Below are positions 1 through 30,940 of a DNA stretch of 30,940 nt, piece after piece (within the stretch, counting starts at the first letter, position 1; each line of letters begins with the position of its first letter). Origin of the DNA: a virus; the IMG/VR virus record IMGVR_UViG_3300006925_000078, positions 1 through 30,940 of that record; one strand, given 5' to 3'. Under the pieces are notes generated by a model that was not told the DNA's origin, did not search any database, and saw nothing but the letters and a program-made list of their open reading frames with translations. The position numbers were made by a program, and so were the translations under genes.

Positions 1-140
1 CCCTTACTTGTATCATCTTTGGTGTTAAAGGTTTCATCATAAAGACCTAACTCTTGGTCTCGTTTCATTATTTCAGCAAGTAACCTTGCTCTTCTTTTTG
101 GTATTAACCAATTAAGAAATTTATTCCAATACCTTCTCAT
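1..140 (-). CDS. Partial small basic protein, C-terminus off the window
   Basis: The reading frame starts with ATG at 140 and stays open to the left edge, so only the first 46 residues are seen. It starts two bases after the stop of the zinc-ribbon gene, so it is almost certainly the next gene of the same leftward operon. The N-terminus is strongly basic and aromatic (MRRYWNKFLNWLIPKRRAR), then becomes mixed-charge and helical-looking. It could be an amphipathic or membrane-surface helix. I do not recognise a function. The start is supported by the tight spacing and by the absence of any other ATG in the frame upstream. Confidence 0.6.
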   Translation of the reverse strand, partial: MRRYWNKFLNWLIPKRRARLLAEIMKRDQELGLYDETFNTKDDTSK

Positions 141-142
141 CT

Positions 143-373
143 CTATTTAAATCTAAGTGCACCTTCTACTTCTATAAACTCTTGACCACAACTATCACAT
201 ACAATGTTTAGGTGTTGGTTTTGTAAGAGCGTAGTATTCATACAGTTAGGACAAGGAGTCTCCGTATGTACCCACTGTTTAGCAGCTGTTTCATTGAGCT
301 GTTTTGTATAGTTTTCATAAGAGCCATACTTTTCTTGTACTTCTCTCATAAATATTTCTTTCATTCTTCCCAT
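143..373 (-). CDS. Small zinc-ribbon protein (76 aa)
   Basis: This 76-residue protein carries two Cys-x2-Cys knuckles, CPNC at about residues 41-44 and CDSC at about 59-62. The 14-residue spacing fits a single zinc ribbon. The N-terminal half is charged and helical and may be a partner-binding segment. It follows the helicase stop by four bases, so it is translationally close-coupled and may be an accessory to helicase or replication functions; that role is inference from position only. Such isolated ribbons in phages are often nucleic-acid or RNA-polymerase binders. A second ATG three codons in (364) is an alternative start. No specific family is recognised. Confidence 0.7.
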   Translation of the reverse strand: MGRMKEIFMREVQEKYGSYENYTKQLNETAAKQWVHTETPCPNCMNTTLLQNQHLNIVCDSCGQEFIEVEGALRFK

Positions 374-377
374 AATT

Positions 378-1475
378 TTAGTCTAAAGGATTATAATATT
401 TAATTTTGTTCTTATCAAATGTCTTCAATGCATTCTTAACCCATCTTTCATCTGCAGTTCCTTTATAACAAAGAATATGACATGTAGATTTTTCTGTAGG
501 ATTAAGTCTAAGTAAACGTCCAATACGTTGTGCGGTCTTAGTTTCATTACCATATGTATGCATAATAATACCTTGTTTTAAGTTAGGTATAGTAACACCC
601 TCTGATAACTGTAATACACAAGATAATTGATTGATGCGGCCATCAGAAAACAATTGTAGATTATCTTCTGAGTTTGGATTTGATGAATGAAATGAGTGTT
701 TAGAAACTCTATCTGCTTGTGCTTGAGTATTTGCAAAGACAATACATTTAGATTTTATATTACCTAATATAGACTTTACATAAGCTTCTTTGCTTGTATA
801 GTCCATAAGAGCTCTCATTCTCATAATAGCAGAAAACTGTTTTTGCTTTGGTGTAACTGCATCATTAAATCTACTTTCTACATACATGTAATCTTTATAC
901 TCTGATGTGTACCATTGACCACCTTTCTTATTCTTTTTTTTATAAGTAGGTGTCTTAGCTAATAAAAGCTCATGCACAACTATTTGATAATCATTAAGAA
1001 TATTACTATCAGTAGCTTCATCAACAGTAAACCTATAACGTATAGGACAATACTGTGATACCATCTCATATTTTTCTGTTCCTTTACGTACTGGTGGTGT
1101 ACCAGTTAACCCTAGTATCTTACCTTTAAAGTTAGATAAAAATGGTTTATGATTATGTAATAAACTATGACACTCATCTAAATATACAAGTTGATAATCT
1201 GCAGGATCATGTTTGTTTATAGATAAGTAAGTTGTAAAGGTTAAATGAGATTCTAAGTTTGATAGATTCATTTTTTTTAGTTCTGCAATCCAAGAATCTT
1301 TTATAGATAATTTTGGTATTACTACTAATGCTTTTATAAAAGGATCATAATTTCTCTGAAAGTGTTGTATTGCTATTCTAGTTTTACCTACACCCATTGA
1401 TATACCTAATCCACATCTTTTATGTTGTACTGCTATTGATAATGCATCTGCTTGCACTACTTCTCTATGTTTCAT
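378..1475 (-). CDS. SF2 DNA/RNA helicase (DEAD/SNF2-type)
   Basis: This 365-aa protein shows the ordered motifs of a superfamily 2 helicase: Walker A GVGKTRIA near the N-terminus, motif II as DECH in YLDECHSL, motif III as LTGTPP, and an arginine-finger motif VI as QRIGRLLRLNP near the C-terminus. It would couple ATP hydrolysis to translocation on, or remodelling of, phage nucleic acid. At 365 residues it is compact, with two RecA-like lobes and little else. I chose the ATG at 1475 over one at 1514 because 1475 forms an ATGA overlap with the stop of the upstream membrane-protein gene, whereas 1514 would bury 14 codons in it. It belongs to the leftward early/replication group. The precise role (replication, recombination or transcription) cannot be told. 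Confidence 0.88.
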   Translation of the reverse strand: MKHREVVQADALSIAVQHKRCGLGISMGVGKTRIAIQHFQRNYDPFIKALVVIPKLSIKDSWIAELKKMNLSNLESHLTFTTYLSINKHDPADYQLVYLDECHSLLHNHKPFLSNFKGKILGLTGTPPVRKGTEKYEMVSQYCPIRYRFTVDEATDSNILNDYQIVVHELLLAKTPTYKKKNKKGGQWYTSEYKDYMYVESRFNDAVTPKQKQFSAIMRMRALMDYTSKEAYVKSILGNIKSKCIVFANTQAQADRVSKHSFHSSNPNSEDNLQLFSDGRINQLSCVLQLSEGVTIPNLKQGIIMHTYGNETKTAQRIGRLLRLNPTEKSTCHILCYKGTADERWVKNALKTFDKNKIKYYNPLD

Positions 1476-1636
1476 AAAAATTCTATTAATATTAGAACAG
1501 AACCTACAACACATATACCTATAAAGGCTATGGCAAAAACTATAAAACTATGTTTATATTGGTTTTTTGTTCTACCCTGTCCAGGTGATTCATATTTTCT
1601 TAAATATTCTTTTCCATTGTTTGCAAAGTGATTCAT
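1472..1636 (-). CDS. Small single-pass membrane protein (54 aa)
   Basis: This short frame has a hydrophilic N-terminal half (start MNHFANNGKEYLRK) and one strongly hydrophobic C-terminal helix (about residues 30-52, rich in I, V, F, A and G) ending two residues after a glutamate. Its TGA stop overlaps the helicase ATG (ATGA), which supports both gene calls. The likely topology is N-in with a C-terminal anchor in the inner membrane. The function is unknown; small membrane proteins of early phage operons often target host envelope functions, but nothing here identifies a target. It lies between the tRNA cluster and the helicase. Confidence 0.6.
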   Translation of the reverse strand: MNHFANNGKEYLRKYESPGQGRTKNQYKHSFIVFAIAFIGICVVGSVLILIEFL

Positions 1637-1657
1637 GATTTTTTAGTTTTATAAAGG

Positions 1658-1731
1658 TGCACCCTACAGGACTTGAACCTGTGACCTTTTCATTATGAGT
1701 GAATTGCTCTAACCAACTGAGCTAAGAGTGC
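1658..1731 (-). tRNA. tRNA with CAU anticodon (elongator Met or Ile2)
   Basis: The reverse strand folds into a full cloverleaf: a 7-bp acceptor stem (one G-U), a 4-bp D stem GCTC/GAGC, an anticodon loop CTCATAA giving CAU, a T arm ACAGG-TTCAAGT-CCTGT and discriminator A. The anticodon stem has a single A-A mismatch at its outer pair. CCA is not encoded. The G1-C72 pair argues against an initiator tRNA, so it is an elongator Met tRNA or an Ile tRNA needing lysidine at C34. Its 5' end abuts the encoded CCA of the preceding tRNA-Leu with no spacer. Confidence 0.92.
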
Positions 1732-1820
1732 TGGTAGCCGGAATGGGACTTGAACCCATACGAGCATTAATGCTCAACAGATTTTAAGTCTGTCATGTCT
1801 ACCAATTTCATCATCCGGCC
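1732..1820 (-). tRNA. tRNA-Leu (UAA)
   Basis: This class II tRNA lies on the reverse strand. The acceptor stem is GGCCGGA/TCCGGCT (7 bp, one G-U), the D region is short, and the anticodon stem ACAGA/TCTGT has loop CTTAAAA, giving anticodon UAA. The long variable arm is itself a hairpin (GAGCAT/ATGCTC), and the T arm is ATGGG-TTCAAGT-CCCAT. The discriminator is A and CCA is encoded (1732-1734), unlike in the two neighbouring tRNAs. UUA codons are very common in the genes of this window, so the tRNA matches phage codon demand. Confidence 0.95.
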
Positions 1821-1825
1821 ATCAG

Positions 1826-1899
1826 TGATCCCACAAGGACTTGAACCTTGAACCTACAGCTTAGAAGGCTGTTGCTCTATCCAATTGAGCTATAGGACC
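1826..1899 (-). tRNA. tRNA-Arg (UCU)
   Basis: Reverse-strand cloverleaf with acceptor GGTCCTA/TGGGATC (7 bp with G-U pairs), D stem GCTC/GAGC, anticodon stem ACAGC/GCTGT with loop CTTCTAA (anticodon UCU), T arm CAAGG-TTCAAGT-CCTTG and discriminator A. CCA is not encoded. It reads AGA and AGG; AGA is visibly the main Arg codon of the surrounding genes. It is the first of three tandem tRNAs in transcription order (Arg, Leu, CAU). Confidence 0.95.
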
Positions 1900-1912
1900 T
1901 AATGTGAAGTAA

Positions 1913-1920
1913 CAAATTTA
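1913..1920 (-). promoter_or_regulatory. Possible -7 element before the tRNA cluster
   Basis: On the reverse strand the octamer TAAATTTG matches the Bacteroidota -7 consensus TAnnTTTG. It lies about 14 bases upstream of the tRNA-Arg 5' end and overlaps the stop codon of the HNH gene. No clear -33 TTG was found at the usual spacing, so this is tentative. Confidence 0.28.
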
Positions 1921-2319
1921 AATTCTTTTAATAGAGAATCCTAATTCAATTGCTTCTTTTGGATGTTCCTCAATATACATGTGACATTGCCTACATACAG
2001 ACAACCATGTACTTACTTTTAAATGATTTTCACCCCTCCCTTGTTTATGATGAACATCAGTTGATGCTCCTGTACAACAAGGTAAAGCGGCTTGACACAT
2101 TGGATTCTCTTCCATAAACTTTCTTCTAAGTTTACTGTAAGCTGAATCTAATGCTACCATCATTTTTGATTTTTTATTAATGGGTTTCCTTTGTAATGGT
2201 TTTTTAACTTCTTTTGATTTATACCAGCAACTTTTGCAATAACGGCTTCCTTTATCATTTTTCCAGATAAATTGTTCCGTATTGCAATTGTTACATAGTT
2301 TCTTTTTCTGCTTAATCAT
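1918..2319 (-). CDS. HNH-type protein with N-terminal zinc ribbon
   Basis: This 133-aa protein has two metal-binding parts. Residues 9-31 hold CNNC and CKSC pairs (a treble-clef or ribbon). Residues 75-113 hold a Cys cluster, the HHKQGR motif (His90-His91) and a C-x2-CH motif, the usual arrangement of HNH nucleases with a structural zinc. The expected activity is metal-dependent DNA nicking or cleavage, for example in recombination, replication or host DNA attack. The length (133 aa) and its place in an operon, rather than inside another gene, argue against a simple homing endonuclease. The start ATG overlaps the upstream stop (ATGA). The specific substrate is unknown. Confidence 0.75.
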   Translation of the reverse strand: MIKQKKKLCNNCNTEQFIWKNDKGSRYCKSCWYKSKEVKKPLQRKPINKKSKMMVALDSAYSKLRRKFMEENPMCQAALPCCTGASTDVHHKQGRGENHLKVSTWLSVCRQCHMYIEEHPKEAIELGFSIKRI

Positions 2320-2828
2320 TTTAACGTAAGATAATTTCTAGGCAGTAGCCCTTTCTTCATATAAAACAAGATTAAATCTTCATATTTTATTCCAAGATCT
2401 TTAAAACTAATCTTGTTAATAACAGTAGGATCTGTCTCATCTATAGGAAACGCTGCAAGAGCACGACCAAGTGGTGTTCCTGTAAATATACTAAATATTG
2501 GCTGAACTTTCTTAGCAGTTATAACTTGTTTCCAAGCATTAACTTCTCTTTGTCCTCTTTGCCATACTTTTTTTATTCTTCTTGCTTTGTCCCAATGAAG
2601 TTTACTCCTTTCTTCTGGAGTATATACATTAAGTCCATGTAACACTCTTTTAAATAAAAAGTGTTGTGTGGGATTAAGTTTAGTGTAATCAAGGCACTGA
2701 GCCATGATTTCAGGTTGTAATTGATATTCACTTAGTATACCTAAATACTCATAACGTGACTTACGTTTCTCAATCTCATTAATTTGTCTTTCAATTCTAA
2801 GGATTTCTTTTTGTTCATTAGTTAGCAT
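2316..2828 (-). CDS. Conserved-looking hypothetical protein (170 aa)
   Basis: The protein begins with a charged helical stretch (residues 1-25) and has a basic middle (KARRIKKVWQRGQREVNAWKQ at about 83-103) that could bind nucleic acid. Its C-terminal segment carries LGIKYEDLILFYMKKGLLP. There are no catalytic motifs, signal peptide or membrane segments. It is translationally coupled to the HNH gene by an ATGA overlap, so the two may act together. It is the first gene after the terminator at 2854-2886, so it probably has its own promoter in 2829-2853 or depends on readthrough. I do not recognise the family. Confidence 0.65.
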   Translation of the reverse strand: MLTNEQKEILRIERQINEIEKRKSRYEYLGILSEYQLQPEIMAQCLDYTKLNPTQHFLFKRVLHGLNVYTPEERSKLHWDKARRIKKVWQRGQREVNAWKQVITAKKVQPIFSIFTGTPLGRALAAFPIDETDPTVINKISFKDLGIKYEDLILFYMKKGLLPRNYLTLK

Positions 2829-2853
2829 GTTTTAAAGTGTGTTTATAAAGGTG

Positions 2854-2886
2854 AAAAATAAAAAGGGCTAGTATTTCTACCAGCCC
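2854..2886 (-). terminator. Intrinsic terminator, leftward
   Basis: The reverse strand forms GGGCTGGTA-GAAA-TACTAGCCC, a 9-bp stem with one G-U and a GAAA tetraloop, followed by TTTTTATTTTT. It lies 28 bases beyond the stop of the 197-aa gene. The G-U pair would be an A-C mismatch on the other strand, which fixes the orientation as leftward. Confidence 0.88.
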
Positions 2887-2914
2887 CTTTTGATAAGTGT
2901 ACTACGCTATATTA

Positions 2915-3508
2915 CTATAGCTCAAATGTAGAGTCTTCTAGCTCTACTACTTCTTCTGATTCAACATCTACTTCTGAAGCTTGTACTTCATTGATAGAAT
3001 CTTCTAAGTCTATTTGGTTATCATCATCAGTTCCAAATGCTTCTTCTGCTGTAACAGTTAACTTTGGTTGATTAGATTCTTCATACTGTAATGCATTAGC
3101 TTCTTTAATTGCATCACCATTGTTGTGTGCTATTAATGTATCTTTTGCATTGATATCTGATAAAAAGACTGTTTTCCTATAAATAGGTTGTCCATCTTGA
3201 CAGCAAATAATTCCTGTTTTACCAGCAATTTTAAGGTCACGGTCTGGATCTTTCTTGTTAAATGGCTCTAAAGACTCATTTATTACAATCTTACCATCCA
3301 TCTCAGTTAGGTCTGCAAGACCCATAGCTTGAAGGTTTTCTACTTTACCATGTAATAGTGTTGATACGGGTTTTCTGTCTACCCATCCTGTGTTGCCAAA
3401 GATAATTCTTTGTTGTTCTAGTCTTACATGACCAAATTCTGAATTGTTTTGAGATACACGGATTACGTTCCCTAAATCATCAGGGATAATTTGAACTTTG
3501 TTATTCAT
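2915..3508 (-). CDS. Hypothetical protein with acidic C-terminal tail (197 aa)
   Basis: I start this gene at the ATG at 3508 (MNNKVQIIPDDLGNVIRVS) because the longer frame upstream encodes atypical residues and runs back into the preceding gene. The first 130 residues look like a compact beta-rich domain (IIPDDLGNVIRVS, HVRLEQQRIIFG, KIAGKTGIICC). Then comes a linker, and the last 45 residues are strongly acidic, ending EEVVELEDSTFEL. A beta domain plus acidic tail is the layout of single-stranded DNA-binding proteins that recruit partners through the tail, but no OB-fold signature can be read by eye, so this is only a suggestion. It is followed by a strong terminator, so it closes its transcription unit and may be abundant. 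Confidence 0.7.
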   Translation of the reverse strand: MNNKVQIIPDDLGNVIRVSQNNSEFGHVRLEQQRIIFGNTGWVDRKPVSTLLHGKVENLQAMGLADLTEMDGKIVINESLEPFNKKDPDRDLKIAGKTGIICCQDGQPIYRKTVFLSDINAKDTLIAHNNGDAIKEANALQYEESNQPKLTVTAEEAFGTDDDNQIDLEDSINEVQASEVDVESEEVVELEDSTFEL

Positions 3509-3533
3509 TTTTAAATTATTAAAGGTTAAACTT

Positions 3534-3809
3534 TTAGATGTCATCTGGATGAAAATAATCATCTTCTAACTTTTCTAAAGGATCAATGTCAAAAAGACTT
3601 GGCTCAAACTCTTGTTCATTAACAAGTTCTTTAGCTACTCTCTTTGATTCTTTGTCTCCTTTAGCAAATAAGTTATAAAAAGGATTATTACACTCAAGAC
3701 TATATGCTGAACTTAAACCATTAAGCTCGTTAACCTCTGTATCATTCAGTTCAAGAAACTGTTCTACAGATAATTCAATTATACGTCCATTTGGTAACTG
3801 GTATATCAT
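3534..3809 (-). CDS. Small acidic hypothetical protein (91 aa)
   Basis: The protein starts MIYQLPNGRIIELSVEQFLELND and ends in an acidic stretch with aromatic residues (LEDDYFHPDDI). It has no Cys, membrane segment or signal peptide. It lies 25 bases upstream of the 197-aa gene start and the two probably share a transcript ending at 2854. Upstream (3810-3919) is a 110-base gene-free stretch that could hold the promoter, but no clear consensus was found. The family is not assigned. Confidence 0.6.
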   Translation of the reverse strand: MIYQLPNGRIIELSVEQFLELNDTEVNELNGLSSAYSLECNNPFYNLFAKGDKESKRVAKELVNEQEFEPSLFDIDPLEKLEDDYFHPDDI

Positions 3810-3919
3810 TTTGTTTTACAATTATTGTAAAAGTATGAATATAAATGCTACTATAGAAGTATAATTAAGAGATTAATGATGTTGTTCTGCAAATAATTAG
3901 CAGTATATAGCTAACTATT

Positions 3920-4168
3920 TTATTTTAATGTGATTATTCTACCATTTCTTGTTAAATATTTCTTGTTTTTTAGTTCAGAGATAAGATATGATATACTTCT
4001 TACTGATTTATTGCAGTGATCTGCTAGTGTATTTATTGAAGGAAAACACTCTCTATTTTTATCAGCGTATGTACATAATAAACTATATAAACCTTTTGCT
4101 TGAATACTTAGCTCAGGATCTTGTAAAACTTCTTGACTCACTATACCAAAACGTTTAGTATACGACAT
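3920..4168 (-). CDS. Winged-helix DNA-binding protein (HTH_36-like)
   Basis: This 82-residue protein shows the typical helix-turn-helix layout of replication-initiator and regulator proteins: LSIQAKGLYSLLCTYADK, then CFPSINTLADHCNKSVRSIS with the recognition helix, then YLISELKNKKYLTRNGRIITL as the wing. It probably binds DNA as a phage regulator or replication protein. At 82 residues it is just the DNA-binding domain. I chose ATG 4168 (MSYTKRFG) rather than the one nine bases upstream because MSYTKRFG leads directly into the domain. Its start overlaps the end of the 65-aa frame by 14 bases. Confidence 0.78.
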   Translation of the reverse strand: MSYTKRFGIVSQEVLQDPELSIQAKGLYSLLCTYADKNRECFPSINTLADHCNKSVRSISYLISELKNKKYLTRNGRIITLK

Positions 4169-4352
4169 GATGTTCAAGAATTAATCTTATAGCAGATATA
4201 GATGTTTTTGCATCTGCTAAATTTGTACTTCTCATTAAGTACTTTTTATTCATATAACTACCGAAGCTATGAACTTGTCTAGAATACATTCTCTTCAACG
4301 TTCCCCACTTCTTTATCTCCTCTCTGAGTAGAGGCTTGCTTATCTTTGCCAT
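4155..4352 (-). CDS. Small basic protein overlapping its neighbour (65 aa)
   Basis: This basic frame (start MAKISKPLLREEIKKWGTL) overlaps the end of the 179-aa gene by 74 bases in another frame and the start of the winged-helix gene by 14 bases. An internal ATG at 4289 (MYSRQVHSFGSY) would leave a 44-aa protein with only an 11-base overlap, more in line with other junctions here, so the true start is uncertain. No domain is recognised. Its position fills what would otherwise be a 110-base gap, which supports at least the shorter version being real. Confidence 0.5.
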   Translation of the reverse strand: MAKISKPLLREEIKKWGTLKRMYSRQVHSFGSYMNKKYLMRSTNLADAKTSISAIRLILEHHVVY

Positions 4353-4818
4353 TGTTTAAATTTTTAAAGTATAATATATCTTCTTTGTTTACTTTTTGTA
4401 AACCAATAGAGTGTACAGTATCTTCATGTTCTTGTAGCTCATTTTTATCATTGTGATATAAATAAACTACTTTAAACTGACCATTATAAGCGTTATATGA
4501 ACTACCCCAACTTGTATCATCTACAATTCTGGCATAAACCTTATCTGTATCTTTACATATAAGACCCATTTCTTTAAGGGTATCATAATTAAAGTATTTT
4601 CTTAGATGATAGTCCTGTATATCAGCCTTTACATAGTCATTCCTATTAATAGGCTCATATGGTTCATCAGAACTAAGCAAATCAAGTACTAATTCCATCT
4701 GTTCATCTTGTAGATTTGCTAGTATAGCTTTAATTGCATGGTTATAATTGATATGTGTTTTATTATCAAAACATTTTTTAAATATATTCTCTACTGTTTT
4801 ATTGCTGACTTTAGCCAT
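4279..4818 (-). CDS. Hypothetical protein (179 aa)
   Basis: A soluble, mixed-charge protein with a helical N-terminal half (SNKTVENIFKKCF, DEQMELVLDLLSSDEPYEP) and a more beta-like second half (KVYARIVDDTSWGSSYNAY, GQFKVVYLYHND). The final 25 residues are polar and low in complexity (NGKDKQASTQRGDKE), where a second gene overlaps in another frame. There is no transmembrane segment or signal peptide, and the function is not recognised. It begins a small cluster (179-aa, 65-aa, winged helix) downstream of a 179-base gene-free stretch (4819-4997) that presumably carries its promoter. Confidence 0.65.
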   Translation of the reverse strand: MAKVSNKTVENIFKKCFDNKTHINYNHAIKAILANLQDEQMELVLDLLSSDEPYEPINRNDYVKADIQDYHLRKYFNYDTLKEMGLICKDTDKVYARIVDDTSWGSSYNAYNGQFKVVYLYHNDKNELQEHEDTVHSIGLQKVNKEDILYFKNLNNGKDKQASTQRGDKEVGNVEENVF

Positions 4819-4997
4819 GTTAAATAAAAATTAGTGTTTAGAAAAATAACTTGCCTATTATAAGCTTGCGTCTGTTAAAGAACAAGTTACTTTTACATCA
4901 CCTAAACATAAGTTATGGCAATATATTGCAGTTTTTACTTATAGTAATATACTCTATTAGAATACTGGTACTGTTAGTATGCAATATGCTGCACTTA

Positions 4998-5588
4998 TTA
5001 ATTGTATAAAGATTTAGCTATGTAAACCTCTTTCTTCTTATCACATTTGAATGTAACTGAATTACAAAATTCATTACTGTTTGCGTTCTCACGTATGATA
5101 GATTTAAATCTTTTGAGAATCATTCTCATAGATTCTACCAACTTGATGTTTTCATAGTGACTTAGTGGCACAAATGATGGCATAACTATACTATGCTTTA
5201 TACATAACCAGCTATGATCAAACATTAATTCAGTACTATTATCTAAGATTGATTTAGGAGAATCAATCCCAACAGTATATTTTCCTTTCTCTGTGATCTT
5301 ACTATGAAATCTTTGTAAGTACTTTGGATTATCCGCAGTTATACTTACATCAATACGTGAATAATCACCTTGAAAATTATATTCAAATGCTATATGACCA
5401 TCATAGTAGCTATTATGTGTACGTAAATATTGGTTATCACCATTCTTTCCGTAAACAATACTACCTCTGTGGCCTTTACATACTACACCTCTTTCAAGTT
5501 TAAGTATGTTTAGTTCATATGATTGACTTTTTCCTACATGAGTCTTTGTTTTTCTAGCGTCTATTAATTGTTTAACTAATTTCTCCAT
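4998..5588 (-). CDS. Hypothetical protein (196 aa)
   Basis: The protein has a basic N-terminus (KLVKQLIDARKTKTHVGKS), a central region with several short beta-like stretches (HIAFEYNFQ, SRIDVSITADN, GKYTVGIDS), and a helical, basic C-terminal part (SMRMILKRFKSIIREN) followed by a Cys pair. I recognise no catalytic motif. The size and charge could suit a nucleic-acid-associated early protein. Its ATG lies inside the last codons of the 42-aa gene (13-base overlap), so the two are translationally coupled. Downstream are 179 bases without a gene. Confidence 0.62.
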   Translation of the reverse strand: MEKLVKQLIDARKTKTHVGKSQSYELNILKLERGVVCKGHRGSIVYGKNGDNQYLRTHNSYYDGHIAFEYNFQGDYSRIDVSITADNPKYLQRFHSKITEKGKYTVGIDSPKSILDNSTELMFDHSWLCIKHSIVMPSFVPLSHYENIKLVESMRMILKRFKSIIRENANSNEFCNSVTFKCDKKKEVYIAKSLYN

Positions 5589-5704
5589 GACACTTCAAAC
5601 ATTACAAAGGGAAGGATAATTGCTACACGGTCTCTTTGCCATGCTATACCTAAGCCTATAAATTCAGCAAAGGTTACGTGAAAACTAAATTTTGGTCTAT
5701 ACAT
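5576..5704 (-). CDS. Small aromatic-rich protein (42 aa)
   Basis: This short frame starts MYRPKFSFHVTFAEFIGLG and continues with IAWQRDRVAIILPFVMFEVSW. The alternating pattern suggests two or three beta strands or a membrane-associated hairpin rather than a single helix. Its TAG stop lies inside the start of the 196-aa gene (13-base overlap), and 11 bases separate it from the 51-aa gene upstream. Packing and composition support a real gene, but no function is known to me. Confidence 0.55.
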   Translation of the reverse strand: MYRPKFSFHVTFAEFIGLGIAWQRDRVAIILPFVMFEVSWRN

Positions 5705-5715
5705 AAAATTGGTTT

Positions 5716-5871
5716 TTAAAGATTATTTAATTCTATTATTTTTGGTTTAAGACCATAACATTTTGCAACGATGGTCTTTCTATCTGTTTTTTCTATTGCA
5801 TAATCTAAAGATGGAGTAATATATTCTAGTCCATCTAAATAATAGCTGTAAGTACATTCTTGATCTTCCAT
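5716..5871 (-). CDS. Small hypothetical protein (51 aa)
   Basis: The frame starts MEDQECTYSYYLDGLEYITPS and ends in a basic stretch (TIVAKCYGLKPKIIELNNL). It has no membrane segment. It lies between the 94-aa gene, from which a hairpin (5902-5928) separates it, and the 42-aa gene, and so fits the compact leftward operon. No family is recognised. Confidence 0.5.
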   Translation of the reverse strand: MEDQECTYSYYLDGLEYITPSLDYAIEKTDRKTIVAKCYGLKPKIIELNNL

Positions 5872-5901
5872 AATCTAATTGTTTGAAGTAAAGATATGTA
5901 A

Positions 5902-5928
5902 CAGGTAGAGTTTATACAACCCTACCTG
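5902..5928 (-). other. Intergenic hairpin, 7-bp perfect inverted repeat
   Basis: CAGGTAG and CTACCTG flank a 13-base loop between the 94-aa gene and the 51-aa gene. No T-tract follows on the leftward strand, so it does not look like an intrinsic terminator. It may be an mRNA-processing or stability hairpin, or an operator. Confidence 0.45.
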
Positions 5929-5934
5929 ATAAAT

Positions 5935-6219
5935 TTAACAGTGTAATGCAACATACTTCATGTAAGATACATCATCATACTTGGGTTCTCCAACAGTGAT
6001 ATACTCTTCATGTGACGCTACTTCACGTAACGATTCATCAGATTCTAAAGCTTCATTAAGCTCTACAATACTGATTGCTTCTAACTTATCTGTATTGACA
6101 CGTTGTATATCTCCGTAATTGTCACGGATTATAGTATTATTAGTGTCTTGAAAGTGTGTTAGTACAACTTGACCCTTGTACTTAGCAAATCTGCCTGGGT
6201 TTTTTACATATATTCTCAT
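5935..6219 (-). CDS. Small hypothetical protein (94 aa)
   Basis: The N-terminal half looks like a small beta barrel (MRIYVKNPGRFAKYKGQVV, then NTIIRDNYGDIQRVNTDKLEAI), reminiscent of SH3-like or KOW-like folds, with an acidic C-terminal half (EALESDESLREVASHEEYITVGEPKYDD split by short hydrophobic runs). No catalytic residues stand out. It lies five bases after the stop of the 58-aa membrane protein and is part of the leftward early operon. The SH3-like reading is a guess from strand pattern only. Confidence 0.6.
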   Translation of the reverse strand: MRIYVKNPGRFAKYKGQVVLTHFQDTNNTIIRDNYGDIQRVNTDKLEAISIVELNEALESDESLREVASHEEYITVGEPKYDDVSYMKYVALHC

Positions 6220-6224
6220 GATGT

Positions 6225-6401
6225 TTAGGTATTATTAGGTTCTTCTTTTAGGATTAATGGTATATATAACGATGCAACTCCAATAATGAAGAGTAATACT
6301 GCACTAGCAGTATCTCCATTTGTTGATGCATCATGTCCTGCTCTAAAGCAGTTGAATGCTACAAATATTGTTAATAGCACTACTAAGATTCTTGTTAGCA
6401 T
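6225..6401 (-). CDS. Small two-helix membrane protein (58 aa)
   Basis: The frame has two hydrophobic helices: residues 3-18 (TRILVVLLTIFVAFNC) and about 34-50 (ASAVLLFIIGVASLYIPLI). A short polar loop joins them (RAGHDASTNGDT), and a charged C-terminal tail follows (KEEPNNT). The size and hairpin topology are those of small holins or other phage inner-membrane peptides, but its location in the leftward early block, far from the endolysin, makes a holin role uncertain. It follows the putative structured RNA (6430-6635) on the transcript. Confidence 0.55.
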   Translation of the reverse strand: MLTRILVVLLTIFVAFNCFRAGHDASTNGDTASAVLLFIIGVASLYIPLILKEEPNNT

Positions 6402-6429
6402 GATGTTTTTGTTTTAAGGTGAAAAAATA

Positions 6430-6635
6430 AAGAGCATGGTTACCTCTTAACGACCGTTTACCCGGTTGACGGTGACTGTTACATATCCCACAGACAAGAC
6501 AAATACACAATTCAGGGATGTCAAACCCAACGGCCCTACTTTGACCTAACGTGTACGAAGATAAGCTGACAGGCTATTCCTCTAAGTGTACATAGTGACA
6601 CCTAACACTCCCGCTAGCTTCACGGGTATTATCTT
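6430..6635 (-). ncRNA. Candidate structured RNA A
   Basis: About 205 bases without a plausible gene, visibly richer in G+C than the flanks. On the leftward strand a 7-bp helix AAGATAA/TTATCTT (6629-6635 with 6558-6564) closes a 64-base domain that starts at the stop of the 66-aa gene. Inside are CCCG-(9)-CGGG (6610-6626) and TAGGTGT-(8)-ACACTTA (6583-6604). The latter contains a G-U pair that would be A-C on the other strand, which favours the leftward strand. Further on are GTCAAA/TTTGAC (6520-6545) and ACCGT/ACGGT (6453-6473), and an AAGAG/CTCTT stem followed by TTATTTTTT that may be a weak terminator. No known RNA family is recognised. Confidence 0.42.
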
Positions 6636-6834
6636 AAATACGTTTGTAGTAATCATCTGCTACTATATAAGCAGGTACCCATCCAAATATTACTGACATG
6701 CCAATGGTTGCACCATGAGCAAAGCATTCTTTGAATGTCCAAGTATCTTCTAGATACCATACGATTGTATTAAATATTAGTACTGTTATTATAAACGTGC
6801 TTACGCTTACCAGCATTGTTTTGGTTTTAATCAT
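6634..6834 (-). CDS. Small two-helix membrane protein (66 aa)
   Basis: The protein has an N-terminal hydrophobic helix (residues 7-26, MLVSVSTFIITVLIFNTIVW), a short polar loop with acidic and aromatic residues (YLEDTWTFKECFAHG) and a second helix (ATIGMSVIFGWVPAYIVA). It ends in a charged tail, DDYYKRI. It probably sits in the inner membrane as a hairpin. The ATG is preceded by a 23-base element that recurs in front of the 113-aa gene (see repeats). The role is unknown; a holin-like or host-envelope role is possible but not shown. The stop overlaps the closing helix of candidate RNA A. Confidence 0.6.
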   Translation of the reverse strand: MIKTKTMLVSVSTFIITVLIFNTIVWYLEDTWTFKECFAHGATIGMSVIFGWVPAYIVADDYYKRI

Positions 6835-6840
6835 AACGAT

Positions 6841-6863
6841 TTAGTACGATGCTCTCCAGCTTT
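6841..6863 (-). repeat. Leader repeat, copy 1
   Basis: A 23-base element matching 7211-7233 at 20 of 23 positions. On the leftward strand it reads AAAGCTGGAGAGCATCGTAC and then TAA, and lies six bases upstream of the ATG of the 66-aa gene. It overlaps the end of the 113-aa gene. Function unknown; it may be a promoter/operator or a translation-control element. Confidence 0.6.
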
Positions 6864-7204
6864 TAGTTTAAATCTTCATTAAGTTTTTTTAGTAGATAAA
6901 GAAACTCTTTCTTTCTACCATCACGAACAGTTCTATCATTATAGAAGTCACCATAAGGATAGTCATCATGGATCATATTTAATAAGTCCATGGAATTACT
7001 AAACAACCATTTAGTATATTCAGGACAAGAAGTTATACTAAATAACCTACATAGTCCCATGGTATGGTTATTAAATGTTTCAGCATCACTGTAAAGATAA
7101 GTATAACCTTTGTGGTCAGTTACAAGACCTAAGACTGATTCAGAGTCTCCTCCATATCTAGTATATTTTTTGGTCAGTATAACGTTTTCTTTGAATAAAT
7201 TCAT
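6863..7204 (-). CDS. Hypothetical protein (113 aa)
   Basis: I start at ATG 7204 (MNLFKENVILTKKYTRYGGD). The only alternative upstream is a TTG five codons earlier, within the repeat element. The protein is soluble and rich in aromatic and charged residues (GYTYLYSDAETFNNHTMG, NMIHDDYPYGDFYNDRTV) with a Lys/Leu-rich C-terminus (KKEFLYLLKKLNEDLN). No domain is recognised. It lies directly upstream of the 66-aa membrane protein, 28 bases apart, and both genes carry a near-identical leader. Confidence 0.6.
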   Translation of the reverse strand: MNLFKENVILTKKYTRYGGDSESVLGLVTDHKGYTYLYSDAETFNNHTMGLCRLFSITSCPEYTKWLFSNSMDLLNMIHDDYPYGDFYNDRTVRDGRKKEFLYLLKKLNEDLN

Positions 7205-7299
7205 AATGTAATAGTACAATGCTCTACAGCTTTAGGTGAGTTCAATATTGCGGGTAATATAATACTACTCTTTATATAGATACATAGAGAGAAGAACAT
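7201..7299 (-). CDS. Possible tiny peptide (32 aa), weak
   Basis: A short frame starting MFFSLCIYIKSSIILPAIL ends with a TGA that overlaps the ATG of the 113-aa gene (ATGA), the coupling used elsewhere in this operon. The N-terminal 20 residues are hydrophobic. Its C-terminal codons are formed by the leader repeat, however, and the sibling repeat at 6841 does not encode a comparable peptide. The coupling may therefore be accidental. Confidence 0.25.
   Translation of the reverse strand: MFFSLCIYIKSSIILPAILNSPKAVEHCTITL
7211..7233 (-). repeat. Leader repeat, copy 2
   Basis: Second copy of the element at 6841-6863 (20 of 23 identical). On the leftward strand it reads AAAGCTGTAGAGCATTGTAC and then TAT, and lies six bases upstream of the 113-aa gene start, so both copies sit at the same distance from an ATG. 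Confidence 0.6.
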
Positions 7300-7459
7300 A
7301 ATACACAATGCAATTATAATTAGAGTGCTTGTTGAGTGCACGTAACTATTATAGCTATATTTATATTATACTGTGTGACTGCAATTATGATGAACATACA
7401 ACCAATGATTATGGCATATATGGTCACATCTTTACAACTTAACACACAAACAAATAAAA

Positions 7460-7609
7460 TAAACACAGTTCCTGGTAACTTTCAACGCCAGCCAGGTAGT
7501 TTAAGCGTAAACTGTGTAATCATATGGGTAACATGCACATCACGCCTGGAATGGACGTAACAATGCATGTCAATCATATAGTGCAAACCCTTGCGGGCAA
7601 GCTGTGCAT
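7460..7609 (-). ncRNA. Candidate structured RNA B (in a 310-390 base gene-poor stretch)
   Basis: Between 7300 and 7609 I find no convincing gene. The leftward transcript can form ATGCACA/TGTGCAT (7603-7609 with 7533-7539), closing a 63-base domain directly after the stop of the 116-aa gene. That domain contains ACGTC-(7)-GGCGT with a U-G pair. A second domain follows: ACACAGTT/AACTGTGT (7463-7470 with 7509-7516) enclosing CCTGG/CCAGG (7471-7496) and a side hairpin GTTTA-AGCG-TAAAC. The layout resembles candidate A in position and in the size of the closed domain. It is not a recognisable tRNA and I know no family match. Confidence 0.4.
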
Positions 7610-7960
7610 CTATTCAGATGCAACAGCTTCTACCCAGTAGAGATTACGAAGTGGATCACCAGTTTCAATATTACGCACAGGTGCGTCAGTATTGATGGTG
7701 AAACCTTTAATCTCTGTTCCAGGCTTAGTTGCCTTGAGCTTCTTCACCATTGGGTGATTAGAAGTCATGGTCTTTTTGGTCTTTGGATCAACAAAGTTAA
7801 GCTGACCTGATACAATAGTATCTTGGTCACGGACTGTCACGTCAAAGCCAAGGAAGTTGGTTTCTGACTGTGTCAGTGGTTTAGATGTGACATAAATGGT
7901 CACGTTCTTAGTGTTCTCATTGATTCTCATCTTGCGGAAATAAACTGAATTGTTTGACAT
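7610..7960 (-). CDS. First leftward gene: hypothetical protein (116 aa)
   Basis: The protein starts MSNNSVYFRKMRINENTKN and looks beta-rich, with alternating strands (NVTIYVTSKPL, FLGFDVTVRDQDTIVSGQL, PGTEIKGFTINTDAPVRNIE) ending NLYWVEAVASE. There is no signal peptide, membrane segment or Cys. The regular strands and the PGTEIKGF segment suggest a small beta-barrel fold, possibly OB-like and nucleic-acid binding, but no signature proves it. It is the promoter-proximal gene of the leftward block, with a structured leader of up to 290 bases, so it is probably early and well expressed. Confidence 0.68.
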   Translation of the reverse strand: MSNNSVYFRKMRINENTKNVTIYVTSKPLTQSETNFLGFDVTVRDQDTIVSGQLNFVDPKTKKTMTSNHPMVKKLKATKPGTEIKGFTINTDAPVRNIETGDPLRNLYWVEAVASE

Positions 7961-8255
7961 TTGTTAAAAATTTAAGTTATACATTATGGTGGGGTACACC
8001 ACCGTCAATTAATTGGAGGGGAGCCGTAGCCTATGACATCTTGAAAATGCCATACACAAAACTTTTGCAGGGCCGGGGGGCAGAGGACTAAATAATATAT
8101 ATAGTTTATGGACTCAGAAATTAAAAATTAAAAAAATTATTTTTTGTTTCACTCTTTTTTTTAGTGTATTGCCTGTATGTTAATTGTCATCTCTCTGGTA
8201 ATTCTGTTTTAGTATAATAATTTAATTTTGTATATTGATTATATAAACTACACAC
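7961..8255. promoter_or_regulatory. Divergent control region between leftward and rightward blocks
   Basis: A 295-base gene-free region between oppositely directed operons. Leftward leader: GGTGG-(6)-CCACC hairpin at 7988-8003 and an 8-bp hairpin TATGGCAT-(7)-ATGTCATA at 8032-8054, whose G-U pair is valid only on the leftward strand. A G-run island (8070-8090, GGGCCGGGGGGCAGAGG) stands out from the AT-rich surroundings. Next come A/T tracts at 8120-8165, then a rightward promoter-like motif at 8227. The leftward promoter was not identified with confidence. The region is also a plausible place for an origin or a master switch, but no iterons were seen. Confidence 0.55.
8227..8245 (+). promoter_or_regulatory. 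Phage promoter-like motif, degenerate copy
   Basis: TTTGTATATTGATTATATA shares its first 11 bases with the strict copy at 18419. It lies 10 bases before the ATG of the first rightward gene, which would leave a very short leader. Confidence 0.4.
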
Positions 8256-8567
8256 ATGGATGATAACTATGATGACTTTGATGATGATATCTTTGCAGGG
8301 ATGTCTGAGATAGAAAAAATAGAAGAAGAGGATGCACTAATGGAACAGGCATTTAATAATTCTTTTAGAATAATCACAGAAGAAATAAGTTTCTCAGATT
8401 TAATTGAGGAAAGAGCAAATGATAATAAAATGTTTTCTTATACTGCTGTAGCTCATAACACAGATGATGGACCTTCAAACACAGATTTAGAAAACATAAT
8501 TATATACTTTCAAGAAAAAGAGGAGTATGAGAAGTGTGCAGCAATTCATAAAATACTTACAGCATGA
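8256..8567 (+). CDS. Acidic hypothetical protein (103 aa)
   Basis: A strongly acidic protein (start MDDNYDDFDDDIFAGMSEI, then EKIEEEDALMEQAF) with a helical C-terminal part (DLENIIIYFQEKEEYEKCAAIHKIL). The C-terminal helix-loop-helix resembles small UvrB/UvrC-type or coiled adaptor segments. The N-terminal acidic stretch could mimic DNA or bind a basic partner; both are guesses. It is the first rightward gene. Its stop overlaps the next start (ATGA), coupling it to the secreted protein downstream. Confidence 0.65.
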   Translation: MDDNYDDFDDDIFAGMSEIEKIEEEDALMEQAFNNSFRIITEEISFSDLIEERANDNKMFSYTAVAHNTDDGPSNTDLENIIIYFQEKEEYEKCAAIHKILTA

Positions 8568-8998
8568 TTAAGAGAATAGCCGTAGTATTGTGTATTCTAA
8601 TTACCAGTATTGCATTTAGTCAAGAGTGTAGCCCATTTTCCAAACCTCATCACTACAAGTTAGATAAGAATAAGTCAGCATCCATTGGTTATGTAGCTTG
8701 TCTTCATGCAAGAGGTGTGGTGGCAGAAGTTGGATATGACAAGATGTTTCTTGGGATATTAGCAATGGGTAAAGGTCACCATGGTGCAACTTATACATTT
8801 TTACAGTATGAGGTACCTTTTGGTAGATCTAGACTGTATGGTGGTCCAGCTTACAGGTTGAATCATAACCCAACTTTAATTATGGGTAGAGTAGGCGCAG
8901 ATCTTAAAATATATAAGAGGTTGTGGGCAACCGCAGGCGTTCTTCAAATAAATCGTAATCTAAACTATTTACACGTAGGATTAAAAATCCAATTATAA
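8564..8998 (+). CDS. Secreted beta-barrel-like envelope protein (144 aa)
   Basis: A clear signal peptide opens the protein: basic MIKR, a hydrophobic core IAVVLCILITSIAF, then a likely cleavage before QECSPF. No lipobox is present. The mature part alternates hydrophobic and polar residues in short strands rich in Gly and Tyr (ASIGYVACLHARGVVAEVGY, TYTFLQYEVPFGRSRLYGG, IMGRVGADLKIYKRLWATAG, NYLHVGLKIQL), the pattern of a small outer-membrane barrel. It would be exported by the host to the periplasm or outer membrane. It sits two genes upstream of the endolysin, which suggests outer-membrane disruption at lysis or superinfection exclusion. Overlap with the upstream gene is four bases. Confidence 0.68.
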   Translation: MIKRIAVVLCILITSIAFSQECSPFSKPHHYKLDKNKSASIGYVACLHARGVVAEVGYDKMFLGILAMGKGHHGATYTFLQYEVPFGRSRLYGGPAYRLNHNPTLIMGRVGADLKIYKRLWATAGVLQINRNLNYLHVGLKIQL

Positions 8999-9036
8999 AT
9001 AAGTGCGTTAAACTTCTTTTATTTAAACTTTTTGGT

Positions 9037-9044
9037 TATATTTG
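9037..9044 (+). promoter_or_regulatory. Possible Bacteroidota -7 element
   Basis: TATATTTG matches TAnnTTTG 27 bases before the ATG of the coiled-coil gene, in the only sizeable gap (73 bases) of this part. A matching -33 element is not obvious. Confidence 0.35.
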
Positions 9045-9071
9045 TTGGAATAACATTTAAAACCAAATAAA

Positions 9072-9368
9072 ATGTCAAAGGAAAATCAAGAAGAAGTTCA
9101 ACTTTCAAAGGAGGAACTACAAGCACGTAGATTAGAGATTACTAATTTCTACAAAGAAAACATTAAGCATCTTAAAGTTCAGAAAGAGTATGAAGAACTA
9201 TTAAGGGATGTTGAGAAGGCAAGAGCAGAACGTGTGCAAGCACAAATGTTTTTAGCTCAAGCATACGGTGCAGATGAAACCAATAGCACAGATGAAGAAG
9301 GTGCAGAAGCAGACTTCAAAGTTGCTATGGAGCAAGAAGAATCTCGTAGAAAACTAAAACGCACATAA
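9072..9368 (+). CDS. Coiled-coil hypothetical protein (98 aa)
   Basis: The protein is almost wholly helical and charged (start MSKENQEEVQLSKEELQARR, then EYEELLRDVEKARAERVQAQ), consistent with a coiled coil over residues 10-65, followed by an acidic linker and a basic end (ESRRKLKRT). There is no signal peptide or membrane anchor, so it is not a typical spanin. It is coupled to the endolysin by a TAATG junction and could be a small virion or scaffold-type protein, or an endolysin partner. The function is not recognised. Confidence 0.68.
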   Translation: MSKENQEEVQLSKEELQARRLEITNFYKENIKHLKVQKEYEELLRDVEKARAERVQAQMFLAQAYGADETNSTDEEGAEADFKVAMEQEESRRKLKRT

Positions 9369-10282
9369 TGGAAATGATAAGTCTTGGCTCAAAAGGAGAA
9401 GCCGTAAAGAAACTACAACGCCTATTAGGTGTGAAAGCAGACGGAGACTTTGGTCCTACTACAAAAAAATATGTAGTAAGGTTTCAATTAGGTGCAGGCT
9501 TACATCCAGATGGTGTAGTTGGGAATGATACCTGGACATTATTACTAAGTAGAGGTCCAGAGAAAGAAGCAATTGATGAGGATACAGACATCAGAGGGCA
9601 ACACTTTACAACAAACTATGGTCAAATTATACATAGATACTTCTTACCAAAAGGTGAGTATGTAAAAGGAAATATATCTAATGACTATATTTTTATTCAT
9701 CATACAGCAGGTTGGAATAACCCTTATAAAACAATTGATCATTGGGGTAGAGATACACGTGGCCGAGTAGCAACGGAATTTGTATTAGGTGGTCAAAAGA
9801 TTACAAACGGTGATGATGAGTATGATGGTGTTATGGTACAAGCATTTCCAGAAGGATGTCAAGGTTGGCACTTAGGTAAAACTGGATCAGGTTTTATGAA
9901 CCGTCATTCAGTTGGAATAGAGATTAACAATTTTGGTTACTTAAAAAATGGTAAAGCATATCAAGGAAGCCGAGCACTTGAATCACAAATATGTACTTTG
10001 GAAGAACCTTTTAAAGGATTTACTACATGGCACAACTATACAGACAAACAAATTATTGAGTTAGAAAAATGGTTAAGGTATGTGGGTGAAAGAGATAACA
10101 TTGATTTAAGAGAAGGTCTTGTACAGTGGATTAAAAAAGTTGGACCTTATAAAGCATTTGAATTCCAAGAAGATGCATACTACGGTAAAATAAAAGGATT
10201 ATTAACGCATACTAATGTGAGAAAGGATAAGTTTGATGCATATCCTCATCCAAGTTTAATTGATATGCTTTTAAGTTTATAA
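9368..10282 (+). CDS. Endolysin: N-acetylmuramoyl-L-alanine amidase with peptidoglycan-binding domain
   Basis: Residues 1-60 form a PG_binding_1 domain (GSKGEAVKKLQRLLGVKADGD ending in the DGVVGNDTW motif). Residues about 105-295 form an Amidase_2 (T7 lysozyme-like) domain: IHHTAG (His111/112, zinc ligand), GIEINN (Glu185), and THTNVRKDKFDAYP near the C-terminus, giving the second His (281) and the Asp ligand. It would cleave the bond between MurNAc and L-Ala of host peptidoglycan. No signal peptide is present, so it needs a holin or another export route. The ATG at 9368 joins the previous stop (TAATG); an ATG two codons later is possible. The coil, barrel and amidase genes look like a lysis group. 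Confidence 0.9.
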   Translation: MEMISLGSKGEAVKKLQRLLGVKADGDFGPTTKKYVVRFQLGAGLHPDGVVGNDTWTLLLSRGPEKEAIDEDTDIRGQHFTTNYGQIIHRYFLPKGEYVKGNISNDYIFIHHTAGWNNPYKTIDHWGRDTRGRVATEFVLGGQKITNGDDEYDGVMVQAFPEGCQGWHLGKTGSGFMNRHSVGIEINNFGYLKNGKAYQGSRALESQICTLEEPFKGFTTWHNYTDKQIIELEKWLRYVGERDNIDLREGLVQWIKKVGPYKAFEFQEDAYYGKIKGLLTHTNVRKDKFDAYPHPSLIDMLLSL

Positions 10283-10283
10283 T

Positions 10284-10655
10284 ATGGCAATAGTAAATAA
10301 AGTTGATCAAAAAGCAAAAGTAAACATAGATACTACAATAAAGTATCAAATAGTTACATACTGTTTTTTTAATAATATTCAGATTAGTAATTCTGATCTA
10401 AAGTGTTTAGCTGAGTTAGCTAAAACTGAAAAAGTAGAGCTTACTTTATTTTGCAATGACGTGACTGATTTGGGTATTTTTAAAAGTGCCCAGTCAGCAC
10501 GTAATGCAATAACAAAAGCAAGCAAAAAGAACCTTGTAACTAAAGACGGGAAAAATAGAAAGAAGATTTTTTTAAATAAAGATATGAATGTACAAATAAC
10601 CGGTCCTGTTTTATTGGATTATAAAATTTTAGGTATTGAGACCCAAGAGTCATAA
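10284..10655 (+). CDS. Probable winged-helix protein next to HU/IHF-like gene (123 aa)
   Basis: The middle of the protein reads as a helix-turn-helix: LKCLAELAKTEKVELTLFCN, then IFKSAQSARNAITKASKKNL, then a basic wing VTKDGKNRKKIFLN. The last 25 residues (TGPVLLDYKILGIE) look like a strand-rich tail. It probably binds DNA. It overlaps the HU-like gene by 20 bases and is therefore coupled to it; together they may shape DNA for packaging or late transcription. The domain call is by eye; no family name is assigned. Confidence 0.6.
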   Translation: MAIVNKVDQKAKVNIDTTIKYQIVTYCFFNNIQISNSDLKCLAELAKTEKVELTLFCNDVTDLGIFKSAQSARNAITKASKKNLVTKDGKNRKKIFLNKDMNVQITGPVLLDYKILGIETQES

Positions 10656-11022
10656 AGAATTCAAAAAAGGAATAGCAGAAGAAGTAGGTGTTCATCCAGA
10701 AGTGGTGGAAGACTTTATAACTTTTTATTATGCTAAGCTTAGAAAAAATTTATCTAATATAACATATCCAAGTATTACAGTATATGGATTAGGTACTTTT
10801 CATTTAAGAAAAAAAATACTTAATAAAACAATTAAGAAGAATAAAAGCATCTTAGGTAATTTAGTTAAAAACACATATAAAGGTTATGAAAAACATATAG
10901 GTGTTGTAGAAAAATTAGATATGCTACAAAATGCTAAAGAGTTAATAGAAGGTTTAGAGAAAGAAAAAAAAGAGTTTAAGCAAAAAAGAAATGAAAATAA
11001 AAAATCTAATAAACGCACTTAG
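10636..11022 (+). CDS. HU/IHF-like DNA-bending protein (128 aa)
   Basis: The first 95 residues match the HU/IHF layout: HKEFKKGIAEEVGVHPEVVE as helix pair, FYYAKLRKNLSNITYPSITV, then YGLGTFHLRKK, the counterpart of the conserved GFGxF segment that begins the beta arm. A charged coil follows (about residues 92-128), longer than in host HU. Such proteins recur in crAss-like phages. The start is TTG at 10636; the frame has no ATG until near its end, and domain homology needs the N-terminus. It would act as a dimer binding and bending DNA, for example in packaging or promoter architecture. Confidence 0.75.
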   Translation: MRPKSHKEFKKGIAEEVGVHPEVVEDFITFYYAKLRKNLSNITYPSITVYGLGTFHLRKKILNKTIKKNKSILGNLVKNTYKGYEKHIGVVEKLDMLQNAKELIEGLEKEKKEFKQKRNENKKSNKRT

Positions 11023-11308
11023 AAGTTTTGATAAGATTACTGAAGGTGTATTGAATACTATTTTTACAAAAGAAGAAGTAGAAAAAGTAGCAAAAGAAAG
11101 ATTTAATATTTGTAAAAATTGCAAAGAACTTGATAATCAAGGAGTTAACTGTTTTGCTCCTGGTACACAACCGTGCTGTTCTGACTGTGGTTGTAGTTTA
11201 AAATTTAAAACAAGGTCTTTATCTTCTAGCTGTCCTCAAGATAAGTGGGAAGCATTAATTACAGAAGATCAAGAAGAACTTTTAACTGATATAACAGATG
11301 AAGATTAA
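10991..11308 (+). CDS. Cys-rich, probably zinc-binding small protein (105 aa)
   Basis: After a helical N-terminus (MKIKNLINALRSFDKITEGV) comes a dense Cys region: CKNC, a lone Cys in GVNCFAPG, then CCSDCGC, and finally CPQDKW. About nine Cys over 40 residues suggests one or two zinc sites. The C-terminus is acidic (EDQEELLTDITDED). It overlaps the HU-like gene by 32 bases and the next tiny gene by 11 bases. It may be a DNA-associated adaptor, but its role is unknown. Confidence 0.68.
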   Translation: MKIKNLINALRSFDKITEGVLNTIFTKEEVEKVAKERFNICKNCKELDNQGVNCFAPGTQPCCSDCGCSLKFKTRSLSSSCPQDKWEALITEDQEELLTDITDED

Positions 11309-11387
11309 TTACATATACAAAGAAGAAACAATAACTGTAGAAGCTAACACAGAAGGTTTGTGGTGGTACACTACAACAACACTATAA
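11298..11387 (+). CDS. Tiny peptide gene (29 aa)
   Basis: A short frame (MKINYIYKEETITVEANTEG, then LWWYTTTTL) lies exactly in the gap between the Cys-rich gene, whose end it overlaps, and the nuclease gene, which starts two bases after its stop. The beta-like alternation and snug fit favour a real, perhaps regulatory, coding unit. Its length keeps confidence low. Confidence 0.4.
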   Translation: MKINYIYKEETITVEANTEGLWWYTTTTL

Positions 11388-11389
11388 TT

Positions 11390-12205
11390 ATGGCTATTAT
11401 ATTTAAAGAAGAAGGGCATGTTTATGAAAGCTCTGACCAAGACAAAATAAATTGGACAAGTGTCACATCATTTATAGGAAAATTTAAACCTAAGTTTGAT
11501 GCTAAAGGACAAGCAAAAAAATCTGCTAAAAATAAAAGATCCAAGTGGTATGGTATGACTGAAAAAGAAATACTTCTTGCTTGGAGCAATGAAACAGATA
11601 GAGCTATAGGCTTAGGTAACTGGTATCATAATCAACGTGAATCAGATATGTTAGATCTTAAAACAATAGGAAGACATGGAGTAGAAGTCCCTATCATTAA
11701 GCCTATTATTAATGATGACGGAATTAAAATTGCACCAGTCCAGAAAATTGAAGAAGGTGTATATCCTGAACATTTAGTATATTTAAAATCAGTTGGTCTT
11801 TGTGGTCAAGCTGATTTAGTTGAGGTTGTAAATGGCTATATAAATATAACAGATTACAAAACAAACAAGGAAATAAAAGAAAAAGGTTTTACTAATTGGG
11901 AGGGTATTACATCTAAACTTTATAACCCTGTTAATCATTTAGATGATTGTAATTTGAATCATTATAACTTACAACTCAGTATTTATGCGTATATTATTAA
12001 AAAGCACAACCCTAAACTGAAGATAGGTGATCTAGTGGTACAGCATGTTAAATTTAAACAAGTTGGTACAGATAAAAATGGTTATCCAATAAATGAAAAA
12101 GTCAATGGAGAACCTGTGATACAAGAAGTTAAAATGTATAAATTACCATACTTAAAAGATGAAGTAAGGAATCTTATAATGTGGTTTAAAGACAATAAGA
12201 AATAA
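11390..12205 (+). CDS. PD-(D/E)XK nuclease (RecB/Cas4-type exonuclease family)
   Basis: I start at ATG 11390 (MAIIFKEEGHVYES), two bases after a 29-aa frame, rather than at a GTG at 11360 that lies inside that frame. The protein (271 aa) has the nuclease core: LGNWYHNQRESD early, GLCGQADLVEV giving the catalytic Asp, then INITDYKTNKE giving the D-x-K pair, and NLQLSIYAYIIKKHN matching the trailing Q-x3-Y helix of RecB-like nucleases. The expected activity is metal-dependent DNA cleavage in recombination or end processing of replicated genomes before packaging. Its position two genes before co-chaperonin and terminase fits a DNA-maturation role. It shares a TAATG junction with the next gene. 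Confidence 0.82.
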   Translation: MAIIFKEEGHVYESSDQDKINWTSVTSFIGKFKPKFDAKGQAKKSAKNKRSKWYGMTEKEILLAWSNETDRAIGLGNWYHNQRESDMLDLKTIGRHGVEVPIIKPIINDDGIKIAPVQKIEEGVYPEHLVYLKSVGLCGQADLVEVVNGYINITDYKTNKEIKEKGFTNWEGITSKLYNPVNHLDDCNLNHYNLQLSIYAYIIKKHNPKLKIGDLVVQHVKFKQVGTDKNGYPINEKVNGEPVIQEVKMYKLPYLKDEVRNLIMWFKDNKK

Positions 12206-12498
12206 TGGCAAAGATAGAATTAACAAGATTAATACAAAATTCAAATAAAGGTTTAATAGCATACAGTGAAGTATTAGTTACTATAGAAACTAACTTTATT
12301 ATAGCATACATGAAAAAAAATGAATCTAATATAAATTTTAATGATAATGTTACAACTTTATATTTAGCAGGTGGTCCTTTACAATTCTCAGGTGGGCCAG
12401 GTCCCGTAGTAGCTGCCTTTTTTTCAGAAATGGATGTTAAAGGAACTTATGCAGATATTAAAGCATTACTGGAAGAACCTAAAACTGAAGAACCATGA
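12205..12498 (+). CDS. Small hypothetical protein (97 aa)
   Basis: A soluble protein with a helical N-terminus (AKIELTRLIQNSNKGLIAYS), a Gly/Pro-rich central loop (AGGPLQFSGGPGPVVAAFF) and an acidic end (EEPKTEEP). It is coupled on both sides (TAATG upstream, ATGA downstream). The function is not recognised. Its place in the pre-terminase cluster suggests a role in packaging or assembly, but nothing in the sequence proves it. Confidence 0.62.
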   Translation: MAKIELTRLIQNSNKGLIAYSEVLVTIETNFIIAYMKKNESNINFNDNVTTLYLAGGPLQFSGGPGPVVAAFFSEMDVKGTYADIKALLEEPKTEEP

Positions 12499-13013
12499 TA
12501 GTTAGATTATTTGATGTACAAAATGGAAAAGTAATTCCAACAGAACACTGTTATACTTTAAATTTCTTAAAAGATTTAATGGAGCAGTATCCTGATAGTT
12601 ATATGAGTATATATCAATATTTATTTTATATGACTTGTCCAAATCCAGATTTAAATCCTTTCTTTAATTTACCAGAACATGAGAAAGAAGATATAATAAT
12701 TGAAGAGATAGGTTTGGAAGAGTCACCTGAAGATTCTAAAATTAGATACTCAATTGATATGTGTAAAAAAATGTATGAGACACCTACCTATAGAGCTTAT
12801 GTAGGTATAAAAGCTATGCTTGATAGATTGGCTAGATACATGGAAGTAACACCAATTGAACATGGAAGAGATGGTAATATGAATTCTATGATTAATGCTG
12901 CTGCCAAGTTTGAGCAAATTAGACAATCTTATAAAGGAGCGTTTAGTGATATGAAACAAGAACAAGAAAGTTCCGTTAGAGGTGGTGCTGGATTAGCATA
13001 TGATCAATTATAA
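12495..13013 (+). CDS. Hypothetical protein upstream of terminase (172 aa), possible small terminase
   Basis: A helical protein with an acidic middle (HEKEDIIIEEIGLEESPEDS) and a well-ordered C-terminal half (YRAYVGIKAMLDRLARYMEV, HGRDGNMNSMINAAAKFEQI). The C-terminal half looks like two packed helices ending in a flexible Gly-rich tail. Small terminase subunits are similar in size and lie just upstream of TerL, so that role is possible. No helix-turn-helix is evident at the N-terminus, however, and the call is by position only. It starts with an ATGA overlap. Confidence 0.6.
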   Translation: MIVRLFDVQNGKVIPTEHCYTLNFLKDLMEQYPDSYMSIYQYLFYMTCPNPDLNPFFNLPEHEKEDIIIEEIGLEESPEDSKIRYSIDMCKKMYETPTYRAYVGIKAMLDRLARYMEVTPIEHGRDGNMNSMINAAAKFEQIRQSYKGAFSDMKQEQESSVRGGAGLAYDQL

Positions 13014-13014
13014 A

Positions 13015-13152
13015 ATGAGTAGTAAACAAGAATGGGTATTCTGTTATTGGGATGAACCCTTAATATTAAAACCAAAAAATAATAAAGATGAAAAAAACAA
13101 AGATTGTACCAGTTGGAAAAAAAGTTCTAATAAGACCAAAGGAGGCAGTTAG
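13015..13152 (+). CDS. Possible tiny overlapping gene (45 aa)
   Basis: A frame starting MSSKQEWVFCYWDEPLILKP begins one base after the upstream stop and covers the 74-base gap before the co-chaperonin gene, then overlaps its first 65 bases in another frame. The first 20 residues look protein-like, while the overlapped part is Lys/Ser-rich, as expected from an off-frame reading. It may be a leader peptide or chance. Confidence 0.3.
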   Translation: MSSKQEWVFCYWDEPLILKPKNNKDEKNKDCTSWKKSSNKTKGGS

Positions 13153-13372
13153 AACTGTACCAGGTACTAATATAATAATTCCTGATTCTGCATTAGAGAA
13201 AGAATACAAAGGTTTTGTTGTTGGAGTTGGTGCAGAAGTACAAGAAATTGTTGTAGATGATTTAGTGCAATATGCAGAATATTCTGTTCCTCAAGAGGTA
13301 GAACACAATGGATCAAAACATTTATTAATTAATGCAGGAGACGTGTTTGCTATAATTAAAGAAATAGAGTAA
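13088..13372 (+). CDS. GroES-like co-chaperonin (Cpn10)
   Basis: This 94-residue protein matches the Cpn10 fold end to end: VPVGKKVLIRPKEA as the first strand pair, a mobile loop at about residues 17-33 with NIIIPDSALEKEYKG (hydrophobic III in place of the GroES IVL GroEL-contact tripeptide), GFVVGVGAEVQEIVVDDLVQY, and HLLINAGDVFAIIKEIE at the end. It would cap the host GroEL ring, as T4 gp31 does, to fold phage proteins, most plausibly the major capsid protein. It is joined to the terminase gene by a TAATG junction, so it is made with the packaging proteins. The length is normal for the family (90-110 aa). Of the two phage strategies, this is a phage GroES with a host GroEL; no groEL is seen. 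Confidence 0.88.
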   Translation: MKKTKIVPVGKKVLIRPKEAVRTVPGTNIIIPDSALEKEYKGFVVGVGAEVQEIVVDDLVQYAEYSVPQEVEHNGSKHLLINAGDVFAIIKEIE

Positions 13373-15561
13373 TGTTTAAAGAAGTCCCAACGTTTGAAAA
13401 TGGTAACTGGACAGTGACTAAATTTGAAACTAGAGATTCATTTAATGAATTTATAGAATCTATATTTAAAGAACCCGGTCTATATAACTTTACTAAATCA
13501 GCTTTACTGTTTAACAAAGAAGCCAGAAACTTCAACAAAGATGGTTTTTATTGTTCAGCTCCTTTCAGATCAAAAGACTTTATAACATATTGGAATGATC
13601 AAAAAGATAAATGCCGTGTAGGGGTCATCTATAAAGAAGGTCCTTACACTTGGTATTTAACAAGAGATTATTATATGTGGTTAAACTTTTTACCTATATA
13701 TGACAAAGAAGAAAAAAAGTATGGTTTTGCTAAAGTAAGAGATGCTCAATATCATATGGCATTATATGAACTGTTAGCTGAACTTAACTATCAACACTCA
13801 GCAATACTAAAAAAACGTCAAATTGCTTCTTCCTATTTTCACATGGGAAAAATAATTAATACATACTGGTTTGAAGAAGGTAGTACTTGTAAGATTGGTG
13901 CATCACTAAAAGATTACATAAATGATAAAGGTTCCTGGAAGTTTTTAGATGAGTATAAAACATTTTTAAATGAGCACACTGCGTGGTATAGGCCCAGTAA
14001 TCCAGAAAAGGTTTTACTATGGCAACAGCAGATAGAAGTTAAAGTAGGTAATAGAAAAACATCTAGAGGTTTAAAATCTAAAATACAAGGTGCCTCATTT
14101 GAAAAAAATGCAACAACTGGTGTAGGTGGACCAACAAGTTACTTTTTTCATGAAGAAGCAGGTATAGCACCAAAGATGATGCAGACCTATGAGTACTTGC
14201 GTCCTGCAATGTCTTCAGGTATGGTTACAACGGGTATGTTTATAGCAGCAGGTTCTGTTGGTGATTTGGATCAATGTGAGCCATTAAAGGAAATGATACT
14301 CAATCCTAAAGCAAATGATATATATGCTGTAGAAACAAATCTAATGGACGCTGATGGTACAATTAATATGGCAGGTCTGTTTATTCCAGAACAGTGGTCT
14401 ATGCCGCCTTATATTGATGCATACGGTAACTCTAAAATAGAGGAAGCACTTAATGCAATAAGATTAGAAAGAAAAAAATGGAAGTCTGATTTAAATCCAG
14501 AACAATATCAGTTACGTATATCTCAAAAACCAACTAACATAGCAGAAGCATTTGCTTATAGAAAAGAATCTATATTCCCTCAAGGTATCATTTCAAAGCA
14601 AATGAAGAAAATTGAAGATAAAGAATATGCATATGAACACATTGAGTTAGAAAGAACACAAGATGGTATAGAAGCTAAAAGATCTAATAAGCTACCTATA
14701 TCAGAATTTCCTGCTAATAAAAAAGCACAAGATAAAACAGGTTGTTTAGTTGTTTGGGAAAGACCTATTGCAAATCCACAATTTGGAACCTACTATGCTT
14801 CTATTGACCCCGTGTCAGAAGGTAAAACAACAACATCTGATTCCTTATGTAGTATCTTTGTTTATAAGAATGCAATGGAAGTTTCTAGAGAAACTCAGGC
14901 TGGCTTAGAACATTTTATAGAAAAAGATAAGATTGTAGCTGCTTGGTGTGGTAGATATGATGATATAAATAAAACACATGGTCAGTTAGAATTAATTATT
15001 GAATGGTTTAACGCATGGACTCTTGTTGAGAATAACATATCTCTTTTTATTCAGCACATGATTGCTAAGAAAAAACAAAAATACCTTGTGCCAAAACAAC
15101 AAATTCTTTTTCTGAAAGATCTAGGTTCTAACAGAACTGTATATCAAGAATACGGATGGAAAAATACAGGTACTTTATTCAAGAGTCATTTAATATCTTA
15201 TGCTATAGAATTCTTAAGAGAAGAAATAGATGAAGAAACAGACCAAGATGGAAACACCATTTCAACAACATTAGGTATTGAAAGAATACCAGATCCTATG
15301 CTTTTAAAAGAAATGCTTGCTTACTACCCTGGTTTAAACGTGGATAGGTTGGTTGCTTTTGGAGCATTAGTTGCTTTTGTAAGAATTCAACAATCAAACC
15401 GTGGTTATTTGAAAAGAAGAGAAAGTGAATCAGACAATTCTTTGGTAAATTCAAAAAATTTGTATAAATTAAAGTATAGTCCGTTTAAAAATTTAGCAAG
15501 GGGAAAAACTAGTATTGGCGGGAAAAAGATCAAAAGATCTGCCTATAAAAATTTTAGATAA
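13372..15561 (+). CDS. terL: Terminase large subunit (packaging ATPase/nuclease)
   Basis: At 729 aa this has the two-domain terminase layout. The ATPase part shows a Walker-A-like KKRQIASSY (147-155), Walker B SYFFHEEAGI (256-265) and a coupling motif FIAAGSVGD. The RNase H-like nuclease part shows YYASIDPVSEG (Asp479), EWFNAWTLVENN, and the late LNVDRLVAFGALVAF helix with the last catalytic Asp. It cuts concatemers and pumps DNA into the procapsid through the portal, whose gene follows by two bases. The Walker A departs from GxxxxGK[ST] in lacking the Gly-Lys pair; deviant P-loops with an upstream Arg or Lys are known in large terminases. It ends in a basic tail. The symbol is used generically. 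Confidence 0.9.
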   Translation: MFKEVPTFENGNWTVTKFETRDSFNEFIESIFKEPGLYNFTKSALLFNKEARNFNKDGFYCSAPFRSKDFITYWNDQKDKCRVGVIYKEGPYTWYLTRDYYMWLNFLPIYDKEEKKYGFAKVRDAQYHMALYELLAELNYQHSAILKKRQIASSYFHMGKIINTYWFEEGSTCKIGASLKDYINDKGSWKFLDEYKTFLNEHTAWYRPSNPEKVLLWQQQIEVKVGNRKTSRGLKSKIQGASFEKNATTGVGGPTSYFFHEEAGIAPKMMQTYEYLRPAMSSGMVTTGMFIAAGSVGDLDQCEPLKEMILNPKANDIYAVETNLMDADGTINMAGLFIPEQWSMPPYIDAYGNSKIEEALNAIRLERKKWKSDLNPEQYQLRISQKPTNIAEAFAYRKESIFPQGIISKQMKKIEDKEYAYEHIELERTQDGIEAKRSNKLPISEFPANKKAQDKTGCLVVWERPIANPQFGTYYASIDPVSEGKTTTSDSLCSIFVYKNAMEVSRETQAGLEHFIEKDKIVAAWCGRYDDINKTHGQLELIIEWFNAWTLVENNISLFIQHMIAKKKQKYLVPKQQILFLKDLGSNRTVYQEYGWKNTGTLFKSHLISYAIEFLREEIDEETDQDGNTISTTLGIERIPDPMLLKEMLAYYPGLNVDRLVAFGALVAFVRIQQSNRGYLKRRESESDNSLVNSKNLYKLKYSPFKNLARGKTSIGGKKIKRSAYKNFR

Positions 15562-15563
15562 AT

Positions 15564-18329
15564 ATGAAAGTATATAACGCAATGCAATTGAAGAATGGTG
15601 CTAAAGCTGAATCAGGCTCCGGTGCTTCTTCTAGTTTGACACAACCTATACAATTCTTGCCGGCTAAAAAGAAAGATGATGATTGGGCTGCTTGGAATTT
15701 AGATTGGTTAGAAGTGCAAGGTATGCAGTTTCTAAAACAGAATGCTAGAAAATTATTGAAAAACTATAAGCTTGCTAAAGGAATTATAGATAAAACAGAC
15801 TATATAGTTGAAGATGACAATGAATATAAAGATTTACTAGATACACTTACTCAAGAAGATGAGTCAGCACTGGAATTAAAATTTTATCCTATTATTCCAA
15901 ACGTTATAAACGTACTATCTGGAGAATTTTCTAAAAGATTAAGCAGAGTGCAATTCAGAGCTGTTGATGATCTTTCTTATAATGAAATGCTTGAGCAGAA
16001 AAGAGCTATGATTGAAGAAAATCTTTTAAGAGATGCTTCAAACAAAATGATGATGAACATGATTCAAATGGGAATGGATCCTGAATCAGAAGAAGCTCAG
16101 AAAAAAATGAACCCTGAAGCATTAAAATCATTACCAGAGATACAAGATTTTTTTACAAAGGATTATAGATCATTAGTAGAAGAATGGGCCACTCATCAAT
16201 TGAATGTTGATACTGAGAGATTTAATATGCAAGAACTGGAAGAAAGAGCTTTTAGAGACATGCTTATTACAGATAGAGAATTCTGGCATTTTAGAATGAT
16301 GGAAGATGACTATGATGTAGAGTTATGGAATCCGGTATTAACATTTTATCAGAAGTCACCAGATGCAAGATATATATCTCAATCTAACTATGCAGGTAAA
16401 GTTGATTTAATGACTATTGCAGATGTGATAGATAAGTATGGTTACTTAATGGATGAAAAGCAATTAACATCCTTACAAAAAATATATCCTGCTAAATCAG
16501 CTAAATACCAAGTATCCGGATATCAAAATGATGGTACTTATTATGATGCTACTAAATCTCACGAGTGGAATACAAACGCTCCTAGTTTAGGCTACAGACA
16601 GTTTATGAGTAACTGGGCTAGCAACTCAACAAGTGGTGGTGATATAATAGGTTCTATTTTAAATGAAGGAGATGATTTACCTAACTGGGGTGAGGGATCT
16701 TTAATGAGGGTTACAACTACGTATTGGAAAACACAACGTAAAGTTGGTCATTTAACTAAGATAACAGAAGATGGTCAAGTAATGCAAGAGATCATTGATG
16801 AAACATTTAAAGTTACAGAAAAACCAATATATGATTCTACTATATTTAAAAACAAAAGCAAAAATACTTTAGTACAGGGAGAGCATATAGATTGGATTTG
16901 GATTAATGAAGTTTGGGGTGGTGTCAAAATTGGTGCTAATTTCCCAGGTTTTTGGAAAGCTGATTCATCAAAAGATATGAATCCTATTTATTTAGGTATT
17001 AACAGAAAGAAACCCGGTAGAATACCATTTCAGTTTAAAGGTGATAGTTCATTATATGGATGTAAACTACCTGTAGAAGGGAGAGTATTCTCTGATAGAA
17101 ATACAAGATCTACTTCATTGGTTGATTTAATGAAAGCTTATCAAGTAGGTTATAATATGGTTAATAATCAAATAGCAGATATACTAGTAGATGAACTAGG
17201 TACTGTTATTATGTTTGATCAAAATGCTTTACCACGTCATTCTATGGGTGAAGATTGGGGTAAGGGCAATTATGCAAAAGCCTATGTAGCAATGAAAGAT
17301 TTCCAAATGCTACCTTTAGATACTTCAATTACTAATACAGAAAATGCTACAAACTTTAATCATTACCAAACTCTTAACATGGAGCAGACTGGTAGATTAA
17401 TGTCACGTATTCAATTAGCTAATTATTTTAAACAACAAGCATTTGATGCAATAGGTATTAATCCACAAAGACTGGGTGCTCCTATAGCTCAACAAACAGC
17501 AACAGGTGTTACACAAGCAATGAATCAATCATATGCTCAAACTGAAGTCTACTTTACACAGCATTCAGATCACCTAATGCCTAGAGTACATCAAATGAGA
17601 ACAGATCTAGCTCAACACTACTATAGTACTAACCCAAGCGTTAGACTCTCTTATATAAGCTCTGAGGCAGAAAAAGTAAACTTTCAAATAAACGGTACTG
17701 ATCTTTTATTGAGAGACTTTAATGTTTTTGCAACAACTAAAACAAATCATAGATCTATACTGGATCAATTAAAACAACTTGCAATACAAAATAACACAAG
17801 TGGTGCTAGTATTTATGACTTAGGTAATATTATTAAAGCTGAGTCTATTGCTGAAGTATCTGATATCTTGAAGGAAGCTGAAATGAAAACTCAATCACAA
17901 AGAGAACAAGAAATGCAGCAACAGAGACAAATGCAAGAGCAACAATTAAAAGCTCAAGCAGAAGAGGCTCAAGCAAAAATACAAATGGAGATAAGTGAAA
18001 ATGACAAAGAACGTCAAAACAAACTCCAAGTTGCTGAGATTAGATCTGCTGGATATGGTGCACAAAGTGATATAAATCAAAATCAAGTATCTGACTTCCA
18101 GGATAGCATGAAAGATATTAGGAGGAATAATGAAAAACGTGAGGAAATGAACTTTAAGAGAGAACAAGCCTCAGTTAAAAACTCATTTACTACAGATAAA
18201 TTAAACATTGATAGAGAAAAGCTTTCTACTCAAAGAGAAATTGCAGATAAGCAATTACAAATTGCAAGAGAGAATAAAAATAAATATGATGTTAAGTCCA
18301 ATAAGAAGGATAACAAACCAAAAAAATAA
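15564..18329 (+). CDS. Portal protein with long coiled-coil tail
   Basis: This 921-aa protein directly follows TerL. Its central part has portal-like features: LIDKTDYI-type helices, DVELWNPVLTFYQKSPDARY in the wing, YQVGYNMVNNQIADILVDEL for the stem helix region, and LGAPIAQQTATGVTQAMNQS for the crown-side helix. The last 140 residues (from about 780) are a Gln/Glu/Lys-rich coiled coil that ends in a basic tail, longer than in most portals but seen in crAss-like phages. The expected role is a dodecameric DNA channel at the capsid vertex. No promoter motif separates it from terL, so both are probably on one transcript. A 139-base gap with a promoter motif follows. Confidence 0.83.
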   Translation: MKVYNAMQLKNGAKAESGSGASSSLTQPIQFLPAKKKDDDWAAWNLDWLEVQGMQFLKQNARKLLKNYKLAKGIIDKTDYIVEDDNEYKDLLDTLTQEDESALELKFYPIIPNVINVLSGEFSKRLSRVQFRAVDDLSYNEMLEQKRAMIEENLLRDASNKMMMNMIQMGMDPESEEAQKKMNPEALKSLPEIQDFFTKDYRSLVEEWATHQLNVDTERFNMQELEERAFRDMLITDREFWHFRMMEDDYDVELWNPVLTFYQKSPDARYISQSNYAGKVDLMTIADVIDKYGYLMDEKQLTSLQKIYPAKSAKYQVSGYQNDGTYYDATKSHEWNTNAPSLGYRQFMSNWASNSTSGGDIIGSILNEGDDLPNWGEGSLMRVTTTYWKTQRKVGHLTKITEDGQVMQEIIDETFKVTEKPIYDSTIFKNKSKNTLVQGEHIDWIWINEVWGGVKIGANFPGFWKADSSKDMNPIYLGINRKKPGRIPFQFKGDSSLYGCKLPVEGRVFSDRNTRSTSLVDLMKAYQVGYNMVNNQIADILVDELGTVIMFDQNALPRHSMGEDWGKGNYAKAYVAMKDFQMLPLDTSITNTENATNFNHYQTLNMEQTGRLMSRIQLANYFKQQAFDAIGINPQRLGAPIAQQTATGVTQAMNQSYAQTEVYFTQHSDHLMPRVHQMRTDLAQHYYSTNPSVRLSYISSEAEKVNFQINGTDLLLRDFNVFATTKTNHRSILDQLKQLAIQNNTSGASIYDLGNIIKAESIAEVSDILKEAEMKTQSQREQEMQQQRQMQEQQLKAQAEEAQAKIQMEISENDKERQNKLQVAEIRSAGYGAQSDINQNQVSDFQDSMKDIRRNNEKREEMNFKREQASVKNSFTTDKLNIDREKLSTQREIADKQLQIARENKNKYDVKSNKKDNKPKK

Positions 18330-18418
18330 GCTTAATTAAGAAGAAAAAATATAGATAGCTATATACTGCACAAAATGATTTATGTTGTATGCATTTCTTA
18401 AGTTTATTTGTAAAAATG

Positions 18419-18437
18419 TTTGTATATTGTATATGTA
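18419..18437 (+). promoter_or_regulatory. Phage late-promoter-like motif, copy 1
   Basis: TTTGTATATTGTATATGTA lies in the 139-base gap after the portal gene, 31 bases before the ATG of the scaffold-like gene. It agrees with the copies at 23852 and 25216 in at least 17 of 19 bases. It differs from the host TAnnTTTG form, so it may be read by a phage-directed polymerase. Confidence 0.65.
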
Positions 18438-18468
18438 AGAATTAACAATTACAAAAACCAACAATAAA

Positions 18469-19758
18469 ATGGCAACAGATACTAAAACAGTAGAGAGTAA
18501 AGTTACTCAAGAAAACATTGATTTAGATAGCCTTTTTGACGGAGCCGCTGGAGCAGATAGTGTAACAGTACCAGAAGAAAGCAAACCTAAGTCAGTATTT
18601 AGTAAACCAACTAAAGAAGCAGATTTTTCTTTTACTGAAATAGAAGAAGAAAAAGAAGTAACAAAAGAAGTTGAAACAGAAGCATCAGCTGAAGTAGATA
18701 CAGAAGAAAAAAAAGCAGATGATGCTAAAACTACAGAAGATGCAGATGATATATTTGATGCATTAGAAGTAGATGAAGCAGATGAAGTAGAAGATAAGAA
18801 AGTTAAAAGAGGAAGAAAGAAAATTTCTGGAATAGGTGATGTATTTAACAAGCTTATAAAAGATGATAAAATTGTTCCTTTTGATGATGACAAATCTTTT
18901 GATGATTATTCTGCTAAAGATTGGGAGGAATTAATAGAAGCTAACTTGGAAGAAAAGGCAAACCAAGTTAGAAGAGAAACTCCAAAACAGTTCTTTGAAA
19001 GTTTGCCGCAAGAACTCCAAATAGCAGCACGTTATGTGGCTGATGGTGGTACTGATTTAAAAGGATTATTTTCAACTCTAGCACAAGCTGAAGAAAAAAA
19101 GAGCTTAGATGTTAAAAAAGAAAGTGATCAAGAAGTAATAATCAGAGATTACCTACAAGCTACAGGATATGGTGATGCTGAAGAGATTGCAGAAGAAATT
19201 GAAATCTGGAAAGATTTAGGTAAGCTTGAAAGTCAAGCTTCAAAGTTTAAACCTAAATTGGATAAGATGCAAGAAAAAGTTTTAGCTAAAAAACTTGAAG
19301 AGCAGGAAATGCGCAAGGCACAGCAAGAACAAGCTTCAAAGCAATATATGGAGAACGTATATAATACTCTTAAAGAAGGTAGCTTAGGAGAATTAAAAGT
19401 TGATAGAAAGACACAGTCTATGCTATACAACGGATTAGTTCAACCAAATTATCCTTCAGTAAGTGGAAGAAATACGAACTTGTTAGGTCATTTGCTTGAG
19501 AAGTATCAGTTTGTTGAACCAAACTATACATTGATTTCTGAAGCTCTATGGTTACTATCAGATCCAGATGGTTATAAGACCAGAATAATGGAGAAGGGTG
19601 CACAGAAGAGTGTAGAAAGCACAGTAAGAAAGTTAAAGACTGAACAAAGCAATAGTGGAGGATCATCTCTTGGAGTACAAGAGCGTGAGACAGAAGGTAG
19701 AAAAAAGTCTACCAAGAAAAAGTTACCTAGAAGTAACAACATATTTAAAAGATTTTAG
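18469..19758 (+). CDS. Scaffold-like protein preceding the major capsid protein (429 aa)
   Basis: The N-terminal 120 residues are acidic and disordered-looking (EEEKEVTKEVETEASAEVDT), then a folded helical region follows (DYSAKDWEELIEANLEEKA, FFESLPQELQIAARYVADGG), then a coiled-coil stretch (KLDKMQEKVLAKKLEEQEMR). The protein ends in a basic tail (RKKSTKKKLPRSNNIFKRF). An acidic or helical rod with a basic end directly before the MCP is the usual arrangement of a capsid scaffolding protein, which binds coat subunits during procapsid assembly. It shares a promoter and terminator with the MCP. No protease motif is seen. The role is inferred from layout, not homology. Confidence 0.68.
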   Translation: MATDTKTVESKVTQENIDLDSLFDGAAGADSVTVPEESKPKSVFSKPTKEADFSFTEIEEEKEVTKEVETEASAEVDTEEKKADDAKTTEDADDIFDALEVDEADEVEDKKVKRGRKKISGIGDVFNKLIKDDKIVPFDDDKSFDDYSAKDWEELIEANLEEKANQVRRETPKQFFESLPQELQIAARYVADGGTDLKGLFSTLAQAEEKKSLDVKKESDQEVIIRDYLQATGYGDAEEIAEEIEIWKDLGKLESQASKFKPKLDKMQEKVLAKKLEEQEMRKAQQEQASKQYMENVYNTLKEGSLGELKVDRKTQSMLYNGLVQPNYPSVSGRNTNLLGHLLEKYQFVEPNYTLISEALWLLSDPDGYKTRIMEKGAQKSVESTVRKLKTEQSNSGGSSLGVQERETEGRKKSTKKKLPRSNNIFKRF

Positions 19759-19809
19759 TAACAAGAATAAATAACAATTAATAATTAACTTAAATAACAA
19801 TTAACAATT

Positions 19810-21429
19810 ATGGCAACTCCTGTATTAAACAATGGAATTTTCCTAAGAGATACTGCTTACAAAGCGAGCTCTCATGTTGATTCTTATCACCTAACCCAAA
19901 TGCTTGGATCTTCTGAGCCTATGGATATGGGACCAGTTGATCTTTGGGCAATGACCCAAAAGGTAGAAATGCCTTTGTATCAAATGGCTTCTTTTGGTGG
20001 AAAGAACACAATCATGGTAGACAACGCGCGTGGGGAGTATAAATGGCAAACTCCAATCGCTCAAGATTTACCTTTTGTTGTAGCTGACATTGAGCCAGCA
20101 AATGACACAAAAGGTGTAGATGGTACTACATTCAAGATTAAAGTTTCAAAAAGAAGCTTTGGTCATGGTGATATCATTACTTATGACAAGTACAACGGTT
20201 TAGAATTGTACATTACTGCAGATGATATTATCCCTGCAGGTGATGGATACATCTACACTGTACAACTTGTAAACAATAACAGTGCAGCATCATTAGATAA
20301 CGCATACTTAGCTCCAGGAACTAAATTCTTTAGAAAAGGTTCTGCAAGAGGTGAATATGGTGAAAGATTCTCTGATATTGAAACTGGTTCTGGATTCCGT
20401 GAGTTCTACAACTTTGTTGGTGGAGCTGAGGCACATGTACACTATTCTATTTCTAGCCGTGCTGATCTTATGATTAAAGGTGGTTTGAATGCTGATGGTA
20501 CTGTACCTGTAACAGAGATCTGGAGAAACTTTGACCAAGATCCAAACAATCCTTCTGTATCATCAATTGATGAGTTGGTAGCTGGAATGGGAAAAGCAGG
20601 TGCTAGAGAAGCATTTGAAGATGGACGTTTGTCTAGAACTTTCGTTACAAACATGGAAGCTGCTCACTTGAGCAAGATTGCAAATGATATTGAAACTTAC
20701 CTAATGTGGGGTAAAGGTGGAAAAGTAAAACAAGATGGACCAGATGATATTAGATTATCTGTAGGTCTTTGGTCTCAGTTAGATAACTCTTTCAAAAGAG
20801 TATATAACAAGTCTGCTTTCTCACTTGATATGTTCAAGTCTGAGCTATACAACTTCTATCAAGGTAAAGTTGAGTTCAAAGGGCCAGACCCAAGTAGACA
20901 ACTTGTTGTACAAACAGGTATTGGTGGAATGCAATTAATCAACAAAGCTATTGCTGATGAAGTATATGGTTCTGGATTAGTTCAAAACGCTAGTGATATT
21001 GGTGCAGTAAAAGGTTCAGGAATGGATTTAGATTTCGGTTTTGCTTACACAAGCTTTACTATTCCTTTCCTTGCTAACGTTAAGTTTGTACTTAACCCTG
21101 CATTTGATAATCTTCACACAAATGATGTAGAGAATCCATTAATTGATGGACGTCCTTTAAGCTCTTATAGCTTCATTATCTTTGATGTGACAGAAAATGG
21201 AAATGATAACATTCACTTATTGAAGTTATCTTGGGATAATCAACTTAAGTGGTTCTACCAAAATGGTACTATGGACTACATGGGAAGAACTCAAGGTTTT
21301 GCTTCTACAGGTAACTTTAATGGTTATAGAGTTTATATGACTCAAACCATGCCAGCTATCTGGGTGAAGGATCCAACCAAAGTATTAAAAATTGTAATGA
21401 GAAATCCTGTAACAGGAGGTTCATTCTAA
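19810..21429 (+). CDS. Major capsid protein, HK97-fold (crAss-like type)
   Basis: This 539-aa protein starts MATPVLNNGIFLRDTAYKAS and has the length, position and composition of crAss-like major capsid proteins: an N-arm, a long beta-rich core with ISSRADLMIKGGLNADGT, a helical SIDELVAGMGKAGAREAFED stretch, and a C-terminal axial part ending MTQTMPAIWVKDPTKVLKIV. It should form the icosahedral shell. Codon use is visibly more biased toward AAC, TAC and TTC than its neighbours, as expected for the most expressed gene. It is followed 16 bases on by a strong terminator, and no promoter motif lies in the 51-base gap before it. The fold is inferred from family likeness. Confidence 0.85.
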   Translation: MATPVLNNGIFLRDTAYKASSHVDSYHLTQMLGSSEPMDMGPVDLWAMTQKVEMPLYQMASFGGKNTIMVDNARGEYKWQTPIAQDLPFVVADIEPANDTKGVDGTTFKIKVSKRSFGHGDIITYDKYNGLELYITADDIIPAGDGYIYTVQLVNNNSAASLDNAYLAPGTKFFRKGSARGEYGERFSDIETGSGFREFYNFVGGAEAHVHYSISSRADLMIKGGLNADGTVPVTEIWRNFDQDPNNPSVSSIDELVAGMGKAGAREAFEDGRLSRTFVTNMEAAHLSKIANDIETYLMWGKGGKVKQDGPDDIRLSVGLWSQLDNSFKRVYNKSAFSLDMFKSELYNFYQGKVEFKGPDPSRQLVVQTGIGGMQLINKAIADEVYGSGLVQNASDIGAVKGSGMDLDFGFAYTSFTIPFLANVKFVLNPAFDNLHTNDVENPLIDGRPLSSYSFIIFDVTENGNDNIHLLKLSWDNQLKWFYQNGTMDYMGRTQGFASTGNFNGYRVYMTQTMPAIWVKDPTKVLKIVMRNPVTGGSF

Positions 21430-21445
21430 TATATACTTAATAACT

Positions 21446-21479
21446 AAAAAGGAGGTGGGTAAAACTTCCTCCTTTTTTT
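21446..21479 (+). terminator. Intrinsic terminator after the major capsid gene
   Basis: AAAAAGGAGG and CCTCC followed by TTTTTTT flank a 12-base loop, 16 bases after the MCP stop. The GGAGG/CCTCC core with A/T extension and T-tract is a clear rightward terminator. Confidence 0.85.
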
Positions 21480-21521
21480 ATTTTTAATGTGAGTTAAGTG
21501 TTATTCTCCTCAAATAACTAT

Positions 21522-21584
21522 AGTCAGGTAAATCCTGGCTTTAGAAATATTAATAATAATTGTAGATAAATATCTACTTTTGAG
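21522..21584 (+). promoter_or_regulatory. Hairpin plus operator-like palindrome and promoter before the 338-aa gene
   Basis: A 7-bp hairpin AGTCAGG-TAAAT-CCTGGCT (21522-21540) is followed by an inverted repeat GTAGATA-AA-TATCTAC (21562-21577). The right arm of the repeat merges into TACTTTTG (21575-21582), a match to the Bacteroidota -7 form TAnnTTTG. This suggests a host-type promoter with an overlapping protein-binding site, unlike the 19-bp motif used by the neighbouring units. Confidence 0.5.
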
Positions 21585-21622
21585 TTGAAAACAAACATTA
21601 TTAATTTTTAAAAACCAAAAAA

Positions 21623-22639
21623 ATGAGTGATTACACTATTGTAGAAAAATATCAGCTTGGCAAAAATAATGCTATTGCTGTAAGACCGTACTTTAACCCA
21701 AGCAGACAAAACATGGGGCTTGAACAATATGGTATGGCACTTCATGAAGGAGTATGGCATGAAGAATCTTTAGCATGTCTAGAACTAAATGGAGTTAAAA
21801 GATATGTTACTGGACTAAATGAATTTGCACCAGATGTAAAGATGTTACCTCCAGGAGATAAAGAAGTAAAAGTAAAAGAGATAAGAAAAGTAGTTGCTCA
21901 ATTAGAAGCTGAATTAGCGTCTAATGTCATAGATCTTGAAGATAAAGATTTTTGGAATAAAGTAACATTATTAAAACCAGACAATGATAAGTTCTGGTCA
22001 AGAATAAGCCTAAGATGTGGTAATGATCCAGTATTCTTAGATCCTGTAAAAGATCCATATGATCTTATAAAGATATATGCTATAAATGCAGGTGGATTTT
22101 CAATGGTAGGTAAATCATTGAAAGAAGCTAAGAAAGCTGTAAATCCACCAAAGTTTTATTTAGACCAACTAGAAGAAACCATTAGTGAAAGAACAGAGTA
22201 TACTAAGCTGAGAAATAAAGCTTTAGTTGCTTTACAAAATATGTATGATACTGATACAACTAAGTTGATGTATGTTGCAAAGTGTGTAGATTTAGAAAGT
22301 GTTCAATACACAAAGTCTACACCAAATGACATAATGTACGAAAATATGGATATGTACATTAACGGTGAAGGAACAGAAGGAAATAGAAAAAGAGCATCTA
22401 AGCAATTTTTAGAAGCATCTAATAGTTCTATGGAAGATCTTAAAATCAGAGCATTAGTAAAAGATGCTATGTACTACAGATTCTTAGTTCCTAAATCTTC
22501 AGGTTGGATTGAGTCAATGGATAGTTCAGAAAAACTAGGTAAAAGATCTGGTGAAGTAATTGAATATCTTAAAGATCCAGGTAATGAAGATACATTGTTA
22601 AGTTTACTATCTAAAGTAGAACCTTATTGGAACTCATAA
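21623..22639 (+). CDS. Structural protein of unknown role (338 aa)
   Basis: A soluble protein beginning MSDYTIVEKYQLGKNNAIAV, with a conserved-looking front half (LHEGVWHEESLACLELNGVK, GLNEFAPDVKMLPPGDKEVK) and a helical second half (RNKALVALQNMYDTDTTKLM, RKRASKQFLEASNSSMEDLK). No enzyme motif, Cys cluster or signal peptide is present. Its place right after the MCP and before the ring protein makes it a likely virion or head-completion protein, or a capsid accessory. It opens a three-gene unit with its own promoter region. I do not recognise a named family. Confidence 0.7.
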   Translation: MSDYTIVEKYQLGKNNAIAVRPYFNPSRQNMGLEQYGMALHEGVWHEESLACLELNGVKRYVTGLNEFAPDVKMLPPGDKEVKVKEIRKVVAQLEAELASNVIDLEDKDFWNKVTLLKPDNDKFWSRISLRCGNDPVFLDPVKDPYDLIKIYAINAGGFSMVGKSLKEAKKAVNPPKFYLDQLEETISERTEYTKLRNKALVALQNMYDTDTTKLMYVAKCVDLESVQYTKSTPNDIMYENMDMYINGEGTEGNRKRASKQFLEASNSSMEDLKIRALVKDAMYYRFLVPKSSGWIESMDSSEKLGKRSGEVIEYLKDPGNEDTLLSLLSKVEPYWNS

Positions 22640-22650
22640 CTTAACATATA

Positions 22651-23352
22651 ATGAATAACTCAACTCTACAAATTAAAATAAAACAAAGGCTTAATAAGCT
22701 TTCTAGCAATGATTTTGATAACATTGAATGTTGGCAAATTGTAGAGGCATTTAATAAAGCTCAAGTTGAATGGGTAAGACGTCAGCTTCACGGTAATAAT
22801 ATGTACCGTGAAGGTGATGAGATGTCTAAGAGAAGAATAGATGATCTTCAAATACTTTTAACAGAGGTAAACTTACCTGGTTTTTCTACAAATGATTATT
22901 TTGAATCAACAGCTATACCAGATAACTATATGGAATTTAAAAGGATATCTGCTTTTGCTACAAGTGATTGTTGTCCTGATCCTAGATCAATGACAGTTTA
23001 CTTAGCAGAAGAAGCTAATGTAGATTTAATTTTAAGAGATCCTTTAAAAAGACCAGATTATGAATGGGGAGAAACATTCTGTACTTGGATAGGTAATGAT
23101 ATAAGAGTATATAGAAGAGATTTTACTATTACAGATGTTGATTTAACTTACTATAGACAACCAAGACGTATAGAAATACTAGGTTGTCAAAATCCATTTG
23201 ATGGTACTGCAACTGGAACTCAAGTTGAATCTGAGTTTAAAGATGATATAGTAGAAGTATTAATAGATGAAACTGCATCTTTAATTGCAGGTGACATAGA
23301 AAACTTTAATCAGTATCAAACTAATCAACAAACAGCAGAAAGAAATAATTAA
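22651..23352 (+). CDS. Head-tail ring/neck protein (P22 gp4-like class)
   Basis: This 233-aa protein has helices at the N-terminus (CWQIVEAFNKAQVEWVRRQL), a middle beta part (DYFESTAIPDNYMEFKRISA, MTVYLAEEANVDLILRDPLK) and the motif VDLTYYRQPRRIEILGC, which I associate with the neck/ring proteins of crAss-like and other marine Bacteroidota podoviruses. The C-terminus is helical (EVLIDETASLIAGDIEN). It would form a dodecameric ring under the portal that joins head and tail. It starts 11 bases after the 338-aa gene, and its stop runs into the next start (TAATG). The neck role is inference from motif recall and position. Confidence 0.68.
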   Translation: MNNSTLQIKIKQRLNKLSSNDFDNIECWQIVEAFNKAQVEWVRRQLHGNNMYREGDEMSKRRIDDLQILLTEVNLPGFSTNDYFESTAIPDNYMEFKRISAFATSDCCPDPRSMTVYLAEEANVDLILRDPLKRPDYEWGETFCTWIGNDIRVYRRDFTITDVDLTYYRQPRRIEILGCQNPFDGTATGTQVESEFKDDIVEVLIDETASLIAGDIENFNQYQTNQQTAERNN

Positions 23353-23831
23353 TGGATACGTATAAAAGACCTTTAAAAGCCAAAGCTACGGGTAAACTAT
23401 CTAGACCATCAACCAAAAAAGTTATGGGTACTAGATCTAATGAAATGAAAGAAGTAGATGCAAAGACAGCATCATTAGTTGTTGAAATAATGAATGCACG
23501 TACAAGCTTTCATAAATTACATTTACAAGTAACAGGTGATGGTTCTTTTGCACAACATAAAGCATTAAATGAATTATATGATTCATTACCTGATTTAGTA
23601 GATACTATAGCAGAAGGATATCAAGGTGCTTGTGAAGTAATATTAATGTATCCAGATAAAGCACCTGCAACTTTAACAAATGTAGATGGTGCTTTAGATT
23701 ATATGAGAATGCTTACATCTCAGATAGATGAATTACAATACTGTATGCCTCATTCTGAAATAGTAAGTAATCTAGATTTAATAAAAGATGAAATTAATTC
23801 AGCTAAGTATAAACTATTATTCCTTAGCTAA
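23352..23831 (+). CDS. Dps/ferritin-like four-helix protein (159 aa)
   Basis: After a basic, disordered N-terminal tail (residues 1-34: RPLKAKATGKLSRPSTKK) comes a helical domain with the Dps/ferritin-like signature at residues 52-92. It reads SFHKLHLQVTGDGSFAQHKA, then LNELYDSLPDLVDTIAEGYQ. His57 matches the His of the Dps HW motif, and His69, Asp81, Asp84 and Glu88 fall on the ferroxidase-site pattern. Four helices can be drawn across 36-158. The basic tail recalls the DNA-binding tail of Dps. Phage families of this kind are known (DUF5856-type), with unproven function. Being in the neck-protein operon, it may be a virion or DNA-condensing protein, an iron or redox protector, or a helical-bundle structural protein. 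Confidence 0.68.
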   Translation: MDTYKRPLKAKATGKLSRPSTKKVMGTRSNEMKEVDAKTASLVVEIMNARTSFHKLHLQVTGDGSFAQHKALNELYDSLPDLVDTIAEGYQGACEVILMYPDKAPATLTNVDGALDYMRMLTSQIDELQYCMPHSEIVSNLDLIKDEINSAKYKLLFLS

Positions 23832-23851
23832 TTGCTTATATGAAAAAATAT

Positions 23852-23870
23852 TTGTATATTATATATGTAC
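23852..23870 (+). promoter_or_regulatory. Phage late-promoter-like motif, copy 2
   Basis: TTTGTATATTATATATGTA starts 20 bases after the Dps-like stop and ends 42 bases before the ATG of the 405-aa gene. It differs from copy 1 at one base and from copy 3 at one base. Confidence 0.65.
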
Positions 23871-23912
23871 AAACGTACAATAACTTTATTTATAATTTAA
23901 AATTGAAAAACA

Positions 23913-25130
23913 ATGGCTTATTTTAATCATGCTTTTTATAAAAGCTTTTTAGCAGTTGACGCAAGTGCTGCTAATGGAACAAAAACCCAAGACTTAGCTG
24001 CAGGACAACTTGCACTAGTTGATGGAAAAACTTGGAAAGCAAACACTGGTGCTTTAGCAGTACCTGGTTTGGCTTACTTAGTACAAGGATCTTTACACGC
24101 AAGTGACACTATTGGTGGAAACGGCAATCATGGTGGTTATGCAGAATCAGTTAAATCAAAAGGAATCAATCCTAAGTATTTAACAAGAATCTGGGAATCA
24201 GAATGTATTAATGCAACTCCAGCAAGTGTAACAGTTGCAGTAGGATCAAAATGTCATCCATGTGGTGAAAACCTAATGTTACGTTTAGACGTAAAAGGTG
24301 CACCAGCTTTACGTTTCTTAAACCGTAATGCATATGCTATTGGAGATTCTATCGGAGAAGGTAGTGATCCAGGTTTATGTTGTATTGAAGGACAAGAATT
24401 TCTTGATCCAGCAGTAGCGTTAGCAAAAATTGGTAGAATGATAATTGCAGATCCTATTGTTGCTCCATTCATTAAAGAAGGTGGAATTGTAGTAACAGTA
24501 GCTGGTGTAGCTACATCATATACATTTGCTGAAATAGTAGATGGAACTTATACTCCATCAACAGATCCAGTAGGTGACGAAGTAACTGCAGCAATTAGTT
24601 TTCAAGGTGCTTATGTAGATACTAAGTTTGGAGACTGTTCTTTTGATACACGTGATTATCACGGAAAAGAACCAGTTCAATTAGTAGCTTCAATGCTAGA
24701 TGAAACAGGAAATCCATGTAATGACTGTGGTACTGTAACAAGTACAGCAGGTACAATGCAACAAACTTCTGGAGAAGGTGTACTTAGAAATATTCTATTA
24801 ACTGAATCTTACGGACAAGCACCATTCCACCAAGGAAATGTAGATGCAATACGTATGCGTGAGATTGAAGGTTCTGAAGAAGTAATTTCTGCAGTAGATC
24901 GTTCTGCTCTATACAAGACTTATTATGTACAACACAGCATTCCACGTTTGAACAATGCAACAAGTGTATTTGATAATGATCAATATGTATATGAGGTGTT
25001 TGTAAAATGTGATGATACGGCAACTCAAGCTGCAGTAGAAGGTTTACTTGATGCTTTAGTTGATGCAGCTAATCAATCTGGTAATCCACTAGTAAGAGAA
25101 ACTGCTATTGATCAACAAACTAATCCATAA
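23913..25130 (+). CDS. Probable major virion protein, monocistronic (405 aa)
   Basis: The protein starts MAYFNHAFYKSFLAVDASAA and is Gly/Ala/Val-rich and beta-like, with nine Cys placed mostly in pairs (KCHPCG, LCCIEG, CNDCG). Late segments include TYYVQHSIPRLNNATSVFDN-type strands and a helical end (VEGLLDALVDAANQSGNPLV). It has its own promoter motif and terminator and a codon bias like the MCP, which suggests a highly expressed structural protein. Candidates are a tail-tube, head-decoration or fibre-like major component. Similar proteins recur in Bacteroidota phages, as I recall, but I cannot name a function. There is no signal peptide. Confidence 0.72.
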   Translation: MAYFNHAFYKSFLAVDASAANGTKTQDLAAGQLALVDGKTWKANTGALAVPGLAYLVQGSLHASDTIGGNGNHGGYAESVKSKGINPKYLTRIWESECINATPASVTVAVGSKCHPCGENLMLRLDVKGAPALRFLNRNAYAIGDSIGEGSDPGLCCIEGQEFLDPAVALAKIGRMIIADPIVAPFIKEGGIVVTVAGVATSYTFAEIVDGTYTPSTDPVGDEVTAAISFQGAYVDTKFGDCSFDTRDYHGKEPVQLVASMLDETGNPCNDCGTVTSTAGTMQQTSGEGVLRNILLTESYGQAPFHQGNVDAIRMREIEGSEEVISAVDRSALYKTYYVQHSIPRLNNATSVFDNDQYVYEVFVKCDDTATQAAVEGLLDALVDAANQSGNPLVRETAIDQQTNP

Positions 25131-25162
25131 GAATAGGTTAAAATAAAAAATCTATTATAAAC

Positions 25163-25194
25163 AAAAGGTGAGGGAGAAATCCTTCACCTTTTTT
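25163..25194 (+). terminator. Intrinsic terminator after the 405-aa gene
   Basis: GGTGAGGGA-GAAA-TCCTTCACC (25167-25188) is a 9-bp stem with one G-U and a GAAA tetraloop. It is flanked by AAAA and followed by TTTTTT, 36 bases after the stop. The stem length and GAAA loop repeat the design of the leftward terminator at 2854. Confidence 0.88.
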
Positions 25195-25215
25195 ATTTTC
25201 AAATCTCCTTGATTT

Positions 25216-25234
25216 TTTGTATATTATCTATGTA
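25216..25234 (+). promoter_or_regulatory. Phage late-promoter-like motif, copy 3
   Basis: TTTGTATATTATCTATGTA begins 22 bases after the terminator T-tract and lies 27 bases before the ATG of the 183-aa gene. It probably drives the whole tail-tip and fibre unit, since no later copy is seen. Confidence 0.65.
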
Positions 25235-25261
25235 GTATAGTATTTATAAAATTTATTCATT

Positions 25262-25813
25262 ATGGCTGATAAGCATATATTAAGTTTAGAAGTTCCTACA
25301 GTATCTAATAGAGAGATATTTAGTGTCCGTGACACTAGTCAATACTCTTCTAATTTAGATATAGATTGCAGTGAACTACTTATAACATCCCCTGGGTATA
25401 ATGTACCCGTATTAATAGAAGTTGATCCAGACTTCAATTTACATTTAAATGCATGTCAACTTGCAGTTCAAACAGAAAATTGTGGAACAGTAAGGACTAA
25501 CCTCAGAGATGGTATTTATGTAATAAGATATAGTGTAGCTCCTGTTGAGAAAGTATATGTTGAATATAATCACTTAAGAGTTACTAGCTTACTTACTTTA
25601 TACTATGAAACTCTATGTCATATTGATGTAAAAGACTGTGAGCCACATAGTGAAAGAAAAGAACTAATAGATGAAATGAAATATATAAGAACTCTTATAG
25701 ATGCAGCTGTAGCTAAAGTAGAATATTGCAATAGCCCACAAGAAGGTATTTCATTATATGACTATGCTAAAAAAAGATTACAGAAAATATCTTGCAAAAC
25801 TGCAGGTTGTTAA
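25262..25813 (+). CDS. Cys-rich tail-region protein (183 aa)
   Basis: A soluble protein starting MADKHILSLEVPTVSNREIF, with a beta-rich front part (LLITSPGYNVPVLIEVDPDF, GIYVIRYSVAPVEKVYVEYN) and a helical rear part (ERKELIDEMKYIRTLIDAAV). It has eight Cys spread along its length and ends KISCKTAGC. It lies first in the tail-tip unit and is followed by two further Cys-rich proteins. Beta front plus helical rear suits a tail-tip or connector protein. The Cys could bind zinc or form disulfides after release. No family name is assigned. Confidence 0.66.
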   Translation: MADKHILSLEVPTVSNREIFSVRDTSQYSSNLDIDCSELLITSPGYNVPVLIEVDPDFNLHLNACQLAVQTENCGTVRTNLRDGIYVIRYSVAPVEKVYVEYNHLRVTSLLTLYYETLCHIDVKDCEPHSERKELIDEMKYIRTLIDAAVAKVEYCNSPQEGISLYDYAKKRLQKISCKTAGC

Positions 25814-25831
25814 ATATAAATAAACCAAACT

Positions 25832-25963
25832 ATGAATTGTGTAAAATGTAAAAAACCATTTACGTGCGGTTGTCAAAAAACACGGGCTAAAGATGGAGCA
25901 ACAGTACATAAAACATGTAAGACTTCTTATGAAGCAGATTTAAAAAGTACTGTAAAAAAATAA
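25832..25963 (+). CDS. Mini zinc-binding protein (43 aa)
   Basis: A very short gene (MNCVKCKKPFTCGCQKTRAK, then DGATVHKTCKTSYEADLKST) with Cys at 3, 6, 12, 14 and 29 and a His at 27, enough ligands for one zinc knuckle. It is basic. It sits 18 bases after the 183-aa gene and four bases before the 184-aa gene, on the same strand, with an A-rich leader. The Cys pattern (C-x2-C-x5-C-x-C) makes a chance frame unlikely. The role is unknown; a zinc-stabilised virion peptide or a late regulator are options. Confidence 0.6.
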   Translation: MNCVKCKKPFTCGCQKTRAKDGATVHKTCKTSYEADLKSTVKK

Positions 25964-25967
25964 TAAA

Positions 25968-26522
25968 ATGGATAATACACTGATCAAAAAAATTGAAATA
26001 GAAAGAAAATTTGCAACTGCAGTGTACAAAAACTTTGTATCTCTTAGGTTTGGGATGAATCCTTGTTGTATTATAGATGAGGAAGCAGCCACTATAAATA
26101 AAGAGTTATGTGATTGGCAAGAAAAAGCTACATGTGAACAGACATGTAATGACACTGCTGTTGAATCAAAAGGATTTTTGAAGAGTACACCTTATCAAGA
26201 AGCTCCTAGTACATCAAGTGCTAAAACAGCTTCATGTGCTCCTGTAACATATTGTCCTGACACAAGTGTATTGGATAATATATTAAAATCTATTCAAGAA
26301 TTAACTTCAAGAATTGATAGTCAGAAAGATGATGATTATGTATTTACACAACCAGAAGATTCTATAACATGGGAAATAGAACACAATTTAGATAAGTATC
26401 CAAATGTAAGACTTGAGTTATTAGATGGTACAGATATACAAGGAGAAATAACTAATATAGATAAAAATAATATGCTTGTTACCTTTGACGTTGCAGTTTC
26501 TGGAAGAGCTTATTTAACATAG
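25968..26522 (+). CDS. Tail-region protein with C-terminal strand-rich tip domain (184 aa)
   Basis: The N-terminal half is helical with seven Cys (CC at 33-34, then 48, 56, 60, 90, 96). A linker helix follows (LDNILKSIQELTSRIDSQK), then residues about 124-184 form a small domain: TWEIEHNLDKYPNVRLELLD, IQGEITNIDKNNMLVTFDVA, VSGRAYLT. That W-x-I-x-HNL-x-KYP...GRAYL pattern is common at the C-termini of phage tail-fibre and baseplate proteins. It probably contributes to the tail tip or fibre attachment. It ends with a TAG stop 35 bases before the fibre gene. Confidence 0.68.
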   Translation: MDNTLIKKIEIERKFATAVYKNFVSLRFGMNPCCIIDEEAATINKELCDWQEKATCEQTCNDTAVESKGFLKSTPYQEAPSTSSAKTASCAPVTYCPDTSVLDNILKSIQELTSRIDSQKDDDYVFTQPEDSITWEIEHNLDKYPNVRLELLDGTDIQGEITNIDKNNMLVTFDVAVSGRAYLT

Positions 26523-26557
26523 AGTAAACAACTAATTAATAAATAAAAAAAACAATT

Positions 26558-28516
26558 ATGGCAATTAAGTATTTGTCTCATTTAGAGACGTTGAACATTG
26601 ACATGCAGGGATATGAATTGCAGAATGCTGTAGTTCATAATGTAGCTGCAACGTCAAAACCTGCATCTCCAGGTGCAGGACAAATTATATACAACTCAAC
26701 AGATAAAGCTCTTGAGGTGTGGGATGGTGCTGCATGGGTCAGTGCAGCAGGTGATATTACAGGAGTAGTAGCTGGTACAGGTTTAACTGGGGGTGGTACT
26801 TCCGGTTCAGTAACAGTGGATGTAGATTATGCTGGTGCAGATAACTTTATTTTAGCTGCTGGTGCAGGTACCGGAGATGTTAGTACAGCAATGCATATTG
26901 CAGTATCTGATACAAATGATGATGTAAAGTATTATGATGTAGCTGCATTACCGTTTACAGATAATTTAGGTACAGTTACTTCTGTAACAATTGAAGGTTC
27001 AGACGGTATTGATGTAGATTCAGGTTCACCAATTACAACTTCAGGGACTATTAAGTTAGGCCTTTCAAGTATACCTAATAGTTCACTTGCAAATAGTAGT
27101 GTTACTATTACGGCTGGTGACGGTTTAACAACTGGTGGTGCAGTAGCATTGGGTGGTTCTGTAACTGTAGATGTAGATTATGAAGAAGGAGATAACGTTG
27201 TATTAGCCGGTGGTGCTGGTAAGGTAAAAGTTACTCCGGAATTTGATGTACTACTTTCAAGTTTTGTTGAAGGAGAAGATAAAACAGCTGCTGAAGCTAG
27301 AAGTTATAAATTATCAGATTTACCATTTAACAATTTTACAGGTGTAACGTCTGTAGAAGTTACAGGTAATGATGGAATTAGTGTGAGTGGTTCTCCTATT
27401 ACTACTAGTGGTACCATTACTTTAGGTATTGATGCTCTTAGTATAGAGAATGGAAAACTAAAAAATAGTAGTGTAACATATGGATCTACTACGGTAGCTC
27501 TTGGTGGTACGTCAACTTCTATAGCTGGTTTAACTGGATTAGACTTTACTGCAGCAGATGCTTCTATTGCAGCTTCTATTGGTGCAAAAATACTTACAAT
27601 TGGTGGAGGAACAACAACTGTTTCTATTCCTGGTAACTTAACTGTTGCTGGTACTTTACTTACTAAAGATGCTAATGAAGTAAACATAGGAGATGCTATT
27701 ATTAAATTAAATGCAGAAGAAACTGGAGCTCCTACTGAAAATGCGGGTATTGAAATTCAAAGAGGTACATCAGACAATGTATTCTTACTTTGGGATGAAG
27801 CAGGTGATAGATGGGACTTTGGTGCTAGTTATGACGTACGTGCTAATGCATTCATTGGTGATTTAGATGGAACTGCAGCTGATGCTAATAAATGGACTAC
27901 AGCAAGAACAATTACTTTAGCAGGAGATGCTACTGGTTCTGTAGAAATTGATGGTAGTGCGGATGTAACTCTTACGGCAACTGTTGTTGCATCTGGTGTA
28001 GCTCCTGACTCTGTTGCCCTAGGTACAGATACAACAGGAGACTATGTAGCAACACTTAGTACAAGTGGTGCATTGAATGGTTCTGGATCGGGTGAAGGTT
28101 CTGTTGTAGCTTTAACTGTTGATACTACCAGCGTAGATCAATTAGGTGTTGTTGAATTAGCAACAAGTGCTGAAGCAATTGCAGGTACTGATACTGAAAG
28201 AGCAGTAACTCCTAAAGCAGCTAGTGATTTAGTTGCAAATAGACAAGCCGCTAAAAGATTTGTTAAACAATATCAAGCTGAAGAATTTGTTAAAGAAGGA
28301 CTTCCGGTAGAGCATGGTCTTAACTGTGAGCATATTATTGTTCAAGTGTGGATGATAACTCAACCAAAAGAACCTGTATTTGGTCAAGTAGAAGTAGCAG
28401 ATATAAAAGAAGTAGTTCATACCAGTATAATACAAGTAGATAAAATGAAGGTAGTTATACAAACAGATATGATACCTGCAGGAATGCTTGAAGTATGTAT
28501 TATAGCAGTATGCTAA
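26558..28516 (+). CDS. Tail fibre protein with two internal repeats (652 aa)
   Basis: The N-terminus (MAIKYLSHLETLNIDMQGYE) leads to a short domain ending ALEVWDGAAWVSA, typical of phage fibre head domains. Two modules of about 100 residues then repeat (about 70-170 and 184-291). Each runs GLTxGG...GSVTVDVDY...LPF...VTSVxVxGxDGI...SPITTSGTIxLG. A beta-helical Gly/Thr/Ser-rich shaft follows with LTVAGTLLTKDANEVNIGDA. Near 530 lies VDQLGVVELATSAEAIAGTD, a motif seen before fibre tips, and the C-terminal 90 residues form a compact domain (VEHGLNCEHIIVQVWMITQP). It probably forms a trimeric receptor-binding fibre. It shares the KxLSHL start with the next gene. Confidence 0.82.
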   Translation: MAIKYLSHLETLNIDMQGYELQNAVVHNVAATSKPASPGAGQIIYNSTDKALEVWDGAAWVSAAGDITGVVAGTGLTGGGTSGSVTVDVDYAGADNFILAAGAGTGDVSTAMHIAVSDTNDDVKYYDVAALPFTDNLGTVTSVTIEGSDGIDVDSGSPITTSGTIKLGLSSIPNSSLANSSVTITAGDGLTTGGAVALGGSVTVDVDYEEGDNVVLAGGAGKVKVTPEFDVLLSSFVEGEDKTAAEARSYKLSDLPFNNFTGVTSVEVTGNDGISVSGSPITTSGTITLGIDALSIENGKLKNSSVTYGSTTVALGGTSTSIAGLTGLDFTAADASIAASIGAKILTIGGGTTTVSIPGNLTVAGTLLTKDANEVNIGDAIIKLNAEETGAPTENAGIEIQRGTSDNVFLLWDEAGDRWDFGASYDVRANAFIGDLDGTAADANKWTTARTITLAGDATGSVEIDGSADVTLTATVVASGVAPDSVALGTDTTGDYVATLSTSGALNGSGSGEGSVVALTVDTTSVDQLGVVELATSAEAIAGTDTERAVTPKAASDLVANRQAAKRFVKQYQAEEFVKEGLPVEHGLNCEHIIVQVWMITQPKEPVFGQVEVADIKEVVHTSIIQVDKMKVVIQTDMIPAGMLEVCIIAVC

Positions 28517-28538
28517 AATAAATTTATAATAATTAATT

Positions 28539-30940
28539 ATGATCAAATCACTATCACATCTAAAACATGGGGAATTTTATTTCCCCATGACAGATGGAAC
28601 CAACGGTCAAGTTTTAGTAACTGATGGTTCAGGTCAATTAACATGGGCAACACAATCAACAGGAAGCAATAAGTTTCTTTCCGGTTTATCTTTTGATACA
28701 GGTACTGGTGTTTTAACTGCAACAGTAACTGGTTCTGCAGATGTTACAATTGACCTTGATGGTAGATATGTTCAAGCAGTTAGGGGTAACGGTACAACAA
28801 TTAGTACAATCACAGATCTTGATACAGGTGAGGTTGTTGTAACTCCTATTTTTAATAATACAATTACAGAAACGGGTACAGCATTAGTTACTAGTGGAAC
28901 TATATGGACTTATATTAATGACAGCATATTAGATATAGCTCCTATACAGTCTGTAGGTGGTGATGGTGTTTCTATAAGTACATCAACTGATACAGAAACG
29001 GGTCAAGTTAATATAGGGCCTATTGTTAATAGTGTACCTACACAAAATAGTGGTGCTTTAGTTAAAAGTGGGGGAATTTGGTCTTACATAGATAGTCTTG
29101 TATATGATAACTATACATCATGGAATTTAAAGACTAACGGTGTACAACGTACTTCCGTACAGTCTGGAGGAACATTAGACCTTATTGGAGGAACAAATGT
29201 TTCACTTAGCTACGGTGCTGGAGGTAAAGTAACAATAACTTCTACAGATACAAATACAGATACAAATCATTATTTATCAGGTGCTAGCTTTAGTACTAGT
29301 AATGGTAAACTAACTCTTACTGTAACAGGTAATACAAATCAAACAGTAGACTTAGATGGACGTTATGAATATTTAGGTCACAAGTATCATTCATTTTCTG
29401 ATGGACAGCAGTTTTATGATTCTTATAATCAAGCAAACTATTTACGTTTATTTACTGAAAATAGTGTTTTTGATACTTTTAGATTTAGAAGCTATAAAGA
29501 CGTTGAATTTTGGAATGGAACTGCTTGGGAAGCTTGGAGTCAAAGTTTAGATGTTTTATTTGATGGTAGAGAAGAAACTGGTTTTAGTTTACAACACGCA
29601 AACAAGCGTTTTAGATTTGTTATAAATAGAAGTAGTGGATGGCCAACAACAGCTTTGTTTGTTTTGCAAGGTTCTTGGTCAGACACAAAAGATCATACAT
29701 GTGATGTTAAAATAGAAACGTTTGACGGAACTAATTGGAATGAAAAGACCAGATGGACTTATTCCAATTTCCAACGTGGTATGAATGTGCACACAACTAG
29801 TTCTTTACATGATGGTAAAAACGAGATGCGTGTTGAGATTGATATTGATTGGACTGATGCATCTCATGATTATTTTCAGTTTCAGAGTTTATTTTTATTA
29901 AGTAATTATTCTGGTGGTCAAACATTAGACCCTTGGACTTGGGATTATAGTGGAAGTGTAAACTTTCAAGCATTACCAAAATCCGCAGGTGATAATTTAG
30001 CAACACAAACATGGGTAGGTAGTCAAGGTTTTGCATCTGGATCTCATAATCACGATGCTGATTATGTAAATGTTACAGGAGATACTATGACCGGTGACCT
30101 TAGTATAAAAGGTAATATACTTTTAACAGGTGACGTTACAACGGCTAATCAAGGTAGAATGATTGATTTCACCGGCTTTGATAAAGAAGGCACAACAGAT
30201 TTTTCAGATAGAGCTTATATAAGTCACACTGAAAACACTGGTGGTCACGGTGGTTCAGGTTTAGTTATTAGTTCACAGAACGATTCTAATGATGGTATTG
30301 CTTTTGCTACAAATGCAAGCAGTCTTTTAAAACATAATGGCAATGCCTTATATTCTGAAGGTCATAAACCTACTTGGAGTGAAATAGAAGACAAACCTAC
30401 TACATTTGATCCTTCAAGTCACAACCATGATGGTAGATATTTAAAATTAAACCCTAGATTAAATGCAAATGGTGATACTGTAAAACAATCAGGTATTCAT
30501 ATATGGGATGTAAGTGGTGCATCAGATGATCCAGTTGGAGCATCAGATGGTATACTAACCACTAAGTATTGGGATTCATCAGATTGGGCAGTTCAGATGT
30601 TTGAAGACTTTCATCAAAGAGAGCTTCATATAAGAAATAAAAGAAGTGGTACTTGGCAAGAAGACTGGGCACAAGTTCACACAACAGATAACTTTTCTAC
30701 AACGGATGTTGCTAACGGAGTTACTGCATATGGATGGGGTGACCACGCTAAAGGAGGTTACCTTGCATCTAACGCTAAGGCTGCCGACTCTGAAAAACTA
30801 GATGGTATTGACAGCTTAGGTTTTGTTAAGCAAATAGGTGATGGATCAACTCCTGATTATCAAACACCTTCAAGCAGAAGAATAAATCCTACTACTAAAA
30901 ACCCAACAAATGAACATTATGCTATATCTACTTTTGGTAA
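28539..30940 (+). CDS. Large tail fibre protein, C-terminus off the window (at least 800 aa)
   Basis: An ATG at 28539 opens a frame that continues for 800 codons without a stop to the right edge. It begins MIKSLSHLKHGEFYFP, sharing KxLSHL with the previous fibre. Repeats are visible: KFLSGLSFDTGTGVLTATVT and HYLSGASFSTSNGKLTLTVT, each leading to a DLDGRY motif, and two ALVxSGxIWxYI segments. Further on are classic fibre motifs: SHNHDADYVNVTGDTMTGDL, FDPSSHNHDGRYLK, VANGVTAYGWGDHAKGGYL and AADSEKLDGIDS. It is probably a long trimeric fibre or side-tail fibre, perhaps with a C-terminal chaperone or receptor domain beyond the window. Confidence 0.85.
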   Translation, partial: MIKSLSHLKHGEFYFPMTDGTNGQVLVTDGSGQLTWATQSTGSNKFLSGLSFDTGTGVLTATVTGSADVTIDLDGRYVQAVRGNGTTISTITDLDTGEVVVTPIFNNTITETGTALVTSGTIWTYINDSILDIAPIQSVGGDGVSISTSTDTETGQVNIGPIVNSVPTQNSGALVKSGGIWSYIDSLVYDNYTSWNLKTNGVQRTSVQSGGTLDLIGGTNVSLSYGAGGKVTITSTDTNTDTNHYLSGASFSTSNGKLTLTVTGNTNQTVDLDGRYEYLGHKYHSFSDGQQFYDSYNQANYLRLFTENSVFDTFRFRSYKDVEFWNGTAWEAWSQSLDVLFDGREETGFSLQHANKRFRFVINRSSGWPTTALFVLQGSWSDTKDHTCDVKIETFDGTNWNEKTRWTYSNFQRGMNVHTTSSLHDGKNEMRVEIDIDWTDASHDYFQFQSLFLLSNYSGGQTLDPWTWDYSGSVNFQALPKSAGDNLATQTWVGSQGFASGSHNHDADYVNVTGDTMTGDLSIKGNILLTGDVTTANQGRMIDFTGFDKEGTTDFSDRAYISHTENTGGHGGSGLVISSQNDSNDGIAFATNASSLLKHNGNALYSEGHKPTWSEIEDKPTTFDPSSHNHDGRYLKLNPRLNANGDTVKQSGIHIWDVSGASDDPVGASDGILTTKYWDSSDWAVQMFEDFHQRELHIRNKRSGTWQEDWAQVHTTDNFSTTDVANGVTAYGWGDHAKGGYLASNAKAADSEKLDGIDSLGFVKQIGDGSTPDYQTPSSRRINPTTKNPTNEHYAISTFG

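Follow-up and report, generated by a model that had tools for sequence, protein, structure and literature searches.

The window analyzed here is the whole 30,940-nt stretch of IMG/VR record IMGVR_UViG_3300006925_000078 (positions 1 to 30,940), and it is assigned to the Crassvirales by its crass-type capsid (Pfam Crass_capsid) and by PHROGs matches for the terminase large subunit and the portal. The genes, terminators, and predicted promoter elements are as follows.

8227..8245, + strand: degenerate late-type copy (three mismatches to TTTGTATATTRTMTATGTA, PWM 18.7), where the rightward block begins
9037..9044, + strand: host-type −7 box TATATTTG, upstream of gene 9072, representing another promoter-like class
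18419..18437, + strand: putative late promoter, −7 region, exact TTTGTATATTRTMTATGTA, upstream of the scaffold-like gene (18469) and the major capsid gene (19810)
18469..19758, + strand: scaffold-like gene (ORF, 429 aa), the first gene after promoter 18419, its role assigned from position
19810..21429, + strand: major capsid protein, 539 aa (Pfam Crass_capsid, E 5.6e-32)
21450..21470, + strand: intrinsic terminator, 7-pair stem, 3' of the major capsid gene
23851..23869, + strand: putative late promoter, exact TTTGTATATTRTMTATGTA (PWM 29.4 bits), upstream of the presumed capsid auxiliary gene (23913)
23866..23879, + strand: inverted repeat TGTAC-AAAC-GTACA, a predicted RNA stem-loop starting at G23867, the base at which the auxiliary-protein mRNA is predicted to begin
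23913..25130, + strand: presumed capsid auxiliary protein (ORF, 405 aa, MAYF...), at the position that gp36 occupies in the crAss001 gene order
25163..25192, + strand: intrinsic terminator, 13-pair stem followed by a T-rich tail
25216..25234, + strand: putative late promoter, exact TTTGTATATTRTMTATGTA (PWM 26.0), adjoining the intrinsic terminator and upstream of gene 25262

The PHROGs search gave no match for the scaffold-like gene, and the auxiliary gene had no family match at E 0.001 in PHROGs or Pfam; its comparison with gp36 follows PMC10172136. The original prediction had placed three exact copies of the motif at 18419, 23852, and 25216 and a degenerate copy at 8227, heading the rightward block. 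The degenerate copy was found there and the other three are all exact, but the middle one begins one base earlier, at 23851. With up to three mismatches allowed, TTTGTATATTRTMTATGTA matches the window four times, always on the + strand (0.23 expected), and none of 100 shuffled windows reached four. All four lie between genes, as had been claimed for the three, while intergenic DNA makes up about 17% of the window. The distance to the ATG, given as 27–42 bases, is 31 bases for the copy at 18419, 43 for that at 23851 (just outside that range), and 27 for that at 25216; the 8227 copy lies 10 bases from its ATG. The terminators predicted at 21446 and 25163 are present as the two stems listed above. 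The proposed division into late units, each of one to five genes, is partly correct: the unit beginning at 21623, after the 21450 terminator, has no motif copy. A conserved hairpin with TACTTTTG before 21623 was considered as a promoter and gave no clear case, TTG at the −33 place being missing in 5/5 sites.

The late motif consists of TTG or TTT, 19–20 bp, and then T-12 A-11 T A T-8 T-7 with mostly AT at −6/−5, often with a T-tract and G-13 just upstream; the predicted +1 is a G or A twelve bases after T-12, and the group-A consensus is TATATTAT. In the window, the 23851 copy has TTG at 23832–23834, a 20-bp spacer, T-12 at 23855, and a predicted +1 at G23867. The 25216 copy has TTT at 25197–25199, T-12 at 25220, and a predicted +1 at G25232; the 18419 copy (T-12 at 18423, predicted +1 at G18435) reads AAG instead of TTG at the −33 place (18400–18402). 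For the 8227 copy, T-12 is 8231 and the predicted +1 is A8243; host-type TAATTTTG (8223–8230) overlaps its left end, and a weaker counterpart (12.9 bits) stands in G001 before a gene judged similar by eye. Positions −6/−5 are AT or GT in the window copies and GA at 8227.

Related phages were compared as 157 group A/B loci (the window itself included, one contig present twice as L082 and L158, 150 distinct capsid genes). In a capsid tree sampled from 15/78 A loci, 15/79 B loci, all group C loci, crAss001, and phi14:2, a branch with support 98/95 separates groups A and B together from the rest. The PWM matrix was trained on loci L005–L084, including stretches of three genomes later scanned with the same matrix, and 12/61 loci with PWM below 8 were left out before counting. 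Strand counts used score cut-offs of 11 or 12, and position frequencies in A/B used a cut-off of 10 and distinct sequences only; most site counts are drawn from related phages and hence are not independent. TTG peaks at −23/−22 in 25 of 131 distinct group-A sites (next offset 11) and 14 of 67 distinct group-B sites (other offsets ≤3), and at −23 in 7/31 sites of four genomes (other offsets ≤3). This −33 element is a moderate feature of the class, and scaffold-gene copies read AAG/AGG or other letters there. T-12 A-11 and T-8 T-7 are present in 99–100% of the 131 (A) and 67 (B) sites, partly through site selection. At −6, group A has A in 85% and G in 13% (A or G in 98% of 131 sites), and T occupies −5 in 95% of group-A and 63% of group-B sites.

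In the part of PMC6847099 that was available, the Flavobacterium johnsoniae primary-sigma promoter is given as −33 TTTG / −7 TAnnTTTG, with T-6 and G-5 nearly invariant in 241 promoters, a set itself picked by motif search. The statement that the phage motif is not the host TAnnTTTG form holds at −6/−5 only; in its −33 TTG/TTT, its 19–20 bp spacer, and T-12 A-11 .. T-8 T-7 the motif follows the host layout. We tabulated −6/−5 with both positions left free behind TTG-N19/20-TAHHTT. TG occupies them in 12/14 sites of crAss001 and phi14:2, 8/10 of Lbo-JY46, and 3/3 of group C; in structural-region loci it occurs in 0/38 sites of group A (AT in 30) and 0/35 of group B (AT in 25). The group-A pattern is hardly above its background, with 38 distinct matches vs 32 on the opposite strand (not deduplicated, mixed −6/−5 bases); group B has 35 vs 15. 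Over long stretches of the late strand the switch is less clean (TG in 3/25 sites in A and 6/21 in B). Judged from the letters, the motif looks like a change of the two bases that the host seems to need most, with the host promoter layout kept.

The same phage genomes also contain host-type boxes. TAHHTTTG precedes relatives of gene 9072 in 10/12 group A/B records, an argument that the host is a canonical one; of the 11 sites concerned, just 2 carry TTG at the −33 place. At the scaffold/capsid junction (18419 in the window), typed after setting aside, of 170 loci, 4 that lacked a capsid match and 4 that lacked an upstream gene, a loose pattern found the late-type box in 72/76 group-A loci including the window, plus three with both types. 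The corresponding junction in group C has host-type boxes in 4/9 loci.

We then examined strand and position in three ~115-kb relatives and the window. At ≥12 bits, sites are not equally frequent inside genes: the late strand holds 30 intergenic sites against one in a same-strand gene and three in opposite-strand genes, and the other strand holds six sites, two of them intergenic. The motif is present at this score in 29/92 late-strand gaps, on which the model itself was trained, vs 0/92 on the opposite strand of those gaps; gaps before minus-strand genes have it in 1/89, and the strand opposite those in 4/89. Unsupervised EM on late-strand gaps returned TTTTTG-TATATT as the top motif, and on the replication-gene (minus) strand it returned T-rich, terminator-like patterns only. 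In a five-seed EM of group A, a T-rich terminator-like pattern outscored the motif (1066–1099 vs 817–926).

The motif recurs at the same junctions and on the late strand in most close relatives. The exact 21-mer form is present in at least 120 IMG/VR stretches vs 2 for its reversal; by best match, 52 of the 122 sites listed precede relatives of the G001 gene corresponding to 25262 and 8 precede relatives of gene 25262. Among 395 sampled genomes from the phylum presumed to contain the host (Bacteroidota, itself an inferred host) the 21-mer is not enriched, with 6 single matches vs 6 reversed at ≤1 mismatch. The group B motif is weaker: G428, G430, and G431 have 0–1 late-strand 21-mer matches (3 mismatches), like the reversed controls. 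Collectively, these distributions support a late-strand, intergenic, phage-specific class of promoter-like elements.

A stem of at least 4 pairs has its 5' base at index 12 (+1) in 39/41 distinct auxiliary leaders, with compensatory pairs, and stems start at index 10–12 in 29/30 vs 1.9 in shuffles. The auxiliary-protein mRNA would start with this stem-loop, which probably protects it. Bacteroidota primary-sigma promoters start 4–5 nt after the −7 box, and a stem at the predicted +1 gives independent, though indirect, support for the start site at one capsid gene.

To look for the reader of the motif, we scanned phage proteins. In seven phage records, Pfam Sigma70_r2 gave no match above the cut-off (one at E 0.02) and Sigma70_r4 none, in searches that a divergent sigma would escape; Pfam and PHROGs scans of selected clade proteins found no sigma-like or specificity factor. 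A candidate family, that of window 2316–2828, had no PDB match and an uninformative AlphaFold model (pLDDT 50). Very large ORFs occupy the expected place of the transcription block, one with a DFDID stretch, and two of them had blastp links to proteins of crAss001 and phi14:2. For the largest, phmmer did not repeat the link; no giant ORF matched a polymerase family, the scan of the largest covering its last 1,999 residues. The original prediction of a phage-specific late promoter, read by a phage sigma-like factor or RNA polymerase, stands as far as the class is concerned, and a sigma-like factor is compatible with it though none was found; a stand-alone phage polymerase is disfavored, since the host-type −33 element, spacer, and T-12 A-11 .. 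T-8 T-7 favor a sigma-bearing RNA polymerase.

Position, strand, conservation, geometry, the TG-to-AT switch, the covariation, and the lack of host-genome enrichment are properties of the DNA as read. On this footing the motif is very probably a promoter, and the predicted +1 is likely to be placed correctly. We propose that it represents the −7 region of a late promoter in a clade of aquatic crAss-like phages. Host core RNA polymerase would be the most likely reader because the −33 element and the host sigma-promoter spacing are kept; we consider this reasonably likely. Late in infection, a phage-supplied sigma-like or sigma-modifying protein would alter the −7 specificity, so that T-6 G-5 would no longer be required. 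A host layout kept with −6/−5 changed suggests that phages retune the bacterial transcription machinery via a factor, and such a phage specificity factor is somewhat favored. The combined reading, in which host RNA polymerase uses these late promoters with a −7 specificity altered by the phage, is the one we prefer by a modest degree. Its narrower form, in which a phage-encoded factor unlike known sigmas re-specifies Bacteroidota RNA polymerase at −6/−5 and thereby turns one clade's late set from TAHHTTTG to TATATTAT with −33 and spacing unchanged, is tentative, falling slightly short of an even chance. The copies would start units comprising scaffold and capsid, the auxiliary capsid protein, and gene 25262 onward, and terminators 21450 and 25163 would close the first two.

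T4-type late promoters carry TATAAATA and are read by gp55 on the host core polymerase. A working likeness is possible, namely an AT-rich late box served by host core and a phage sigma-like factor; however, the motif has a different box (TATATTAT in group A, not TATAAATA) and keeps a −33 element, and no sigma-70-like gene was detected in the crAss-like records scanned.

The copies might instead be ordinary host primary-sigma promoters, at which the holoenzyme tolerates AT at −6/−5 through the −33 element, T-tract, and G-13 and no phage factor acts. Their geometry matches the host's (as in F. johnsoniae and the crAss001 and phi14:2 gaps: TTG 19–20 bp upstream, T-12 A-11, T-8 T-7, and the predicted +1 spacing), host-type boxes are present in the same genomes, and F. 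psychrophilum has three variants around TAnnTTTG in the accessible part of PMC9723704. We regard this as unlikely, given that T-6 and G-5 are nearly invariant in the motif-picked F. johnsoniae set, that TG, absent from all 38 and 35 sites of A and B and replaced there mostly by AT, is kept in related phages, that a T-tract and G-13 are added, and that the 395 genomes show no enrichment of the 21-mer. Less likely still is recruitment for late genes of a host alternative sigma with a box like SM5 of F. psychrophilum, TAnnTTGY at −12 to −5 (same portion of PMC9723704). The position is the same, G then a pyrimidine at −6/−5 agrees with T-5 and with A or G at −6 in group A, yet A rather than G predominates at −6, the 21-mer form is not enriched in host-phylum genomes, and the motif is phage-restricted with GTA around +1 (group A).

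Comparably improbable is a reading in which newly synthesized giant RNA polymerase of the phage itself recognizes the motif. The giant ORFs, present in phi14:2 and in the window's clade too, with a DFDID stretch in one and blastp links for two, fit this idea, as does a possible action of crAss001 gp49/gp50 on late genes suggested by the authors in the available part of PMC8375218. Against it are the −33 element at host spacing, the weak identity of the giant ORFs, and, in the portions of PMC10136315 and PMC8375218 available, the view that crAss-like late genes rely on host polymerase; moreover, the phi14:2 virion RNA polymerase is reported to transcribe early genes (PMC10136315, in part), whereas the minus-strand replication genes here lack the motif (1/89). 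A non-promoter role between genes, as RNA processing site, operator, or packaging/replication signal, would suit the covarying inverted repeats at one junction and the existence of a second intergenic element. The intact −33/−7 spacing, the group-C host-type boxes at the corresponding junction, the TG-to-AT contrast, and the copy directly 3' of a terminator make this very improbable.

Our searches of open-licence PMC literature turned up no account of late promoters in crAss-like phages; the term "promoter" is absent from the main text of the crAss-like genome papers and review searched. The comparison gives a testable promoter model, TTG-N20-TAHHTTTG, for two cultured crassviruses, crAss001 and phi14:2. 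One clade with mainly two promoter bases rewritten would localize what a phage factor must change in Bacteroidota RNA polymerase, and the motif may help to mark late operons in phage genomes from metagenomes.

A Campylobacter-like sigma-70 promoter has a T-tract and G before TATAAT. As a pointer to the host it was set aside, since SD-like signals do not clearly outnumber those in shuffled sequence (window 0/15, G001 3/50, G002 1/50, G003 1/48; expected 0.2, 1.8, 0.6, 0.8); crAss001, for comparison, has 9/50 vs 3.7 expected. Two of the four MAG contigs matching the motif are from one Campylobacteraceae MAG and the others from Pseudomonadales and Chitinophagaceae; these matches are taken as binned phage contigs.

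Among the 120 exact-match loci listed, 23 have no protein in common with the clade set at E 1e-8. The commonest sort, with MDILNFISWIK genes, was rejected as a case of the motif in unrelated phages and belongs to accessory regions of the same clade; G412, of this type, has a capsid 77% identical to the clade and 55 related proteins. Further exact-match loci outside the clade set are L219, L235, L242, L280, L284, L298, and L313. One exact-match locus is a contractile-tailed phage whose 40 kb contain two sites, a strong one (19.4) and a weak one (10.4).

The 19-bp promoter-like motif (late-type motif) occurs four times in the window, always intergenic, on the plus strand and 5′ of an ATG, and a host-type box (TAHHTTTG) is also present:

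Promoter-like sites in the window
18419, plus strand, late-type motif, exact sequence match
23851, plus strand, late-type motif, exact sequence match
25216, plus strand, late-type motif, exact sequence match
8227, plus strand, late-type motif, sequence match with three mismatches
9037–9044, host-type box before gene 9072

At the stringency that admits the degenerate copy, the four matches compare with a mean of 0.23 in shuffled sequences, and none of 100 shuffles gave four. The motif observation of the original prediction is confirmed, with its coordinate 23852 corrected to 23851, and both terminators that it named are present. Its motif-defined units hold only in part: no copy of the motif heads the unit that follows the terminator at 21450.

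The window, an IMG/VR virus record of 30,940 bases, carries a major capsid gene of Crass type (Pfam Crass_capsid, E = 5.6e-32) and, by PHROGs, genes for the terminase large subunit and the portal protein. Relatives were collected by a capsid-protein scan, of which the best 80 of at least 600 stretches were kept, every listed stretch encoding a relative; more distant loci were added by further scans. Capsid identity to the window placed 166 of 170 loci in three groups:

Groups of loci by capsid identity to the window
Group A, at least 80%, 78 loci, the window counted among them
Group B, 73–80%, 79 loci
Group C, 27–31%, 9 loci, the named phage Lbo-JY46 among them

In a midpoint-rooted capsid tree (15 A, 15 B, 10 C, crAss001, and phi14:2), A formed one clade, a branch (98/95) separated A and B together from the rest, and B was not a clade by itself; C came next after A + B, its own fork being weak (90/69).

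Three relatives of ~115 kb were analysed at full length, using a matrix from 119 sites in loci L005–L084, which include stretches of these genomes. The top matrix sites lie in late-strand gaps before the scaffold-like gene, the presumed auxiliary capsid gene, the counterpart of gene 25262, and several other late-strand genes. An unsupervised search of 92 late-strand gaps returned TTTTTG-TATATT as the best motif (log-likelihood 166 vs 56 in shuffled gaps), and the same search of 89 gaps before minus-strand genes returned T-rich patterns (93 vs 57). Sites of at least 12 bits were found in 29 of the 92 late-strand gaps but in none on the opposite strand of those gaps, which is the fairer control because the model was trained on late gaps; for the gaps before minus-strand genes, the counts were 1 of 89 and, on the strand opposite, 4 of 89. 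When EM was run on all loci from five chosen seeds, the TATATT seeds converged on TTTTTG-TATATTAT for A and on TTTG-TATATT-A for B, but in C they drifted to the host form, TAA.TTTG. The motif was outscored in A by a T-rich, terminator-like pattern. Judged from sequence, the case that the motif is a promoter is strong.

The extended form of the motif, the 21-mer TTTTTGTATATTATNTATRTA, was found exactly in at least 120 IMG/VR stretches, vs 2 for the same pattern reversed; among the matches listed (122 sites), a start codon lay at most 80 bases away from 107, and 3 fell within predicted genes. It was not enriched in 395 genomes of the phylum to which a Chitinophagaceae MAG belongs (treated as Bacteroidota): allowing one mismatch, 6 genomes had a single match, always inexact, and 6 matches were likewise obtained with the pattern reversed. 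In long stretches, with matches of up to three mismatches counted alike in every record, eight group-A records held 3–6 each on the late strand, 0–2 on the other strand, and 0–1 for the reversed pattern. Late-strand matches numbered 4 in G412 (a group-B record) and 0–1 in each of three further group-B records; three group-C records, crAss001, and phi14:2 had none. By these counts, the full 21-mer marks A, and most of B retains the core only.

The host −7 box, as given for F. johnsoniae in PMC6847099, is T-12 A-11 H H T-8 T-7 T-6 G-5, with the start 4–5 bases on. The phage core aligns with it as T-12 A T A T T-7, but differs at −6/−5. These two bases were AT in 107 of 131 distinct group-A sites (GT 16, AA 5, TT 2, GA 1) and never TG; the 67 group-B sites had AT 33, AA 18, TT 6, GA 6, GT 3, and AG 1. 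TTG peaked at −23/−22 in A (25/131; next offset, −17, 11) and B (14/67; other offsets at most 3) and stood at −23 at 7 of 31 sites in four genomes (other offsets at most 3), a position that equals a 19–20 bp spacer. Because these sites had been picked by a matrix, we ran a free-position test (TTG-N19/20-TAHHTT, then any two bases), whose A and B loci consist chiefly of structural regions. The two bases were TG in 12 of 14 matches in crAss001 and phi14:2 (both strands), 8 of 10 in Lbo-JY46, and 3 of 3 in group-C loci; they were AT in 30 of 38 matches in A and 25 of 35 in B, and TG in none of either. Opposite-strand matches, not deduplicated, had mixed bases (A 32, B 15, C 5, crAss001 + phi14:2 3, Lbo-JY46 3); given those 32, it is the bases at −6/−5, not the match count, that stand out in A. 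On the late strand of long stretches, A gave AT in 14 and TG in 3 of 25 matches (opposite strand, 11 matches), B gave AT in 8 and TG in 6 of 21 (5), C gave TG in 16 of 18 (1), and crAss001 + phi14:2 gave TG in 9 of 9 (1). In A and B, host-type sites thus occur beside those of the late class, and it is the late class that the switch concerns.

Host-type boxes also recur at particular junctions. TAHHTTTG lies 22–35 bases 5′ of gene-9072 relatives in 10 of 12 A/B records, with TTG at the −33 place at only 2 of 11 sites, and of the 52 distinct group-A gaps before the 21623-type gene, 32 contain this pattern, vs none of the 52 when the opposite strand is read (1.8 expected). The scaffold-gene junction was compared with loose patterns within 110 bases, where some matches will be chance: A had the late type at 72 of 76 loci, both types at 3, and the host type only at 1; B had the late type at 50 of 77, both at 10, host type only at 2, and neither at 15; C had a host-type box at 4 of 9 (two with identical capsids) and the late type at none of 9.

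The −33 element and its spacing, together with passages in PMC10136315 and PMC8375218 that assign late crAss-like transcription probably to the host polymerase, suggest a sigma-bearing host polymerase as the reader of the motif. Shine-Dalgarno-like signals showed no clear excess over shuffles, which agrees with a Bacteroidota host, and the host-type box before gene 9072 argues against a host with a changed primary sigma factor. Since T-6 G-5 is lost, the 21-mer is not enriched in host genomes, and host-type boxes coexist, we infer that a phage factor may alter the −7 reading; a search among selected phage proteins for a candidate specificity factor found none. We keep as a rival that the phage polymerase itself acts at the late promoters, which a passage of PMC8375218 raises as a possibility for late genes. 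The original interpretation is partly supported: the motif is very probably a phage-specific late promoter, as first proposed, but it looks like a re-specified form of the host promoter and not one unrelated to it. A search of open-licence papers found no report of this promoter class.

In group A, an inverted repeat precedes the presumed auxiliary capsid gene, starting at the predicted +1 or 1–2 bases earlier. A fixed hairpin test demanding at least one G-C pair was positive in 29 of 30 group-A auxiliary leaders (vs 1.9 in shuffles) and 10 of 101 other group-A junctions (vs 5.8); in B, it was positive in 0 of 6 auxiliary leaders and 6 of 61 other junctions (vs 1.9). Stems of at least 4 pairs from exactly +1 occur in 39 of 41 distinct leaders, with pair 3 as AT 30, GC 5, CG 3, GT 1; pair 4 as CG 21, AT 15, TA 2, TG 1; and pair 5 as CG 18, AT 6, TA 1. 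Stems anchored at index 0 are equally common (39 of the same 41 leaders), an effect of the TATATTATATA core, and other anchors yield 4–26 of 41; weight is therefore placed on the test that demands a G-C pair and on the compensatory changes. We read the repeat as a putative 5′-terminal stem-loop of the auxiliary-gene mRNA, which would support the assigned +1 and might protect the mRNA.

Other intergenic elements were also seen. In the gap before gene 21623, behind the capsid gene (21540–21590), stands an inverted repeat such as GTACATAATTATGTAC, then TTTTG; the arms of this repeat type seem by eye to covary. A second element, TAGCTATATACTGC, lies just past gene ends at 18356 (+) and ~3913 (−); 16 of 23 group-A copies of its core TAGCYATATA are intergenic, vs 0 for the reversed control.

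The exact 21-mer also occurs in a contractile-tailed phage (L245, 7223–7243; also L227, L240, L278, L281, L302, L305), where it follows a hairpin with a T-run and precedes a baseplate-hub gene; 40 kb of one such record have only 4 proteins in common with the crAss-like set. The virus record G415 (245,646 bases) holds two different crAss-like structural regions (L331, L332) separated by ~125 kb, whose terminase and capsid are 74–80% identical to group-A proteins; it is either two genomes joined or an unusual phage. L195 (WLWP01000004.1), a 114,697-base contig filed under a Pseudomonadales MAG, carries a crAss-like capsid gene and is probably a phage that was assigned to the wrong host bin; all four motif matches of its assembly (at most 2 mismatches) are on contig C2 of record G012, which is probably identical with L195. 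Lbo-JY46 (PP438436; L106, L333, L334) was deposited as a Leptolyngbya phage, but this cyanobacterial host looks doubtful, since its capsid groups with crAss-like phages and its promoters appear to be of Bacteroidota type (TG in 8 of 10 −33/−7 sites).
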